In this document: piece after piece, positions 1 through 64,000 of the stretch | Position numbering within the stretch: position 1 is the first letter of the stretch | Layout of the letters: every line of letters starts with the position of its first letter | Source: Bacteroides mediterraneensis | GTDB lineage: Bacteria; Bacteroidota; Bacteroidia; Bacteroidales; Bacteroidaceae | Direction: 5' to 3' | Length of the DNA stretch: 64,000 bases | Assembly: GCF_016900355.1 (NCBI RefSeq) | Contig: NZ_JACJKA010000002.1 | Coordinates: 1 to 64,000 of the forward strand | Notes under the pieces: model-generated | What the model saw: the letters and a program-made list of their open reading frames with translations, nothing else | Told to the model about the DNA's origin: nothing | The model's database searches: none | Program-made: the position numbers and the translations under genes

Positions 1-3000
1 ATACTTAATATATAACTGTTTGTCTATATCCGAAACACTGTTATTCCAATTAATATCAGATCTTCCCGTGAAATTTTGCAATGGGATGAACTGGAACTTA
101 TCAGGAGAAAGATTTATAGAAGATACTGCCAGCATTAATAAAAATCTGGCAAAACGAGTTTGAATATATTTATATTCATTTTCAACAATAGACTTATCTT
201 CCGAAGCACCAATAATCAAATAGGAATCTGTACAAACATCATTTGGCCCTATAATTTCTGTCCTTGAAACGATTCTGAATTGGCCGTTTTTATCAGGCTC
301 ACCAGCATGCTCAGCTGTTACTTTGCTCATAAGAATCTTGTATTTAGAAAGTAGTTGATTTGAAGCTAAAACAGCAGTTTTAGGAAGCCATGATACCCCT
401 TCGCTTGATATTAAACGAAGATCTCCAGATTTATCGCCTCTAATATTTGATGATAAGCCAAATGGATTACGTGTGCTTACTATGGAGGCAAAGGTTTTAT
501 CTGATTGACATTTCTGAATTATATGGATAGCTGGATTATAGCGGATGAATACTGCAAACTGATCTAATGGGCGTGATACAGTATCACGTAATAATCCTTG
601 GACAGTTGTAATCGAACAATCTCCATGGTGATTAGCATCCCATAATATGTAATTTACACCTCCACCAATACTTGATGTTGGGAAACAATCCTTTGCATTT
701 ATATAATCGAAAATATAACGAATTCGTTTATCAGACAACATATTCGCTCTAAATGAGTCCAACCCTTTACCTCCCGCAAACCATCTAGAAGGCATAATCA
801 TAGAAATGTATGTTGGATTTATAAGTTTAGCTATTTCAACAAATAAGTTATAAACAGGTTTTGCACTGACGCCAGCACCTCCATCCATAATTTGATATGG
901 TGGATTTCCCACTATCGCATTGAATTTCATATTGTCATTATCTATGGCTTTCCAGTAAGAATGACCTTTGGCAACTTTGGTTATAAAGTTTTCCGGCTTG
1001 TTCTTAATCTGGTTGATTAAATCTTCAAAATATCTTGTATTCACTTTTGCTTTACGGAATCCGGCAAGCGTACGTTTGGTAATGCTCTTTGCCATTGGAG
1101 TCTTACAGATGACAAAGATGTTTTCAGCTATGACCTTGTCCCATACAGTCTGCTGCTCCTCTATCGTTTCTACAGCGAACAGAGAAGCCTTCACTCTGGC
1201 TCGGTAAATGCCGTATGCCATATAAAGCGGATAAAGTCCGGATTTGGAATTGATCTCCAGAATACGGGATTCAGGGGAGAAAACTTCTGCGGTAACTTCT
1301 CCTTTGTCTATAAACCGTGGTTCAGAAATTACATTCTGATACTCTGTGTCATAGAAGTTATAGCCTCCCAAACAGTCACCGAGGTGCATGTTTACCACGC
1401 GCCACGGAGTAAGTACCGTTTCCTTGTCCGGATTACGGAACGTACTGAAGATGTCCGTAATTCGTTCGATTCGTTCCTCTATACTCAGTTTGTCCGCGGC
1501 ACGTGCCATCGCACGGATTCGTTTTCCAGCGGCACAGAATATTTCCGGGTCATAGTATTTTTTGAAGCTGTTGAATTTCTGCTTGGTCACTCCCTTGGGC
1601 ATGAACTCTTCCCATGACTGCGGGTCAATGAGCGAGGCAAAATTATCAATCGTGATTTCCTGATTTTCATCACTCAGTTCCGCACCATAAATCAACAGTG
1701 GCATACGGATGGAGATGCCTCGGAGTATGGAAATGGCAGCCTCCCGGTTCTTTGTCTTCTTTTTCAACTCTTCTAGCCGTTTCCGCTCATCCTCCGTAAG
1801 TTCCTTCTTGGGTTTCTTCTCCAGTTTCTCCTTTTCCTCGTATTCCTCATTGTTCAGGCCTTGACTGTTGATGTCCACTTGGTTGGTCTTGGGCATGGCT
1901 CTGGTCTGGCCGATGATCTTTTTCAGATTATCGAACTCCTGTAGTTCCAGATCATCCAGTTTCATCAGCTCATCGTTATAAAGGCTGTTGTCCTCAAACC
2001 CGTTACGGACGACACGTTCCACATATACCCGTTTCAACTGTTCCAGCATACGGGGTACATCAAAGCGGTTCATCTGTGAGCCCTCAACAGATATGATAGG
2101 ACAGAAATTGATAAACTCACCCATAGCCTTACGGTCGCTTTGTGAAGTTTTTCCGGCTTTGGACGATATTTTGGCTGTTTCGGCAATCACTTTCAGGGTA
2201 CGGTCCGGAGCAAAATCAAAAACGTAGCACTGCTCCTTCATTCGTCCGTTGATGGTGGCGGGTGTCTGTACGCGAAAGATGGTCTGCATATAACTGGATG
2301 CGGCTGTATTATAAGAACCGGACAACATGAATACAGCGGTCCATGCCTTTACACTCACTCCGGTCGTCAGCCGTCCGCAAGAAAGGGTAATGGTCCGTGT
2401 GGCATCCGGATCTTTTCCGATAGCCTGTTCCACGGCTTCCAGGGCATCACGGCTCTCCTCGTCCTGATCACCGTCACCGGCTACATTGACCACCTTGAAA
2501 TGCTGGAACGCCGGATGTGTCTGGAGCATGGCACTCAGTGCCCGTGCTTCCTTCACGCCTGGCACCATCCAGAGGGTATGGCGGAAAATATTCCGATATT
2601 CCTCGTTGGCATATGGATAAAGGCTGTCCTTGTCCTCCTTGGTAAGAAGATTCAGAAAAGCCCGCACGTCTTTTTCATGACAAAAACTGCCGGATTCATT
2701 GACCCTGAAAAATTCCTTGAAATTAAAGGCAACATCTTCATCTACAAATTCATGAAGCAGCCGTCCCAAATCGTAGGTATAGATATTGAGTGTAGGCAAT
2801 GAGGCATACGGATTGGGATCACCAAAATGGAGTTCGTCCCAGCTCACCTTGGCCCGCTGTTCCATCACATAGTCCCATGTATAAATTTCATCCTCCTTAA
2901 AATCATCCAGCAGGTTAAATGGAGTACCTGACAGACGCAATACTTTGGTCTGTTCCTTGACCAGCTCTCCCATAACCGCTTTACCCAGTTCGGTCTGGGT

Positions 3001-3867
3001 GCCTTCGTGCGCTTCATCAACGATAATCAGGTCCCAATCGGTAGCAAATACTTCGTTGTTTTTGTCGAAGTTGCCACCAACAAGTTCAGAACCACGCAAA
3101 TCCTGCATGGATGCAAAATAGACATAATGCAATCCGTGGCTTTCTGCCTGCCGTTCAAGACTGCTGTAACTTTCCCCGTTGTTCTTGGAACCGTATGCAA
3201 AATCCTTGCGGTCGTAAAATATCTTACCGAAATCCTCAAACCATCCGGCATCCACCACAGGACGATGAGTCAGAATCAGGATACGCTGAAACTCCATATC
3301 CTTGACAACCTGCAGGGCAGAAAGGGTCTTTCCAAAACGCATCTTTGCGTTCCAGAGCATCTGGTTGCCTTTCTTAAACTGCTTCTTGGTCTTGTTGATG
3401 GCTTCCTGCTGTTCCGGTCGGAATACAATCGGGGAATGTTCCCGGGTAACTTCGGCAGATGAAAGGGAACTCCGGCCTTCCTTGACAGCCGCAATGGCAC
3501 GCTTGACGGTTTCCAGATCGGTGATGAACCATTCATTGGCTTTGTTAACCGTATCGAAGACTTTCTTTTTGATACCGGAGCGTTCCAGAACATTGTGTAC
3601 CTCCTTGTCGTTGAATGAACGGAGTCCGCCACGGTTGTAAACGGTCAGTTCCGTATATAGCAGATCGTATGCGATGCCTGCCGTCTGTGTGTATTGGTTG
3701 ATACGCTTTCTTGCCGCTTCATTGAGCGCCTTGCTGTTGGGAGACAGACCGAACACGTTTTCATCCTCACAGGTTGCCTCACCAACCTTCAGGCATCCAC
3801 GGTGTGCCGCATCATTGATACGGAACACATAGATCAGTTTTAGTTTCAGGGACGATGTGAATCTCAT
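1..3867 (-). CDS. Fused restriction-modification protein: GIY-YIG-like N-terminus, DEAH helicase, N6-adenine methylase (partial, 3' end outside window)
   Basis: The minus-strand frame starting at 3867 stays open for 1289 codons to base 1, so the C-terminus is outside the window. Residues 11-32 (IYVF...LKVGEA) resemble a GIY-YIG/T5orf172 nuclease start. A Walker A-like AKMRFGKT (174-181), VDEAH (283-287) and a QTIFRVQTP motif VI (528-536) mark an SF2 helicase/translocase. A RILEIN segment (868-873) resembles methylase motif I, and GNPPYQ (N at 988) is the N6-adenine methylase catalytic motif IV. By family this is a single-chain restriction-modification enzyme of the Eco57I/helicase-methylase kind that cuts foreign DNA and methylates its own. 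The start overlaps the stop of the upstream 344-residue gene (ATGA), so the two are translationally coupled. Domain calls for the helicase and methylase are firm; the GIY-YIG call is moderate. Confidence 0.82.
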   Translation of the reverse strand, partial: MRFTSSLKLKLIYVFRINDAAHRGCLKVGEATCEDENVFGLSPNSKALNEAARKRINQYTQTAGIAYDLLYTELTVYNRGGLRSFNDKEVHNVLERSGIKKKVFDTVNKANEWFITDLETVKRAIAAVKEGRSSLSSAEVTREHSPIVFRPEQQEAINKTKKQFKKGNQMLWNAKMRFGKTLSALQVVKDMEFQRILILTHRPVVDAGWFEDFGKIFYDRKDFAYGSKNNGESYSSLERQAESHGLHYVYFASMQDLRGSELVGGNFDKNNEVFATDWDLIIVDEAHEGTQTELGKAVMGELVKEQTKVLRLSGTPFNLLDDFKEDEIYTWDYVMEQRAKVSWDELHFGDPNPYASLPTLNIYTYDLGRLLHEFVDEDVAFNFKEFFRVNESGSFCHEKDVRAFLNLLTKEDKDSLYPYANEEYRNIFRHTLWMVPGVKEARALSAMLQTHPAFQHFKVVNVAGDGDQDEESRDALEAVEQAIGKDPDATRTITLSCGRLTTGVSVKAWTAVFMLSGSYNTAASSYMQTIFRVQTPATINGRMKEQCYVFDFAPDRTLKVIAETAKISSKAGKTSQSDRKAMGEFINFCPIISVEGSQMNRFDVPRMLEQLKRVYVERVVRNGFEDNSLYNDELMKLDDLELQEFDNLKKIIGQTRAMPKTNQVDINSQGLNNEEYEEKEKLEKKPKKELTEDERKRLEELKKKTKNREAAISILRGISIRMPLLIYGAELSDENQEITIDNFASLIDPQSWEEFMPKGVTKQKFNSFKKYYDPEIFCAAGKRIRAMARAADKLSIEERIERITDIFSTFRNPDKETVLTPWRVVNMHLGDCLGGYNFYDTEYQNVISEPRFIDKGEVTAEVFSPESRILEINSKSGLYPLYMAYGIYRARVKASLFAVETIEEQQTVWDKVIAENIFVICKTPMAKSITKRTLAGFRKAKVNTRYFEDLINQIKNKPENFITKVAKGHSYWKAIDNDNMKFNAIVGNPPYQIMDGGAGVSAKPVYNLFVEIAKLINPTYISMIMPSRWFAGGKGLDSFRANMLSDKRIRYIFDYINAKDCFPTSSIGGGVNYILWDANHHGDCSITTVQGLLRDTVSRPLDQFAVFIRYNPAIHIIQKCQSDKTFASIVSTRNPFGLSSNIRGDKSGDLRLISSEGVSWLPKTAVLASNQLLSKYKILMSKVTAEHAGEPDKNGQFRIVSRTEIIGPNDVCTDSYLIIGASEDKSIVENEYKYIQTRFARFLLMLAVSSINLSPDKFQFIPLQNFTGRSDINWNNSVSDIDKQLYIKY

Positions 3868-4898
3868 GCTTCTTCATTTATGAGGTTGATAAATCGGATT
3901 CGTTTCCCCTTTTTGCCTGTTGCCTTGTCTGTAGTCCGCCAGTCCTTGATGATGCAGTAAATTCCGTTATGCTTGGTCAGGTCATTTTTCAGACAGCCCT
4001 CGCACGGTTCCCGTCTTTCAATCGTACCGAACAGGCCCGGTTCCATTCGCACACGTTCTCCGCAACTGTCCGGAACAACACCTTTCAGTCCGTCCATCTG
4101 CCATACATTCCAGGAGATGATATAGGCTATATGGTTGATGGATTTAATTTGCGGATCTTTACCGAACTTGTTCCGGTAATATTCGATGAAGGATAAGAGA
4201 AGGGCTTCACGGGCAAGAAGAAGACTGTCGCCCTGCCATTCATAGGCATAGATGCTTCTGTAAGCATCCTTGGCTGCCTCCAGCCATTCACGCGTTGTCG
4301 TAGTATTCTCACTGACAATACGGAGCTTACGGTCAAGCAGGCCGATACGTTTCTCCACGGGAATGAATGTTCCGGTAGTCGTATCATACCTGCTTACCAG
4401 ATAAGGAGCTTCTCCACAGGTGATCTCCAACCGGTTTTCCCGTACATAGTCTTTCCATGTCCTGCCTTCAGGAAAAGCAATCTTATCCGGATTGATTTCC
4501 CATGAATGTGTACCGTCTTTGGATGTCACTTCATGGTTAAATACATCCTTTCTGCCAAACCAGGCTTCATCGATAAGGTTGTTTTGGGCATTACATATCC
4601 AGGACGGAGTAAATACCTCCGCCATTTCCCGAGAACGTGTGCTTTGGGTATCCCTGTGTTTCAGAACACGGGGCATGACCACATGCCCGTTCTTTCCGGT
4701 TATCAACTCTGGGAGAATCTGTGACCCGTATTCATAACCTTTGCCGAGCTGTTCATAATCGGAAGTAGCCCAGAATATATTACACTGTTTTCCTTCCTTA
4801 CTCGTTGTATGATCTTTGAGCAAGGTATTCAGTAAGTCGGGTGAAAGTTCTTTCAGCCTGTTCTCCTGTATGTCGGCTTCTCCGGTTGTTTTCTCCAT
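3864..4898 (-). CDS. Restriction-modification subunit, methylase-like (RM subunit M family)
   Basis: 344 residues. It has a REMAEVFTP segment (91-98), which resembles methylase motif X, and LEITCGEAPYL (157-167), which resembles a SAM-binding motif I; YEWQGDSLLLARE follows near 219-231. This layout matches proteins annotated as restriction endonuclease subunit M in Bacteroides elements. No (D/N)PP(Y/F) catalytic motif is visible, so it may bind SAM or DNA as a partner and leave catalysis to the NPPY-bearing large protein, with which it overlaps by ATGA. It is the first gene of the leftward R-M operon. Its only visible promoter lies inside the inverted-repeat segment 4946-5124, about 75 bp upstream of the ATG. 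The family assignment is fairly sure; the precise biochemical role is inference. Confidence 0.72.
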   Translation of the reverse strand: MEKTTGEADIQENRLKELSPDLLNTLLKDHTTSKEGKQCNIFWATSDYEQLGKGYEYGSQILPELITGKNGHVVMPRVLKHRDTQSTRSREMAEVFTPSWICNAQNNLIDEAWFGRKDVFNHEVTSKDGTHSWEINPDKIAFPEGRTWKDYVRENRLEITCGEAPYLVSRYDTTTGTFIPVEKRIGLLDRKLRIVSENTTTTREWLEAAKDAYRSIYAYEWQGDSLLLAREALLLSFIEYYRNKFGKDPQIKSINHIAYIISWNVWQMDGLKGVVPDSCGERVRMEPGLFGTIERREPCEGCLKNDLTKHNGIYCIIKDWRTTDKATGKKGKRIRFINLINEEA

Positions 4899-4945
4899 CT
4901 TTTTTCTGTGCGTAAAGGGGATGAGAAAGTCCCGATGTCTGCGTC

Positions 4946-5124
4946 TTTCTTAGACAGAGGGACTCACTCTTGTGCAAAGTTATACATTTTATTGAAAATC
5001 CTGCAATTTCAACCGTTGGATTTTCATCCGGAAGTCATTGAAATTCAACTGTTGTTTAGCAATTCTACATATAATTCATCGGCAAATCAGCCTTATAGTC
5101 CAAAATCTCCCTCTGTCTAAGAAA
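4946..5124. repeat. Candidate invertible promoter segment bounded by perfect 17-bp inverted repeats
   Basis: The arms are TTTCTTAGACAGAGGGA at 4946-4962 and its exact reverse complement at 5108-5124, enclosing 145 bp. Identity stops abruptly on both sides of each arm. The segment sits between the R-M operon start (4898) and the 3' end of a tyrosine recombinase gene (5154). The enclosed DNA holds a good Bacteroidetes promoter pointing left into the R-M genes. This is the usual layout of Bacteroides invertible promoters (invertons), so inversion is expected to switch the R-M operon off. In the orientation given here the operon is ON. Inversion itself cannot be seen from one sequence. Confidence 0.8.
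4975..5006 (-). promoter_or_regulatory. Promoter of the R-M operon, inside the invertible segment
   Basis: On the minus strand, TAACTTTG (4975-4982) matches the Bacteroidetes -7 consensus TAnnTTTG and a TTG -33 element lies at 5004-5006, with 21 bp between. Transcription would start near 4970 and run through the left repeat arm into the ATG at 4898. I saw no comparable TAnnTTTG on the plus strand of this segment, so inversion would leave the R-M genes without this promoter. Confidence 0.7.
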
Positions 5125-5153
5125 TGAATGCTTTTGCTAAACGTTCTCCAATC

Positions 5154-6356
5154 CTACAGACTTTTCAGAATTTGTGCGTTGGCTTTGTCCACTACGGAGT
5201 TATCCAATGAGGCCAGATAAATTTGTGTGGTTGCCTCGGAATCATGTCCCATTCCTTCACTGATAACTGAAATCGGAATGTTCTTGCCTTTGGCTGCGCT
5301 TGCCCATGAATGACGGGCACAGTACATGCTAAGAGGAACGGATATATCGGCCAGTCTGGCTATTTCTTTCAGGTTTCGGTTTATTCCGGACATGACATTC
5401 CTGTAATGCTTGTGCGTATCCTTAAAAGGATATTTCAATACCGGCAAAAGATAAGGACTGAGATTGTCTTCCGGGTATTTGCCGACAATTTCCTGCATAC
5501 ATTTTTCCCACCTGATGACCAGCTGCTGCCCGGTCTTTCGTCTGCGATACGATAAGAAGCCGTTCTGAAGATCTTTCTTTTTCAGGTGAGCCATATCTAT
5601 GAACGACATGCCACGGGTATAGAAGCTGAACAGGAACATGTCCCTTGCAAATTCCAGATTAGGCTGTAAGGACAGGTCCAGATTCTTCATACGCTTGATG
5701 GCGGATAAGGGAACGGCACGTTTGACGGTCTTGTCCACTCCCGTATAGACATGCCTGAAAGGATTACGCTGTTCCATCAGTTCCTTTTCCAAGGCACGGT
5801 TATATACCGCCCGAAGGATACGCATGTAGAATGAACTGGTATTCCGTACGGCACCTTTCCCATGAAGGTAGGCTTCATAAAACTGCATCAAGTCCGAATC
5901 AATTTCTGACAGCAGAACATCCCTGTCCCCCCTAAACTGCATGAAACTTTTCAGAGTACAGGAATAATTTTCAGCCGTGCGTATCTTGCCCATCTGTTTT
6001 AGACGGGCTATGATGCCTTGCATGAAGTTGAAAAACGACTGTCCCTCTGTATTGCTTTGAAAAGAAGCGACAATATCATCTGCTGTATATCCGGCTTTCC
6101 GGTTATCCAGTTGTCGGATAATCATGTCCAGCCGCTTCAAGTCCCACTCCATGCGTTCCTGCAAGGAAAGGAGCAGATTACTTCGTTCTGAACTACCGGC
6201 AATGATACAGCTTCCAGCTTCGTTCCATTCATCTGTAAATATCCGGTAATACGTCTTTAACTGACGGATTACACGGCTCTGGATAATCTGATAATAGATG
6301 GTACCTTCCTTTCCTTCTATGGTGGAAGGTCTGAATTTCACTTTAACACTGGCCAT
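5154..6356 (-). CDS. Tyrosine recombinase, probable DNA invertase
   Basis: 400 residues with an N-terminal SAM-like core-binding domain and a C-terminal catalytic domain. Visible catalytic residues are R248 (YTRGMSF), K274 (RRRKTG), R348-H349 (CARHSWAS), H371 (GMGHDSE) and Y380 (IYLAS). The usual first His of the HxxR box is Tyr345, a variant I associate with Bacteroidales site-specific invertases, as is the ending GMGHDSE...IYLASLDNSV. The gene ends 30 bp from the 17-bp inverted repeat that flanks the R-M promoter, so it is the obvious candidate to flip it. It begins only 4 bp after the upstream mobilization gene, so it is probably the last gene of the mobilization operon. A role in integration is less likely because the element has a separate CTn-type integrase. 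Confidence 0.85.
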   Translation of the reverse strand: MASVKVKFRPSTIEGKEGTIYYQIIQSRVIRQLKTYYRIFTDEWNEAGSCIIAGSSERSNLLLSLQERMEWDLKRLDMIIRQLDNRKAGYTADDIVASFQSNTEGQSFFNFMQGIIARLKQMGKIRTAENYSCTLKSFMQFRGDRDVLLSEIDSDLMQFYEAYLHGKGAVRNTSSFYMRILRAVYNRALEKELMEQRNPFRHVYTGVDKTVKRAVPLSAIKRMKNLDLSLQPNLEFARDMFLFSFYTRGMSFIDMAHLKKKDLQNGFLSYRRRKTGQQLVIRWEKCMQEIVGKYPEDNLSPYLLPVLKYPFKDTHKHYRNVMSGINRNLKEIARLADISVPLSMYCARHSWASAAKGKNIPISVISEGMGHDSEATTQIYLASLDNSVVDKANAQILKSL

Positions 6357-6360
6357 GGGC

Positions 6361-7128
6361 TTACTTTTTAGGTCCGTCCGTAATAGACTTGTCCTTGATG
6401 GACTTCGCCTTGCTGTCCAGTTCTCTCGCGGCCTGTTCCTTCAGCCGTGCCTGCTCGGTCAGGGTGGCCTGTCTCTGTACCGCTTCCTCGTAGGCTTCCA
6501 CGTCCTCACGCATTTGTTCTATCCGTTCGTTGTTCCGGTTCGGTCCAAAGAGTTTCTCAAGTTCCACAAGTTGTTCTGGGGTAACCTCTCCTTTCATCTT
6601 GACATAACGATATTTCAGATCATTATCGGCCTGCATGTTATCTGCCCTCACCGAAAAATAGAGAGCCACGGACAGAATCACGATTGTCACGAACATCACG
6701 AAAAAACTCCCAAGAGTGTACGGGGATTCTACACTCAGGCTGAAATGATGGTTGATTTTGCTTGTCTTGACGGCATTCTTTCTGATTGTGTCATTGGTCT
6801 CACAAAACAAGGCTTCCACTTTCTCCTGGTGCTGCCGCTGTTCATTACACATTTCCGACAAGACCTGTCCAAGTCTTTCCTGTGACGAGTTCTTCCTGTC
6901 CATGGAAACCATATCGTTCTTGATGGCGGCAAGACCCTCGCACATGCGAGCCAACAATTTGCGAAATGTCTCATGACCATTCCGGACTTCATTCAGCACG
7001 GACTCATCCTTTTCATTGTTAACTGTCGGGCTATTACCTTCCAGCAAGGGAGCAGACAGCCCGTTGATTTTGTTTTCGATTCTTTCCAGACATCCGAAGA
7101 TGCTCTCGATATATTCTTCCAATTTCAT
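6361..7128 (-). CDS. Mobilization-associated membrane protein with coiled coils
   Basis: 255 residues. The first ~135 are charged and helix-prone, one clear transmembrane segment lies at about 140-160 (FFVMFVTIVILSVALYF), and residues ~180-250 form a Lys/Glu-rich coiled coil. I recognise no enzymatic motif. Its place directly after the relaxase gene (49-bp gap) and before the invertase (4-bp gap) matches accessory genes of Bacteroides mobilizable elements. It could link the relaxosome to the membrane or to the helper conjugation machinery, but this is inferred only from position and topology. Confidence 0.6.
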   Translation of the reverse strand: MKLEEYIESIFGCLERIENKINGLSAPLLEGNSPTVNNEKDESVLNEVRNGHETFRKLLARMCEGLAAIKNDMVSMDRKNSSQERLGQVLSEMCNEQRQHQEKVEALFCETNDTIRKNAVKTSKINHHFSLSVESPYTLGSFFVMFVTIVILSVALYFSVRADNMQADNDLKYRYVKMKGEVTPEQLVELEKLFGPNRNNERIEQMREDVEAYEEAVQRQATLTEQARLKEQAARELDSKAKSIKDKSITDGPKK

Positions 7129-7177
7129 ATTCCTGCAATTTTAATGTTTATGAATAATTTGAATGGGAAAGGACGGA

Positions 7178-8107
7178 CTACAATCCGAATCCTTTCCTCT
7201 TTTGTTTCTTCTTCCTGCGTCTGCACAAGAGTTCTTCCTGAGGTAACGGCTCTTCGGGAGCGGTGCCGTTTGTCGGGCTGAACAGTCCCGGTCCCGTACC
7301 TTCGAGAAGAAGTCCTCCGTCCGGTATCCTTTGTAGTACCTTCCGTTCGGATTCCTGTTGGGATTCCGAAGGCTTCCAACTCAATTGGGCATTCAGCCTG
7401 GCAAAGCTGAACTCCCGGCTGATCTGTGAAGCCTTGAAGGTCTGCCCGTCCTTGGTGAACCGGATTCCCTGTATGTCCTCCGGCTTTTTTATCTCCATGG
7501 TACGTTTTACAAATTCCAGCCTGATACCCCGGCGAAGCAGGTAATCGTTGAACTCTTTCCATGTTTTGGAATGCTTCAAAGCTGCCTTGACGGCATTGAA
7601 AATTTCGTATTTCACACGCTCCGAAGCATGGAGCTTCTCCACATTAGTCTTGCCCTTGCCCTCCGCATATGTCAGCCCGTACTTGTCCTTAAGCAATTTT
7701 GTTACGATTTCATTACGCTTGTAATCGCCTTGGGAAGAGATTACCTTGCCGTCATATCCGATGCGGTTATAGACCAGATGGCAGTGCGGATTGTCCGTAT
7801 TATGGTGTCTTACCAGAATAAACTGAGTGTTTTTTATCCCCATCAGCTCCATGTATTCCCAGGCTATTTTAGCCATAAATTCATCTGTCAGCAATGCCTT
7901 ATCCTCAGGCTTGAAGCTCAATGCGATGTGTCCGACAGGCTGTTTTATCTTCGGATTAAGCTCATATTGGTAGTTGAAACTGTCCGTTATTTCCCGGATA
8001 TTTCCCAGTAATATGCCATCTGAGTCGATGATTTCCGCGTTGTCCTTGCCCATCACGTAGCGGATACAGCCTCCGAAGGATTTCCCTTTCTTGATCTTTC
8101 CAATCAT
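7178..8107 (-). CDS. Relaxase / mobilization nuclease (MobA/VirD2-like)
   Basis: 309 residues. The N-terminus (MIGKIKKGKSFGGCIRYV) and the metal-binding HHNTDNPHCH (101-110, an HxD...HxH three-histidine motif) are typical of Bacteroides MOB relaxases. The enzyme nicks oriT on one strand, stays attached through a tyrosine (Y17 or a nearby residue is a candidate) and pilots the DNA through a helper conjugation system. The C-terminus is basic (RRRKKKQKRKG). The start overlaps the stop of the MobC-like gene (ATGA), indicating translational coupling. No conjugation (tra) genes are visible, so the element is mobilizable rather than self-transmissible as far as this window shows. Confidence 0.92.
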   Translation of the reverse strand: MIGKIKKGKSFGGCIRYVMGKDNAEIIDSDGILLGNIREITDSFNYQYELNPKIKQPVGHIALSFKPEDKALLTDEFMAKIAWEYMELMGIKNTQFILVRHHNTDNPHCHLVYNRIGYDGKVISSQGDYKRNEIVTKLLKDKYGLTYAEGKGKTNVEKLHASERVKYEIFNAVKAALKHSKTWKEFNDYLLRRGIRLEFVKRTMEIKKPEDIQGIRFTKDGQTFKASQISREFSFARLNAQLSWKPSESQQESERKVLQRIPDGGLLLEGTGPGLFSPTNGTAPEEPLPQEELLCRRRKKKQKRKGFGL

Positions 8108-8478
8108 GACGGCCTCCTTTCTCCTTGCCTGTACTGGACGATAATCTCCTTGAGTTTCTGCAGGAGTTCCGTCACCGTCTTTTGGGTACGGTGGAACCCG
8201 GCCTGATGGGACAGACGGGTCAGCTGATTCAGGTTGTTTGCCATACCCGTAAGGCTGCGTATGACGGCAGTTTCCTCGGCAGAGTGTCTGGCCGTTATCG
8301 TCGTCTCAAAGGCTGATACGCGGAGAAATTCCGCCAGCGTGAGGTTAGCCTGTCTGCTGCGTCGGCATAGCCGTTCATAGTCTATCTTGGAGAATTTCAC
8401 TGTAACGGCTTTGCTGAGTTTGCACACTCCGCTTACTTTGGGGCGTCCTCTCGGTCTGTTTTTCTTTTTGTCATTCAT
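8104..8478 (-). CDS. Mobilization accessory protein, MobC-like
   Basis: About 124 residues if the ATG at 8478 (MNDKKKNRPRGRPK) is used; an in-frame ATG at 8529 would add 17 residues of low-complexity sequence, so I prefer the inner start. The AT-hook-like RPRGRPK start, the VTVKFSKIDYERL ribbon-helix-helix-like stretch and the conserved MANNLNQLTRLSHQAG helix match the bacterial mobilization protein (MobC) family. Such proteins bind near oriT, help open it and recruit the relaxase. The gene is coupled to the relaxase gene by ATGA, and the hairpin-rich candidate oriT lies just upstream. Confidence 0.85.
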   Translation of the reverse strand: MNDKKKNRPRGRPKVSGVCKLSKAVTVKFSKIDYERLCRRSRQANLTLAEFLRVSAFETTITARHSAEETAVIRSLTGMANNLNQLTRLSHQAGFHRTQKTVTELLQKLKEIIVQYRQGERRPS

Positions 8479-8543
8479 ATTTTCTTCGTTTGATTTTTGA
8501 TTATTCTTTTTCTCACAATCTGCGACCACCGGGAGCTGATTGT

Positions 8544-8640
8544 CTCCACTCTTTGGGAGTGGAGCGAGGTTTTCGGGATGCCCGAAAGATAACCTCGCTA
8601 ACTCCCAAAACTGAAGTTTTGTCCGTTACTCCGCTAGGGC
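8544..8640. other. Candidate origin of transfer (oriT)
   Basis: This gap upstream of mobC holds three adjoining hairpins: CTCCACTC/GAGTGGAG (8544-8551/8557-8564); GCGAGGTT/AACCTCGC (8564-8571/8591-8598) enclosing TTCGGG/CCCGAA (8572-8577/8581-8586); and AAAACT/AGTTTT (8607-8612/8615-8620). Nested inverted repeats beside mobC-relaxase genes are the usual oriT layout. I cannot name the nick site; the GTCCGTTACTCCGCTAGGGC stretch after the last hairpin is the natural place to look. Confidence 0.5.
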
Positions 8641-8702
8641 GGCTACTGACTGTCTGAATGCTATAATACTTGAAGTCAGTAAGTCTATGATTCAGGAAAA
8701 TA

Positions 8703-9167
8703 TCACAGTTTTCTCCACTGCTCGAAGTCTTCCGAGTAGATTTCAAGATGCTGCCGGGCGATGTTTTCAAGCAGTCCTGAAACGCTCATTTTACGTCCTC
8801 CCAACCTGCGGACAAACTCGTCCAGCCTGTCACGTACCTCACCGCTAACAAACACGGGCTTACGGTCTTCGATTCTCGGGACCTGAAGAAAGGCTTTCCT
8901 ATATCCCTCCAGAGAAAGTTTTCTCTGCCTGCTGCTTATACGTCGCTGAAATGCGGAAACAGCTTCCTCTTTTCCAGTTGATGGTTGTTGGAACTCGGAT
9001 GTGGTGTCGGTCTGTTCTACCGTTCCTTCTGACTTCTCTTTTCCGGTATCATTCAAGGATAATTCACGGGCTGTTTCAATACTGCCATCTGACGGGAGTA
9101 TGAGTGACATGTCCGTACCTGTCATGGTCTCCCATTCTTCTTTGGTCAATTTCTTTTTTGTTGCCAT
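8703..9167 (-). CDS. DUF3408 domain-containing protein
   Basis: 154 residues. The first ~75 are polar and low-complexity; the C-terminal half (VFVSGEVRDRLDEFVRRLGGRKMSVSG, then ENIARQHLEIYSEDFEQW) is the DUF3408 pattern found next to mobilization and transfer genes in Bacteroides integrative elements. The fold resembles a ribbon-helix-helix DNA-binding unit and could act in segregation, oriT binding or regulation, but no function is established that I can name. It is transcribed in the same direction as mobC, on the other side of the candidate oriT. Confidence 0.8.
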   Translation of the reverse strand: MATKKKLTKEEWETMTGTDMSLILPSDGSIETARELSLNDTGKEKSEGTVEQTDTTSEFQQPSTGKEEAVSAFQRRISSRQRKLSLEGYRKAFLQVPRIEDRKPVFVSGEVRDRLDEFVRRLGGRKMSVSGLLENIARQHLEIYSEDFEQWRKL

Positions 9168-9629
9168 ACATTTTTGATTTTAATCGGTTTACTCACTGGT
9201 CTCGGTGCGCACCTTGACTCATTGTCGTGAGCAAAGGAAATGTGTATAGTGAACAGAATCAAGCAAATGGAGATACCGTGGCAATTATGTTACCCTATGC
9301 ACAATATCGATTGGGCGATCGGTGCTGCCTGCCTTGATTTGCCGGAGTGATTTCTCCATGCCGGATTATTCAAGCGGATTCCGTTTATAAAGGAAGCTCA
9401 TTGTATGCAGTTGATATGTAACATGATGTCATTCCTGGCAACGCATCGTCACCGGTCTGAAAATCCATTGTAATGTGATTCCTACTGCTTTTATTTGCAG
9501 TGGGAACAGAAAAAACGGTCATATTTCCTGTTGAAAATAATACGACGAGACATGATGGAATATCAGCTGTAAAAGAACTGTTCTGTTCCAGATTTTTGAA
9601 TATATGTTTAACTGAAAATAAAGAAGACA
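9168..9629. other. Intergenic region between divergent DUF3408 and HTH genes
   Basis: About 460 bp between divergently transcribed genes, so it should hold promoters for both sides. I found no strong TAnnTTTG match with a properly spaced -33 element, and no long reading frame that looks real. A loose palindrome around 9298-9325 is the only other structure noticed. Confidence 0.3.
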
Positions 9630-9941
9630 ATGGAAATCATCAGCTTTGAAAAAAGGACTTTCGAGGAGATTGCCGCCAAGCTGGATCGCTTCGTGCAGCG
9701 GGTGGAAAGTCTGTGCCGTGAACACGGTGGGAAGGAAACAGGTGAATGGATGGACAACCACGATGTCTGCCGCAGGTTGCGTATCAGTCCTAGAACCTTG
9801 CAGACTCTGAGGGATAACGGAACGTTGGCCTTTACAAAAATCGGAAACCGGACTTATTACCGTCCTGACGATGTAGAGCGTGTGGTCGGAAATGTGGAGG
9901 AGAAACGTAAGGAAGCCCGTTGGAAAGGCAAGACCATTTGA
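9630..9941 (+). CDS. Helix-turn-helix (excisionase/MerR-like) protein 1
   Basis: 103 residues. An N-terminal helix (EEIAAKLDRFVQRVESLC) precedes a winged HTH: DVCRRLRISPRTLQTLRDNG (about 46-65), then TKIGNRTYYRPDDVERVV. This is the helix-turn-helix domain 17/excisionase fold of short DNA-binding proteins in Bacteroides conjugative and mobilizable elements, which regulate excision or mobilization genes. It is followed 41 bp later by a paralogue in the same direction. Which genes it controls is not visible. Confidence 0.8.
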   Translation: MEIISFEKRTFEEIAAKLDRFVQRVESLCREHGGKETGEWMDNHDVCRRLRISPRTLQTLRDNGTLAFTKIGNRTYYRPDDVERVVGNVEEKRKEARWKGKTI

Positions 9942-9982
9942 ACGAGTTTCAAGAATAATGTATAACCCAATATCAAACGCGT

Positions 9983-10288
9983 ATGAGTAATGAAATCAGA
10001 GAAAAGGACCACGAGTGGGTAAAGGCATTCCACTCGAATTTCGACAGGATGTTGGCCATGCTCGAAAAGTTGTTGGAAAAACGGCAACCGTCTGCTTATA
10101 GCGATGAACTGCTGACGGACAAGGAAGTGGCATACCTGCTGAAAGTAAGCCGAAGAACCTTGCAAGACTACCGAAACAACGGTATTCTGCCCTATACCCA
10201 AGTGGGCGGCAAGATTCTCTACCGGGCTTCCGACATAGAAAAGACACTGATGAAAGGGTACAAGGAAGCGTACCGACTTAATGAATAA
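9983..10288 (+). CDS. Helix-turn-helix (excisionase/MerR-like) protein 2
   Basis: 101 residues, a paralogue of the preceding gene. It has the same plan: an N-terminal helical region (HSNFDRMLAMLEKLLEK), then LLTDKEVAYLLKVSRRTLQDYRNNG (about 43-67) and YTQVGGKILYRASDIEKTL. The conserved (S/P)RTLQ recognition helix and a wing carrying YR are typical of excisionase-like factors in Bacteroidales elements. The pair is probably cotranscribed and ends at the hairpin at 10307-10347. Confidence 0.8.
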   Translation: MSNEIREKDHEWVKAFHSNFDRMLAMLEKLLEKRQPSAYSDELLTDKEVAYLLKVSRRTLQDYRNNGILPYTQVGGKILYRASDIEKTLMKGYKEAYRLNE

Positions 10289-10306
10289 AAACGGTACACT
10301 CTATTG

Positions 10307-10355
10307 GAATCTGTATCACTTATCAAACATGTGGGTGATGCAGATTCTATTTGTT
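10307..10355 (+). terminator. Hairpin terminator after the HTH pair
   Basis: GAATCTGTATCAC (10307-10319) pairs with GTGATGCAGATTC (10335-10347) with one mismatch and a 15-nt loop, followed by the T-rich TATTTGTTTT. Position and shape suit a terminator for the two HTH genes. Confidence 0.55.
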
Positions 10356-10365
10356 TTATTGAAAT

Positions 10366-10420
10366 AAGTAGGGAGAAATGCAAATAAAGTGGGGAGAAAA
10401 AGATTAAAAGTAGGGAGAAA
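10366..10420. repeat. Three 21-bp-spaced direct repeats (iteron-like)
   Basis: AAGTAGGGAGAAA occurs at 10366-10378, as AAGTGGGGAGAAA at 10387-10399 and again at 10408-10420. The starts are exactly 21 bp apart, two helical turns, so a protein would see all three on the same face. They lie between the HTH genes and the abiE operon. They could be sites for one of the HTH proteins, an integrase/excisionase or a replication-like protein; the sequence does not decide. Confidence 0.75.
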
Positions 10421-10513
10421 GATTCTCGAAAAGCGGCTTGATGTTGATTCCAAGATAAACAATATGGCACAAAGAGACGTACACACTATAAGTGTTTTAT
10501 GTAAACATAACTT

Positions 10514-10580
10514 TAAGAGTTGTTTTTATTTGGTATAACTATATTACAGGTATATAATTATTGAATAAAAGCAACTCTTA
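10514..10580. promoter_or_regulatory. abiE operator: Probable AbiEi operator (17-bp inverted repeat)
   Basis: TAAGAGTTGTTTTTATT (10514-10530) is repeated in inverse orientation at 10564-10580 with one mismatch. The right arm touches the -33 element of the abiE promoter. AbiEi antitoxins are known to repress their own operon by binding paired inverted repeats and bending DNA, so this is most simply the autoregulatory operator. Confidence 0.7.
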
Positions 10581-10612
10581 TTGCGTGATAACTGGAAATT
10601 ATGCTATCTTTG
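10581..10612 (+). promoter_or_regulatory. Promoter of the abiE operon
   Basis: TTG at 10581-10583 and TATCTTTG at 10605-10612 are spaced 21 bp, a good Bacteroidetes promoter 29 bp upstream of the abiEi ATG at 10642. Confidence 0.7.
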
Positions 10613-10641
10613 TAGTTGAATATAAGAGCTTATAATAAACT

Positions 10642-11406
10642 ATGAGTATAGAATCGGCTAATAAAATAGATCTTCTGCTACGAATGGGGACAAAAAACGG
10701 CCTTTACTTTTCAGAATGGCTGAAAAAAAACGGATATTCGGATCAGCTGATAAGCAAATATAGGCAATCAGGATGGTTGACTTCATTGGCAAAAGGTGTT
10801 GTATATCGAACTGGTGATAAGTTATCCGCGTATGCCGCTGTGTCATGTTATAATAACCAACTGAACAGGCAACTGCGTGTGGCAGCCCATTCCGCTTTGG
10901 AATTGTTTGGGTTCAACCACTATGTCCCGATGGGAAAACCAGTTCTGATGGTGGCATATTCAGGGATAAGTATTCCCAAATGGATGAATGCCGATTATTT
11001 TGACAGAACAATAAAACCGTTTGAAACGAATATGTTTACCACAATTCAGACTTCGACTGTTAAAGTGGAAGGAGTAAACCTACTTGTCTCTTCTCCGGAA
11101 CAGGCTTTCATGGAATGCATGTTGCTTGCCCCCGACCGATATGGCTATATGGATTTATATTATATTATGGAACAGCTGACGTCACTTCGTGCAGATGTTG
11201 TTCAGACCCTGCTGGAAACAATAAAAAATCTACGAGTAAAGCGTATGTTCCTTTATATGGCTGAGAAAGCCGGTCACTATTGGTTCGAAATGCTGGACAT
11301 GGTGAAAATAGACATAGGAACATCCAAATTGCAACTGGTGGAAAACGGTATATATATAAGTAAGTATAAAATAACTGTGCCTAAAGAATTGTTTGATTAT
11401 GAATGA
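10642..11406 (+). CDS. abiEi: AbiEi-type antitoxin (type IV toxin-antitoxin)
   Basis: 254 residues. An N-terminal winged-helix region (about 15-60: FSEWLKKNGYSDQLISKYRQSGWL, then LAKGVVYRTGD) is followed by the AbiEi C-terminal domain, including the SPEQAFMECMLLAPDRYGYMDLYY region near 152-175. In this family the antitoxin neutralises the nucleotidyltransferase AbiEii without stable binding and represses the operon. It overlaps the downstream toxin gene by a few codons and has an inverted-repeat operator upstream. It probably stabilises the element and may give abortive infection against phage. Confidence 0.85.
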   Translation: MSIESANKIDLLLRMGTKNGLYFSEWLKKNGYSDQLISKYRQSGWLTSLAKGVVYRTGDKLSAYAAVSCYNNQLNRQLRVAAHSALELFGFNHYVPMGKPVLMVAYSGISIPKWMNADYFDRTIKPFETNMFTTIQTSTVKVEGVNLLVSSPEQAFMECMLLAPDRYGYMDLYYIMEQLTSLRADVVQTLLETIKNLRVKRMFLYMAEKAGHYWFEMLDMVKIDIGTSKLQLVENGIYISKYKITVPKELFDYE

Positions 11407-12307
11407 ACTATATAAAAAACAGGTGGCACTGTTGATACGTATTATGCCCTCTGTTTATCGTATCAAGGATTTTGCCGTACATGGCGGTACGGCCATAAAC
11501 CTCTTTCACAAGAATATGCCTCGCTATTCGGTTGACATTGACCTGACATATATTCCTGTGCAAGGAAGGGAGGAAAGTCTCAAAACTATAAAAAGCCATC
11601 TTGAAACGCTGAAAGGATATATCGAGAAATCCATACCCGGAATCAAGGTTATTCCCAAATATGATGTATGGAAATTGCAGTGTACATTGAATGGTGCAAC
11701 TGTAAAAATAGAAGTGAATGGTACTAAAAGGGGCATTATAGGAAGTACAGAGGAGAGAATGCTTTGCGAGAGATCCCAACAGGAATTCAGTATGGCATGT
11801 AAAGCCCGCACTGTGTCATATTCCCAATTATATGGAGGTAAGATTGCGGCTGCATTAAGTCGTCAGCATCCCAGAGATTTGTTTGACTGTAAATACATGG
11901 ATTTGTCTTCATTTGATGATGTCAAAGCCGGTTTTATTCTTTGTTTGCTCGGCAGTGATAAACCGATAATAGAGTCTTTGCAGCCGAACCCGATTGATCA
12001 AAGTGAAGCTCTTGAAAAACAGTTTAAAGGAATGTCTGATGTAGAGTTCAACTATTCAGATTATGAAGAAGCGCGGAAAAATCTGATCGCTTTAGTCAAT
12101 GACGCTTTAACCGATACAGACAGGGAGTTCTTACTATCCTTTGAGGATGGTACACCTGACTGGAGTAAATGCTGTGCTGGAGATCTGAGCGGATATCCAT
12201 CCGTAAAATGGAAACTTCAGAATATTGCAAAATTGAAAAAGGAGAATCTGGAGAAACACCGTCTTGGCATAGATAAGTTACGACAATTCTTTGAGAGTAC
12301 AAAGTAA
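11393..12307 (+). CDS. abiEii: AbiEii-type nucleotidyltransferase toxin
   Basis: 304 residues, or 302 from the second ATG at 11399. The nucleotidyltransferase core is plain: HGGTAINLF (about 30-38), then RYSVDIDLTY (45-54) with the catalytic DxD, then VKIEVNGTKRG with the third acidic residue (about 104-110) and YGGKIAAALSRQHPRDLFD (about 146-164). AbiEii/AbiGii toxins transfer nucleotides to tRNA or other targets and stop growth. The start lies inside the end of abiEi, as in other abiE operons, giving coupled translation. The gene looks intact. Confidence 0.88.
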   Translation: MIMNELYKKQVALLIRIMPSVYRIKDFAVHGGTAINLFHKNMPRYSVDIDLTYIPVQGREESLKTIKSHLETLKGYIEKSIPGIKVIPKYDVWKLQCTLNGATVKIEVNGTKRGIIGSTEERMLCERSQQEFSMACKARTVSYSQLYGGKIAAALSRQHPRDLFDCKYMDLSSFDDVKAGFILCLLGSDKPIIESLQPNPIDQSEALEKQFKGMSDVEFNYSDYEEARKNLIALVNDALTDTDREFLLSFEDGTPDWSKCCAGDLSGYPSVKWKLQNIAKLKKENLEKHRLGIDKLRQFFESTK

Positions 12308-12493
12308 CAATAACTTTTCTGGAGGGAGCGCAGTTTATCGCCTGCCCATTTTATTGTGTTTCTAAAAAAATATCCTTCTTTAAGTGATGAGAACAGCATA
12401 TAGAATCGGACGTGATTTAATTTCCATCTATATGCTGTTTTATTTTCTGACTTTTCCGTCAGTCGCTTGTTTCCGCTGCCGTCGGCGTTCATT

Positions 12494-12604
12494 GTACAGA
12501 CGTGAAAGGGAAAAGGTTTTCGGGCTGAATACGCTCTGAAGGAGGAAGATTCTGCCCGAAACAGCATAGCCGCCAGACCTTTTCGCTTTCAAGAGAGTCT
12601 GTAC
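12494..12604. repeat. Nested imperfect inverted repeat in a 457-bp gene-free stretch
   Basis: The stretch 12308-12764 holds no convincing gene. Within it, GTACAGAC plus a GAAAG-GAAAAGG run (12494-12515) is mirrored by CCTTTTC-CTTTC plus GTCTGTAC (12579-12604), and inside these GTTTTCGGGC is mirrored by GCCCGAAAC (about 12516-12524 and 12554-12562). The result is a long cruciform or RNA hairpin. It lies between the 3' ends of abiEii and the integrase gene, so it might be a two-way terminator, a structured RNA or a site used in element processing. Confidence 0.5.
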
Positions 12605-12764
12605 TAACTTCTATGGACGGCGAGGAAATAGGCGACTGATGGGTATTTCTCTTGATTCGGAGATTTGTCTGGTATTCATGCGGATAATTAACCGCAGAAT
12701 TTGCGGCTTATTATCCGTATGATAGAATGATTCAACATTATTTCTGAATTGTTTGAATGGGTTG

Positions 12765-14006
12765 CTATAAACGAGAAAGATTGCCTGAAAGTACATCCCT
12801 TACATTGTTCATATCTTTTAGAATGGAACTGTCGAGTACCCTTGCATAGTGCTGTGTCATCTTGATATTGGAGTGACCGAGCATTTTGGCTACATTCTCA
12901 ATACTTACCCCATTGGCCAAACAGACAGATGTAGCATACGAGTGACGGGCAGTGTGTGTGGTCAGGTTCTTCTTTATCTGGCACAAGTCGGCAATCTCTT
13001 TCAGGTAGCTGTTCATCTTCTGATTGCAGGGAACAGGCAGCAATACTCCTTTCTTTTTGCAGGCAGGATAATCTGCATATTTTCTCAGGATTTCCAAAGG
13101 AATATCCAGCAGCGGAATATTACACATGTTCTTTGTTTTCTGACGTGGCTTCCTGATCCACAGATTTCCGTTGTTGTCTTTTACGATATGCTCAGGAGAA
13201 AGTTGTTGTACGTCAATGAAAGCCAGACCGGTAAAGGCGGCGAAAATAAAAACATCACGGACTACGGTGATTCGCTCCAGAGGAAACTCCTTGTGGTAGA
13301 TGGTCAGCAGTTCATCCATGCTAAGAAACTCACGGATTACTTCTTTTTCGTGGAATTTGATACCGATAAACGGGTCTTTGGCTATCCATTCATTGGCCAG
13401 TGCCAGATTGGTAATCTTCTTCAGACATTTCATATAACGGATGACGGTATTCTGCTGACATTCCTTTTCCGTCTTCAGATAAAATTCAAAGGCACGTACC
13501 AGCTCACCGTTGACTTCCGCCAGCGGCAGATCATCCTTTCCGTATTTCTGTCTGATAAGTTCGGCAAGATAGCGTTTGCAGCTTTCATAACGGCGAACGG
13601 TAATCAGGGCATAGTCTTTACCGACCAGGGCACGGCATTGGTCATTGTGCTCCTGCATGGTACTGATGAGGGTGCGTACCGCTTCCGGTTCTTTGTCCTG
13701 TCCGAAAAATATTTCCTGTAACAGACGTGCCGTTATAGGCTGGTTCTGTTCTTCCAGCTCACAAAAAATCTGATGTAACTTGATTTTCGCATTTTCGATG
13801 TAGGCATTCAGGTCGCATGATTTGCGGCTTTTGCCTCTGGCAGATTCCTTTGCCTGACTCCAGAGAGACGGGTCAATGCTCTTGCGGATGTTGTTTTCAA
13901 CTCGCGTACCATCTACTGTGATACGCATACAAACGGATGCTTCTCCGTTTTTCAGCAGCTTGGTCTTCTTCAAGAAGAAAAGCACATTGAATGAACTTCT
14001 TTTCAT
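12765..14006 (-). CDS. Tyrosine integrase of the Bacteroides conjugative-transposon type
   Basis: About 413 residues from MKRSSFNVLFFLKKTKLLKNG, the family's usual start; a further ATG at 14033 would add 9 residues. There is an Arm-binding domain (~1-95), a SAM-like core-binding domain (~100-210) and a catalytic domain with HTARHSYAT (HxxRH) and LGHSNIKMTQHYARV (H and nucleophilic Tyr). The first catalytic Arg is missing: TGLAFIDV has Ala in its place, as also known for IntDOT-like enzymes. It integrates and excises the element by recombination between attachment sites. The gene lies 245 bp from the 3' end of tRNA-Phe, with repeated arm-type sites between, so that tRNA is the likely target. 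Confidence 0.93.
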   Translation of the reverse strand: MKRSSFNVLFFLKKTKLLKNGEASVCMRITVDGTRVENNIRKSIDPSLWSQAKESARGKSRKSCDLNAYIENAKIKLHQIFCELEEQNQPITARLLQEIFFGQDKEPEAVRTLISTMQEHNDQCRALVGKDYALITVRRYESCKRYLAELIRQKYGKDDLPLAEVNGELVRAFEFYLKTEKECQQNTVIRYMKCLKKITNLALANEWIAKDPFIGIKFHEKEVIREFLSMDELLTIYHKEFPLERITVVRDVFIFAAFTGLAFIDVQQLSPEHIVKDNNGNLWIRKPRQKTKNMCNIPLLDIPLEILRKYADYPACKKKGVLLPVPCNQKMNSYLKEIADLCQIKKNLTTHTARHSYATSVCLANGVSIENVAKMLGHSNIKMTQHYARVLDSSILKDMNNVRDVLSGNLSRL

Positions 14007-14114
14007 TTTTCCTACAGTTTTTAGTTTATACAAAAGTAGGAAACCGTCCCCGTTTTCTTGCTATGCAAAATATTGACAATCAGTGAAAAAGAGCCTAATT
14101 CGGTGAAGATTTTT

Positions 14115-14147
14115 GCTCCACCTTTTATCTCCACCTTTTGCTCCACC
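14115..14147. repeat. Integrase arm-type sites (three CTCCACC repeats)
   Basis: GCTCCACC (14115-14122), TCTCCACC (14128-14135) and GCTCCACC (14140-14147) recur at 12-13 bp spacing between the integrase gene and tRNA-Phe. Short direct repeats beside an int gene at an element end are typical arm-binding sites of tyrosine integrases. This places the element end to their right, near the tRNA. Confidence 0.55.
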
Positions 14148-14193
14148 TCGAACGGTAATATTTTGCCGTTTTTTGCGTGCCGGGGGAAAACAA

Positions 14194-14226
14194 AAAATCC
14201 TGATTTCGCTTGGAAATCAGGATTTT
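14194..14226 (-). terminator. Terminator after tRNA-Phe
   Basis: A perfect 14-bp stem, AAAATCCTGATTTC with its complement at 14213-14226 and a 5-nt loop, is followed on the minus strand by TTTTTTG. It lies 25 bp past the tRNA 3' end. Confidence 0.75.
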
Positions 14227-14250
14227 ACTCTCTTTTGCTTTTCTTCAAAG

Positions 14251-14323
14251 TGGTGCCACCAGGAATCGAACCGGGGACACAAGGATTTTCAGTCCTTTGC
14301 TCTACCATCTGAGCTATGGCACC
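14251..14323 (-). tRNA. tRNA-Phe (GAA), element-proximal copy
   Basis: The minus strand folds into a 73-nt cloverleaf: acceptor GGTGCCA/TGGCACC, D arm GCTC/GAGC, anticodon arm AAGGA-CTGAAAA-TCCTT (anticodon GAA), T loop TTCGATT, discriminator A and no encoded CCA. The T stem CCCGG/CCTGG has a C-T mismatch in its middle. The 3' end faces the mobile element and its integrase, the orientation expected if this tRNA is the attachment site. Bacteroides mobilizable units such as NBU1 are known to use tRNA 3' ends. Confidence 0.95.
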
Positions 14324-14344
14324 ATTGTTTCTTGTTTGCGGTTG

Positions 14345-14375
14345 CAAAGGTACGTAAACTTTTGGAACCTGCAAA
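14345..14375 (-). promoter_or_regulatory. Promoter of tRNA-Phe
   Basis: On the minus strand TTTG (14372-14375), 19 bp, then TACCTTTG (14345-14352): a full consensus promoter 21 bp upstream of the tRNA. Confidence 0.8.
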
Positions 14376-14450
14376 TATTTTAGCTGAAAAAATGCGGTTT
14401 TTGTGTAAAAAGAGGCCTTTTGGGCATAAAATACATGGATAATGTCATAA

Positions 14451-14506
14451 AAAGGCCTTCCTTCTGGGCCCGAGATGAGCGGGAAAGTCCAAAAAGGAAG
14501 GTCTTT
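14451..14506 (-). terminator. Terminator of the sppA-lpxK-PNP-thiL operon
   Basis: AAAGGCCTTCCTT (14451-14463) and AAGGAAGGTCTTT (14494-14506) form a long stem with one mismatch just downstream of the thiL stop, followed on the minus strand by a short T run. An inner GC-rich inverted stretch strengthens the hairpin. Confidence 0.65.
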
Positions 14507-14526
14507 CATTCTGATTATAGGAGGCT

Positions 14527-15564
14527 TTATCCTTTCAATGGATTCCAGCCCTGTGCTTTCAGTTCCAGCTCGTTGCCGTCGCGGGTGACCAGTGCACAGC
14601 CCAGTTCAGGTTTGGTAATGTGACCGATGATCTTGACATCCTTCATCTGGGCTACAGTTTCATGTGCTGTCAGCGGTACGGTGAAAAGCAGTTCGTAGTC
14701 CTCGCCGCCGTTCAGGGCACAGGTACTCAGGTTCATGTTGAACTCTTCGGCCATGACCGCTGTCTGGTAGTCGATGGGGATACGTTCCTCATAGACCCGG
14801 CAACCTACGTGGCTCTGTGAGCAGATGTGCATTAGTTCGGACGACAGGCCGTCGGAGATGTCCATCATGGCGGTCGGTTGCAGTCCGGCTTTGGCCAGGC
14901 TTTCTACGATGTCTTTGCGGGCTTCCGGTTTCAGGAAGCGTTCCAGCAGGTATTCCTTTCCGGCAAAGTCGGGCTGTACGTCCTTTTCGCCTTGGAACAC
15001 GGCTTTTTCGCGTTCCATCAGCTGCAGACCCATGTAGGCGGCTCCCAAATCACCCGATACACAGATGAGGTCGGTTTCCTTGGCACCGTTGCGGTAAACC
15101 ACCTTGTCCTTGTTGGCTTCCCCGATGCAGGTGATGGAGATGGCCAGTCCCGTGACGGAAGAGGTGGTGTCACCTCCCACAAGATCTACGTGATACTGTT
15201 CGCAGGCCAGACGCAGGCCGTCGTAGAAGTCCTCCAGGTCTTCGATGCAGAAACGCTTGGAGACAGCCAGTGAGACGGTAATCTGTTTCGGTGTACCGTT
15301 CATGGCGTAGATGTCGGAGAAGTTCACCATGGCCGATTTATATCCCAGGTGTTTCAGCGGGGTATAGACCAGGTCAAAGTGTACACCTTCCATCAGCAGG
15401 TCGGTGGTGACCAGTACCTGTTTGCCGGGAAACTCCAGTACGGCGGCATCGTCGCCTACACCGTATTTCGTTTCCGGATTTTGCAGTTTGATGTTCTGGG
15501 TGAGGTGCTTGATGAGGCCGAATTCACCCAGTGTGGAGATTTCAGTTCTGTTTCCTTCGTGCAT
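14527..15564 (-). CDS. thiL: Thiamine-monophosphate kinase
   Basis: 345 residues, the normal length. ThiL phosphorylates thiamine monophosphate with ATP to the active cofactor thiamine diphosphate. The PurM/AIRS-like fold is shown by the N-terminal GVGDDAAVL (about 36-44), TTDLLMEGVHF, the glycine-rich LVGGDTTSS, MMDISDGLSSEL and the C-terminal NGGEDYELLFTV. It is the last gene of a leftward run sppA-lpxK-purine nucleoside phosphorylase-thiL, 7 bp after the upstream stop, and a terminator follows. The cofactor is needed by the 2-oxoacid:ferredoxin oxidoreductase encoded divergently nearby. Confidence 0.96.
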   Translation of the reverse strand: MHEGNRTEISTLGEFGLIKHLTQNIKLQNPETKYGVGDDAAVLEFPGKQVLVTTDLLMEGVHFDLVYTPLKHLGYKSAMVNFSDIYAMNGTPKQITVSLAVSKRFCIEDLEDFYDGLRLACEQYHVDLVGGDTTSSVTGLAISITCIGEANKDKVVYRNGAKETDLICVSGDLGAAYMGLQLMEREKAVFQGEKDVQPDFAGKEYLLERFLKPEARKDIVESLAKAGLQPTAMMDISDGLSSELMHICSQSHVGCRVYEERIPIDYQTAVMAEEFNMNLSTCALNGGEDYELLFTVPLTAHETVAQMKDVKIIGHITKPELGCALVTRDGNELELKAQGWNPLKG

Positions 15565-15571
15565 AGTATTT

Positions 15572-16387
15572 TTACGCTCTGTTGATAAGTTCTCTCATAA
15601 TGGTGGTCATGCGAGGCTGTGCGGCGTCGGCTGCCTTCTGCACTTCTTCGTGGGATACTTCCACAATCTTGCCTTCTACGCCTAGGTCGGTGATGACCGA
15701 TACGCCGAACACCTTAATGCCACAGTGGTTGGCCACGATGACTTCCGGTACGGTAGACATACCTACGGCATCTGCGCCCAAGATGCGGAACATCTTGTAT
15801 TCCGACGGGGTTTCAAACGTAGGGCCTTGGGTACCGATGTACACGCCTTGCTGTACCTTGATGCCTTTTTCCTTGGCAATTTCCAGGGCTTTGGCAATCA
15901 GTTCCTTGGAATATGCTTCGCTCATGTCCGGGAAACGCGGTCCGTAGTCGATGTTCTTGCCGCGGAGCGGGTGTTCCGGGAAGAAGTTGATGTGGTCGGT
16001 GATGATCATCAGGTCACCGATTTCAAAGTTCGGGTTCGTGCCTCCTGCGGCGTTTGATACGAACAAGGTCTTGATGCCCAGTTCGCGCATCACGCGCACG
16101 GGGAAAGTCACTTCCTTCATGGAATAGCCTTCATAAAAATGAAAGCGTCCTTGCATAGCCATGATATCTTTGTTGCCCAATTTCCCGAAAATCAGCTTGC
16201 CACTGTGTCCTTCGACGGTAGAAACCGGGAAGTTTGGAATGTCTGCATAGTTGATTTCATACTTGTCGGTGATTTCATGCACCAGACTGCCCAGGCCCGT
16301 ACCCAGGATGATGGCTGTTTCGGGATGAGTGTGCATTTTCGCCTTCAGGAAGGCGGCGGTTTCTTGAATTTTTTCTAACATACTCAA
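15572..16387 (-). CDS. Purine-nucleoside phosphorylase (trimeric, inosine/guanosine type)
   Basis: 271 residues, or 269 from MLEKI. It splits purine nucleosides with phosphate into base and ribose-1-phosphate for salvage. Family signs are AIILGTGLGSL (about 25-35, phosphate-binding), EGHSGKL, GRFHFYEGY (about 81-89), the AAGGTNPNF motif near 113-121, GPTFETPSEY (about 189-198) and VGMSTVPEVI, all typical of the low-molecular-mass trimeric PNP. The first 113 bp are overlapped by the reading frame of lpxK in another phase, so the true starts and stops here deserve attention. The protein itself is intact and strongly family-like. Confidence 0.95.
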   Translation of the reverse strand: MSMLEKIQETAAFLKAKMHTHPETAIILGTGLGSLVHEITDKYEINYADIPNFPVSTVEGHSGKLIFGKLGNKDIMAMQGRFHFYEGYSMKEVTFPVRVMRELGIKTLFVSNAAGGTNPNFEIGDLMIITDHINFFPEHPLRGKNIDYGPRFPDMSEAYSKELIAKALEIAKEKGIKVQQGVYIGTQGPTFETPSEYKMFRILGADAVGMSTVPEVIVANHCGIKVFGVSVITDLGVEGKIVEVSHEEVQKAADAAQPRMTTIMRELINRA

Positions 16388-17438
16388 TAATTTTGGGGTT
16401 AAATACTAGTTCTCCTTTGTGCAGGAACTCCACTTCTATGGGGAGCACATAAATATAGGGTTTCAGTTCGTCATCGAGCTGCGGATGGCCGATGAGCCGC
16501 GAGGCATCCTTTTCGGTGGTCAGGATGAGGCTTTGGGCTTTGGGCAGCCGGTGGAACTGTTGTGCAATCTGTCGCATGTTGGTACCGTCGAAATTGTGGT
16601 GGTCGCCGAAGAGCAGGGGAGTGACCCTGGCGGCATGACGACCCACTTCTTCCAGCAAGGGAGCCGGTGAGGCGATGCCGGTGACCAGCAGCACTTCTTT
16701 TTCTTTCAACGAATCGAGCGACTGTGCAGGGGTATCGGCAAACAGCGGATACAGCTTCCCGTAGGCCAGGGTGGTGAAGCATACTTCCTGACGGGGAAGA
16801 GGTTGGATGCGTTTCCGGATGCGTGCGCAGGCTTCCAGGCTGAGATCGGGCGGACATTTGGTCACCACGAGCAGGTCGGCCCGTCGTTTGCCGCTGGCAG
16901 GTTCCCGCAATCGTCCGGCAGGCAGAAGCTGGTCACATTCCACGGGGCGGTGGTAATCCATCAATAGGATGTTTAGTCCCGGCTGCACGTAGCGATGCTG
17001 GAAGGCATCGTCCAGCAACACGACTTCCGTGTCGGGCACTCCTTTCGGGGCCATCAGTCGGCGGATTCCTTCGCAGCGGTCTCCGTCCACGGCGACACGG
17101 ATGTCGGGAAACTTGCGGGCCATCTGGTAAGGTTCATCCCCGATGTCTTCCATGCGGGAGGAAGGAGAGGCCAGCACGAAGCCTTTCGATTTCCGCTTGT
17201 AGCCCCGGCTCAGCACGGCCAGCCGGAACGACTCGTGCAGCAGGCGGATGAGGTATTCCGTATGAGGTGTTTTCCCGGTGCCGCCTACGGTCAAGTTGCC
17301 GATGCAGATGACGGGCAGCGGAAAGCGTTCCTGCCGGAGCAGGCCCCGGTCGAACAGGAGATTCCGTACCCTCACCCCGATGCCGTAGAGGACACTGAAG
17401 GGCCACAGCCCCCAATATATCTTGCATTGTCTGCTCAT
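16275..17438 (-). CDS. lpxK: Tetraacyldisaccharide 4'-kinase
   Basis: 387 residues. LpxK adds the 4'-phosphate to the lipid A precursor at the inner membrane. It has an N-terminal membrane-associated helix (LWPFSVLYGIGVRVRNLLF), the P-loop GNLTVGGTGKTPHTEYL (47-63) and LLDDAFQHR with the conserved acidic and basic residues (about 140-148). The last ~37 residues, after KIIEYVRKNS, run into the start of the PNP gene in a different frame and look like read-through sequence (RNRRLPEGENAHSSR...), so the functional enzyme probably ends near residue 350. It follows sppA by 12 bp in the same operon. Confidence 0.94.
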   Translation of the reverse strand: MSRQCKIYWGLWPFSVLYGIGVRVRNLLFDRGLLRQERFPLPVICIGNLTVGGTGKTPHTEYLIRLLHESFRLAVLSRGYKRKSKGFVLASPSSRMEDIGDEPYQMARKFPDIRVAVDGDRCEGIRRLMAPKGVPDTEVVLLDDAFQHRYVQPGLNILLMDYHRPVECDQLLPAGRLREPASGKRRADLLVVTKCPPDLSLEACARIRKRIQPLPRQEVCFTTLAYGKLYPLFADTPAQSLDSLKEKEVLLVTGIASPAPLLEEVGRHAARVTPLLFGDHHNFDGTNMRQIAQQFHRLPKAQSLILTTEKDASRLIGHPQLDDELKPYIYVLPIEVEFLHKGELVFNPKIIEYVRKNSRNRRLPEGENAHSSRNSHHPGYGPGQSGA

Positions 17439-17450
17439 GAATCTGTCACT

Positions 17451-19211
17451 TTATTGGATGTGCAGGTCGAACGGCAGACGGGCTTGCAGACGGTCGGCCT
17501 GTTGGATGTGGCGTATCCAGTCGAAGCCGCGGTAATACTCCCCGAAAGTTTCCTGCAATTCACTGTGAATGTAGCGGTCGGCACGGGTGTTCAGCAGTTC
17601 CGTCAGGAAATCCTGTTTGCCCGGATAACTTTTCAGCTTGTAGTCTTTCACCTTGCCCAGTTGGGCTGCCAGTTGGATGGCAGTGTCCAGTCCGCCCAGT
17701 TCGTCTACCAGTTTCAGTTCCTTAGCCATGCTGCCGGTCCATACACGACCTTCTGCAATCTTATAAAGCTCTTCCAGTGGAATGTTTCGCCCTTCGGCAC
17801 AGCGTTTGGTAAACAGGGCATATCCTTGGTTCACCATCTGCTGCATCAGGGCCGATTCTTCTGCATTGAGCGGACGGCCCATACTGCCCATGTCGGCCAT
17901 CTTATGGGTTTTGACTCCGTCAAAGTGGAGTCCTAATTTGTCGTTCAATAACTCAGAGACATCGGGCACCATGCCGAAGATTCCGATGGACCCGGTCAGT
18001 GTGGTCGGTTCTGCAACAATCTTGTTGGCGGCACACGAGATGTAGTAACCGCCGGAAGCGGCATAGTCACCCATGGAGACTACGACCGGTTTTTCTGCTT
18101 TCAGCAGGCTGACCTCCCGCCAGATTTGTTCCGATCCGTAAGCGCTTCCACCCGGAGAGTTCACGCGGAATACCACGGCTTTCACGTGCTTGTCGTTGCG
18201 CAAGTCGCGCAGGTCTTTAGTTACTTTCTCGGAATTGATGCCTTCATCGTATGATGAGCTGTTGTCGATTTCTCCGTAAGCATAATATACTGCTATCACA
18301 TCGCGGGTTTTGCTTGTCGGAGTAGCCGACTTGACGCGGGTCATTTCGTCGAGGTTTAGGGTCTGGAGATTTTCATCCTCTGATAGTCCGGTAAGCGATT
18401 TCAAGTAGCTGAGCACCTCGTCTTGGTACATCAGCGTGTCGGCCAGTCCGCAGCGCACATAGGTTTCTGCCGGTTGGAAATCCATATTTCGATCGGCTAG
18501 TAGGTTCAGGGAGTCAGTCGACAGATGGCGTGATGCAGCCACGTCATTCACAAGGCTCTTCCAGGTAGATTCCAGAAAAGCCAGCGTCTGTTCCCGGTTG
18601 GCCGGACTCATCTCGGTACTGATCATCGGTTCTACGGCCGATTTATAAGTTCCTACGCGGAAGATTTGCATTTTCACACCGATTTTGGCAAGGAAGTCTT
18701 TCAGAAACATCGTTTCGCTGGCCAGACCGTGCCAAGACAGACTTCCCGAGGGATTGACGATGACCTTGTCGGCCACACTGGCCAGGTAGTAACCGCCTTG
18801 AGTATAGGAATCGGCGTAGGCTACCAGGAATTTGCCGCTTTTCTTGAAATCAGTCAGTGCACGATGGATGGCTTGCAAGGAAGCGGCCGGACAGCTGAAT
18901 GCGCCCGTGTGTAAGTAGATACCTTTGATAAGATTGTTCTCTTTGGCTTTCTGGATAGCACTCAGAATATCTTCCAGCCCGTAAGTGGAAATCTGGTCTT
19001 CAAAGAACTGGTCGATAGGACTGGGTTGGTACCGTTCTTGTATGGTTCCTTTCAGCTCGAGGGTAAAGACAGAATTGGCTGGGACAATGGTCTCTGGGTC
19101 GGAGGAGGCCATGATTCCTGCCAGTATGCTTACTCCCAGGATAATAAAGATGAACCCGCAAATCAGCACACCCGTGATAGTGGCCAGGGTGCTTCGAAGA
19201 AATTCTTTCAT
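17451..19211 (-). CDS. sppA: Signal peptide peptidase SppA (67-kDa type)
   Basis: 586 residues, the long two-repeat form. One N-terminal membrane anchor (about 10-34) is followed by two peptidase S49 domains. K190 (VGTYKSAVEP) and S386 (GDYAASGGYY) are the Lys/Ser catalytic pair split between the repeats, as in E. coli SppA. The enzyme degrades cleaved signal peptides in the membrane. It is the first gene of a four-gene leftward operon with lpxK, PNP and thiL and has a good promoter at 19237-19266. Confidence 0.95.
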   Translation of the reverse strand: MKEFLRSTLATITGVLICGFIFIILGVSILAGIMASSDPETIVPANSVFTLELKGTIQERYQPSPIDQFFEDQISTYGLEDILSAIQKAKENNLIKGIYLHTGAFSCPAASLQAIHRALTDFKKSGKFLVAYADSYTQGGYYLASVADKVIVNPSGSLSWHGLASETMFLKDFLAKIGVKMQIFRVGTYKSAVEPMISTEMSPANREQTLAFLESTWKSLVNDVAASRHLSTDSLNLLADRNMDFQPAETYVRCGLADTLMYQDEVLSYLKSLTGLSEDENLQTLNLDEMTRVKSATPTSKTRDVIAVYYAYGEIDNSSSYDEGINSEKVTKDLRDLRNDKHVKAVVFRVNSPGGSAYGSEQIWREVSLLKAEKPVVVSMGDYAASGGYYISCAANKIVAEPTTLTGSIGIFGMVPDVSELLNDKLGLHFDGVKTHKMADMGSMGRPLNAEESALMQQMVNQGYALFTKRCAEGRNIPLEELYKIAEGRVWTGSMAKELKLVDELGGLDTAIQLAAQLGKVKDYKLKSYPGKQDFLTELLNTRADRYIHSELQETFGEYYRGFDWIRHIQQADRLQARLPFDLHIQ

Positions 19212-19236
19212 GATAGGTCGTTTTAGGATTGATAAA

Positions 19237-19266
19237 CAAAGTTATTCTTTTTGCCTGAAAAAACAA
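19237..19266 (-). promoter_or_regulatory. Promoter of the sppA operon
   Basis: On the minus strand TTTG (19263-19266), 18 bp, then TAACTTTG (19237-19244), ending 25 bp upstream of the sppA ATG. Confidence 0.7.
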
Positions 19267-19487
19267 AGATGCAACTGCTTAAATTGAGGGTTTCATCTTT
19301 TTAGAGGGAAGGTAGCGCAGGAGCAAAGCGAATCATTAATATATAAAAGGAGAAAATGGGAAGTTGTGCTGATACTTTTCTGTAACTTGTCTGGGATTGT
19401 TGATAATCTACTGATAGATAGCTGCTTGACCCTATTTGTATTGTTTGAGGATTTGCGCTGTCTGGAGGAGAAAATAAGACTTGGAAA

Positions 19488-19591
19488 AAACGCACTTACG
19501 TTTGAACTAAAACTCTTTTGCGTTTTGTCTCAAACGCACTTGCGTTTAGAATAAAACGCCTTTACGTTTTACTTGAAACGCAAGGACGTTT
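19488..19591. repeat. Five 16-bp palindromes at exact 22-bp spacing upstream of korA
   Basis: Units begin at 19488, 19510, 19532, 19554 and 19576, so the period is exactly 22 bp. Each is a variant of AAACGC-n4-GCGTTT (best unit AAACGCACTTGCGTTT at 19532-19547), separated by unrelated 6-bp spacers. Spacing of two helical turns puts all dyads on the same DNA face, as expected for cooperative binding of a dimeric protein. The array ends 101 bp before the korA ATG. Between 19267 and 19487 I saw nothing else. It could be a regulator array for korAB or a mobile or structural palindrome cluster; no protein can be named. Confidence 0.85.
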
Positions 19592-19692
19592 TTTTCAAAG
19601 TACTCTAAAATAACTTCCGATTTATTTTGATTTTTTCTGGAACTTCGCCATTTTTGCTAAAATTGATTTTGTGAACTTTAAATAAATACGAT

Positions 19693-21540
19693 ATGGCAGA
19701 AGGAATGATTGTCAAGGAGCTGGACGATGTGGTTGTCCGTTTTTCGGGTGACTCCGGCGACGGCATGCAGTTGGCCGGTAATATGTTTTCGAATATTTCG
19801 GCGACTGAAGGAAATGATATCAGTACATTCCCGGACTACCCGGCCGACATTCGCGCCCCGCAAGGCTCATTGACAGGGGTTTCCGGCTTCCAGGTACACA
19901 TCGGTTCCGGAAAGGTGTACACTCCGGGCGACAAGTGCGACGTGCTGGTGGCCATGAATCCGGCAGCGTTGAAAACACAATATAAGTTCTGCAAACCGCA
20001 GGCAGTGATTATTATTGATTCCGATTCGTTTACCAAACGCGACCTGGAAAAGGCAAAATTTTCGCTCGAGAATCCGTTCTCTGAACTGGGCATCAAGAAC
20101 GAGGTGATATCGGCTTCCATCACGACCATGTGCAAGGAAAGTCTGAAAGACAGTGGACTGGACAACAAGTCCATCCTGCGTACCAAGAATATGTTTGCCT
20201 TAGGGTTGGTGTGCTGGCTGTTCCATCGCGATATTGCGGTAGGCGAGAAAATCCTGCGCGAGAAATTTGCCAAGAAACCTGAAATCGCCGAAGCCAACGT
20301 GAAGGTGTTGTACGACGGCTACCACTTTGGTGAAAATACCCATGCATCGGTCTCCATCAGTTACACGGTGCCGAGTAAGGCACAGAAACAGCCGGGACGT
20401 TATATGGACATCAACGGCAACAAGGCCACGGCCTATGGGTTAATGGCGGCAGCCGAGAAGGCAGGCTTGCAGCTCTATTTAGGTTCTTATCCGATAACCC
20501 CGGCTACGGACATCCTTCACGAATTGGCAAAGCACAAATCGTTGGGTGTAAAGACTGTGCAGTGTGAGGATGAGATTGCCGGATGTGCTTCTGCTGTGGG
20601 GGCTTCGTTTGCTGGCGCTTTGGCTGTGACCACGACCTCCGGACCGGGTATCTGCCTGAAGAGTGAGGCCATGAACCTGGCGGTGATTACGGAACTGCCG
20701 TTGGTAATTGTGGACGTGCAGCGTGGCGGACCTTCCACCGGACTGCCGACGAAATCGGAACAGACCGACTTGCTGCAGGTTTTGTTCGGGCGTAACGGTG
20801 AAAGTCCGATGCCCGTTATCGCGGCTTCTTCACCGACCGACTGTTTTGATGCGGCTTATTGGGCTTGCAAGATTGCCTTGGAGCACATGACACCGGTGGT
20901 ACTGCTGACTGATGCGTATATTGCCAACGGTTCGGCGGCATGGCGTCTGCCCGACCTGAAAGATTATCCTTTCATCTGTCCGCCTTATGTGAAACCGGAA
21001 ATGGCAGATTCTTGGACACCGTTCCAACGTGATCCGAAGACGGGAGTACGCTACTGGGCGACTCCGGGCATGCCGGGCTTCATGCACCGCATCGGCGGAC
21101 TGGAGAAAAGTAACGAAACCGGGGCTATCTCTACTGAACCGGAGAATCATTTCCTGATGACCAAACTGCGTGCCGAGAAGGTGGAAAAGATTGCCGATTC
21201 GCTTCCTCCGCTTGCCGTAGAGGGCAATCCGGATGCGGATTTGCTGATTGTGGGATTCGGTGGAACTTACGGACACCTACATTCCGCTATGGACCAGTTG
21301 AATGCCATGGGTAAGAAAACGGCACTGGCACATTTTCGTGTGATTAATCCGTTGCCGAAAAATACGGCAGAAGTGCTGCGGAAGTACAAGACCATCGTGG
21401 TGGCCGAGCAAAACATGGGACAGCTGGCAGGCTATCTCCGCATGAAAGTAGAGGGTATTCACCTGCATCAGTTCAACCAGGTGAAAGGCCAGCCGTTCGT
21501 CGTGAAGGAACTGGTAGAGGCGTTCAGCCAACTTTTTTAA
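19693..21540 (+). CDS. korA: 2-oxoacid:ferredoxin oxidoreductase, fused gamma-alpha subunit (KorA)
   Basis: 615 residues. The N-terminal ~190 form the gamma domain (VVRFSGDSGDGMQLAGNMF near 11-29); the rest is the alpha (pyrimidine-binding) domain with YPITPATDILHELAKH, CEDEIAGCASAVGASFAGA, TTTSGPGICLK and RGGPSTGLPTKSEQTDL. With KorB it converts 2-oxoglutarate (or a related 2-oxoacid) and CoA to acyl-CoA, CO2 and reduced ferredoxin, or runs in reverse. It needs thiamine diphosphate. Substrate choice between 2-oxoglutarate and branched acids cannot be fixed here. It is followed 33 bp later by korB. Confidence 0.94.
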   Translation: MAEGMIVKELDDVVVRFSGDSGDGMQLAGNMFSNISATEGNDISTFPDYPADIRAPQGSLTGVSGFQVHIGSGKVYTPGDKCDVLVAMNPAALKTQYKFCKPQAVIIIDSDSFTKRDLEKAKFSLENPFSELGIKNEVISASITTMCKESLKDSGLDNKSILRTKNMFALGLVCWLFHRDIAVGEKILREKFAKKPEIAEANVKVLYDGYHFGENTHASVSISYTVPSKAQKQPGRYMDINGNKATAYGLMAAAEKAGLQLYLGSYPITPATDILHELAKHKSLGVKTVQCEDEIAGCASAVGASFAGALAVTTTSGPGICLKSEAMNLAVITELPLVIVDVQRGGPSTGLPTKSEQTDLLQVLFGRNGESPMPVIAASSPTDCFDAAYWACKIALEHMTPVVLLTDAYIANGSAAWRLPDLKDYPFICPPYVKPEMADSWTPFQRDPKTGVRYWATPGMPGFMHRIGGLEKSNETGAISTEPENHFLMTKLRAEKVEKIADSLPPLAVEGNPDADLLIVGFGGTYGHLHSAMDQLNAMGKKTALAHFRVINPLPKNTAEVLRKYKTIVVAEQNMGQLAGYLRMKVEGIHLHQFNQVKGQPFVVKELVEAFSQLF

Positions 21541-21573
21541 TGATTCATCAATAAATGTTCTGGAGGAATAATC

Positions 21574-22584
21574 ATGAGTGAAACAAAATATACGGCAGCA
21601 GATTACAAGTTCGGACAACCTCGCTGGTGTCCGGGTTGCGGCGACCACGCTTTCTTGAACTCTTTTCACAAGGCCCTGGCCGAACTGGGGGTGCCACCCC
21701 ATGAAATTGCGGTGATCTCCGGTATCGGATGTTCTTCGCGTTTACCTTATTACATGAATACGTACGGCATGCACACCATTCACGGGCGTGCGGCGGCCAT
21801 TGCTACGGGAGCTAAAGTAGCCAATCCGAACTTGACCATCTGGCAGATTTCCGGTGACGGTGACGGACTGGCTATCGGGGGTAACCATTTTATCCACGCC
21901 ATCCGCCGTAATGTAGATATCAATATTGTGTTGTTGAACAACCGCATCTACGGACTGACCAAAGGACAATATTCGCCGACTTCGGCCCGTGGTTTCGTGA
22001 GCAAATCTTCCCCTTACGGGACAGTGGAAGATCCTTTCCGTCCGGCAGAACTGTGCTTCGGAGCCCGTGGACGTTTCTTTGCCCGTTGTGCGGCAGTCGA
22101 CGGCGGTCCTTCCATCGAAGTGCTGAAAGCTGCAGCCCGTCACAAAGGTACGTCGGTGGTGGAAGTGTTGCAGAATTGTGTCATCTTTAACGATGGTACG
22201 CATAATGCCGTGGCCAAGAAGGAAGACCGTGAACGCAATGCCATCTACCTGGAGCATGGCAAGCCGATGTTGTTTGGCCCGAACAAGGAATACGGGCTGA
22301 TGCAGGAAGGCTTTGGCCTGAAGGTGGTGAAGCTGGGAGAAAATGGGGTGACCGAGAAAGACATTCTGGTACATGATGCCCATTGTGAGGACCACACCCT
22401 GCAGTTGAAGCTGGCCCTGATGGAAGGTCCGGACTTCCCGATAGCCTTGGGAGTAATCCGCGACGTGGAGGCACCGACCTACGATGCCGCAGTGGAGGCC
22501 CAGATAGAAGAGGTTTCAGCCAAGAAAAAATACCACACGTTTGCCGAGTTGCTCGAAACGAACGATACGTGGGAGATTAAATAA
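21574..22584 (+). CDS. korB: 2-oxoacid:ferredoxin oxidoreductase beta subunit (KorB)
   Basis: 336 residues. It carries the thiamine-diphosphate domain: RWCPGCGDHAFL (14-25, cysteines for Fe-S binding), GIGCSSRLPYYMNTYGMHTIHGR, GDGDGLAIGGNHF and NNRIYGLTKGQYSPTS with the ThDP/Mg-binding residues. The length and GQYSPTS signature match KorB/PorB-like betas. It works with the fused KorA; both genes are intact and end at a strong terminator. Confidence 0.95.
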   Translation: MSETKYTAADYKFGQPRWCPGCGDHAFLNSFHKALAELGVPPHEIAVISGIGCSSRLPYYMNTYGMHTIHGRAAAIATGAKVANPNLTIWQISGDGDGLAIGGNHFIHAIRRNVDINIVLLNNRIYGLTKGQYSPTSARGFVSKSSPYGTVEDPFRPAELCFGARGRFFARCAAVDGGPSIEVLKAAARHKGTSVVEVLQNCVIFNDGTHNAVAKKEDRERNAIYLEHGKPMLFGPNKEYGLMQEGFGLKVVKLGENGVTEKDILVHDAHCEDHTLQLKLALMEGPDFPIALGVIRDVEAPTYDAAVEAQIEEVSAKKKYHTFAELLETNDTWEIK

Positions 22585-22601
22585 ACGAGACAAGATAAAA
22601 G

Positions 22602-22632
22602 GAGCCGGTGTTTTTTCATCCGGCTCTTTTTC
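22602..22632 (+). terminator. Terminator of korAB
   Basis: GAGCCGG (22602-22608) and CCGGCTC (22620-22626) form a stem followed by TTTTTCTTTTTG. Confidence 0.85.
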
Positions 22633-22775
22633 TTTTTGTTTTAATAATAAAGTGGTAATTAAAATTTTACCTTTCTGGTATCATTCTGTTTAGGCGTATG
22701 CAGATTGGAAAGGGTGGAAGAAAATCTGGATAAGGAAATAGAATGCGATTCTTAATTTTACCTATATAAAAATCG

Positions 22776-25127
22776 ATGTTAAACCTAATGTATATGTTTC
22801 GAAAAATCTATCTTTATCTGCTTGCCGGGTTGCTGTCTTCTCCGGCATTTTCTCAGAGTGTAGTGGATTATGTCAACCCAATTATCGGTACCAATGGGAT
22901 GGGGCATACCTTTCCAGGTGCTTGCGTTCCTTTTGGTTTGGTACAGCTTAGTCCGGATACAGATACAATTCCTCATAGTGTGAACGGGGTGTATCAGACA
23001 GATGCTTATAAATATTGTGCAGGCTATCAGTATTCCGATTCAACGATTGTGGGATTTAGTCATACGCATTTAAGTGGTACAGGACATTCTGACCTGGGGG
23101 ATGTGTTGATAATGCCCACGACGGGAGACTTGAAACTGAATCCGGGGCGTGCTACTCATCCGGATGAAGGGTATCGTTCGCGTTACAGCCATGATACAGA
23201 ACATACTGCTGCCGGATATTATGAGGTGACTCTTAAGGACTATAATATAAAGGTTCAGCTGACAGCCACTCCACGGGTCGGAGTGCATAAATATACTTAT
23301 CCATCCAAAGAAGGACGAATTATTCTCGATTTAAACCATAGTATTTACAATTACGATGGAAAGGTGCTTTGGAGTAACCTGAGAGTCGAGAATGATACAT
23401 TGTTGACCGGGTATCGGATAACCGATGGATGGGCTCGGACAAATTATACTTATTTCGCGATTTCTTTTTCACAACCGATAAAAGATTATGGGTATGTGGA
23501 TAAAAAGAAACCGGACTATATCGGGTTTTGGAGGCGATTTGCGCTGGAGCGTAATTTCCCGGAAATAACGGGGCGGTCTATTGTGTCGTATTTTAATTTT
23601 GATACGTCGGTCAATAAGGAACTGGTGATAAAGGTGGCTCTTTCACCCGTGAGTACGGAAGGGGCTTTGAAGAATCTGCGGGCAGAAGCTGAAGGGAAAA
23701 CTTTTGAACAAGTGGCGGATGAAGCCTCCAAGTTATGGAACCAGAAATTGAATTTGTTTGAAATAGAAGGGACTGAAGACCAGAAGTCCATGTTCTACAC
23801 ATCGTTGTATCATACGATGATTAATCCTTCTGTGTATATGGATGTAGACAGACTTTATCGGGGGTTGGACCATAACATTCACAAGGCGGAAGGTTTTACC
23901 AATTATACCATTTTTTCTTTGTGGGACACTTATCGGGCAGAGCATCCTTTCTTGAACCTGGCTTTTCCGCAACAGAGTAATGATATGGTAAAATCCATGA
24001 TTTACCACCAACAGCAAAGTGTGCATAAGATGTTACCGGTATGGAGCCTGATGGGAAATGAAAACTGGTGTATGAGTGGATACCATGCCGTGTCTGTTTT
24101 GGCGGATGCGATAGCTAAAAATGTATTTACCGGTCAAAAAGAATCTGCATTACAGGCCATGGTGGAAACGTCGAATGTGGATTATTATGACCATCTGGGT
24201 GAGTATAAAAAGTTGGGCTATATTCCTTTTGAAGAAAGTAGTACGGCTGTTTCTTCTACCTTGGAATTTGCTTATGATGACTGGACCATTTATCAGACCG
24301 CTTTACGACTGGGAAATAAAGAAATAGCCAATCAGTATTATCAACGGGCTCTGAATTATCGTAATGTATTCGATAAATCGTGTGGATTTGCTTGTCCACG
24401 CTATGCTGACGGAAGCTTTAAGAAGGATTTTGATCCTTTACAGACACATGGTGAAGGGTTCATTGAAGGAAACTCATGGAATTTTTCATTCCATGTTCCT
24501 TATGATGTATATGGTATGATGGATTTGATGGGAGGTGAGAAAGTCTTTTTAAACCGTTTGGATAAGTTGTTTGAAATGCATCTTCCGAAAAAATATTATG
24601 AAAAGAATGAAGATATTACGGAAGAAGGATTGATAGGTGGTTATGTGCATGGAAATGAACCGAGTCATCATATCCCTTACTTGTATGCCTGGACTTCACA
24701 GCCTTGGAAAACACAATATTGGACTAGAGAGATTATAGACCGAATGTATCGGAATGATATAAATGGTTTGGGAGGAAATGATGATTGCGGGCAGATGTCA
24801 GCTTGGTATATGTTTACGGTTATGGGATTTTATCCTGTGTGTCCGGGAACTGATCAGTATGTATTGGGAGCTCCTTATTTTTCGTATCTCAAGTTGAACT
24901 TGCCCAATGGGAATGTACTGGAAATCAAAGCTCCGGGAGTAGATGATACACGCCGCTATGTACAATCGCTTACCATTAACGGGAAAAAATACGAGAAACT
25001 GTATGTGACGCATGCCGACCTGATGAAAGGGTGTGTGTGGGAATTTAAGATGGGTGCCTCTCCCGACAAAAAAAGAGGCTTGAAAGCAGAAGATAAACCT
25101 TATTCACTTACAAGCAGAAGCAAATAA
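22776..25127 (+). CDS. Glycoside hydrolase family 92 alpha-mannosidase, exported
   Basis: 783 residues from MLNLMYMFRK; inner ATGs (MYMFRK, MFRK) are equally possible starts. A signal peptide (IYLYLLAGLLSSPAFSQ) leads to the GH92 N-domain (VDYVNPIIGTNGMGHTFPGACVPFGLVQLSPDT). The catalytic (alpha/alpha)6 barrel includes SLWDTYRAEHPFLNL, GEYKKLGYIP, EGNSWNFSFHVPYD, GYVHGNEPSHHIPYLY and GNDDCGQMSAWYMF, the GH92 signature. Such exo-mannosidases trim alpha-1,2- (or other) mannosyl residues of host or yeast glycans in the periplasm. It stands alone, without susCD or regulator genes beside it, and its codons look more A+T-rich than its neighbours'. Confidence 0.95.
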   Translation: MLNLMYMFRKIYLYLLAGLLSSPAFSQSVVDYVNPIIGTNGMGHTFPGACVPFGLVQLSPDTDTIPHSVNGVYQTDAYKYCAGYQYSDSTIVGFSHTHLSGTGHSDLGDVLIMPTTGDLKLNPGRATHPDEGYRSRYSHDTEHTAAGYYEVTLKDYNIKVQLTATPRVGVHKYTYPSKEGRIILDLNHSIYNYDGKVLWSNLRVENDTLLTGYRITDGWARTNYTYFAISFSQPIKDYGYVDKKKPDYIGFWRRFALERNFPEITGRSIVSYFNFDTSVNKELVIKVALSPVSTEGALKNLRAEAEGKTFEQVADEASKLWNQKLNLFEIEGTEDQKSMFYTSLYHTMINPSVYMDVDRLYRGLDHNIHKAEGFTNYTIFSLWDTYRAEHPFLNLAFPQQSNDMVKSMIYHQQQSVHKMLPVWSLMGNENWCMSGYHAVSVLADAIAKNVFTGQKESALQAMVETSNVDYYDHLGEYKKLGYIPFEESSTAVSSTLEFAYDDWTIYQTALRLGNKEIANQYYQRALNYRNVFDKSCGFACPRYADGSFKKDFDPLQTHGEGFIEGNSWNFSFHVPYDVYGMMDLMGGEKVFLNRLDKLFEMHLPKKYYEKNEDITEEGLIGGYVHGNEPSHHIPYLYAWTSQPWKTQYWTREIIDRMYRNDINGLGGNDDCGQMSAWYMFTVMGFYPVCPGTDQYVLGAPYFSYLKLNLPNGNVLEIKAPGVDDTRRYVQSLTINGKKYEKLYVTHADLMKGCVWEFKMGASPDKKRGLKAEDKPYSLTSRSK

Positions 25128-25298
25128 ATCATGAAAGTATCCTTGTGTGATTCTCCGTCGGATAGCATTGTTTGGTAGATACTATTCATTATTCGTTGCA
25201 AGATATAGAATGTGATATAAAAGCAACATTTGAGTGAACTTCAGGGCAATCCTGTAATAGCTAAACAGCAAAATCCGGGATATTGATTACGATAGTGT

Positions 25299-25322
25299 GG
25301 AGGATGTACATGCACATCCTCC
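25299..25322. terminator. Hairpin between convergent GH92 and upp genes
   Basis: GGAGGATGT (25299-25307) pairs with ACATCCTCC (25314-25322). A T-rich run follows on the plus strand. It could end either transcript. Confidence 0.55.
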
Positions 25323-25330
25323 ATTATTTC

Positions 25331-25984
25331 TTATTCTTTTTCTCCATAGCACAAATCGCCAGCATCACCCAGTCCTGGTACGATGTACGAATGTGCATTC
25401 AGTTCCGGGTCAATGGCACCGCACCACACTGTCGTCTTTTCTGCAGGGAATACTTTTTTGATATGTTCGATGGCCTGGCGGCTGGCAATGACCGACGCGA
25501 TGTGTATATGAGAAGGCTCTCCTTTAGTGAGCAAAGCTTCGTAGGCCAATTCCATGGAGCTGCCGGTAGCCAGCATCGGATCGGTGAGAATCAGGATTTT
25601 GCCGTCCAGTCGTGGGGAAGCGATATATTCGATATGAATATCGAAGTGATCTTCATCGATGTATTTGCGATAGGCCGACACGAAGGCGTTTTCGGCATGG
25701 TCAAAATAGTTGAGAAATCCCTGGTGCAGTGGCAGTCCGGCTCGGAGGATGGTGGCTACCACCGGCTGTTCTGCGGGGACGTTTTCTACGGCTGTGGCCA
25801 GCGGAGTCTGTATTGAAACTGGATGGTACGGAAGAGTGCGGCTGATTTCGTAAGCCATGATTTCACCGACTCGTTCCATGTTTCGGCGGAAGCGGAGTGA
25901 ATCGCCTTGTACATGTATGTTGCGAATCTCAGATAAGAACTGGTTGAAGAGGGTATTGGTTTGGTTAAAGTTGATTATTTTCAT
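25331..25984 (-). CDS. upp: Uracil phosphoribosyltransferase
   Basis: 217 residues from MKIINFNQ; two more codons are possible upstream (25990). It salvages uracil with PRPP to UMP. Visible motifs are the ATILRAGLPLHQGF region, DPMLATGSSMELAYEAL (PRPP-binding loop, about 131-147) and the C-terminal GAIDPELNAHSYIVPGLGDAGDLCYG, which is the uracil-binding segment of Upp. A single gene, convergent with the GH92 gene. Confidence 0.95.
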   Translation of the reverse strand: MKIINFNQTNTLFNQFLSEIRNIHVQGDSLRFRRNMERVGEIMAYEISRTLPYHPVSIQTPLATAVENVPAEQPVVATILRAGLPLHQGFLNYFDHAENAFVSAYRKYIDEDHFDIHIEYIASPRLDGKILILTDPMLATGSSMELAYEALLTKGEPSHIHIASVIASRQAIEHIKKVFPAEKTTVWCGAIDPELNAHSYIVPGLGDAGDLCYGEKE

Positions 25985-26133
25985 AAACATTTTCAGGTGC
26001 TTAGGAGTTATTTAGTTAAGATTATTGGCCTGCAAAGAAACAAAATAAAATTGATTTGTAATGTAGATTTGGCAAATTTGTTATACAAGTATAAATCTTT
26101 AAATGATTACGGATTTTTTTCAGTAATAAATTC

Positions 26134-26162
26134 TTTGAATAAAAAAATAACTACTACTTTTG
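26134..26162 (+). promoter_or_regulatory. Promoter of pckA
   Basis: TACTTTTG (26155-26162) matches the -7 consensus; TTTG at 26134-26137 is a -33 candidate at a slightly short 17-bp spacing. It leaves a leader of about 110 nt before pckA. Confidence 0.55.
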
Positions 26163-26277
26163 TAGCGCCTAAAACAAAGAGATGTTGAAGAACAGAAATG
26201 AGGATAGATTAGGCGTTTAGTGAGGTAGAGAAAAAGAATAAACATTTGATATAATAACCAAATTAATCATTTGAACA

Positions 26278-27882
26278 ATGGCAAAATTAGATCTTACTAA
26301 GTACGGTATCACTGGAACCGTAGAAATCGTACACAATCCTTCTTACGACGTATTATTCGCTGAAGAAACAAAAGCTGGTCTGGAAGGTTATGAAAAAGGT
26401 CAGGTAACTGAACTGGGTGCAGTAAACGTAATGACTGGTATCTACACTGGTCGTTCTCCTAAAGATAAATTCTTGGTAAAAGACGCTACAAGTGAAAACA
26501 CTGTATGGTGGACTTCTGAAGAATACAAAAACGATAACAAACCTGTTACTACAGAAACTTGGAATGCTTTGAAAGCTTTGGCTGCAAAAGAATTGTCAAA
26601 CAAGAAACTGTATGTAGTAGATGGTTATTGCGGTGCTAACGAAGCTACTCGTTTGAAAGTTCGTTTTATCATGGAAGTTGCATGGCAGGCTCACTTCGTA
26701 ACTAACATGTTCATCCGTCCTTCTAAAGAAGAATTGGAATCATTCGAACCTGACTTCGTTGTTTACAACGCTTCTAAGGCTAAAGTTGAAAACTACAAAG
26801 AACTGGGTCTGAACTCAGAAACTGCAGTTGTCTTCAATTTGACTACTAAGGAACAGGTTATCCTGAACACTTGGTACGGTGGTGAAATGAAGAAAGGTAT
26901 GTTCTCTATGATGAACTACTTCAACCCGTTGCGTGGTATCGCTTCTATGCACTGTTCTGCTAACACAGACAAAGAAGGCAAGAGCTCAGCTATCTTCTTC
27001 GGTCTGTCTGGTACAGGTAAGACAACTTTGTCTACTGACCCGAAACGTCTGTTGATCGGTGATGACGAACACGGATGGGATAACGAAGGTGTATTCAACT
27101 ACGAAGGTGGTTGCTACGCAAAGGTTATCAACTTGGATAAGGAATCTGAACCGGATATCTACAATGCTATCAAACGTGACGCTTTGCTGGAAAACGTTAC
27201 TGTAGATGCTAACGGTAAGATTGACTTCGCTGATAAGAGCGTAACTGAAAACACTCGTGTTTCTTATCCTATCTACCACATCAACAACATCGTTAAACCG
27301 GTTTCTAAAGGTCCTCACGCAAAACAAGTTATCTTCTTGTCAGCTGATGCATTCGGTGTATTGCCTCCAGTATCTATCTTGAACGAAGAACAGGCTCAGT
27401 ATTACTTCCTGTCAGGATTTACTGCTAAGTTGGCTGGTACTGAACGTGGTATCACTGAACCGACTCCGACATTCTCTGCTTGCTTCGGTGCTGCTTTCTT
27501 GTCATTGCACCCGACTAAATATGCAGAAGAATTGGTTAAGAAGATGAAGATGACTGGTGCTAAGGCTTACTTGGTTAACACTGGTTGGAACGGAACTGGC
27601 AAACGTATTTCTATCCGTGATACTCGTGGTATCATCGACGCTATCCTGGATGGTTCTATCGAAAAAGCTCCGACTAAGACTATTCCTTACTTCGACTTCG
27701 TTGTTCCGACTGAATTGCCGGGTGTTGATCCGAAGATCTTGGATCCGCGTGACACTTACGACTGCGCTTGCAAGTGGGAAGAAAAAGCTAAAGACTTGGC
27801 TGCTCGCTTCATCAAGAACTTCGCTAAGTTCACTGGTAACGAAGCTGGTAAAGCTTTGGTTGCTGCTGGTCCGAAATTGTAA
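26278..27882 (+). CDS. pckA: Phosphoenolpyruvate carboxykinase (ATP)
   Basis: 534 residues, normal length. It interconverts oxaloacetate and PEP with ATP/ADP; in Bacteroides it fixes CO2 on the fermentative route to succinate and propionate. Motifs are [13 protein letters not shown] (about 55-67), the substrate region MHCSANTD, the kinase P-loop [12 protein letters not shown] (about 242-253), the metal/adenine region [12 protein letters not shown] and [17 protein letters not shown]. Codon choice is very biased (Arg almost only CGT, few rare codons), consistent with high expression. It ends at a strong terminator. Confidence 0.98.
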
Positions 27883-27908
27883 TTCAGACTTACAAAATCT
27901 TAAATATG

Positions 27909-27940
27909 AAAGCGGTTTCCTTCGGGGAACCGCTTTTTTT
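27909..27940 (+). terminator. Terminator of pckA
   Basis: AAGCGGTTTCC-TTCG-GGGAACCGCTT with a T7 run: a textbook intrinsic terminator 27 bp past the stop. Confidence 0.92.
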
Positions 27941-28062
27941 GTTATATTTGGTCGGATGGCGGCGGAGATGGAGGAATCTTTTTCGCCGGGAGAGGATGAC
28001 ATAGGGCCATTTCTATGGCCGATGAGAAGAGGTATGAATGGGACTAATCAAAGATAAAGAGT

Positions 28063-28710
28063 ATGAAAAAGATGATTTATTCAATGCTGGGAGCAGGCTT
28101 GCTCTGTCTTTCCAGCTGTGGCGGTCAAACACAGCAATCACAGCCGGCAGCTGCTAACGAGGCTGACAGTACTAATCAAGTAATCGAGACCATCATGGCA
28201 CGTCGCAGCGTGCGGAAGTACCTGCCGCAGCCGGTGAACCGGGATACGATGCAGGTGATTCTGGATTGTGGTATTAATGCGCCTAATGGGCAGAACAAAC
28301 AATCGTGGGCAATCCGGGTAGTAGACAATCCGGAATTTATCAATGGTCTGACGGAGGTGTATAAGAAAGCCAACCCGAAAGTGGCGGAAGATCCGAATTT
28401 CCGGAATATGTTCCGCAACGCGCCGACAGTGGTGTTTATTGCCAACGACACTGCCTATGACTTCTCACAAGTGGATTGTGGACTGTTGGGTGAGAACATG
28501 ATTCTTTCTGCCTGGTCTATGGGCATCGGTTCCTGCTGTCTGGGTGGTCCCATACGTTTCATGAAGACCGACCCCGGAGCCGCAGAATACCTGAAACGTC
28601 TGAACATTCCCGAAGGCTATGACCTGTTGTATTGCATTGCCTTCGGATATCCGGATGAATCGCCGGCTGCCAAGCCTCGTGATGCATCGAAAGTGATGTT
28701 TGTGGAGTAA
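28063..28710 (+). CDS. Nitroreductase-family lipoprotein
   Basis: 215 residues. A lipoprotein signal peptide (MKKMIYSMLGAGLLCLSSCGG, lipobox LSSC) precedes a nitroreductase domain: ETIMARRSVRKYLPQPV (about 43-59), INAPNGQNKQSWAIRVV, then MGIGSCCLGGP and the C-terminal AFGYPDESPAAKPR. These FMN enzymes usually reduce nitro compounds, quinones or iodinated substrates with NAD(P)H in the cytoplasm. Export as a lipoprotein is unusual and raises the question of the electron donor. A single gene after pckA. Confidence 0.9.
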   Translation: MKKMIYSMLGAGLLCLSSCGGQTQQSQPAAANEADSTNQVIETIMARRSVRKYLPQPVNRDTMQVILDCGINAPNGQNKQSWAIRVVDNPEFINGLTEVYKKANPKVAEDPNFRNMFRNAPTVVFIANDTAYDFSQVDCGLLGENMILSAWSMGIGSCCLGGPIRFMKTDPGAAEYLKRLNIPEGYDLLYCIAFGYPDESPAAKPRDASKVMFVE

Positions 28711-28713
28711 TGG

Positions 28714-30543
28714 TTATCGCGCTCCCAAATCATCGTAAGAAGATTGTAGAATCGCTTTCCCCAGTTCTGTGCGTCGTGCGTTCGGAGCTGGGGATTCTAT
28801 TAATGCCTTGTCGGAGTTGTTGTCAATCAGGGTGACACCGGTACTGTCGCAGAAGGCAAAGCCGTTGTTGTAGGTGTAGTAGGCAAAGGGGTATTTGTAA
28901 TCCTTACCCAGCACGTTACGGCTGAAATTGAATTCTTTGTGGCTGAGCCCCAGTTGTGCCAGTAGGGTAGCGGCCATGTCGCTTTGGTTCATCAGCTTGT
29001 CGATGACCATGGGTTGCTTTACGGCACCGCCCAGCCAGAGCATCGGGATGTGATGGATGCGCGGGTCGTGCACCAGTCCCTCTTCCGGGTAATAGAAACC
29101 ATGGTCCGGCAGACAGACAATGAGCAGGTTCTTCCATTGCGGAAGTGCCTTAAGCTTGTCGATGAATTTCCCCAGACAATCGTCTGTAAAGGCGAAGGCA
29201 TTGGGAATTTTTTCGTTCAGGCGGTGATAAGGTACTTCGAAAGGTTCGTGGCTGCTGAGAGTCAGAAAGGCCGTGTGCCAAGGCTGGTTGCCAGTGCGTG
29301 TTTTTATCTGTTGGTAGAGATGTTCAAAAGTGATGTCATCGTTCACTCCCCACGGATTTTTGCGCTCTTCCAGTGTGAAATCCACATCGGCTGTAAGATG
29401 CTGGTAACCGCTGCTCAGTAAGTAACTCTTCATGTTGGTAAAGTTGATGTCACCCCCGTACAGGAAGTCGGTGGCATAACCTTGTTCCCGCAGCTTCCCG
29501 GCAATTGAAGGCAGCGTACGGCTCTTGGCCGGTGACTTCATGACCGACACGGTAGGAAAGCTTTGGTAGCCGCTGAAAGTACAGATTGTACCTCGGTCGG
29601 TACGGAAACTGTTGGCGTAACAGTTCGTGAAAAACACGCCCTCTTTACTCAGCCGGTTCAAGTTTGGACTGACATCCGGGAGACCTCCCAACGGCTCCAC
29701 AAACACGCCTCCGAAGCTTTCCATCAGGATAATCAGGACGTTGGGACGTTGCGTATTCAGGAGGGATATGGCGTTTTCTCCGGTGTCTGCATACAACCCG
29801 TTGAACAGGCTGGCCCGTTTCTCTTCGTCAAAGAAATTGAATTGCTTGGAAAAGTCGGTTGTCTTACTGATGGACGACAGCAGACTGAAATCCGGATTGA
29901 CTGCTGAATGGTTCAGGAATTCGTTGTCACAGAAATAGGCCTGGCCCACGTTGCTGGTTGATTCGGTGACACCACCTCGGATGATGATGAAGAGGATACC
30001 TCCTAACAGAATCGTGACCAAACTGCCTGTGAAACGTTTGCGGACTTGCGGTACTTGGGGAAGTTGGGCAGGCGTTATTTTATACAGTCCCCATGTGAGC
30101 AAGGCTGATAGTATCAGGATACACATCATCCGTATCAGGATAAAGCCGACTGACACGCTGGCCATGGCATTTTTGGGAGAGTCCAGGTATAGGAAGATGG
30201 AGGCATCGAGCTTGAATCCCCAGAACGGATATAAAGCCATGTCGCTGATGAAGACAAGGGTGGTAGCCAGCGCAATCAGTGCATAGTAGCCCACGAGAAT
30301 CTTTCGCAGTGGGAAACGGCTGAACCAGATGCTTACCAGAATAATCAGCCAGGGAAGGGCAGTAAGGTAGCCCGTAGTGGCTGCGTCGAGGGTGAAGCCG
30401 TGATACAGCACTTTCAGGTAGTCCATGAAAGGTATCCCTTTCTCTAAAGCTCCGTTATAGAGCATGAAGATTGGTTTCTGGAGCAGGAAATAGCCTAAAA
30501 TAGCGGCAAAAATATATCCCAGGTAAGCAAGTCTCTTTTTCAT
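28714..30543 (-). CDS. LTA-synthase-family membrane phosphotransferase (alkaline phosphatase/sulfatase superfamily)
   Basis: 609 residues. Five hydrophobic segments fill the first ~200 residues, followed by a periplasmic catalytic domain: NVLIILMESFGG (about 266-277) with the metal-binding Glu, NSFRTDRGTICTFSGYQS with the nucleophilic Thr, FLYGGDINF, and LPDHGFYYPEEGLVHDPRIHHIPMLWLG with the Asp/His metal ligands. Relatives transfer phosphoglycerol or phosphoethanolamine to surface glycans. In a Gram-negative Bacteroidales the acceptor is unknown. A single leftward gene just above rnhA, 14 bp apart, so possibly cotranscribed. Confidence 0.88.
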   Translation of the reverse strand: MKKRLAYLGYIFAAILGYFLLQKPIFMLYNGALEKGIPFMDYLKVLYHGFTLDAATTGYLTALPWLIILVSIWFSRFPLRKILVGYYALIALATTLVFISDMALYPFWGFKLDASIFLYLDSPKNAMASVSVGFILIRMMCILILSALLTWGLYKITPAQLPQVPQVRKRFTGSLVTILLGGILFIIIRGGVTESTSNVGQAYFCDNEFLNHSAVNPDFSLLSSISKTTDFSKQFNFFDEEKRASLFNGLYADTGENAISLLNTQRPNVLIILMESFGGVFVEPLGGLPDVSPNLNRLSKEGVFFTNCYANSFRTDRGTICTFSGYQSFPTVSVMKSPAKSRTLPSIAGKLREQGYATDFLYGGDINFTNMKSYLLSSGYQHLTADVDFTLEERKNPWGVNDDITFEHLYQQIKTRTGNQPWHTAFLTLSSHEPFEVPYHRLNEKIPNAFAFTDDCLGKFIDKLKALPQWKNLLIVCLPDHGFYYPEEGLVHDPRIHHIPMLWLGGAVKQPMVIDKLMNQSDMAATLLAQLGLSHKEFNFSRNVLGKDYKYPFAYYTYNNGFAFCDSTGVTLIDNNSDKALIESPAPNARRTELGKAILQSSYDDLGAR

Positions 30544-30557
30544 TGGTTTAGGTCTGA

Positions 30558-31187
30558 TTATTTACGTCCGAAGTCGGCGGGGACTTCGCCCCATGATTCT
30601 GTTTCCCATTTACGCAGGGGAGTGGTGTAAGTGTTCTCCTTCAGCCATTTCTCCGCCCGTTCAATCAGCTGGAACAACGTTTCGGTTCGGGCATTGCGTT
30701 CCAGTTTGGTTTTGCATTTCTTCTGTTTCACCCAAAGGAGGGCGTTGCGACTGTCGGAGTAGAGCGGCATGTTCAGTTGCTTTTGTTTGAGTAGTGCCAG
30801 TCCGTGTACGATGGCCAAAAACTCTCCGATGTTGTTGGTTCCATATACTGGTCCGAAACGGAAAATCTCCTGTCCGGTAAGCAGGTATACTCCACGGTAC
30901 TCCATGGGACCAGGGTTTCCACTGCAGGCCGCGTCGACTGCCAGGCAGTTCAGGTCAAAATTTTCCGGAAGCTGTTTTGCGGAAGGTTCTTGAACCGTTG
31001 GTTTCCGGTGGCGGTGTAAATATACATGGGCGGGAGTCGCAAAAGCCTGTGCGGCTTCCTCTTCTGTGTCGAATGATTTATAGATGGCTCCTTTGTATCC
31101 TTGGATTTGCAGTTGGCAGTCGGTCCAGGAAGCATATACTCCCGGATTCACACCCTTCCACACCACATAGAATTTTTTTTTCGCCAT
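30558..31187 (-). CDS. rnhA: Ribonuclease H with viroplasmin domain
   Basis: 209 residues. An N-terminal caulimovirus viroplasmin/HBD fold (KFYVVWKGVNPGVYASW through YKSFDTEEEAAQAF, about 4-50) binds RNA-DNA hybrids. The RNase H1 domain follows with AVDAACSGNPG (first Asp), NNIGEFLAIVHGL (Glu), LYSDSRNALLWV (Asp) and the terminal ESWGEVPADFGRK (last Asp). It removes RNA from RNA-DNA hybrids. It starts 62 bp after argS, but a terminator lies between. Confidence 0.93.
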   Translation of the reverse strand: MAKKKFYVVWKGVNPGVYASWTDCQLQIQGYKGAIYKSFDTEEEAAQAFATPAHVYLHRHRKPTVQEPSAKQLPENFDLNCLAVDAACSGNPGPMEYRGVYLLTGQEIFRFGPVYGTNNIGEFLAIVHGLALLKQKQLNMPLYSDSRNALLWVKQKKCKTKLERNARTETLFQLIERAEKWLKENTYTTPLRKWETESWGEVPADFGRK

Positions 31188-31211
31188 AAAGAGATAAGGA
31201 GGTTAAAAAAG

Positions 31212-31235
31212 GCGGGTGGCTCCCTTGCCACCCGC
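31212..31235 (-). terminator. Terminator of argS
   Basis: GCGGGTGGC/GCCACCCGC (9-bp perfect stem) followed on the minus strand by CTTTTTT. Confidence 0.9.
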
Positions 31236-31249
31236 TATTTTCAAATGAA

Positions 31250-33067
31250 TTACATGCGTTCAGGTACTTCGATGCCCAGCAAGCCCATGGCCAGCTTGAC
31301 AATCTTTCCTACGTTCTGACTCAATGCCAGACGGAAAATCTTCACAGCTTCGTTCTCTTCACGCAGAATGCTGAAGTCGTGATAGAATTGGTTGTATTCC
31401 TTCACCAAGTCGTAGGCATAGTTGGCCAGGATAGACGGATTGTAGTCCGTACCTGCTTGTTTTACCACGTTGGGGAAGTCGGCCAGCATCTGAATCAGTG
31501 CTTCTTCCTTGGTATTCAGTTCGATGCCTGTCGGAAGCACAGCCGGAATCTGGATACCAGCTTCTGCGGCCTTGCGGAGGATGGACTGGATACGTGCGTA
31601 AGTGTATTGGATGAACGGTCCCGTATTTCCGTTAAAGTCGATGGATTCCTTCGGGTTGAACGTCATGTTCTTGCGGGCATCTACTTTCAGGATGAAATAT
31701 TTCAAGGCACCCAGTCCCACGATACGGGCGATGTCGTCGGCCTCTTCCTTTGTCAGTCCGTCCAGTTTACCCAGTTCGTTGCTGGTTTCTTTGGCCGTTT
31801 CAATCATGGCTTCCATCAAATCATCCGCATCGACTACGGTACCTTCGCGGCTCTTCATCTTACCTTCCGGCAGTTCCACCATACCGTAAGAGAAGTGTAC
31901 CAAGTCCTTACCCCATTCAAAGCCCAGCTTGTCGAGCAGGATGGACAACACCTGGAAGTGGTAGTTCTGTTCGTTACCCACCACATAAATCATCTTGTTG
32001 ATAGGATAATCCTGGAAACGCAGCTTGGCTGTACCGATATCCTGTGTCATGTAGACCGAAGTACCGTCTGCACGGAGCAGCAGTTTCTGGTCCAGCCCTT
32101 CCGGAGTGAGGTCAGCCCATACAGAGCCGTCTTCCTTGCGGTAGAAGAGTCCTTTTTCCAGTCCTTCCAAGACCTTGGCCTTTCCTTCCAGGTAAGTCTG
32201 TGATTCGTAATATATCTTGTCGAAGCTGACGCCCATCATCTTGTACGTCTCATCAAAGCCGGCATATACCCAGTCGTTCATCTTCTTCCAAAGCGCGCGT
32301 ACTTCCGGGTCGTTGGCTTCCCATTTGCGGAGCATCTCGCGGGCTTCCAGCATCAGCGGAGAGTTGGCTTCTGCCTTGGTCTTGGCTTCTTCCTCGTTCA
32401 TGCCTTCCGCTTCGTATTTTGCCATCAACTCTTTCACTTCGGCTTTGTAGTGTTTGTCGAAAGCCACATAGTAGTCGCCAATCAGGTGGTCACCCTTTTT
32501 CCCGGATGATTCCGGAGTCTCGCCGTTGCCATATTTCAACCAAGCCAGCATGGACTTGCAGATATGGATACCGCGGTCGTTGACAATGTTGGTCTTTACT
32601 ACTTTATTGCCATTGGCAGCAATGATATTGGCCAATGCGTTACCCAACAAGTTGTTGCGTACGTGGCCCAAGTGGAGCGGCTTGTTGGTGTTCGGAGAAG
32701 AATATTCAATCATCACCAGCGGCGCATTGTCGGCAGCTTTCTGAATACCCCATTGGCTGTCCGCCTGGATGCGGTTCAGCAAGTCGATCCATACGCTCGA
32801 AGCAATGGTCAGGTTCAGGAATCCTTTGATTACGTTGTAGCTGGCGATGGCAGGTTCGTGCTGCTTCAGGTATTCTCCGATTTCCTGTGCGGTTTGTTCC
32901 GGACCTTTCTTGGAAATCTTCAGGAAAGGGAAGACAACCAGTGTGAGGTGGCCTTCAAACTCTTTCTTGGTCTTCTGCAGCTGTACCATCTTGGCGGGAA
33001 CTTCCTGCCCGTACAACTCTTTCACGCCGTTGATTACGGACGCCGTCAGTTTATCTTCTATTTTCAT
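31250..33067 (-). CDS. argS: Arginine--tRNA ligase
   Basis: 605 residues. Class I synthetase charging tRNA-Arg. It shows the N-terminal Add-1 domain, SSPNTNKPLHLGHVRNN (HIGH-type motif, about 124-140), MIYVVGNEQNYHFQVL, the KMSK-like GKMKSREGTVV (about 388-398) and the C-terminal anticodon-binding DALR-type helical domain ending ALSQNVGKIVKLAMGLLGIEVPERM. An intact housekeeping gene with its own promoter and terminator. Confidence 0.98.
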   Translation of the reverse strand: MKIEDKLTASVINGVKELYGQEVPAKMVQLQKTKKEFEGHLTLVVFPFLKISKKGPEQTAQEIGEYLKQHEPAIASYNVIKGFLNLTIASSVWIDLLNRIQADSQWGIQKAADNAPLVMIEYSSPNTNKPLHLGHVRNNLLGNALANIIAANGNKVVKTNIVNDRGIHICKSMLAWLKYGNGETPESSGKKGDHLIGDYYVAFDKHYKAEVKELMAKYEAEGMNEEEAKTKAEANSPLMLEAREMLRKWEANDPEVRALWKKMNDWVYAGFDETYKMMGVSFDKIYYESQTYLEGKAKVLEGLEKGLFYRKEDGSVWADLTPEGLDQKLLLRADGTSVYMTQDIGTAKLRFQDYPINKMIYVVGNEQNYHFQVLSILLDKLGFEWGKDLVHFSYGMVELPEGKMKSREGTVVDADDLMEAMIETAKETSNELGKLDGLTKEEADDIARIVGLGALKYFILKVDARKNMTFNPKESIDFNGNTGPFIQYTYARIQSILRKAAEAGIQIPAVLPTGIELNTKEEALIQMLADFPNVVKQAGTDYNPSILANYAYDLVKEYNQFYHDFSILREENEAVKIFRLALSQNVGKIVKLAMGLLGIEVPERM

Positions 33068-33104
33068 GCGTGTATGTAGTTTTATGATAATCCGTTCAAT
33101 GGCG

Positions 33105-33136
33105 CAAAGATAGTGAAAGGCGAGAGTAGAGACAAA
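33105..33136 (-). promoter_or_regulatory. Promoter of argS
   Basis: On the minus strand TTTG (33133-33136), 20 bp, then TATCTTTG (33105-33112). Confidence 0.75.
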
Positions 33137-33337
33137 CGAAAAATAAAGTTTTTCGTTTGGGCTATACCGAGCCGTATTCTATCTTATGAAAAGATAGTGA
33201 ATTTATTTTGTTCTGCCGACAGGGTGTTTCTTCTATTTCTATTTTGTATTATTGCATCAGTTTGCTGCATTCGTCTTGCTGTTCCTTGCTCAGCTTGTTC
33301 TTGTAGGCGTGGAAAATGAAATTGTCCCATTACGGGG

Positions 33338-34486
33338 TTAGATGTCGGTTTCTTGGCTTTTCTTTTTCCACGTAGAAGGGGAACAGCCTTCTTTGAGTTT
33401 GAATTGCTTGCTAAAATGGGCAAGGTCGGCAAAGCCTACTTGTTCGGCTACTTCGGCAAGACTTAAATCTGGATTGTTATGCATTCGGAGTTTGGCTTCT
33501 TCAATTCGTAATCCATTAATCCAACCATTGAAATTGGTTTGATAAGTTTCATTGATGAAGTTTGACAGATAGGTACGGTTGATACCTATTTCTTTACTCA
33601 TGTCTTGAATGGTAAGACTGGGGTGGAGATAGCCTTTGTTGGATATCCATTCTTGTAGTTTTTCTTCTATTTTTTCATAGTTCCATTTGTAGCCTTTTTT
33701 GGTGGATGTGGTATTGTCCTCAGAAACCGTTTCAGTTGTAGAATGTTGCCCTTCTATAGTTGGTTGACTTCCCTCGTTGAACGAATAGTTGGCGATACGA
33801 ATGCCATAGTTATGATATTCTAAAGCGAATATGATATAGAATATGGTGTATAGCCCTGTGAATACCAGCTGACTGATGAAGTAAGGATAAATATTTACTG
33901 CGACGGAAAGCATGAACATGATGCACAATCCGATAAAGATTGGGTGTATCCGCTTCTTCAAATAGGGCTCACGTTCGGGGTGTACTTGTGCCCAGCGTTT
34001 GGAAATACGAAGGAACACACGTATGTAGAGAATTAGCAGAAGGAGGTGGCAGCTCATCAGCAGATAATAAGGCAGAGTTCCTGTCCGCCCATCCATGCCG
34101 AAGTAATAAATCAGATTGACTGCAGCCAACAGGATGGTATAGATGAGTTGCCGTTGCATAAATCCTTGCAATTTGTGGCCTATATATATAGGATAAGTAA
34201 TAGACCAGAGAAATAGAAGTGCCTGGATAGGAGCCAAGCTTTGGATGAAGAAGGCTTTCAATGTTTCATGATAGGCGTTGGTGGTGAATGCGACACCGAG
34301 TGAGGCAAGCCCTACGATGATATAGGCAATTTCTACATAGATCCGGCTATGTTTGCTGCGCTTGCTCATTTCTCCTTTAGGAACTTCGGAGAAATGAAGA
34401 AAAATGGCTAATACTAAGCTACTAATACCAGCAATAATCTCCATCGTAAAAAATATTCTTTCCATAACTGTTGGTTTTTCATTCAA
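33338..34486 (-). CDS. Membrane-anchored AraC-family regulator
   Basis: 382 residues. About seven hydrophobic segments occupy the first ~235 residues, then a linker and an AraC-type DNA-binding domain (about 275-380): LTIQDMSKEIGINRTYLSNFINETYQTNFNGWIN is the first HTH and SLAEVAEQVGFADLAHFSKQFK the second. Proteins of this plan in Bacteroidales are integral-membrane AraC regulators whose membrane part probably senses an envelope or small-molecule signal; the signal is unknown. A second, much shorter protein with the same DNA-binding domain lies just upstream in the same direction. Confidence 0.88.
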   Translation of the reverse strand: MNEKPTVMERIFFTMEIIAGISSLVLAIFLHFSEVPKGEMSKRSKHSRIYVEIAYIIVGLASLGVAFTTNAYHETLKAFFIQSLAPIQALLFLWSITYPIYIGHKLQGFMQRQLIYTILLAAVNLIYYFGMDGRTGTLPYYLLMSCHLLLLILYIRVFLRISKRWAQVHPEREPYLKKRIHPIFIGLCIMFMLSVAVNIYPYFISQLVFTGLYTIFYIIFALEYHNYGIRIANYSFNEGSQPTIEGQHSTTETVSEDNTTSTKKGYKWNYEKIEEKLQEWISNKGYLHPSLTIQDMSKEIGINRTYLSNFINETYQTNFNGWINGLRIEEAKLRMHNNPDLSLAEVAEQVGFADLAHFSKQFKLKEGCSPSTWKKKSQETDI

Positions 34487-34806
34487 AAAGTAATAGAATG
34501 TCTTCTTGTTGCAAAGTAAGATTTCCTGCTTTGGACTGGAATTTGTTCTAAGTCATTGAGGTAGAAGACGGTGCTTTTCTTGTTTCCTAAAGGTAAATTT
34601 AATAAATTGACAAGAGTTAAAAGCGCTCTTTTTTTGTCAATTTATGCTATTGGTATGGAAAGAATGTTTATTCAGACAATATTTGTAACTATTCGGTTAA
34701 AAAAACTGACTCGTAGGCGGGAAGATACTTCAAGTTGTGTATAAACACAATTAGTTATATGATGATAAGCAATCCATTGGATAAGGCTGTAAGTAATCGG
34801 AAAAAC
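34487..34806. other. Intergenic region with hairpin between two AraC-type genes
   Basis: ATAAATTGACA (34602-34612) is mirrored by TGTCAATTTAT (34635-34645), with a weaker inner AGAG/CTCT pairing. It may terminate the upstream 114-residue gene or serve as an operator for one of the two AraC proteins. I found nothing else in these 320 bp. Confidence 0.5.
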
Positions 34807-35151
34807 TTATATGTTTTTTCTCCATTCGGAGGGGGTCACACCTTCTTGTAACTTGAATTGCTTGCTGAAGTGTGCTAAATCAGTAAATCCGATTTGGGCA
34901 GCTATTTCTGACAGATTACGCTTGGGTGATAATTTGATAAGTTGTTTGGCTTCTGCTATGCGCATACGGTTAATCCAGAGATTGAAGTTTGTACCATAAG
35001 TGGTATTGATGTGATTGGACAGATAGGTCCTATTTACTCCAATGATCTTGCTTAGCTGTATGATGGTGATGCGGGAATTTAAATACCCTTTTTGGTTAAT
35101 CCATTCTGCCAGCCTGGTTTTGATTACTTCGTTCTTTCTCATTATTCCCAT
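34807..35151 (-). CDS. Stand-alone AraC-type DNA-binding domain protein
   Basis: 114 residues (111 from the inner MRKNEV), made of almost nothing but an AraC HTH pair: IIQLSKIIGVNRTYLSNHINTTYGTNFNLWINRMRI and NLSEIAAQIGFTDLAHFSKQFK. It closely parallels the C-terminus of the membrane regulator at 33338-34486 but lacks any sensor region; no N-terminal remnant is visible in the 118 bp upstream. It could be a remnant of a duplicated membrane regulator or a small regulator competing for the same sites. Confidence 0.82.
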   Translation of the reverse strand: MGIMRKNEVIKTRLAEWINQKGYLNSRITIIQLSKIIGVNRTYLSNHINTTYGTNFNLWINRMRIAEAKQLIKLSPKRNLSEIAAQIGFTDLAHFSKQFKLQEGVTPSEWRKNI

Positions 35152-35269
35152 TTTTCTTCGAAAGTAGAAAGTTTTGGAAATGAATGAAAAGACAAAAAAT
35201 GAGTTTTGAGAATATCTATTAGTATCTTGTTACTATATGGTAGAAAAAATGTATTATTCGGCCTTTATT

Positions 35270-36493
35270 TCACTGATAGATTAACGTGGATAGATAGGTC
35301 TCGGCTAACATTTCATTAGCAATGTCCAGTAGTTGGGAGGCAGTGAGGTCTTCAATCCGTTTGAATACTTCTTCTTTTTCTTCGTAAGTCTGGTAGTGAA
35401 GAAAACATTTGCCCATATTGAGAGCATTGTTTTCAAAGTTGTCACCTGCTACTCCTATCTGACCGATGATTTGCTTTTTAGCTGCATGAAGCTGCAGACT
35501 GGTCAGTGCCTTGTCACGGATTTTCTTCAGTTCCTTGTGGACCAGGGAAATGCAATGATCCGTGTCGTGTGGGTCACAACCGAAGTAGATGCAGAATGTC
35601 CCCGTATCTGTATAAGAGGTCAGGTTTGATTCTACTGTATAGACTAACCCTCTTTTTTCCCGTAGAGACACGTTCAGGCGACTGTTCATACCAGGGCCTC
35701 CTAAGATATTATTAAGTAAGTACAGACCGGTACGTCGTTCGTCGTAAGCATGATAACCTCTTCCTCCCATCATGACGTGTGCTTGATGTGTATCCTTGTG
35801 AAGAGTCAGCTGTCGAGGTTGGTATGGAGCCGGGTGTGTACGTAGTGGTTGAACATCTGTACTCGAAGGAATATCCGCTGTGAGCTTTTCCAAGGTCCGG
35901 ATGACTTTTGAGAAAGGGATGTCACCTAAGACGAAAAATACCATATTCTTTGGCTGGTAATGTGTGCGTACAAAAAGTTGTGCATCTTCGCTGGTAAATT
36001 TCCGTAAGAGTTCCGGATTGCCCAGAATATTTCGTCCTAATGGATGATTGGGAAAGATGAGCTCTTCGAAGTCATCGAAAATAAGTTCTGCGGGACTGTC
36101 TTCGTAACTTTGTATCTCATCAATGATAACTTCTACCTCCTTTTCTATCTCGTGAGTGGGGAAGAGGCTATGGAACACGATGTCGGTCAACAGCTCTGCC
36201 GCTCGGTTGAAATGTTCTTTTAGGAAGGCGCTGTAGATAACGGTCTCCTCTTTGTTGGTATAGGCATTCAGGTCGCCTCCCACGTTTTCCATGCGGTTCA
36301 GAATGTGCCAGGCTTTTCGCTTCTGGGTTCCTTTGAAGATGAGATGTTCCACGAAGTGTGCCATTCCTTGTTCCTGCGGGAGTTCATCGCGGGTACCCGT
36401 ATCAACGGCGAAGCCACAATAAGCCACGTTGGTGGGGCTGGTGGTATGGATGAGACGCAGTCCGTTAGGGAGGGTGAAAGTTGAATATGCCAT
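35270..36493 (-). CDS. M16 family zinc metallopeptidase (insulinase-like)
   Basis: 407 residues. It shows the inverted zinc motif HFVEH (46-50) inside EQGMAHFVEHLIFKGT, NVGGDLNAYTNKEETVY-type sequence after it, and the downstream EKEVEVIIDEI glutamate ligand near 115-125. GPGMNSRLNVSLREKRGLVYTVES in the C-terminal half is the R/Y substrate signature. There is no signal peptide, so it is probably cytoplasmic and processes peptides. The -7 sequence TAAATTTG lies upstream at 36520-36527 (minus strand). Confidence 0.93.
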   Translation of the reverse strand: MAYSTFTLPNGLRLIHTTSPTNVAYCGFAVDTGTRDELPQEQGMAHFVEHLIFKGTQKRKAWHILNRMENVGGDLNAYTNKEETVIYSAFLKEHFNRAAELLTDIVFHSLFPTHEIEKEVEVIIDEIQSYEDSPAELIFDDFEELIFPNHPLGRNILGNPELLRKFTSEDAQLFVRTHYQPKNMVFFVLGDIPFSKVIRTLEKLTADIPSSTDVQPLRTHPAPYQPRQLTLHKDTHQAHVMMGGRGYHAYDERRTGLYLLNNILGGPGMNSRLNVSLREKRGLVYTVESNLTSYTDTGTFCIYFGCDPHDTDHCISLVHKELKKIRDKALTSLQLHAAKKQIIGQIGVAGDNFENNALNMGKCFLHYQTYEEKEEVFKRIEDLTASQLLDIANEMLAETYLSTLIYQ

Positions 36494-36595
36494 TTTCAGG
36501 TGTAATTTCGATTTTGCCGCAAATTTACAATAAATACTTATTGCCTTTCTTCAAAAAATGCAGATATTTGCACTGAAGGATATTAAAACTAATAT

Positions 36596-37129
36596 ATGAA
36601 TAAAATTGCAATTTTTTGTTCAGCTTCGGATACCATTGCCCCTGTGTTTATGGAGAAGGCAAAGGAGTTGGGAGCATGGCTGGGGCAGCATCATAAATGG
36701 CTGGTGTACGGAGGTTCCAATACGGGCTTGATGGAGGTCTTGGCGAAAAGTGCGAAGGAAAACGGGGCTATGATTATGGGTGTGGTGCCTACCAAATTGG
36801 AAGAGAATGGAAAGGTGAGTGACTTGCTTGACGTGTCGTTCCATTCGGTAAACCTGAGTGACCGGAAGGACATCATGGTGCAGGAGGCGGAAGTTATGGT
36901 GGCTTTGCCCGGCGGAATAGGCACATTGGATGAGGTGTTTCACGTGATGGCTTCGTGCAGCATCGGCTACCATGACAAACGGGTGATTTTTTATAATATA
37001 GATGGCTTTTGGAATGATTTGCTGGCGTTTCTGGAGCGACTGGAAGCAGCGCATTTTGCGCATCGTCCGTTAAAGAATTATTTCGAGGTGGCCAATACAT
37101 TCGACGAGCTTACTCGTTTGTTGGAATAG
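36596..37129 (+). CDS. LOG-family Rossmann-fold protein (TIGR00730)
   Basis: 177 residues. LVYGGSNTGLMEVLAKSA (about 37-54) and the signature PGGIGTLDEVFHV (about 104-116) identify the lysine decarboxylase-like/LOG family. Characterised members hydrolyse nucleoside 5'-monophosphates at the glycosidic bond (cytokinin-activating in plants); in bacteria the physiological substrate is often unknown. It is followed 26 bp later by kdsD and probably cotranscribed. Confidence 0.92.
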   Translation: MNKIAIFCSASDTIAPVFMEKAKELGAWLGQHHKWLVYGGSNTGLMEVLAKSAKENGAMIMGVVPTKLEENGKVSDLLDVSFHSVNLSDRKDIMVQEAEVMVALPGGIGTLDEVFHVMASCSIGYHDKRVIFYNIDGFWNDLLAFLERLEAAHFAHRPLKNYFEVANTFDELTRLLE

Positions 37130-37155
37130 AATTATCATTTAATCATACTCTATAT

Positions 37156-37758
37156 ATGAATTCATCAATTAAAGAATTGTTACAGCGTGAGGCTCAGGCT
37201 GTATTGAATATCCCAGTGACCGACGGATACGAAAAAGCGGTGCAGCTGATTGTGCAGCAGGTGCATGAAAAGGGTGGAAAGCTGGTGACGAGTGGAATGG
37301 GAAAGGCTGGGCAGATTGCCATGAATATAGCTACTACATTTTGTTCTACAGGTATACCGGCGGTTTTTCTTCATCCGAGTGAGGCACAGCATGGCGATTT
37401 GGGAATTTTACAGAAAAATGATTTGTTGCTGTTGATTTCAAATTCAGGAAAAACCCGTGAAATTGTAGAACTTACAGAGTTGGCGGCACGGCTGGACCCT
37501 ACGCTGAAGAAGATTGTCATCACGGGAAATCCGGATAGCCCTTTGGCAAAGTCTGCCGACATTTGTTTGGCTACAGGACATCCTGATGAGGTATGTCTGT
37601 TAGGAATGACACCTACTACCTCGACCACAGTCATGACGGTGATAGGAGATATTCTGGTGGTGGAGACTATGCGCAAGACAGGCTTTACCATTGAGGAATA
37701 CAGCAAACGTCATCATGGAGGGTATTTGGGAGAGCGTTCCCGGGCTCTGAGCAAATAA
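37156..37758 (+). CDS. kdsD: Single-domain arabinose-5-phosphate isomerase (SIS domain)
   Basis: 200 residues: only the SIS sugar-isomerase domain, without the CBS pair of E. coli KdsD. Markers are TSGMGKAGQIAMNIATTFCSTGIP (about 45-68), HPSEAQHGDLGIL, LLISNSGKTREIVEL (about 94-108) and the C-terminal IEEYSKRHHGGYLGE. It converts ribulose-5-phosphate to arabinose-5-phosphate, the first step to Kdo for lipopolysaccharide. A single-domain Bacteroides fragilis enzyme of this kind has been characterised and is controlled by CMP-Kdo, which makes this assignment more likely than a capsule-only sugar isomerase. Confidence 0.85.
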   Translation: MNSSIKELLQREAQAVLNIPVTDGYEKAVQLIVQQVHEKGGKLVTSGMGKAGQIAMNIATTFCSTGIPAVFLHPSEAQHGDLGILQKNDLLLLISNSGKTREIVELTELAARLDPTLKKIVITGNPDSPLAKSADICLATGHPDEVCLLGMTPTTSTTVMTVIGDILVVETMRKTGFTIEEYSKRHHGGYLGERSRALSK

Positions 37759-37776
37759 ACGAAAAGATTTAAGGTA

Positions 37777-37813
37777 TAAAAAACGTGGCAGTGTATGACT
37801 GTCACGTTTTTTT
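37777..37813. terminator. Two-way terminator between kdsD and ndk
   Basis: AAAAAACGTGGCAGT / ACTGTCACGTTTTTTT: an A-rich start, hairpin and T run suit termination of both convergent transcripts. Confidence 0.85.
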
Positions 37814-37822
37814 GTTCTACCC

Positions 37823-38299
37823 TTAGGTAAGCTTGTATTCTTCTGGATAATAGAGAAAGTCGACAATGGCTCTATCATATTCAAACAACTCTTCGGGCTT
37901 GAAGAAACGTGCGATTTCTTCTGCGGCCGTTTTAGGTGAATCGGATGTATGAACGATATTTTCCTGTGAACTGACACAATAATCTCCACGGATTGTACCC
38001 GGAACGGCTACTCGCCCGTTGGTGGCTCCTGTCATGGAACGTACCACTTGGATGGCGTCGACTCCCTCGTAGCAGCATACAATGACGGGGCATGCCATCA
38101 TGGAAGCCTTTACGCGAGGGAAAAAAGGTTTCCCGGCCAGATGAGCATAATGTTCGTTGAGCAGGTCTTCCGTGAGTTGCATCATTTTCATTCCGGCCAA
38201 TCGCAGGCCCTTCCGTTCAAAACGATGGGTGATTTCCCCGATAAGCCCGCGCTGTACGGCGCTGGGTTTCAGGATAACGAGTGTTCTTTCCAAACTCAT
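37823..38299 (-). CDS. ndk: Nucleoside diphosphate kinase
   Basis: 158 residues from MSLERTLVILKPSAVQRG; an earlier in-frame ATG (38326) adds 9 residues that do not match the family. It exchanges phosphate between nucleoside tri- and diphosphates. The catalytic His lies in ENIVHTSDSPKTAAEEI (about 122-138); VMRSMTGATNGRVAVPGTIRGDY-type sequence precedes it. The C-terminus is about 10 residues longer than in E. coli, as is normal for Bacteroidales. Confidence 0.96.
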   Translation of the reverse strand: MSLERTLVILKPSAVQRGLIGEITHRFERKGLRLAGMKMMQLTEDLLNEHYAHLAGKPFFPRVKASMMACPVIVCCYEGVDAIQVVRSMTGATNGRVAVPGTIRGDYCVSSQENIVHTSDSPKTAAEEIARFFKPEELFEYDRAIVDFLYYPEEYKLT

Positions 38300-38399
38300 A
38301 GTTCGTGTATTTTTAAGGTGATACAAAGATTTCTTTACGTCCTCAAATATAACGAAAAATGAATAGTTGTCTGCATAAACTGCTGATTTTTTGTGGGAA

Positions 38400-39047
38400 T
38401 CATTTGCAATCCAAGGGGATGATGCCTAAATGGATGGCCTTCAGTACAAGATCGACGGCATTTTTGGCTTCCAGCTTGCTCATGAGGCTTTTACGGTGTG
38501 ATTCGATGGTGTTGCCGGATACATGGAGCAGATCCGCAATTTCTCTCGTATTATATCCTTTGGCAATAGCTTGCAGCACTTCCATCTCTCGTAACGTAAG
38601 CTGTTCCTTCAGTTGCTCTTCTGCTTGCAGACGGTTTAAAATAGATTTGAATCGTTTGCAGAGGTAGTTTCCGCCTTTCAGAATGGTCTGGATGGCCAAT
38701 GTGAGTTCGTGGATATCGGCCGATTTTAATATGGCTCCGTGGATAGGAGATTTGGTCAGTCTTTTAAGTATCCATATCTCTTCGTGCATGGTATTGATCA
38801 GAATCCGGGCGTCTGGATATTTTTGTTGGATTTTTTCTATCAGGTCGAATCCGTTGGTATCAGGCAGTTCCACATCCAGCACATACAGATTGAAAGGTTG
38901 TCTGTTTATCAGTGACAGGGCTTCTGCGCCTGAAGAGGCGGTGCACACCTTATCTATTTCTGACATCTGTGAGATGACATGTCGGATACCTTGCAATATA
39001 AGGCTATGGTCATCGACTAATAGGATATTTGCTTTTGTGCCTGTCAT
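38400..39047 (-). CDS. NarL/LuxR-type response regulator
   Basis: 215 residues from MTGTKANILLVDDHSLI; 7 more codons exist upstream. The receiver domain has DDH (acidic pocket), LYVLDVELPDTNG with the phosphoacceptor Asp (about 55) and LKSAD with the conserved Lys. The output domain is a LuxR HTH: LTLREMEVLQAIAKGYNTREIADLLHVSGNTIESHRKSLMSKL. It lies 48 bp after the histidine kinase gene and is surely its partner. The regulon is unknown. Confidence 0.93.
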   Translation of the reverse strand: MTGTKANILLVDDHSLILQGIRHVISQMSEIDKVCTASSGAEALSLINRQPFNLYVLDVELPDTNGFDLIEKIQQKYPDARILINTMHEEIWILKRLTKSPIHGAILKSADIHELTLAIQTILKGGNYLCKRFKSILNRLQAEEQLKEQLTLREMEVLQAIAKGYNTREIADLLHVSGNTIESHRKSLMSKLEAKNAVDLVLKAIHLGIIPLDCK

Positions 39048-39095
39048 GCGGATATTTTTATATTGCAAAGAAAAAGAGATTCATTGAAACGCATC

Positions 39096-41027
39096 TCACC
39101 GGAAACCGTGATTTTTTCCATGGAGGTGTACTTGGATATGCATGCTTATTTGTTTTCCCTGGGTTTTCAGTTCATAATTTCCTCCTATTGTTTTCAGACG
39201 GTCATGGATGGTGCGTAGTCCAATACCTTTGGCGGGCTCTGTCGGCTGCTCCCATTGTCCGTCGTGTTGTACGTCGATACGCAGTTCTCCGTCCTGTTCA
39301 TTCAGCTGAATGTGGATGAAGCTTGCATGAGCATGTTTCAACACATTGCCGATTGTTTCTTGCAGGATGCGGTAGATTTCATATCCGATATATTCTGAGA
39401 TATGCAACCAGTTGATTTGCGGATGGGGTACGTAGTGGATGATAACCCCGGATATCTCTTGCATTTTGGAGAAATAATCGGCCAGCATTTCGTTTAAATT
39501 GGCAAACTGGAAGTTAGGGGGCATCAGTTCATGAGAGATGGCTCGTACACTGCTCCGTATCTCTTCCAAAGTGTGGAGAGTGAATATCTTGAGTGCTTCC
39601 GAAGAGGTCTGTTGCTGTATCTGCAGGATGGCTCCTAACAGGTCGTTGCATACGCCGTCGTGTAGGTCTTTGGCCAGCCGTTTGCGTTCGTTTTCCAGTC
39701 CTTCAATGTATTGTTGGGCGGCAACCAGTTCTGTTTCCTTTTTTTGTAATTTCCGTTTATGGAGGAGAATGAAGATCATTACCAGCAGCAGGAAGATGAC
39801 ACTGCTGAAATAAACCGTGTTTCGCAGACGGATTTCCTTTTCCTGCACTTGCTCTTTTTCCAAGCGGGCTATTTTCAGCTCTTTGTCACTCACCCGGAGC
39901 TTTTCGTTCAGCTCTGATAGCTCGTCCTTGATGGTTCCATTGAAGATGGAGTCTTGGTACACGCATACGTCTTGCAGGTGCTCGAATGCTTTCTGATAGT
40001 TGCCCAGCCCTTCGTAGTTGCGGGCAAGGAGGGTATGGAACTTGTCGTAGGGCACCTGCGTCTGAATCAAGGGATTGTCGGTTAGTATTTGGAGACTTTT
40101 CTGATATTCTCCTATCCATTGGTAAAGACTGGCCTGTGTGCTGTAGAATTCAAGAGCGGTCGGACTGTTTCGAGGTATTTGCCGGATGAGTTCTTCTCCT
40201 TTTCGCAAGACCGTCCGGACGGAATCTTTCTTGTTCCATAACTGATAGGTGCTGAGCAAGGGGCAAAGGGAGCCCATAGCCAGCAAAGGTTGCTGGATGG
40301 CCAGAGCCTTGTGAATATTGGTCTTAAGGATGTGGCATGCTTCCTCGTATTTCCCCAGTTTACTATAGCTGGCGCCGACGAGGCTGTTGGCGTAGAGTTC
40401 CATGAGTTCATCGTGGGCTTTCCGGGCATACTCGGCTGACAGAAGGCCTTGTGTCAATGCTTCTTCATACCGCTTGTGGAGATGGTAAAGTACTCCAATG
40501 TTGTAATAGGTAGAAGACACGTCTTCTGGCTTCCCAGCTTTTTTACAGAAATCAATGGCTCGGTTATAATGATATACAGCAGAATCGAACATTCCTAATT
40601 TCCGATAGCAGACCCCGATGGAAGATTCTACGACTCCTTCCAGATCGTATTGTCTTTCCTTAAGTTTGCATGCATGGGCAGCAACGGTTTTAAATGTTTC
40701 TTTGGCTTGTTCCATTTTGCCCTCCATGAACCAGTAATTGGCCAAGGAGTTAACCAGTTGCAGATAGCCTTCCTCGTGGAATGCAGGTTGCGGATAAAGA
40801 GCAAGTCCTTTTTGCAGATAATGGTACGACGAATCGTGGTTCAAAGTCTCATACTCTGCTCCGAGTGACTGATATAATTCAGTCAGTTTTTCCCGTGAAG
40901 TTTGTTGCTTTTCAGCTAATTGGATTTGCTGTTTCAGGCTGTCGATGGTGCCGGTCTCTGTTTGTGCATGAAGGCATGCAGTGGCTCCCCATAACATGAT
41001 TAGGAGCGAGAAGACTGTTCTTTTCAT
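39096..41027 (-). CDS. TPR-containing sensor histidine kinase (HisKA_3 type)
   Basis: 643 residues from MKRTVFSLLIMLWG, which gives a clean signal peptide ending CLHAQ; the upstream ATG at 41117 would bury it. Tetratricopeptide repeats fill about 30-390 outside the membrane, one transmembrane segment lies near 425-445 (VYFSSVIFLLLVMIFILLH), then a coiled coil, the dimerisation box KRLAKDLHDGVCNDLLGAI with the phosphorylated His, and an HATPase domain with N box and IGLRTIHDRLKTIGGNYEL. It senses an envelope signal through the TPR part and phosphorylates the neighbouring NarL-type regulator. Confidence 0.92.
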   Translation of the reverse strand: MKRTVFSLLIMLWGATACLHAQTETGTIDSLKQQIQLAEKQQTSREKLTELYQSLGAEYETLNHDSSYHYLQKGLALYPQPAFHEEGYLQLVNSLANYWFMEGKMEQAKETFKTVAAHACKLKERQYDLEGVVESSIGVCYRKLGMFDSAVYHYNRAIDFCKKAGKPEDVSSTYYNIGVLYHLHKRYEEALTQGLLSAEYARKAHDELMELYANSLVGASYSKLGKYEEACHILKTNIHKALAIQQPLLAMGSLCPLLSTYQLWNKKDSVRTVLRKGEELIRQIPRNSPTALEFYSTQASLYQWIGEYQKSLQILTDNPLIQTQVPYDKFHTLLARNYEGLGNYQKAFEHLQDVCVYQDSIFNGTIKDELSELNEKLRVSDKELKIARLEKEQVQEKEIRLRNTVYFSSVIFLLLVMIFILLHKRKLQKKETELVAAQQYIEGLENERKRLAKDLHDGVCNDLLGAILQIQQQTSSEALKIFTLHTLEEIRSSVRAISHELMPPNFQFANLNEMLADYFSKMQEISGVIIHYVPHPQINWLHISEYIGYEIYRILQETIGNVLKHAHASFIHIQLNEQDGELRIDVQHDGQWEQPTEPAKGIGLRTIHDRLKTIGGNYELKTQGKQISMHIQVHLHGKNHGFR

Positions 41028-41180
41028 GAGAATGGTGTTGGTGACTTGTCTAAAATAAATCCTTTTTGTGGAATTTACAAGAAAATTTGTAGGAAATCTT
41101 GTGCTGGCGAATGACAAGACGATTGATGGTGTGAAAAGGGCATGAATAATTATTCGTATAGTCTGCAGCGTTGTGGAATC

Positions 41181-42719
41181 CTATCCTGCCCAGTTTTCAC
41201 GGTCCAGGTTGCGGTAGCTGATGGCTTCGGCCAGGTGCTCAGGGCGAATGTCAGAACAGTTCTCCAGGTCGGCGATGGTACGGGAGACTTTCAGAATGCG
41301 GTCGTATGCGCGGGCGGAAAGGTTCAGGCGGTTCATGGCGGCTCGTAAAAGATTCAGACCGGATGCGTCAGGTTGGGCATAGCGATGCAACAGCTTGGGC
41401 GTCATCTGGGCATTGCTGTAGATGCCTGGTTGGTCGGCAAAGCGCTGGGCTTGTATTTGTCTGGCGCGGATCACCCTTTCCCGGATGGCGGCGCTGCTTT
41501 CACTGGGGGTATTCTTGGCTATTTCTTCAAAGGGTACAGGTACAATTTCTACTTGGATGTCGATACGGTCGAGCAGAGGGCCCGAAATTTTGTTCAGGTA
41601 GCGCTGTACTTGTCCTGGAGTGCATACGCAGGGACGTGTCGGATGGTTATAATAGCCACATGGGCAGGGATTCATGGACGCGATAAGTTGGAAATTCGCC
41701 GGATATTCCAAGGTATATTTGGCTCTTGAAATGGTGATTCGGTGGTCTTCCAGCGGTTGTCGGAGTACTTCCAGTACACTGCGGCTGAATTCTGGGAGCT
41801 CGTCAAGAAACAACACTCCGTTGTGGGCCAGACTGATTTCTCCGGGTTGAGGCGTGGCTCCTCCTCCCACCATGGCCACTTGTGAGATGGTATGGTGTGG
41901 GCTGCGAAACGGTCGGGTCGCAATAAGGGAAGAACCTTTCTTCAGCTTCCCGGCTACCGAATGAATTTTCGTGGTTTCCAGACTTTCTCCCAAGGAAAGA
42001 GGGGGGAGGATGCTGGGCAGGCGTTTGGCCATCATGGATTTCCCGCTTCCAGGGGCTCCGATGAGCAGTACATTGTGCCCACCGGCAGCAGCTACTTCAA
42101 GGGCCCGTTTCACATTCTCCTGTCCTTTTACTTCAGCAAAATCGAACGGGAAAGTAGACTGATGTTTATAGAATTCTTCTCGGGTGTGTACAATGGTGGG
42201 TTGTAAGGTGCATGTACCGTTCAGGAAATCGACTACTTCTGTGATTCGTTTCACGCCATAGACGGTCAGGTTGTTTACGACCGCTGCTTCCGAAGCATTC
42301 TGTTGTGGCAGAATGATGCCTTTAAATCCTTGTTGGCGGGCGGCGATGGCAATGGGGAGGGCCCCTTTGATGGGTTGCAGGCTGCCGTCCAAGCTCAGTT
42401 CTCCTATAATCAGATAATCTGCCAGGTGTTCAGCTGAGATGGTTTCATTGGCCGCCAGAATGCCGATGGCCAGTGGAAGGTCATACGAAGCTCCTTCTTT
42501 CCGGATGTCTGCTGGTGCCATATTGACCACAATCTGCCGTGTCGGGAATTTGTATCCGTTCACCTGCAAGGCGGATACAATTCGTTCGTGACTCTCCTTT
42601 ACGGCAGAGTCGGGGAGTCCCACTAAATAAAATTTTATACCGCGGGAACAATTTACTTCAATGGTGACAATCGTCGCATCAATTCCTTGTACCGCAGCGC
42701 CGAAGAGTTTTACTAGCAT
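41181..42719 (-). CDS. comM: ComM/YifB-type AAA+ ATPase (Mg-chelatase-like)
   Basis: 512 residues. The N-terminal ChlI/Lon-like domain (MLVKLFGAAVQGIDA to PADIRKEGASYDLPLAIGIL) is followed by an AAA+ core: LLIGAPGSGKSMMAKRL (Walker A, about 213-229), NGVLFLDELPEFSR (Walker B) and the C-terminal Mg_chelatase_C region. CPCGYYNHPTRPCVCTPGQVQRYLNKISGPLLDRID is the ComM zinc/helicase signature. ComM-like proteins are hexameric branch-migration helicases that aid integration of foreign DNA in transformation. Intact. Confidence 0.95.
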   Translation of the reverse strand: MLVKLFGAAVQGIDATIVTIEVNCSRGIKFYLVGLPDSAVKESHERIVSALQVNGYKFPTRQIVVNMAPADIRKEGASYDLPLAIGILAANETISAEHLADYLIIGELSLDGSLQPIKGALPIAIAARQQGFKGIILPQQNASEAAVVNNLTVYGVKRITEVVDFLNGTCTLQPTIVHTREEFYKHQSTFPFDFAEVKGQENVKRALEVAAAGGHNVLLIGAPGSGKSMMAKRLPSILPPLSLGESLETTKIHSVAGKLKKGSSLIATRPFRSPHHTISQVAMVGGGATPQPGEISLAHNGVLFLDELPEFSRSVLEVLRQPLEDHRITISRAKYTLEYPANFQLIASMNPCPCGYYNHPTRPCVCTPGQVQRYLNKISGPLLDRIDIQVEIVPVPFEEIAKNTPSESSAAIRERVIRARQIQAQRFADQPGIYSNAQMTPKLLHRYAQPDASGLNLLRAAMNRLNLSARAYDRILKVSRTIADLENCSDIRPEHLAEAISYRNLDRENWAG

Positions 42720-42742
42720 TTAAGGTTATTTTAAGAGGCGTG

Positions 42743-43762
42743 TTATTTTTGTTCTTTGCTTTCTGCCGTCAAGGCTTCCAGCTTTTCTTCCAGTTCTTTC
42801 CCGTAAAGGTTACGTCCCAAGATTTTCCGGTTACGGTCTACCAAGACATTGAATGGAAGGTTCCCTACCTGCAGTTGCTTTAAGGCTGGGGTATTCCATC
42901 CTTTGTAGTCACAGATTTCAATCCATTGTTCATTGTCTTTTTCTGTATTTCTTAGCCATTCTGTCTTTTGGTAATCTAACGAAAAGTTGATGACTCTGAA
43001 ATCTTTTTTGAGCGACCGTTGGCACAAGGCATACAAGGAATCTTTGAGGTTCAGGCTTTCTTTGTCCCAGCTGGCCCAGAAATTAAGCAAGGAATATTGT
43101 TTCTGGTTGCTGCTGCTCCATGACAGGTACTCTCCGTTTCTTTTCTTCACCGAAATGTAGTTCAGATAGGTAGTGCCGTTTTTTTCTTTGTCGGGCATTT
43201 TTTGCAATATCTCATTGAGTATTCTGCAGTCTTTTACTTTCCCGCTCAGAGGCTCGGCCAGCTTAGCAATGAGAGTTAGGTCAGGTTGTTCGGTCTGGCT
43301 GAAATATTGCCACAAGATATAGGCAGAGGCATATGAGGCCGGATGATTTTGAATGAATGTTTGTGCCTGCCGTCTGATTTGGACCTGATCTTTGAGAGTT
43401 TGAATACTCTGCCGGAATTCCTGGAGTTCGTTATTGGGACCGTCACCCTGAATTTCTGGGTGGGTGAAGTTTCCTTTTAGAGAAACTTGCCAGCCTTTGT
43501 CGGCAAAAATGGGTATTATTTTTCCTGAATCGTTGACCAGGCGGAAGGTGCTTATCGTATCAGGGGTAAAGGTATAAATGAACTTGCCGTCTCTTGGGTA
43601 GATGGTGTCCAGCTTGGCTTCCGGGTCATCATGGACCACTAAAATCATGGTGGAAGTAAAGCCTTCCAGTTCGCCTTTCAGTTCAAATTCTTGGTTTTGT
43701 TTACAAGAATCCAGACAGAACAGCAGATAGACTGAAAAGAGAAGCAAGTATAATTTTTTCAT
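42743..43762 (-). CDS. Thioredoxin-fold lipoprotein with DUF4369, lacking CxxC
   Basis: 339 residues from MKKLYLLLFSVYLLFCLDSC (lipobox LDSC, Cys20); the upstream ATG at 43792 would precede the signal. A DUF4369 domain (FELKGELEGFTSTMILVVHDD through KGWQVSLKGNF) is followed by a thioredoxin-like domain (LLNFWASWDKESLNLKDSLYAL, then FRVINFSLDYQK). Where thioredoxins have CxxC after WASW, this protein has DKES, so it cannot do disulfide exchange; NLPFNVLVDRNRKILGRNLYG is otherwise normal. Probably a periplasmic binding or structural relative of the TlpA/DUF4369 lipoproteins common in Bacteroides. Confidence 0.85.
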   Translation of the reverse strand: MKKLYLLLFSVYLLFCLDSCKQNQEFELKGELEGFTSTMILVVHDDPEAKLDTIYPRDGKFIYTFTPDTISTFRLVNDSGKIIPIFADKGWQVSLKGNFTHPEIQGDGPNNELQEFRQSIQTLKDQVQIRRQAQTFIQNHPASYASAYILWQYFSQTEQPDLTLIAKLAEPLSGKVKDCRILNEILQKMPDKEKNGTTYLNYISVKKRNGEYLSWSSSNQKQYSLLNFWASWDKESLNLKDSLYALCQRSLKKDFRVINFSLDYQKTEWLRNTEKDNEQWIEICDYKGWNTPALKQLQVGNLPFNVLVDRNRKILGRNLYGKELEEKLEALTAESKEQK

Positions 43763-43844
43763 AAACGGAATTTTATTTATGCGAAAATACATATTTTCAT
43801 CCTATAATCTTGCATGTTTTTCCTATTCTTTCCGGTCAGGCCAT

Positions 43845-43879
43845 AAAAAAACCGGAATCACTTGAAGTGACTCCGGTTC
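43845..43879 (-). terminator. Terminator of the TPR lipoprotein gene
   Basis: ACCGGAATCACTT and AAGTGACTCCGGT form a stem with one mismatch, followed on the minus strand by TTTTTTT. Confidence 0.88.
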
Positions 43880-43899
43880 TTGAATTGTAATTTATTGGA

Positions 43900-45576
43900 T
43901 TACTTAATTTCGTTTGTATATTTTGCAAATTCGCGGTCGTTCTGAGCTTTAGCAGCCAAAGTAGCATCCTGCTGTTTTACTTTGTCCATGCTGCTCTTAA
44001 CCAAGTCAGCGTTGTTTGTTCTAGCACCTACAATAGCCATCAGGTAGTTAGTGTAAGCGTCCGGGTTCTTCACTGCAGACAGAGTAGATTTAGCTTTGTT
44101 GTAGTCTTTAGCCAAGATCTGAGCCAAAGCAGCTGAGTTAGTCTTAGTGTCACCGAATGCCTGTACAGCGCGGTCATACTGACCTTGTTTGATGTACAAG
44201 TTACCCAGAGCTTCGTTAGCAGTGTTAGCACCAGTTGACTTGCTCAAGTAAGTTTCAGCGTTAGCTACATTACCCTTAGTCAATTCAATCAAACCAAGGT
44301 TAGTGTTTACTTCAGCAGCGTTAGCGCTCTTGCTTGCAGCCTGTTTGAAGTAGTTTTCAGCAGAAGCGAGGTCACCGTTAGCGTAAGCCATCATACCCAA
44401 GTTGTTGTAAGCACGATAGTCGTTCGGATACAATTCTACAGTTTTCTTGTAGATAGCTTCTTTACGAGCGTTGTCGTTAGTCAGAGTAGCAGCATACAGC
44501 AATTCTTCGTTGCTCAATACCTTAGCGTCAGTATCAAATGCAGCGTTGATTTCTTCGTCGCTACGTCCGATTACATCGTAGTTAGCAGTCAAGCGAGCAC
44601 GACGCAACTGCGGCAGGATTTCGTCAGCCAAAGTCTTGTAAACTGAAGAAATGTTCTTGATTTCAGTTTCGCGCTGTTCCGGATCGCTGTACATAGAAAG
44701 CACACGCAAGATCAGGTCTTTATCCTGGATGTTTGATTTAGAAACCAATTCCTGGAAACCATCCCAGTCCTGAGCAGTGTATTTAGTATCGACTTCAGTT
44801 TCAATCTTACCTTTCTTCAACTGCTGGTTCATATACTTTTCAGTATTGTTCTGACGATTTTCAGCCAGTGTAGTGTTCAGTTCAACACCACCATCAGGTG
44901 AAGCGTAAGCAGAAATTTCGATGTTGTTCAGCTTGTAGTTCTTAGTGTCACCAGCTACAGTAACCACTTGTTTGTGGAATGCTTTCAAGCTGTCTGACTT
45001 CAATTCGCTGGCACGCAGGTTAGCTTGCTGGATCAAGAACATGATCTGAGCTTCTTTAGCCTGTTTGATGATACGCTGGAATGCATCCGGAGCGTAAGCA
45101 GCGTTAGCTGAGTTTACAGTCGGAAGTTCTGAAGTAGCGATTACACCATCAGCAATCTTTACAGAAGGAATAGTGTATTCTTTGCTACCTTTCTTGATTT
45201 TGAAATCCAAGTAAAGTTCAGATTTAGCCATTTCAGGAACATAGTCGAAAACGGCCTTCATTGTATAAGTACCACCAGTCTTGTAAGAGATAGTCTGGTC
45301 GTTACCTTGTACTTTTTCACCCTGGAATGTAGCCGGCTGACCTTTAGCTTCGCCGCCATCCCATCTCAAAACCGGAGTGACTTCTACAGTTGCGTTTTTC
45401 TTGAAGTATTTTTCCGGGAATTTACCTGTAATGGTTACAGGCACCTTACCACCAATAGCTTCCAACACTTCAGGGTTGGTTGTGAAGTAGTCAGGAGACA
45501 ATTCGCCCATCTTGCTACATGAAGAGAAAGCAAGGACTAACAATGCCACTAACGGCAAATACAACTTCTTAATCAT
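43900..45576 (-). CDS. Abundant-type TPR lipoprotein
   Basis: 558 residues. The lipoprotein signal MIKKLYLPLVALLVLAFSSC (Cys20) is followed by a beta-rich region (~25-150), an OmpA-like stretch with NIEISAYASPDGG...NTTLAENRQNNTEKYM (about 215-245) and C-terminal tetratricopeptide repeats (about 340-530; NDYRAYNNLGMMAYANGDLASAENYF is one). It is a Bacteroidales envelope protein of unknown function, possibly a scaffold at the outer membrane and peptidoglycan. Uniform codon choice suggests high expression. A -7 TATCTTTG lies at 45628-45635 on the minus strand. Confidence 0.85.
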   Translation of the reverse strand: MIKKLYLPLVALLVLAFSSCSKMGELSPDYFTTNPEVLEAIGGKVPVTITGKFPEKYFKKNATVEVTPVLRWDGGEAKGQPATFQGEKVQGNDQTISYKTGGTYTMKAVFDYVPEMAKSELYLDFKIKKGSKEYTIPSVKIADGVIATSELPTVNSANAAYAPDAFQRIIKQAKEAQIMFLIQQANLRASELKSDSLKAFHKQVVTVAGDTKNYKLNNIEISAYASPDGGVELNTTLAENRQNNTEKYMNQQLKKGKIETEVDTKYTAQDWDGFQELVSKSNIQDKDLILRVLSMYSDPEQRETEIKNISSVYKTLADEILPQLRRARLTANYDVIGRSDEEINAAFDTDAKVLSNEELLYAATLTNDNARKEAIYKKTVELYPNDYRAYNNLGMMAYANGDLASAENYFKQAASKSANAAEVNTNLGLIELTKGNVANAETYLSKSTGANTANEALGNLYIKQGQYDRAVQAFGDTKTNSAALAQILAKDYNKAKSTLSAVKNPDAYTNYLMAIVGARTNNADLVKSSMDKVKQQDATLAAKAQNDREFAKYTNEIK

Positions 45577-45627
45577 GATGTTAAATATTTAGTTTGTATA
45601 AATGAATAATTCCATTCATATTTGGGG

Positions 45628-45635
45628 CAAAGATA
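45628..45635 (-). promoter_or_regulatory. -7 element of the TPR lipoprotein promoter
   Basis: TATCTTTG on the minus strand, about 50 bp upstream of the ATG; no clear TTTG was found at the -33 position. Confidence 0.5.
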
Positions 45636-45715
45636 AGAAAAACTCCCTTATGTGTTAATCTTTATCCGTTTTTTTTTGAAGAATCATTGGGAAAAAAGCT
45701 TAAAAAGTGGGGATT

Positions 45716-46630
45716 TTATTCATTTTTATGTAAATTACGCGGGTGATGCTCCAGGATTTCCTGCCGCAGCCGTCTGCGGTCGAGGTGCGTGTAGATTTCA
45801 GTGGTACCGATACTTTCATGCCCCAGCATGCATTGGATGGCCCGCAGGTTGGCTCCTCCTTCCAGCAGATGGGTAGCAAATGAGTGGCGGAAGGTGTGTG
45901 GGCTGATGGCCTTTTTCAGTCCGATTTGTGCGGCCAGTTCCTTGATGATGTGAAATACCATGATGCGGGAGATATTCTTCCCGAACCGGCTGATGAACAC
46001 GAAGTCCTCGTAGCCTGACTTGATAAGTCCTTGGTTTCGGTCGGCGAAATATAATTCCAGTTCATGGATGGCGCGTGAAGAAATAGGTACCAGTCGTTGC
46101 TTGCTGCCTTTTCCTTCCACCCGGATGAATTTTTCCTTCAGGTACAAATCCGAAAGCTTGAGGTTACATAATTCTGATACACGCAGTCCGCAGCTGTAGA
46201 GGGTTTCCAAGATGGCCCGGTTGCGTTGTCCCTCGCGTGAGGTACGGTCGATGGCCCCTATCAGATTGTCAATTTCTTCTACGCTCAGCACATCGGGCAG
46301 ATGCTTGCCTATCTGCGGTGACTCCAGCAATTCGGACGGGTCTTGTTCGAGGTATCCGTCGAGTACCAGAAAGCGGAAAAAGGAGCGGATGCCCGACAGG
46401 ATCCGGGCCTGTGAGCGGGGATGGATGCCGATGTCGCGAAGTCCGGCCGAGAACGTCTCCAGGTTTTCCAGTGTGACGTCGCTGAAGTCGATGCCTTCCA
46501 GTTCCAGGAAGGCAAACAGCTTGTCCAAATCCGTGAGATAGGCCTCTACCGTATTGGCTGAGAGTGACTTTTCCAGCTTCAAGTATTGCTTATACTTTAT
46601 TATTATGTTTTTTTTATCGGCCTTTTTCAT
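45716..46630 (-). CDS. xerD: Site-specific tyrosine recombinase XerD
   Basis: 304 residues from the ATG at 46630; a TTG 24 bp upstream is a less likely start. It shows the core-binding domain (LEKSLSANTVEAYLTDLDKL) and full catalytic set: LYSCGLRVSELCNL (Arg), GKGSKQRLVP (Lys), SPHTFRHSFATHLLEGG (His, Arg), LGHESIGTTEIYTHLD (His, Tyr). XerD acts with XerC and FtsK at dif to resolve chromosome dimers. Unlike the element's recombinases it keeps all catalytic residues. It is divergent from aroQ. Confidence 0.93.
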   Translation of the reverse strand: MKKADKKNIIIKYKQYLKLEKSLSANTVEAYLTDLDKLFAFLELEGIDFSDVTLENLETFSAGLRDIGIHPRSQARILSGIRSFFRFLVLDGYLEQDPSELLESPQIGKHLPDVLSVEEIDNLIGAIDRTSREGQRNRAILETLYSCGLRVSELCNLKLSDLYLKEKFIRVEGKGSKQRLVPISSRAIHELELYFADRNQGLIKSGYEDFVFISRFGKNISRIMVFHIIKELAAQIGLKKAISPHTFRHSFATHLLEGGANLRAIQCMLGHESIGTTEIYTHLDRRRLRQEILEHHPRNLHKNE

Positions 46631-46640
46631 TTCTTTTTCG

Positions 46641-46671
46641 TATCTTTGCGCCAAATTCTTCTACAAAAGTA
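46641..46671. promoter_or_regulatory. Overlapping divergent promoters of aroQ and xerD
   Basis: TATCTTTG (46641-46648, plus strand) suits aroQ; TACTTTTG on the minus strand (46664-46671) suits xerD. The two would share the same ~60 bp. Their -33 elements are not clear. Confidence 0.5.
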
Positions 46672-46696
46672 TTAAAAGTTCAGCAGAAGTAAACAG

Positions 46697-47125
46697 ATGA
46701 AAATACAAATAATCAATGGCCCGAACATTAATCTGTTAGGCAAACGGGAGCCTTCCATTTATGGAGCAGAATCTTTTGAAAGTTATCTGGAAAAGTTAAA
46801 AGAAAAGTATCCGTCGGTTGAATTTGCGTATTACCAATCGAATGTAGAAGGGGAGCTGATCAACAAAATTCATGAAATTGGTTTTTCGTACGACGGCATT
46901 GTACTCAATGCGGGTGCTTATACCCATACTTCCATCGCTCTTCAGGATGCCATCCGTGCAGTGACTACTCCAGTCGTGGAGGTTCACATTTCGAATGTAC
47001 ACAAACGGGAAGAGTTTCGTCACAAATCCATGATTTCCTGCGCCTGTGTGGGCGTTATCTGCGGCTTTGGCCTGGATTCCTATCGTCTGGCCGTAGAGTC
47101 CTTTTTAGTCAATAACAAATTATAA
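46697..47125 (+). CDS. aroQ: 3-dehydroquinate dehydratase, type II
   Basis: 142 residues. It dehydrates 3-dehydroquinate in the shikimate pathway. The signature starts at once: IINGPNINLLGKREPSIYG (4-22) with the catalytic Tyr, then FAYYQSNVEGELINKIHE, GIVLNAGAYTHTSIALQDA and VEVHISNVHKREEFRHKS with the catalytic His. It lies 10 bp before pyk and is probably cotranscribed. Confidence 0.97.
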   Translation: MKIQIINGPNINLLGKREPSIYGAESFESYLEKLKEKYPSVEFAYYQSNVEGELINKIHEIGFSYDGIVLNAGAYTHTSIALQDAIRAVTTPVVEVHISNVHKREEFRHKSMISCACVGVICGFGLDSYRLAVESFLVNNKL

Positions 47126-47135
47126 TATATTTATT

Positions 47136-48596
47136 ATGATGCTTAAACAAACAAAGATCGTTGCGTCCATCTCGGACTTGCGCTGCGAAGTAGATTTTAT
47201 CAGAGACCTTTTTAATGCAGGTATGAATGTGGTTCGTATGAATACGGCACATGCCAGCCGCGAAGGTTTCGAAAAGTTGATTAATAATGTGCGTACCGTT
47301 TCCAATCGTATCGGTATCCTGATGGACACCAAAGGACCGGAAGTGCGTACTACGGCCAGTGCGGAAGGCCCGATTGAATTCAAGACGGGTGATAAAGTAC
47401 GTATTGTGGGAAAACCGGAACAGGAAACCACACGCGAATGCATTGCAGTGACTTATCCGGGATTTGTACACGACCTGTCTGTAGGTGCCAAGGTGCTGAT
47501 GGACGACGGCGAACTGGAACTGGAAGTTGTTGACAAGAACGAAGATACACTGTTCTGTGAAGTGTGCAACGATGCCACACTGGGAAGTCGCAAGAGTGTG
47601 AACGTGCCGGGCGTACGCATCAACCTGCCTTCACTGACAGAAAAAGACCGCAACAATATTCTTTACGCCATCGAAAAGGACATCGACTTTATCGCTCACT
47701 CTTTCGTGCGCAACCGTCAGGATGTGTTGGACATCCGTGAGATTCTGGATGCACACCACAGCGATATCAAGATTATTGCCAAGATTGAAAACCAGGAAGG
47801 TGTAGACAACATCGACGAAATCCTGGAAGTGGCCGACGGCGTGATGGTAGCTCGTGGTGACCTGGGTATCGAAGTGCCGCAGGAACGTATCCCGGGTATC
47901 CAGCGTATCTTGATTAAGAAATGTATCCTGGCTAAGAAACCGGTCATTGTGGCTACGCAGATGCTGCACACCATGATTAACAACCCGCGTCCGACTCGTG
48001 CCGAGGTAACCGATATCGCCAATGCTATCTACTACCGTACTGATGCCCTGATGCTGAGTGGCGAAACAGCTTACGGTAAGTATCCGGTAGAAGCCGTGAA
48101 GACTATGGCGAAGATTGCAGCCCAGGCTGAAAAAGACAAAATGGAAGAAAACGATATTCCTATTCCTTTGACTCCGGCCAATACCGACGTAACCAGCTTC
48201 CTGGCTAAGCAGGCGGTACGTGCTACGAACCTGATGCCGATTCGCGCCATCATTACCGACAGCTTCAGTGGTCTGACTGCCCGTAACCTGGCTGCTTTCC
48301 GTGGCAAATATCCGGTGTTGGCTATCTGCTACAAGGAAAAAACCATGCGTCACCTGGCATTGTCATACGGTGTGGAAGCTATCTACATGCCGGAAAAGGC
48401 CAACGGACAGGAATACTACTTCACTGCTCTGCGCAAGCTGATCAACGACGGCGTGCTGTCAGAAAATGAAATGGTGGCTTACTTGAGCGGTGGTAAACAG
48501 GGAACTCACACTTCCTTCCTTGAAATCAATCAGGTGGGCGACGTGCTGAAAAGCGCAGAAGATTACGTGTTGCCCAACCGTAACCGTTACTTGTAA
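47136..48596 (+). CDS. pyk: Pyruvate kinase
   Basis: 486 residues, the normal bacterial length. It converts PEP and ADP to pyruvate and ATP. The start MMLKQTKIVASISDLRCEVDF and VVRMNTAHAS are the N-terminal barrel; MDTKGPEVRT, then KIIAKIENQEGVDNIDEIL, MVARGDLGIEVP and the Mg/substrate signature TQMLHTMINNPRPTRAEVTDIANA follow, with LSGETAYGKYPVEAV after it. The small B domain and C-terminal domain are present. Second gene of an aroQ-pyk-methyltransferase-rbfA run. Confidence 0.97.
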   Translation: MMLKQTKIVASISDLRCEVDFIRDLFNAGMNVVRMNTAHASREGFEKLINNVRTVSNRIGILMDTKGPEVRTTASAEGPIEFKTGDKVRIVGKPEQETTRECIAVTYPGFVHDLSVGAKVLMDDGELELEVVDKNEDTLFCEVCNDATLGSRKSVNVPGVRINLPSLTEKDRNNILYAIEKDIDFIAHSFVRNRQDVLDIREILDAHHSDIKIIAKIENQEGVDNIDEILEVADGVMVARGDLGIEVPQERIPGIQRILIKKCILAKKPVIVATQMLHTMINNPRPTRAEVTDIANAIYYRTDALMLSGETAYGKYPVEAVKTMAKIAAQAEKDKMEENDIPIPLTPANTDVTSFLAKQAVRATNLMPIRAIITDSFSGLTARNLAAFRGKYPVLAICYKEKTMRHLALSYGVEAIYMPEKANGQEYYFTALRKLINDGVLSENEMVAYLSGGKQGTHTSFLEINQVGDVLKSAEDYVLPNRNRYL

Positions 48597-48598
48597 TC

Positions 48599-49237
48599 AT
48601 GAAAGAGACAGACGCGCTCGATGAATACATTCTTCAGCATATCGATGAAGAAAGTGACTACCTGAAAGCGCTGTACCGGGCGACGCACGTGAAACTCCTG
48701 CGTCCCCGTATGGCTTCGGGTCACTTGCAGGGAAGAATGCTGAAGATGTTCGTGCAGATGATACGTCCGAAGCAGGTGCTTGAGATAGGTACTTACAGCG
48801 GATACTCTGCACTTTGTCTGGCAGAAGGTCTGGAAGACGGAGCCATGCTCCACACTTTCGAGATCAACGACGAGCAGGAAGACTTCACCCGTCCGTGGTT
48901 GGAAAATTCCCCATATGCCGATAAAATCCGGTTTTATATCGGAGACGCTTTGCAGATGGTGCCCGAGATGGACATTGTGTTCGACCTGGCCTTTGTCGAC
49001 GGGAACAAGCGTTTTTATGTGGAATACTACGAGATGATTCTAAAAAAAATGCATTCCGGCGGCTACATCATCGCCGACAACACTCTGTGGGATGGACATG
49101 TGCTCGAGGAGCCGCATCACACCGACACGCAGACCATCGGCATCAAGAAGTTCAACGACCTGGTGGCTGCTGATACACGGGTGGAGAAAGTGATCCTGCC
49201 TTTGCGCGACGGTCTGACTATCATACGTAAAAAATAA
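48599..49237 (+). CDS. Class I SAM-dependent O-methyltransferase
   Basis: 212 residues. The methyltransferase_3 (caffeoyl-CoA OMT-like) family is shown by KQVLEIGTYSGYSALCLAEGL (SAM motif I, about 59-79), MLHTFEINDEQ and DLAFVDGNKRFYVEYYEMIL (metal site, about 127-146) and IADNTLWDG. The bacterial substrates of this family are generally small catechols or unknown. It begins 2 bp after pyk and ends 9 bp before rbfA, so it is in the same operon. Confidence 0.9.
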   Translation: MKETDALDEYILQHIDEESDYLKALYRATHVKLLRPRMASGHLQGRMLKMFVQMIRPKQVLEIGTYSGYSALCLAEGLEDGAMLHTFEINDEQEDFTRPWLENSPYADKIRFYIGDALQMVPEMDIVFDLAFVDGNKRFYVEYYEMILKKMHSGGYIIADNTLWDGHVLEEPHHTDTQTIGIKKFNDLVAADTRVEKVILPLRDGLTIIRKK

Positions 49238-49246
49238 AGAAGTAAT

Positions 49247-49582
49247 ATGGAAACAACCAGACAAAACAAGATTGCCCGCCTCATTCAGAAGGAACTGAGC
49301 GAGATTTTCCTTTTGCAGACCAAGTCCATGCCGGGCGTGCTGGTTTCGGTCAGCATTGTCCGCATCAGTCCCGATATGAGTTATGCGCGTGCATACCTGA
49401 GTGTCTTCCCTTCGGAGAGAAGTGAAGAGATTGTGAAGAACATCAATGCCAACATGAAGTCCATCCGCTTTGAACTCGGTAACCGCGTACGCCATCAGTT
49501 GCGCATCATTCCGGAGCTGAAGTTCTTTGTGGACGATTCGCTGGATTATGCGGAGAAGATTGACGAATTGTTGAAGAAATAA
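49247..49582 (+). CDS. rbfA: 30S ribosome-binding factor A
   Basis: 111 residues. RbfA helps 16S rRNA 5'-end maturation and cold adaptation. RQNKIARLIQKELSEIF, the VSIVRISPDMSYARAYLSVFPSE strand and RFELGNRVRHQLRIIPELKFFVDDSLDYAEKIDELL are the KH-like RbfA pattern. The last gene of the run, before a terminator. Confidence 0.95.
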   Translation: METTRQNKIARLIQKELSEIFLLQTKSMPGVLVSVSIVRISPDMSYARAYLSVFPSERSEEIVKNINANMKSIRFELGNRVRHQLRIIPELKFFVDDSLDYAEKIDELLKK

Positions 49583-49608
49583 TTACATGTAAGATACGAG
49601 TAAATGCT

Positions 49609-49652
49609 CACAGAAGAGTGCGCGGTAGGTCCTGTAGCTTCTGTGGGTTTTT
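49609..49652 (+). terminator. Terminator after rbfA
   Basis: CACAGAAG (49609-49616) and CTTCTGTG (49638-49645) form a stem followed by GGTTTTTATTTT. Confidence 0.75.
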
Positions 49653-49681
49653 ATTTTATCCATAATAAATAAGGTATAACG

Positions 49682-50911
49682 GTGAATTTCCCTTTTTACA
49701 TAGCCCGGCGTTATTTGTTTTCCAAGAAGTCGCACAATGCCATCAATGTGATTTCCGGCATTTCGGTGTGCGGAGTGGCGTTAGCTACCCTGGCTTTGGT
49801 GTGTACCTTGTCCGTGTTCAACGGTTTTCAGGACCTGGTTTCGAATCTTTTTACCGCTTTCGATCCGGAGCTGAAAGTCGTGCCGGCTGCCGGAAAGGTG
49901 TTCGACGGACAGGACAAGTTCATTGTGGCCCTCCGGAAGATGCCCGAAGTGGCCTTGGTGTGTGAGTCGCTGGAAGACAATGCCCTGGTGCAGTATCAGG
50001 GGCGGCAGGCCATGGCGGTTATCAAGGGAATGGAAGATAATTTCACCGAGCTGACTCCGCTTGATACCATTCTTTTTGGAAAAGGAGACCTGCTGCTTCA
50101 CGACGAGGTGGCGGACTATGCCATTCCCGGCGTGCAGTTGCTGGCCAATCTGGGCACCGGTATCCGTTTCCTCGACCCGCTGGAGGTGTATGCCCCCAAG
50201 CGTGGGGCCAAGGTGAACATGGCCAATCCGGCTGCCTCCTTCACCGGAGGTAATCTGTTCTCTTCCGGACTGGTGTTTGCCGTGAATCAGGAGAAATACG
50301 ACGGGTCTTATATTATTACCTCTTTGCAGTTTGCCCGCAAACTGTTTCAGTACACCACCGAAGTCAGTGCCGTCAACCTGAAGCTGAAGCCGGGCACCGA
50401 TGTAGATGCCTTCAAGCGCAAGTTGGAGAAACAGTTGGGTGAACGCTTCCGTGTGCTCGACCGTTACGAACAGCAGGCCGATACGTTCCGCATCATGAAA
50501 ATCGAGAAATTCATTTCCTATCTCTTTCTCACCTTTATCCTGATGATTGCCTGTTTCAATGTCATCGGTTCCCTGTCCATGCTCATCATCGACAAGCGTG
50601 ACGATGTGGTCACCCTCCGCAACTTAGGTGCCAGTGATCGGCAGATTGTGCGTGTGTTTCTGTTCGAAGGGCGTTTGATTTCCTTTATCGGGGCTGTGGC
50701 AGGTATCGTGCTGGGCGTATGGCTTTGCTGGTTGCAGCAGACCTTCGGATTGATTTCACTGGGGGCTTCCGGCAGTTTCATTGTCGATGCTTATCCGGTC
50801 AGCGTACACTGGCAGGACGTGGTGCTGGTGTTTGTTACCGTGTTGGCGGTAGGCTTTCTGTCGGTGTGGTATCCGGTGCGCTACCTGAGCCGCCGTCTGC
50901 TGTCGAAATAA
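49682..50911 (+). CDS. FtsX-like ABC permease (lipoprotein-release type)
   Basis: 409 residues from a GTG start. The N-terminal MNFPFYIARRYLFSKKSHNAINVISGISV with the first membrane helix, a large periplasmic domain (about 50-270) and three more helices (about 275-300, 325-355, 375-395) match MacB/LolC/LolE-type permeases. LolC/E pass lipoproteins from the inner membrane to LolA; the ATPase would be encoded elsewhere. SLSMLIIDKRDDVVTLRNLGASDRQI is the conserved cytoplasmic loop. Its 3' end overlaps the convergent HU-HIG gene by 77 bp. Confidence 0.9.
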   Translation: MNFPFYIARRYLFSKKSHNAINVISGISVCGVALATLALVCTLSVFNGFQDLVSNLFTAFDPELKVVPAAGKVFDGQDKFIVALRKMPEVALVCESLEDNALVQYQGRQAMAVIKGMEDNFTELTPLDTILFGKGDLLLHDEVADYAIPGVQLLANLGTGIRFLDPLEVYAPKRGAKVNMANPAASFTGGNLFSSGLVFAVNQEKYDGSYIITSLQFARKLFQYTTEVSAVNLKLKPGTDVDAFKRKLEKQLGERFRVLDRYEQQADTFRIMKIEKFISYLFLTFILMIACFNVIGSLSMLIIDKRDDVVTLRNLGASDRQIVRVFLFEGRLISFIGAVAGIVLGVWLCWLQQTFGLISLGASGSFIVDAYPVSVHWQDVVLVFVTVLAVGFLSVWYPVRYLSRRLLSK

Positions 50912-51527
50912 GCTGTCCGGTGAAAAGCACATAGATTTTGTGGGGCGCTCTTCCCTGCGTGTCCAGTTTCTTTTCCTTTACCCATTTGCTCAGGTCTTTC
51001 CAGGCCTTCGACTTCTGTAGCCCGGTCAGTTCTCCGTACTTTGTCCGTGTGATGAACGGGTACTGTTTTAGGTATTCTATGACCAGGCCCAGTCGTTCCT
51101 GTTCCGTGTAGCGTGCGGAACTTTGCTGAAACTTCCATCCGGCTTTGGCCCGTGAGAGTTCTTGTCCGCGGCATCGCTGGTTGAAGTTTTTGGCGGTGCG
51201 GAACCTCACTTTGTCAAAGCGGACACTTTGTGCATGTATCTCGCCCTCGTCGGTCACTTCCTTTTCCGTTTTCAGGTTGGCCACAGCGTAGGCCATGTGG
51301 CCTATCTCCACCGATTCCCCATGGGCGATGTAGTAAGCCGTCCATTTTTCCACTTCCTCCATCACCCCGATGACTGTGCCTTCCTTGAATCCGGAAGAAC
51401 GGGCTATCTGCCGGATGATTTCACTGAAGGGTACAGCCCCTCTGGTTACGAGTTTCGGATAAAGCTTCGGGTTCTTGTCTTCGTTCTTTGTTCCCGGTAC
51501 GGGAAGAAAATCATATTGTGCTTCCAT
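50835..51527 (-). CDS. HU-HIG family DNA-binding protein with C-terminal winged helix
   Basis: 230 residues. Residues ~1-125 are an HU-like (HU-HIG) domain: YPKLVTRGAVPFSEIIRQIARSSGFKEGTV and ESVEIGHMAYAVANLKTEKE through VRFDKVRFRTAKNFNQRC. Residues ~140-205 look like a winged helix (LGLVIEYLKQYPFITRTKYGELTGLQKSKAWKDLSKWV). HU-HIG proteins are common in Bacteroidales and some are linked to surface or element regulation, but no role is known here. Its last 26 codons overlap the end of the permease gene. Directly upstream is a ~22-bp-phased palindrome array that may be its binding site. Confidence 0.85.
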   Translation of the reverse strand: MEAQYDFLPVPGTKNEDKNPKLYPKLVTRGAVPFSEIIRQIARSSGFKEGTVIGVMEEVEKWTAYYIAHGESVEIGHMAYAVANLKTEKEVTDEGEIHAQSVRFDKVRFRTAKNFNQRCRGQELSRAKAGWKFQQSSARYTEQERLGLVIEYLKQYPFITRTKYGELTGLQKSKAWKDLSKWVKEKKLDTQGRAPHKIYVLFTGQLISTADGGSGSAPDTTPTESLPPTR

Positions 51528-51570
51528 GGTTTTGATGATATGTATAATTGTTTTTTATGTTTTCGCAGGC

Positions 51571-51654
51571 GGAAACGTAGGATTCCCGCACGGAAGACAT
51601 ACGTTTCTCTTGTGGAAAACGTACGTTTCCTTGGTGGGAAACATCAAAATTTCC
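51571..51654. repeat. Four phased palindromes (~22-bp period) upstream of the HU-HIG gene
   Basis: Palindromic GGAAA...TTTCC units start at 51571, 51592, 51614 and 51637 (steps of 21, 22, 23). The clearest is GGAAAACGTACGTTTCC (51614-51630). Spacing near two helical turns and the AAACG/CGTTT half-sites recall the array before korA. It begins 44 bp upstream of the HU-HIG start codon. Confidence 0.75.
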
Positions 51655-51685
51655 AGTGCGAATATAAGAAGATGTGCCGAGGCTT

Positions 51686-51725
51686 TGTAGACTTATGTAG
51701 ACCTCTGTAGACTTATGTAGACTTA
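51686..51725. repeat. Four tandem 10-bp repeats (TGTAGACTTA)
   Basis: TGTAGACTTA, TGTAGACCTC, TGTAGACTTA, TGTAGACTTA in exact tandem at 51686-51725, one helical turn each. They lie just beyond the palindrome array, between the HU-HIG gene and tRNA-Phe. Confidence 0.9.
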
Positions 51726-51799
51726 ATGTTGTAATTTTATGCAGAACTGGTGAGATTTGGAAGCAGGACGAGGTAGGCTAATTGGGTATAGGGATAAAA

Positions 51800-51828
51800 A
51801 ACTCCCGATTCTCAATGAGAACCGGGAG
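51800..51828 (-). terminator. Terminator after the second tRNA-Phe
   Basis: ACTCCCGATTCTCA / TGAGAACCGGGAG stem (one mismatch) followed on the minus strand by TTTTTTATCC, 7 bp past the tRNA. Confidence 0.85.
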
Positions 51829-51834
51829 CGGAAG

Positions 51835-51907
51835 TGGTGCCAACGGGAATCGAACCAGTGACACAAGGATTTTCAGTCCTTTGCTCTACCAACTGAGCTA
51901 TGGCACC
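51835..51907 (-). tRNA. tRNA-Phe (GAA), second copy
   Basis: 73-nt cloverleaf on the minus strand: acceptor GGTGCCA/TGGCACC, anticodon arm AAGGA-CTGAAAA-TCCTT (GAA), T loop TTCGATT, discriminator A, no encoded CCA. It differs from the copy at 14251-14323 in the D loop and in both sides of the T stem (ACTGG/CCCGT, with a T-C mismatch in the middle). It is divergent from tRNA-Pro. Confidence 0.96.
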
Positions 51908-51915
51908 GTGGTTTT

Positions 51916-51950
51916 GCGTGTGCAAAGATAGGTCAAAAACTTGAATCTCC
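51916..51950 (-). promoter_or_regulatory. Promoter of the second tRNA-Phe
   Basis: On the minus strand TTTTG, 19 bp, then TATCTTTG, ending about 15 bp before the tRNA. Confidence 0.8.
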
Positions 51951-52008
51951 AAAATAAACGGGGTGAAAATGAGAAAAAATAATTTTTTATGAAAAAAATC
52001 ATGTTTTC

Positions 52009-52040
52009 TTTTGCAGGTATTAAAAATATGTCTACCTTTG
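52009..52040 (+). promoter_or_regulatory. Promoter of tRNA-Pro
   Basis: TTTTG (52009-52013), 19 bp, TACCTTTG (52033-52040). Confidence 0.85.
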
Positions 52041-52070
52041 CAACCGCAAACGACAAATAAACGTTGCAAT

Positions 52071-52143
52071 CGGAATGTAGCGCAGTTGGTAGCGCACTAC
52101 GTTCGGGACGTAGGGGTCGGGCGTTCGAGTCGCCTCATTCCGA
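52071..52143 (+). tRNA. tRNA-Pro (CGG)
   Basis: 73-nt cloverleaf: acceptor CGGAATG/CATTCCG, D arm GCGC/GCGC, anticodon arm CTACG-TTCGGGA-CGTAG (anticodon CGG), T stem GGGCG/CGCCT with one G-T pair, discriminator A. It reads proline CCG codons. CCA is not encoded. Confidence 0.95.
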
Positions 52144-52147
52144 CGAA

Positions 52148-52181
52148 GAGCGGCAGATGATTCATATCATTTGCCGCTTTT
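52148..52181 (+). terminator. Terminator after tRNA-Pro
   Basis: GCGGCAGATGAT and ATCATTTGCCGC pair closely and are followed by TTTTTC. Confidence 0.85.
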
Positions 52182-52217
52182 TCATACTCCTCCCCGATGT
52201 AAATAATTCAGTTATTA

Positions 52218-52249
52218 TTTTGTGTGACATGAGATTATTTATATCTTTG
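52218..52249 (+). promoter_or_regulatory. Promoter of rimP-nusA-infB
   Basis: TTTTG (52218-52222), 19 bp, TATCTTTG (52242-52249), leaving a leader of about 60 nt before rimP. Confidence 0.8.
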
Positions 52250-52313
52250 CAAGTGATTGGATGAAAAGGGGAGGGGCGATTAAGCTCCTTTTTTTGTTCT
52301 TAATAGTTTATAC

Positions 52314-52778
52314 ATGATAGATAAAAACGTTGTAGCTCGGATTGTAGAGGAATGGCTGGCAGACAAAAGCTATTTCCTGGTTGACGTGAGTGTAAGTCCG
52401 GATGACAAGATTGTAGTGGAAATAGATCATGCAGAAGGCGTATGGATAGACGACTGCGTGGAATTGAGCCGTTACATCGAGTCAAAATTAAGTCGTGAAG
52501 AAGACTACGAACTGGAAGTCGGTTCAGCAGGAATCGGGCAGCCGTTTAAAGTCCTGCAGCAGTATCAGGCCCATGTGGGATGCGAGGTCGAAGTGATGGA
52601 CAAGACCGGGAAAAAGTGGACCGGTGTGCTGGCAGATGCCAATGAAGAAAATTTCACGGTTACGGTGGAGGTAAAAATCAAGCCGGAAGGCGCTAAGCGT
52701 CCGAAGCTGGTGGAGCAGAATGTAACCTTTACGTATGATGAGATAAAATACACCAAATACTTAATTAGCTTTAAATAA
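52314..52778 (+). CDS. rimP: Ribosome maturation factor RimP
   Basis: 154 residues. It assists 30S assembly. The N-terminal alpha-beta domain (YFLVDVSVSPDDKIVVEIDHAEGVWIDDCVELSRYIES) and the GSAGIGQPFKVLQQY linker before an Sm-like domain are RimP hallmarks. First gene of the conserved rimP-nusA-infB cluster, 2 bp before nusA. Confidence 0.95.
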   Translation: MIDKNVVARIVEEWLADKSYFLVDVSVSPDDKIVVEIDHAEGVWIDDCVELSRYIESKLSREEDYELEVGSAGIGQPFKVLQQYQAHVGCEVEVMDKTGKKWTGVLADANEENFTVTVEVKIKPEGAKRPKLVEQNVTFTYDEIKYTKYLISFK

Positions 52779-52780
52779 TT

Positions 52781-54040
52781 ATGGCCAAAAAAGAAGAAAC
52801 TGTCAGCTTGGTTGACACATTCTCGGAATTTAAGGAGTTGAAGAATATCGACCGCACTACTATGGTGAGCGTATTGGAAGAGTCATTCCGTAGTGTGATT
52901 GCGAAAATGTTCGGTACAGATGAGAATTATGATGTAATTGTAAATCCGGATAAGGGGGACTTTGAAATCTGGCGTAACCGTGAGGTGGTAGCGGATGACG
53001 AACTGACAAATCCGAACCTGCAAATTGCCTTGTCTGAGGCACGTAAAATCGATGCATCCTACGAAGTAGGAGAGGAAGTGACGGATGAGGTGATTTTTGA
53101 AAAATTTGGCCGTCGTGCTATCCTGAATCTTCGTCAGACTTTGGCTTCAAAGATTTTGGAGCTGGAAAAGGACAGCTTGTACAACAAGTACATTGATAAG
53201 GTGGGCACCGTAATCAGTGCGGAAGTTTACCAGATCTGGAAAAAAGAAATCCTGCTGTTGGATGATGAGGGTAACGAACTGCTGTTGCCGAAGACCGAGC
53301 AGATTCCGAGTGACTTCTACCGGAAGGGAGAAACAGCCCGTGCGGTAGTGGCCCGTGTAGATAACAAGAACAACAACCCGAAAATTATATTGAGCCGTAC
53401 TTCACCTGTGTTCTTGCAACGTCTGTTTGAACAGGAAGTTCCGGAAATCAACGACGGACTGATTACCATCAAGAAGATTGCCCGTATCCCGGGTGAACGT
53501 GCCAAGATTGCGGTAGAATCATATGACGAACGTATCGATCCGGTAGGTGCTTGTGTCGGTGTGAAAGGTTCTCGTATCCATGGCATCGTCCGTGAGTTGC
53601 GCAACGAAAATATCGACGTAATCAACTATACATCCAATATCCAGCTGTTCATTCAGCGTGCCTTGAGCCCGGCTAAGGTATCGTCTATCGTCATGCACGA
53701 AGATGAGAAGAGAGCCGAAGTCTATCTGAAACCGGAAGAAGTTTCATTGGCTATCGGTAAGGGCGGATTGAACATCAAGTTGGCTAGCATGCTGACAGAG
53801 TATACCATCGATGTATATCGTGAGCTGGGTGAAGATGCGGGTACCGACGAGGATATCTACCTGGACGAATTTAAGGATGAAATTGACGAATGGGTCATCA
53901 ACGCCATTAAGGGTATCGGCATTGATACAGCGAAAGGGGTATTGAACGCTCCTCGTGAGATGCTGATTGAAAAAGCAGACCTGGAAGAAAATACGGTGGA
54001 TGATGTCCTGAGAATTTTGAAAGCAGAGTTTGAGGAATAA
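52781..54040 (+). CDS. nusA: Transcription termination/antitermination factor NusA
   Basis: 419 residues. It shows the N-terminal RNA polymerase-binding domain (LVDTFSEFKELKNIDRTTMVSVLEESF), the S1 domain (VGTVISAEVYQIWKKEILL to PKIILSRTSP), and two KH domains (DPVGACVGVKGSRIHGIVREL; EEVSLAIGKGGLNIKLASMLT). The short Bacteroidetes form lacks the C-terminal acidic repeats of E. coli NusA and ends in a helix-hairpin-helix-like segment. It modulates pausing, termination and antitermination. Confidence 0.97.
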   Translation: MAKKEETVSLVDTFSEFKELKNIDRTTMVSVLEESFRSVIAKMFGTDENYDVIVNPDKGDFEIWRNREVVADDELTNPNLQIALSEARKIDASYEVGEEVTDEVIFEKFGRRAILNLRQTLASKILELEKDSLYNKYIDKVGTVISAEVYQIWKKEILLLDDEGNELLLPKTEQIPSDFYRKGETARAVVARVDNKNNNPKIILSRTSPVFLQRLFEQEVPEINDGLITIKKIARIPGERAKIAVESYDERIDPVGACVGVKGSRIHGIVRELRNENIDVINYTSNIQLFIQRALSPAKVSSIVMHEDEKRAEVYLKPEEVSLAIGKGGLNIKLASMLTEYTIDVYRELGEDAGTDEDIYLDEFKDEIDEWVINAIKGIGIDTAKGVLNAPREMLIEKADLEENTVDDVLRILKAEFEE

Positions 54041-54147
54041 CGCTTTGAGGCGGTAAACAGGGGAGAATGGGGCTCCATTCTCGTCTGCTTATTTATCTGT
54101 GACTGATATAATATTTTCCCCTGAACTCTATTAAAAAGTGATGAATT

Positions 54148-57072
54148 ATGACTATAAGATTGAATAAAGTAACAAGAGATTTGAATGTCGGAATAACCAC
54201 GGTGGTAGACTTTTTGCAGAAAAAAGGATATACGGTCGAGGCTAATCCAAATACGAAAATTACGGAGGAGCAGTATGCTGTACTGGTGAAAGAGTTCAGC
54301 AAGGACAAAGATTTGAAAATAGAGTCGGAGAAAATTATTCAGGAACGGCAAAATAAGGATCGTAACAAGGCTTCTGTTTCTATTGAAGACATCCATCCGG
54401 AGCTGAAAAAGCCGGAGGTGATAGAAACAGTGGTTCCAGAAGATGTGCGGCCTAAATTCAAGCCTGTGGGAAAAATAGACTTGGATACTCTGAAAAGGAA
54501 GAAGAAACCGGCTGTGGTTGAGCCTGCTGAAGTTCCTGCATCGCAGGAAGGGCCAGCTAAGCCAGAACCTGAGAATAAAGACCCTGAGGTGAAGGAAGTA
54601 GAAACTAAAAAGGAAAATGTAGCTTCACAGCAGCCTCAGACAGTAGAGAAAGAAGAAACGAAACAGCCGGAGTTAAAGGCAGAAGAATTGAAACCAGAGC
54701 CGATGGAAGAAGAAAAAAAGCAACAATCCGTTCAGGAAAACAAAGAAGACGAAGTATTTAAAATTCGCCCGACAGAATTTAAATCAAAGATTAATGTAGT
54801 AGGCCAGATTGATTTGGCTGCATTGAACCAGTCAACCCGCCCGAGAAAGAAATCGAAGGAGGAGAAGAAGAAAGAGAGAGAGGAAAAAGATAAGTTGCGT
54901 CAGGAACAGCGCAAGCAGATGAAAGATGCCATTATCAAGGAAATCCGAAAGAGTGATGACAAAACGACTGATAAGGGTGCCCTGAACGATGAGGCTTCGA
55001 AAAAGAAAAAACGGAACCGGATTAACAAAGAACGAGTGGATATCAACAATCCTTCGGTGAATGTAGGAGGCGCTTCTCGCAACGAGAAGAGCGGAAGACC
55101 GAACCAGGCTCAGGCTCAAGGTGGAAAGCATAACAAGGACCGTTTTAAAAAGCCGGTAGTAAAACAGGAGGTCAGCGACGAAGATGTAGCCAGACAGGTG
55201 AAGGAAACGCTTGCCCGCCTGACCAATAAAGGAAAGAACAAGGCTGCCAAGTACCGTAAGGAAAAACGCGAAAATATCCAGAACCGTCAGCTGGAACAGG
55301 AAGAACTGGAACAGGAAGAAAGCAAGGTATTGAAGCTTACGGAATTCGTAACGGCCAACGAGCTGGCCAACATGATGGACGTACCTGTTACTCAGGTTAT
55401 TTCTACCTGTATGAGTGTCGGTATCATGGTTTCCATCAACCAGCGTCTGGATGCGGAAACCATCAACCTGGTAGCTGAAGAATTTGGATTTAAGACAGAA
55501 TATGTGAGTGCGGATGTGGCACAGGCCGTAGAAGAGGAGGCTGATGCAGAAGAAGATTTGCAGCCGCGTGCGCCGATTGTTACCGTGATGGGACACGTAG
55601 ACCATGGTAAGACTTCTTTGCTGGACTACATCCGTAAGGCGAATGTGATTGCCGGTGAGGCCGGTGGTATTACGCAGCATATCGGTGCCTATAACGTGAA
55701 ATTGGAAGACGGACGACGCATTACCTTCCTGGATACTCCGGGACACGAAGCGTTTACGGCCATGCGTGCCCGTGGTGCGAAGGTGACCGACGTGGTTATC
55801 ATCATTGTGGCTGCCGATGACAATGTGATGCCGCAGACCAAAGAGGCCATCAACCATGCCATGGCAGCAGGAGTGCCTATCGTGTTTGCCATCAATAAGA
55901 TTGATAAACCGAATGCCAATCCGGACCGAATCAAGGAAGAATTGGCTTCCATGAACTTCCTGGTGGAAGAATGGGGCGGTAAATACCAGTCACAAGATAT
56001 TTCAGCCAAGAAGGGTACAGGTGTACACGAATTGCTGGAAAAAGTATTGCTGGAAGCGGAAATGTTGGATTTGAAAGCCAACCCGAACCGCAAGGCTACG
56101 GGTTCTATCATCGAATCTTCTTTGGACAAAGGACGTGGTTATGTAGCTACGGTACTGGTTTCCAACGGAACCTTGCATGTAGGTGATATCGTGCTGGCAG
56201 GAACTTCATACGGTAAGGTGAAGGCCATGTTCAACGAACGTAACCAGCGGATGAAAGAGGCCGGTCCTTCTGAACCGGTACTGATTTTGGGATTGAACGG
56301 TGCGCCGGCTGCCGGTGATACGTTCCATGTATTGGATACAGAGCAGGAAGCCCGTGAAATTGCCAACAAGCGTGAGCAGTTGCAGCGTGAACAAGGTTTG
56401 CGTACCCAGAAGATGCTGACCCTTGATGAAGTAGGCCGTCGTTTGGCTTTGGGTGACTTCCACGAACTGAATGTCATTGTGAAAGGTGACGTGGACGGTT
56501 CTGTAGAAGCCTTGAGCGACTCGTTGATTAAACTGTCTACCGAACAGATTCAGGTCAATGTCATCCACAAAGGTGTGGGACAGATTTCCGAATCGGATGT
56601 GTCATTGGCTGCCGCTTCCAATGCCATTATCGTAGGTTTCCAGGTTCGTCCGTCAGGAAATGCCGCGAAACTGGCAGAGCAGGAAGGTGTGGATATCCGT
56701 AAGTATTCTATTATTTACGATGCCATTGAAGAAGTGAAGTCGGCCATGGAAGGTATGTTGGCCCCGACGTTGAAAGAACAGGTGACTGCCACCATCGAAG
56801 TGCGCGAGGTGTTCAACATCAGCAAGGTGGGTATGGTTGCCGGTGCGGTAGTAAAGACCGGAAAGGTAAAACGTACAGACAAGGCTCGCTTGATTCGCGA
56901 CGGTATTGTAATCTTTACAGGTTCCATCAACGCCCTGAAACGTTTCAAGGACGATGTGAAGGAAGTCGGTACTAACTTTGAATGTGGTATCAGCTTGACG
57001 AATTGCAACGACCTGAAGGTGGGTGATGTGATTGAAACTTACGAAGAAGTGGAAGTAAAACAGACATTGTAA
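54148..57072 (+). CDS. infB: Translation initiation factor IF-2
   Basis: 974 residues, long as usual in Bacteroidales. The first ~400 residues are a charged, Lys/Glu-rich extension with an N-terminal IF2_N fold ([25 protein letters not shown]); a second IF2_N unit ([25 protein letters not shown]) sits near 400-425. The G domain follows with [16 protein letters not shown] (about 477), [14 protein letters not shown] and SAKKGTG, then domains II-IV ending [18 protein letters not shown]. It places fMet-tRNA on the 30S subunit. Confidence 0.98.
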
Positions 57073-57111
57073 GGACATACGTCTGACCATTGTTTGGGTG
57101 CAAATAAATAC

Positions 57112-57187
57112 ATTTGTCATTCAGAGCAAAGCGAAGAATCTTGTATTCACCCATCAGGATGGGCACAAGTTCTTCGCTTTGTCTTTT
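57112..57187. repeat. REP-like palindrome between infB and cvpA
   Basis: AGCAAAGCGAAGAATCTTGT is mirrored by ACAAGTTCTTCGCTTTGTC across an inner CCCAT-CAGG-ATGGG hairpin, giving one long stem with a small bulge (about 57125-57177). The motif TCATTCAGAGC-AAGCGAAGAATCT resembles short palindromic repeats scattered in many bacterial genomes. It lies wholly in the intergenic space and replaces any promoter or terminator I could see there. Confidence 0.65.
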
Positions 57188-57205
57188 GATAGATGCGGTG
57201 GAAGA

Positions 57206-57724
57206 ATGGAAACACTTGACTGGATCATCGTAGCGGTGCTGGCCATGGGAGCCGTTTCAGGTTTCATGAAAGGCTTGCTCAAGCAACTGGCTTCCATGGT
57301 AGGACTGGTGGCCGGCTTGCTGGTGGCGCGTGCTTTGTTTGCCAGTTTGGGTGAACAACTGGCCGTGAAAGTAGGAACTTCCGTGACGGTAGGGCAGATA
57401 CTGGCCTTTCTGCTGATTGGGCTGGTGGTGCCGCTGGTATTGTCTGTGGTCGCTTCCACATTGACTAAAATCGTAGACAGGGTAAGTCTTGGATTTGTCA
57501 ACCGCTGGCTGGGTGCCGGACTGGGTGCGTTGAAATATGCGCTGTTAGTCAGTGTCGTGATTCATTTTATCGATTTTGCCGACTCTAAAGATAACTTAAT
57601 ACATTCAACCACTAAGGGAAGTTCATTGTTGTATTATCCGGTAAAGGACCTCTCGGGATTCTTTTATCCGGTGGTAGAAAACCTAAAAGAGAAATTTATA
57701 GAAACAGATAATAATCAGATTTGA
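57206..57724 (+). CDS. CvpA family membrane protein
   Basis: 172 residues from METLDWIIV at 57206; an open frame runs back to an ATG at 57098 but would translate the REP-like palindrome, so I reject the longer form. Four hydrophobic segments (about 3-25, 30-50, 60-85, 100-125) and a family-like [23 protein letters not shown] motif define CvpA, an inner-membrane protein tied to colicin V production and envelope stress in other bacteria. It ends 1 bp before the sufB ATG. Confidence 0.9.
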
Positions 57725-57725
57725 T

Positions 57726-59177
57726 ATGCAATTAGAACCCAACAAATATGTGAAGGAACTGACGCAGGAGAAGTACAAGTATGGCTTCACTACGGACGTA
57801 CACACAGATATCATAGAGAAGGGACTGAACGAGGATGTCGTGCGGCTGATCTCTTCCAAGAAGGGAGAACCCGACTGGCTGCTTGAGTTCCGTTTGAAAG
57901 CGTTCCGCTACTGGCAGACGCTGGAGATGCCTACATGGGCGCATTTGAATATTCCGGAGATAGATTATCAGGCCATTTCATATTATGCCGATCCGACCAA
58001 GAAAAAAGACGGGCCGAAGAGCATGGATGAGGTGGATCCGGAGCTGTTGAAAACATTTGACAAGCTGGGTATTCCTTTGGAAGAACGTATGGCACTGAGC
58101 GGCATGGCGGTGGATGCGGTCATGGACTCCGTGTCTGTAAAGACCACTTTCAAGGAGACTTTGATGGAGAAAGGTATTATCTTCTGTTCCATCAGTGAGG
58201 CAGTCCGTGAGCATCCGGATTTGGTGAAGAAATACCTGGGCTCGGTAGTAGGTTACCGGGATAATTTCTTTGCGGCATTGAACTCGGCAGTATTCAGCGA
58301 CGGTTCGTTTGTATACATTCCGAAAGGGGTGCGCTGTCCGATGGAACTTTCAACGTATTTCCGTATCAATGCGGCCAATACGGGACAGTTTGAACGTACG
58401 CTGATTGTGGCCGATGATGATAGTTACGTGTCTTATCTGGAAGGTTGTACGGCGCCGATGCGTGATGAGAACCAGCTTCATGCAGCCATCGTGGAGATTG
58501 TGGTGCTTGACCGTGCGGAAGTAAAATATTCTACCGTACAGAACTGGTATCCGGGTGATGCGGAAGGCAAAGGAGGTGTATACAACTTTGTGACCAAACG
58601 AGGTAATTGCAAAGGGGTAGACAGCAAATTGTCGTGGACGCAGGTGGAAACGGGTTCTGCCATTACATGGAAATATCCGAGCTGCATCTTGAGTGGAGAT
58701 AACTCTACGGCTGAATTCTATTCTGTGGCTGTAACCAACAATTTCCAGCAGGCCGATACAGGTACCAAGATGATACACCTGGGCAAGAATACCCGTTCTA
58801 CGATTGTGAGCAAGGGTATCAGTGCCGGGAAGAGCCAGAACTCTTACCGTGGTCTGGTGCGGGTATCTGAAAAGGCAGACAATGCCCGTAACTACAGCCA
58901 GTGTGATTCTTTGCTGTTGGGAAGCCAGTGTGGAGCACATACCTTCCCTTACATGGATATTCACAATGAAACGGCGGTAGTGGAGCATGAGGCGACCACT
59001 TCGAAGATTTCGGAAGACCAGATTTTCTATTGCAACCAGCGAGGAATTACTACGGAAGATGCCGTAGGACTGATTGTGAACGGTTATGCGAAGGAAGTAC
59101 TTAACAAATTGCCGATGGAGTTTGCCGTAGAGGCGCAGAAATTGCTGTCTGTATCGTTGGAAGGCAGCGTGGGATAA
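57726..59177 (+). CDS. sufB: Fe-S cluster assembly protein SufB
   Basis: 483 residues. The scaffold subunit of SufBC2D. Typical SufB segments: [82 protein letters not shown] and [19 protein letters not shown]...[21 protein letters not shown] with the conserved cysteines and histidine for cluster building. First gene of sufBCDS. Confidence 0.98.
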
Positions 59178-59195
59178 ATATAAAATCAAAATATT

Positions 59196-59948
59196 ATGTT
59201 AGAGATAAAGAATTTACATGCCAGCATCAATGGCAAAGAGATATTGAAAGGAATTAACCTGACCGTAAAGTCGGGTGAGGTTCATGCGATTATGGGACCG
59301 AACGGTTCAGGAAAGAGTACGTTGAGCAATGTCCTGGTGGGACATCCGGCTTATGAAGTCACAAAAGGTTCGGTAACCTTCGACGGTAAGGATTTGCTGG
59401 CTTTGAGTCCAGCTGACCGTAGCCATGAAGGATTGTTCCTGTCCTTCCAGTATCCGGTGGAAATTCCGGGCGTAAGCATGGTGAACTTCATGCGTGCAGC
59501 TGTTAACGAGCAGCGGAAATATAAAGGACTGCCGGCACTGACTGCCAGCGAGTTTCTGAAGCTGATGCGTCAGAAAAGAGAAATTGTGGAACTGGACAGC
59601 AAGTTGGCCAATCGTTCTGTGAATGAAGGTTTCTCAGGTGGAGAAAAGAAACGGAATGAGATTTTCCAGATGGCCATGCTGGAACCGAAATTGAGCATCC
59701 TGGACGAAACAGACTCCGGACTGGACATTGACGCCCTGCGTATTGTGGCTGAAGGAGTGAACAAGTTGAAAACACCGGAAACCAGCTGTATCGTGATTAC
59801 ACACTATCAGCGTCTGCTCGACTACATCAAACCGGATATCGTGCACGTACTTTACAAGGGACGCATCGTGAAAACAGCAGGTCCTGAACTGGCACTGGAA
59901 CTGGAAGAAAAAGGTTACGATTGGATTAAGAAAGAACTGGGAGAATAA
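59196..59948 (+). CDS. sufC: Fe-S cluster assembly ATPase SufC
   Basis: 250 residues. ABC-type ATPase: Walker A GPNGSGKSTLS (33-43), Q-loop LSFQYPVEIPGVSM, signature FSGGEKKRNEIFQM (about 150), Walker B LSILDETDSGLDIDALR (about 168) and the switch His in VITHYQRLLDYI. It drives SufBD. It begins 18 bp after sufB. Confidence 0.98.
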   Translation: MLEIKNLHASINGKEILKGINLTVKSGEVHAIMGPNGSGKSTLSNVLVGHPAYEVTKGSVTFDGKDLLALSPADRSHEGLFLSFQYPVEIPGVSMVNFMRAAVNEQRKYKGLPALTASEFLKLMRQKREIVELDSKLANRSVNEGFSGGEKKRNEIFQMAMLEPKLSILDETDSGLDIDALRIVAEGVNKLKTPETSCIVITHYQRLLDYIKPDIVHVLYKGRIVKTAGPELALELEEKGYDWIKKELGE

Positions 59949-59950
59949 GC

Positions 59951-61294
59951 ATGAAAGCAGAACAGCAATATATTGACCTTTTCACGCAATGCGAGGCGAT
60001 GATTTGCCGGCATAGTGCCGAGGTGCTGAATGCGCCTCGTGCCAAAGCTTTTGCCGACTTTGAACAGTTGGGCTTTCCCACTCGCAAGCAGGAAAAGTAT
60101 AAATACACGGAGGTGGGCAAGTATTTTGCCCCGAATTATGGACTGAATCTGAATCGTCTGGAAATTCCGGTCAATCCGTATGAAGTGTTCAAGTGTGATG
60201 TGCCCAACATGAGTACGTCGCTCTATTTTGTGGTGAACGATGCGTTTGACAAGCATGTGCATCCTTCGGCTCAGTTGCCGGAAGGAGTGTATTTCGGCAG
60301 CTTGAAAGATATGGCCGAACAGCATCCGGAGCTGGTAAAGAAATATTACGGAAAGCTGGCCGATACGTCGAAAGACGCGCTGGCTGCCTTCAACACGATG
60401 TTTGCCCAAGACGGTGTGTGCATGTATGTACCCAAAAACGTGGTGGTGGAACGTCCGATACAGCTGGTGAACATCTTGCGTGCGGATGTCGATTTTATGG
60501 TGAACCGACGGGTGCTGATTATCCTGGAAGAAGGTGCACAGGCCAAGTTGCTGGTATGTGATCATGCCATGGACAATGTGAACTTCCTTTCTACACAGGT
60601 GGTGGAAGTCTTTGCCGGAGAGAATTCGGTGTTTGACCTGTATGAACTGGAAGAAACGCATAACAGTACGGTGCGTTTCAGCAATCTGTATGTACATCAG
60701 GAGGCCGGCAGCAATGTGTTGTTGAACGGTATGACGCTGCACAACGGAACAACCCGCAATACGACGGAAGTCACACTGGCCGGGAAGGGGGCGGAAATCA
60801 ATCTCTGTGGAATGGCCATCGCCGACGCGAATGAACAGGTAGACAATAATACATTCATCGACCACAAGGTGCCCGATTGTACTAGCAACGAGCTGTTCAA
60901 GTATGTGCTTGACGGGCAGGCTGTAGGAGCGTTTGCCGGCAGGGTACTGGTACGCGAAGGGGCACAGCATACCTCTTCACAGCAGACCAACCGCAACTTG
61001 TGTGCAACCCGTGAAGCGCGGATGTACACTCAACCGCAGTTGGAAATTTATGCCGACGACGTGAAATGTTCGCATGGAGCTACTGTGGGACAGTTGGATG
61101 AGAATGCGCTGTTCTACATGCAGCAACGAGGTATCAGTTTGAAGGAAGCCCGTCTGTTGCTGATGTTCGCGTTTGTGAACGAAGTGATTGATCATATCCG
61201 TATGGAGGCGCTGAAAGACCGTCTGCATCTGCTGGTTGAAAAGCGTTTCCGCGGTGAATTGAACAAATGTCAGGGTTGTGCTATCTGCAAATAA
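59951..61294 (+). CDS. sufD: Fe-S cluster assembly protein SufD
   Basis: 447 residues. Shares the SufB-like beta-helix: VEVFAGENSVFDLYELEETHNSTVRFSNLYVHQ, TSSQQTNRNLCATREARMYTQPQLEIYADDVKCSHGATVGQLDENALFYMQQRGISLKEARLLL. The stretch KCSHGATVGQ carries the conserved His of SufD. The tail ends in CQGCAICK, a small cysteine cluster. It binds SufB and SufC and is needed for iron entry. It begins 2 bp after sufC. Confidence 0.97.
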   Translation: MKAEQQYIDLFTQCEAMICRHSAEVLNAPRAKAFADFEQLGFPTRKQEKYKYTEVGKYFAPNYGLNLNRLEIPVNPYEVFKCDVPNMSTSLYFVVNDAFDKHVHPSAQLPEGVYFGSLKDMAEQHPELVKKYYGKLADTSKDALAAFNTMFAQDGVCMYVPKNVVVERPIQLVNILRADVDFMVNRRVLIILEEGAQAKLLVCDHAMDNVNFLSTQVVEVFAGENSVFDLYELEETHNSTVRFSNLYVHQEAGSNVLLNGMTLHNGTTRNTTEVTLAGKGAEINLCGMAIADANEQVDNNTFIDHKVPDCTSNELFKYVLDGQAVGAFAGRVLVREGAQHTSSQQTNRNLCATREARMYTQPQLEIYADDVKCSHGATVGQLDENALFYMQQRGISLKEARLLLMFAFVNEVIDHIRMEALKDRLHLLVEKRFRGELNKCQGCAICK

Positions 61295-61340
61295 GCAGGA
61301 AGACACAGGCAAATAATATAGTTATATCGAAGGAGAATTT

Positions 61341-62561
61341 ATGCAGTACGATGTCAACAAGATAAGGGAAGATTTCCCCATCCTTTCACGGACCGTATAC
61401 GGGAAGCCGCTGATTTATTTGGACAATGGGGCTACGACCCAGAAACCTCGTTGTGTGGTGGAATCCATTACAGACGAATATTATTCGGTGAATGCCAATG
61501 TGCATCGTGGCGTGCATTTCCTTTCACAGCAAGCCACAAACCTGCATGAGGCCTCGCGCGAGACGGTGCGTAAGTTCATTAACGCGCGCAGCACTTCGGA
61601 GATTGTCTTTACGCGAGGCACTACGGAGAGCATCAATCTGGTGGCCTCTTCGTTTGTGGACAGTCAGATGAAGGAGGGCGATGAGGTCATTGTGTCGGTC
61701 ATGGAGCACCATAGTAATATTGTATCGTGGCAGCTTCAGGCAGCCCGAAAGGGGATTGTGCTGAAAGTGATTCCGATGAACGACCGCGGCGAACTGTTGC
61801 TGGATGAATATAAGAAACTTTTCTCAGAAAAGACGAAATTGGTTTCTGTGGCACACGTATCCAATGTGTTGGGAACCATCAATCCGGTGAAGGAAATCAT
61901 TGAGTTTGCCCATTCACAGGGGGTTCCTGTATTGGTAGACGGTGCACAGAGCATTCCGCACATGAAAGTGGACGTGCAGGCACTGGATGCTGATTTTTAT
62001 GTGTTCAGCGGACATAAGGTATATGGCCCTACGGGAATCGGTGTACTTTATGGAAAGGAAGCTTGGCTGGAGAAACTGCCTCCTTATCAGGGAGGAGGGG
62101 AGATGATCAAGAATGTGTCTTTTGAAAAGACCACTTTTAATGAACTCCCATTCAAGTTTGAGGCTGGTACACCTGACTATATCGGTTCTACCGCATTGGC
62201 AAAAGCCTTGGATTATGTATCTGCTATCGGTATGGACAATATAGCGGCTTATGAACATGAACTGACCCAGTATGCGATGGGGCGTTTGAAGGAAATTCCG
62301 GGTATGCGGATTTTTGGAGAAGCGGAGCAGAAGGGCGGTGTGATTTCATTTCTGGTGGGCAATATTCACCATTTTGACATGGGTACGTTGCTTGACCGTC
62401 TGGGTATTGCCGTACGTACCGGACATCATTGTGCAGAACCGCTGATGCATAGATTGGGCATTGAAGGTACTGTTCGTGCTTCTTTCGGACTATATAATAC
62501 GAAGGAAGAAGTGGACGCACTGGTGGCAGGAATTCTGCGGGTGAGCCAGATGTTTGCTTGA
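61341..62561 (+). CDS. sufS: Cysteine desulfurase SufS
   Basis: 406 residues. PLP enzyme that takes sulfur from cysteine for the Suf scaffold. Markers: YLDNGATTQKPRCVV (about 26-40), NANVHRGVHFLSQQAT, TRGTTESINLVA, VMEHHSNIVSWQ, the PLP-Lys in DFYVFSGHKVYGPTGIGVLYG (about 226), and the catalytic Cys in RTGHHCAEPLM (about 360-370). No SufE/SufU partner gene is visible. Last gene of the operon, followed by a terminator. Confidence 0.97.
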   Translation: MQYDVNKIREDFPILSRTVYGKPLIYLDNGATTQKPRCVVESITDEYYSVNANVHRGVHFLSQQATNLHEASRETVRKFINARSTSEIVFTRGTTESINLVASSFVDSQMKEGDEVIVSVMEHHSNIVSWQLQAARKGIVLKVIPMNDRGELLLDEYKKLFSEKTKLVSVAHVSNVLGTINPVKEIIEFAHSQGVPVLVDGAQSIPHMKVDVQALDADFYVFSGHKVYGPTGIGVLYGKEAWLEKLPPYQGGGEMIKNVSFEKTTFNELPFKFEAGTPDYIGSTALAKALDYVSAIGMDNIAAYEHELTQYAMGRLKEIPGMRIFGEAEQKGGVISFLVGNIHHFDMGTLLDRLGIAVRTGHHCAEPLMHRLGIEGTVRASFGLYNTKEEVDALVAGILRVSQMFA

Positions 62562-62591
62562 TTGAAGAAATCTTGAGTGGAAAAATAAAAC

Positions 62592-62638
62592 CTCCCGGCT
62601 GGTTTTCTTAGGAAGGAAAATCGGTCGGGAGATTTTTT
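62592..62638. terminator. Terminator between sufS and the M24 peptidase gene
   Basis: CTCCCGGCTGGTTTTC / GAAAATCGGTCGGGAG stem with wobble pairs followed by TTTTTTAT on the plus strand; it can serve both convergent genes. Confidence 0.8.
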
Positions 62639-62649
62639 ATGTGGGTTTG

Positions 62650-64000
62650 TCAGCGGACAGCCATCGTGGCTTTTTTCAGCCATTCTTTTTGTTCCTGAGG
62701 CAGGAGCGGAGAAAGTGATGTGTACACCTGCTGGTGATAATTGTTCAGCCATTCCTTTTCTTCCGGACTGAGCAATTCCGGGAGGAGTGGTTTAAGGTCG
62801 ATAGGGCACAAGGTGAGTGGTTCAAATTTGTAGAACTCACCAAATTCCGTCGTCTGGTCGTTGACAATCAACATGGTGTTTTCTGTACGTACTCCGTAGC
62901 GTCCGGCTTTGTACACACCCGGTTCGTTGGTTACCGTCATTCCCGGCAGGAGCAAGGCCGGCATGTGGTTCATGCGGAACTGATGAGGCCCTTCGTGTAC
63001 ATTGAGGAAGTGGCCGACTCCATGTCCTGTTCCATGTCCGTAGTTCATACCTTCTTTCCAAATGAACTGACGAGCCAGCACATCCAGTTGTGTACCACAG
63101 GTTCCATACGGGAAGTGAGCCATGGAAAGCTGGATAAATCCTTTCAAAATGAGTGTATAATCTTTCTTTTGGTCTTCGGTGACAGGTCCCAGGGAGATGG
63201 TACGGGTAATATCCGTGGTGCCATCCAGGTATTGTGCGCCACTGTCGAGCAGCAAGAAGCCTTCCGGCTGAAGTGTGGCGGCCGTTTCTTGTGTGGCTTC
63301 ATAGTGTACGATGGCTCCATGTGCCTGATATCCGGCAATGGTATCGAAGCTGATACCTTTGAAGTCTTTTTGGGCAGCGCGGAACTCATACAGCTTTTGG
63401 TCGATGGTGATTTCAGTTTCTTTTCCGCTCTTTACTGCCTCTTCCAGCCAGCAAAGGAAATGTACCATAGCTACACCGTCGCGCAGCATCGCCTGATGGA
63501 AACCGGCAATTTCCGTGTCATTTTTAATGGCTTTCATATATAAAACCGGAGAATCGTGGAGCACAACCTGGCTGTGACGACTGGCCGCCTGATAAAGGGC
63601 ATAATTGGTAGAGCCGGAAAGTTGCAGGTTCTCTTCCTTATATTCTTCCAGGTCCTTCTCAACCTGTGAGTAGGCTTTGATTTGTATATGGTGTCCTGTG
63701 AGGTAACTTCGGGTTTCTTCCGTCAGCTTGTCGGGATGGATATACAAGGTGGCAGAGGTGGAGGTAATCAGCAGGTAACTGACAAATACTGGATTACAGT
63801 GCACGTCGGTACCGCGCATGTTCAAAACCCAGGCAATTTCGTCCAAGGCTGAAACCAGCAAACCTTTTGTCCCTTCTTTTTCCAGGGACTTTCTGATACG
63901 ATCAATTTTGTGGTCGCACGATTCACCACTATATTCCAAGGGAAGAACGAAAGGCGGGTCGAGCGGCAGAGAAGGTCTGTCTTTCCATAATGTACGGAAC
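62650..64000 (-). CDS. Aminopeptidase P family (M24) metallopeptidase, partial
   Basis: The frame is open to the right edge, so the N-terminus is outside; the TTG at 63939 is not the real start, since the codons before it (LWKDRPSLPLDPPFV) fit the family. Metal ligands are visible: LLLDSGAQYLDGTTDITRTI (two Asp), GHGTGHGVGHFLNVHEGPH (His), TNEPGVYKAGRYGVRTENTMLIV (two Glu). This is the three-domain aminopeptidase P/XPNPEP1 type that removes N-terminal residues before proline. About 450 codons are in the window. Confidence 0.93.
   Translation of the reverse strand, partial: FRTLWKDRPSLPLDPPFVLPLEYSGESCDHKIDRIRKSLEKEGTKGLLVSALDEIAWVLNMRGTDVHCNPVFVSYLLITSTSATLYIHPDKLTEETRSYLTGHHIQIKAYSQVEKDLEEYKEENLQLSGSTNYALYQAASRHSQVVLHDSPVLYMKAIKNDTEIAGFHQAMLRDGVAMVHFLCWLEEAVKSGKETEITIDQKLYEFRAAQKDFKGISFDTIAGYQAHGAIVHYEATQETAATLQPEGFLLLDSGAQYLDGTTDITRTISLGPVTEDQKKDYTLILKGFIQLSMAHFPYGTCGTQLDVLARQFIWKEGMNYGHGTGHGVGHFLNVHEGPHQFRMNHMPALLLPGMTVTNEPGVYKAGRYGVRTENTMLIVNDQTTEFGEFYKFEPLTLCPIDLKPLLPELLSPEEKEWLNNYHQQVYTSLSPLLPQEQKEWLKKATMAVR

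Follow-up and report, generated by a model that had tools for sequence, protein, structure and literature searches.

Results

The window, by which we mean the whole stretch of 64,000 nucleotides that was analysed, begins with two predicted restriction-modification (R-M) genes read on the minus strand. The first gene of the operon (3864-4898) encodes a 344-aa predicted methyltransferase-type partner, recognised by the PADLOC model MTase_II (PDLC03390, E = 2e-119) and with no match in Pfam. The second gene (1-3867) encodes at least 1289 aa and is incomplete because the contig begins at window base 1; its protein matches Eco57I (E = 4e-32) and ResIII (E = 5e-14) in Pfam as well as Type IIG and Type II models in PADLOC, which corresponds to the N6-adenine methylase and helicase domains of a Type II (G-like) R-M system. 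No Pfam nuclease domain of its own was matched in this protein and the PDB sequence search returned 0 matches, while its N-terminus shares 26% identity over 121 aa (E = 3e-15) with a T5orf172-bearing protein of another cargo type (cargo C, see below). Among relatives of this system, the large protein is 92-97% identical over residues 1-900 and only 27-45% identical from about residue 1000 onward, as would be expected if target recognition is exchanged. Given a constant core and a C-terminal specificity region that varies from one element to the next, every flip of the switch described below would mean the gain or loss of a different methylation pattern.

Upstream of the operon lies a putative invertible segment (4946-5124, 179 bp with its arms), where the inverted repeats proposed in the initial annotation proved to be 17 nt long and 100% complementary, with 145 nt between them. 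The left, cargo-side arm (TTTCTTAGACAGAGGGA, 4946-4962, plus strand) and the right, recombinase-side arm (5108-5124, minus strand) were both placed by repeat comparison. The ORF list holds no frame of at least 80 aa inside the segment, which is thus non-coding, and since it is also upstream of the R-M operon, a coding inversion of the hsdS type was ruled out. Bacteroides promoters follow a -33/-7 consensus. The predicted leftward promoter is present on the minus strand at 5006-4975, as TTG (5006-5004), a 21-bp spacer and TAACTTTG (4982-4975), facing the R-M genes at 76 bp from the ATG at 4898 (75 had been noted before). On the other side the recombinase gene adjoins the right arm as described, the low end of its ORF at 5154 being the stop codon, 29 bp from the arm rather than 30. 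The segment thus carries the marks of a Bacteroidales promoter inverton, namely repeats around non-coding DNA, an outward predicted promoter and, as described below, both orientations across genomes.

The 400-aa tyrosine recombinase (5154-6356, minus strand), the likely invertase of the segment, matches SAM_5, integrase and, weakly, an Arm domain in Pfam. Its catalytic residues R248, K274, R348, H371 and Y380 are all in place, and Y345 occupies a position where His is usual. The tyrosine-type DNA invertase models of NCBIfam (e.g., cluster 3b) did not match it; matches in that library were to XerA/XerC/XerD, PRK00283 and integron models only, all far below their cut-offs. A first look with the recombinase protein at the window's own genome gave about 20 weaker candidate places, one scoring under 1e-60.

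To the right of the recombinase, all on the minus strand, there are a 255-aa ORF with a sub-threshold Pfam match only (DUF6381; 6361-7128), a MobA/VirD2-like relaxase (7178-8107; PF03432, E = 3e-32, its NCBIfam MobB/TraI matches falling below their cut-offs), a NikA/MobC-like relaxosome protein (8104-8529; PF21983, PF05713) and a DUF3408 protein (8703-9167; PF11888, E = 2e-27). Farther right, AbiEi and AbiEii genes precede a second tyrosine recombinase (12765-14033, minus strand, assigned by Pfam), which adjoins a tRNA-Phe gene (14250-14323, minus strand) and is the likely integrase of the element; the tRNA is the putative integration site, and to its right the ORFs have, as judged by eye, the look of ordinary chromosomal genes. 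With a separate integrase at tRNA-Phe, it is less likely that the recombinase at 5154-6356 serves in this role. In the relative G323, the 3' end of tRNA-Phe is present at 212844 and again at 230626, about 17.8 kb apart, with one copy beyond the R-M genes and the other at the intact tRNA; the repeat also takes in tRNA-adjoining sequence, so the element ends are not fixed to the base. In the window, the far att end would fall beyond the contig start. The earlier proposal that the R-M genes are on a mobile element is therefore supported by the relaxase, the MobA-like protein, the integrase beside tRNA-Phe and the att-like repeats of a relative, and the cassette likely rides on an integrative mobilizable element at tRNA-Phe.

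For orientation in close relatives, a 256-bp query spanning the switch was run against 399 genomes of the family, where it found 7 loci in 6 genomes besides the window, and in 393 genomes of the order, where it found 4 loci in 3 genomes, two of these being the contigs of L096 and L098. A scan of the genome_contigs collection yielded L088, L096 and L098, which gives 12 distinct window-type loci in total besides the window. At all 12 the segment is inverted relative to both flanks, with the promoter facing the recombinase (OFF), while the window is ON; these counts are of assemblies and not of cells, with one genome per species and with near-copies that are not independent. The ON assignment, which agrees with the first reading of the sequence, is based on the promoter position and on a relative, G607, in which the same box is fixed that way before the same R-M system.

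A cleaner case of inversion comes from a pair of elements in Bacteroidaceae bacterium IMSAGC_004 (L128) and Bacteroides nordii JCM 12987 (L129), which can be aligned in stretches of 7651 bp (7 mismatches) and 5128 bp (4 mismatches), with one gap. Between these stretches a 192-bp block, arms included, is 100% identical on the opposite strand, so that the two elements, 99.9% identical elsewhere, differ by an exact inversion; their R-M system is of the window type with proteins 71-73% identical. The reversed orientation in related genomes, whose absence the initial annotation would have counted against switching, was thus found at 12 of 12 other window-type loci and in the L128/L129 pair.

Comparison of the 13 window-type interiors shows that variation spares the promoter: 29 of 145 columns are variable, with 0 of 32 in the promoter, 1 of 12 between box and arm and 28 of 101 behind the promoter (Fisher p = 1.9e-4). 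Despite these variable columns the arms stay perfect and the recombinase intact. In G607, the system A R-M genes come directly after a chromosomal gene, the arms are decayed and no recombinase match was found within the 19.9 kb examined; 27 nt around the TAACTTTG box are nevertheless identical, with the box facing the R-M genes and the spacer to TTG one base shorter. We read G607 as a probable locked-ON form, which could be ancestor or derivative alike.

In the wider family, recombinase relatives were taken from 61 genomes of the genus and from genome_contigs (the best 80 of 183 confirmed relatives). We counted as a repeat pair any exact pair of at least 12 bp with a span of 150-230 whose start falls no more than 130 bp from the recombinase, and scored loci where 260 bp or more of sequence follow that gene. 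Such pairs were present at 73 of these 93 loci and in 4 of 2178 control windows from the same loci; together with the relatives, this rules out a chance repeat. The 20 loci lacking a pair under this definition include L100, L117, L119, L138, L142, G293_C1b and G237/G284, three of them with R-M cargo (L138, L142 and G293_C1b). G293_C1b has an 11-bp pair, below the definition, in G237/G284 the repeats begin about 355 bp away, and L100 has a recombinase 98% identical over 352 aa, yet neither the repeat nor R-M cargo. Many arms have the form TCTCTT-N3/4-AAGAGA, a partial palindrome. Recombinases at 96-97% identity accompany different arm sequences (TTTCTTAGACAGAGGGA versus TCTAYGTAAGAG), which means that recognition has to be either degenerate or dependent on other sites. 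The exact repeat-pair pattern gave 0 hits in viral_contigs, and megablast of 3864-6356 against plasmids gave no match.

When the state was assigned by the position of the promoter box, 63 of the 73 cassettes with a repeat pair were OFF, 6 ON and 4 unreadable. Among the cassettes with R-M cargo there were 38 OFF, 3 ON (the window, L099 and L129) and 1 unreadable, i.e., OFF in 38 of 41 readable ones. In class C cassettes the box diverges and reads TAATTTCG. L097 had been a candidate for ON and was rejected, as its segment has the same direction as in the other class C cassettes and the TAATTTCG box faces the recombinase.

Four cargo architectures were typed by Pfam and then followed by BLAST, with PADLOC run on 10 and Pfam on 50 cargo proteins: the 344-aa protein with ResIII/Eco57I (A), PLD-SNF2 with Eco57I (B), MmeI-like, Eco57I and T5orf172/ResIII proteins (C), and Type ISP (D). 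By the best tblastn match per locus there were 15 of type A, 13 of C, 8 of D and 4 of B, two of the last being weak (L112 at 35% and L138 at 25%), to which the two loci of G715 contribute a further A and a further B. The R-M status of L138 comes from the helicase alone and that of L112 from a PADLOC methyltransferase. Type III components were found at L099 (methyltransferase and nuclease), L123 (nuclease) and L142 (methyltransferase).

R-M genes follow the recombinase at 18 of 19 loci where its identity to that of the window is at least 94%, at 32 of 37 for at least 66% and at 45 of 89 overall. Three R-M architectures occur behind the recombinases of the 94% class, and relatives add Type ISP and Type III; at the remaining 44 of 89 loci the cargo is of another or unrecognised kind, including fimbrillin, dynamin-like, SrfB, Hsp70-like and MotA/ExbB proteins. 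On the recombinase tree the window belongs to a clade (100/98) of 18 rows, 17 of which carry R-M genes (types A, B, C and III), and the R-M label needs 14 changes versus 29.3 in shuffles. R-M cargo also goes with an upstream relaxase: among 73 loci with both sides available, 31 have both, 7 R-M only, 4 other cargo with a relaxase and 31 other cargo without one, an association with Fisher p = 1e-9 over loci that are not independent.

Exchange can be followed on both sides of the unit. G293 and L088 have mob genes, recombinase and switch in common with the window, and homology ends at the outer edge of the cargo-side arm, after which cargo B takes the place of cargo A; conversely, G041, G140 and G315:C35 share recombinase, switch and R-M genes with the window and have other mob genes upstream. 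From these alignments, the cargo-side arm appears to be the place where cargo is swapped.

Discussion

Our main reading, to which we give a probability of about 0.87, is that the segment 4946-5124 is flipped by the recombinase 29 bp away, switching the adjacent predicted R-M operon on and off, and that the two form a portable unit for exchangeable R-M systems. What can be read directly from the sequences is the repeats, the predicted promoter box and its invariance, both natural orientations, the constant place beside the recombinase and the different predicted R-M systems behind close recombinases. Exchange of the two arms by the recombinase would turn the predicted promoter either towards the R-M genes (ON), with transcripts starting about 70 nt ahead of the first of them, or towards the recombinase gene (OFF), whose 3' end it would then read into. 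Cells bearing the element would then differ in restriction and methylation, being either protected or DNA-receptive, and recombinase plus switch would serve as a portable control unit for R-M systems that can be exchanged.

It is unlikely, in our estimate, that the switch is real but has little effect because read-through or an outside promoter expresses the R-M genes in both orientations. All the genes point the same way, and a scan of 4700-6700 for minus-strand terminator-like sites gave none, so the R-M genes might be expressed in either state by read-through from the mob-recombinase genes. Against this, the promoter box is invariant in 13 cassettes and is kept facing the R-M genes in G607, where the recombinase is missing. 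Somewhat more improbable is that the segment inverts through another recombinase acting in trans, with the neighbour serving the mobile element, e.g., as integrase. The weaker candidate places in the window's own genome would allow for it, and Bacteroides is known to have master invertases that work in trans, according to the available text of PMC5903667. Nevertheless, the element has its separate integrase beside tRNA-Phe, the repeat pair follows 73 of 93 recombinase relatives at a near-constant distance, and recombinase and switch remain together through exchange of mob genes or cargo.

That the repeats are a relic of past inversion at a locus no longer switching has, we think, very little probability, although OFF is common to nearly all window-type relatives and to most others, as it would be in a locked family; the arms are perfect and the recombinase intact while interior columns vary, and L128 and L129 are in different states with 11 mismatches in 12.8 kb. 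The column comparison of 13 cassettes and the L128/L129 inversion rule out a fixed difference or an assembly artefact as the origin of the orientations, and an artefact at a short inverted repeat is scarcely credible to us. Arms of 15-18 bp are within the k-mer range of short reads, so either state of a mixed population may end up in the consensus, but this presupposes that both states exist; moreover, the 12 loci from many assemblies agree, and G323 and G715 are in single contigs of 3.8 and 3.1 Mb.

The main reading, that of a recombinase-driven promoter switch before R-M genes, joins two phenomena, invertible promoters and phase-variable R-M, each of which is already known. In Mycoplasma pulmonis, DNA inversion regulates the hsd R-M genes, as we propose for the window, although that is another phylum with Type I genes and the inversion there also shuffles hsdS. 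Bacteroidales promoter invertons (capsule, the large-capsule locus with Tsr19, fimbriae) are like the window in having short inverted repeats, an outward promoter and an adjacent tyrosine recombinase, but here the cargo is R-M and the cassette is on a likely mobilizable element. The large-capsule switch of B. fragilis is OFF in all three published genomes, according to the available text of PMC3090145. Type I R-M systems with hsdS inversion (the B. fragilis shufflon; sections seen of PMC3090145 and PMC11892184) likewise have site-specific inversion beside a tyrosine recombinase that alters R-M, and the group 145 invertons in the latter are near relaxase and MobC genes, as is the window cassette; the shufflon, however, rearranges coding sequence and changes specificity, whereas the non-coding promoter segment of the window would give ON/OFF control.

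The IP-ARG loci (PMC8748976, as excerpted), in which antibiotic-resistance operons stand under invertible promoters, also have near-identical local invertases and exchangeable cargo spread among Bacteroidales by mobile elements, although their cargo consists of resistance and glycan genes on conjugative elements (ICEs), unlike the R-M genes of the window. The excerpts of that paper name no R-M cargo, the word restriction occurring once in another sense. The retrieved portions of PMC8748976, PMC11892184, PMC3090145, PMC10333322, PMC10939037, PMC12632263, PMC11868660 and PMC5903667 contain no R-M operon under an invertible promoter on a mobilizable element, and in the literature searched we found no description of such operons on mobilizable, cargo-swapping elements; the supplements of Jiang 2019 and Ben-Assa 2020 could contain such loci. 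For cargo D, the solved relatives of the protein L069:3501-8531 are the Type ISP enzymes LlaGI and LlaBIII (PDB 5ffj, 4xqk), which are lactococcal, unlike the Bacteroidales cargo.

A methylome survey of the Bacteroides fragilis group counted more methyltransferase genes than methylated motifs, and many methyltransferases of mobile elements seemed functionally silent, with invertible promoters as one suggested cause (PMC10333322, in the passages available). The R-M cassette family would offer a concrete and testable mechanism for this silence, being OFF in 38 of 41 readable assemblies and one inversion from expression. Cassettes beside several predicted restriction systems would give Bacteroidales reversible immunity and reversible DNA methylation, which matters for how phages and hosts coexist, for the barriers that gene transfer and transformation meet, and for the entry of R-M genes into an unmethylated host.

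To hypothesize further, the cassette may be a portable docking unit of Bacteroidales mobilizable elements, biased to OFF, in which different R-M or other defence operons are swapped at the arm; the element would arrive silent in an unmethylated host, become established without restricting itself and turn ON later in some cells. We hold this tentatively, at somewhat less than even odds. If true, it would account for most methyltransferases on Bacteroides mobile elements looking silent, and strains with several elements, such as Phocaeicola faecicola AGMB03916 (G315), whose four R-M cassettes comprise two of type A, one of C and one of D, would generate states of immunity and epigenome in combination. 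P. faecalis AGMB00274 carries cargo B and cargo D (L088 and L120).

DNA homology of the relatives to the part of the second R-M gene at window 1-900 ends at about window 765-892, and on this comparison the C-terminal region of the R-M protein appears to have been swapped between elements; the swapped region of this second protein is probably the target-recognition region.

The system A R-M genes (the window-type cargo) in genome G607 (L189 9343-14578) are flanked by chromosomal genes and accompanied by neither the recombinase nor intact arms, and their predicted promoter seems to be locked in the ON orientation, toward the cargo. In Leyella lascolaii khD1 (L100), the recombinase is truncated (98% identity over 352 aa), with neither a repeat pair nor R-M genes behind it, and this cassette is, as judged from its sequence, a putative decayed copy. 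In a more distant relative (L081 and L082, in genomes G237 and G284), the arms are 26-30 bp long and lie about 355 bp downstream, and its promoter box points toward the recombinase in one genome and toward the cargo in the other.

Related switches also precede other cargo, such as SrfB, dynamin-like and Hsp70-like operons (L083 2400-8304, L077 3721-7136, L118, L148 and L161). At L163 (10197-11744), such a switch is followed by a protein with a MotA/ExbB domain, whose operon might be a Zorya-like defence operon. In Bacteroides xylanisolvens XB1A (L110), ORF calling yields class C R-M cargo (MmeI-like, Eco57I, T5orf172/ResIII) seemingly in fragments.

The element's far end carries repeats of the 3' end of tRNA-Phe (L192 18718-18863 and L035 292). 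In genome G323, these repeats take in the terminator-like sequence downstream, which suggests tandem insertions at tRNA-Phe. The likely element of the window that carries the R-M cassette also holds an AbiEi/AbiEii pair (10642-12307), a Type IV toxin-antitoxin/abortive infection system.
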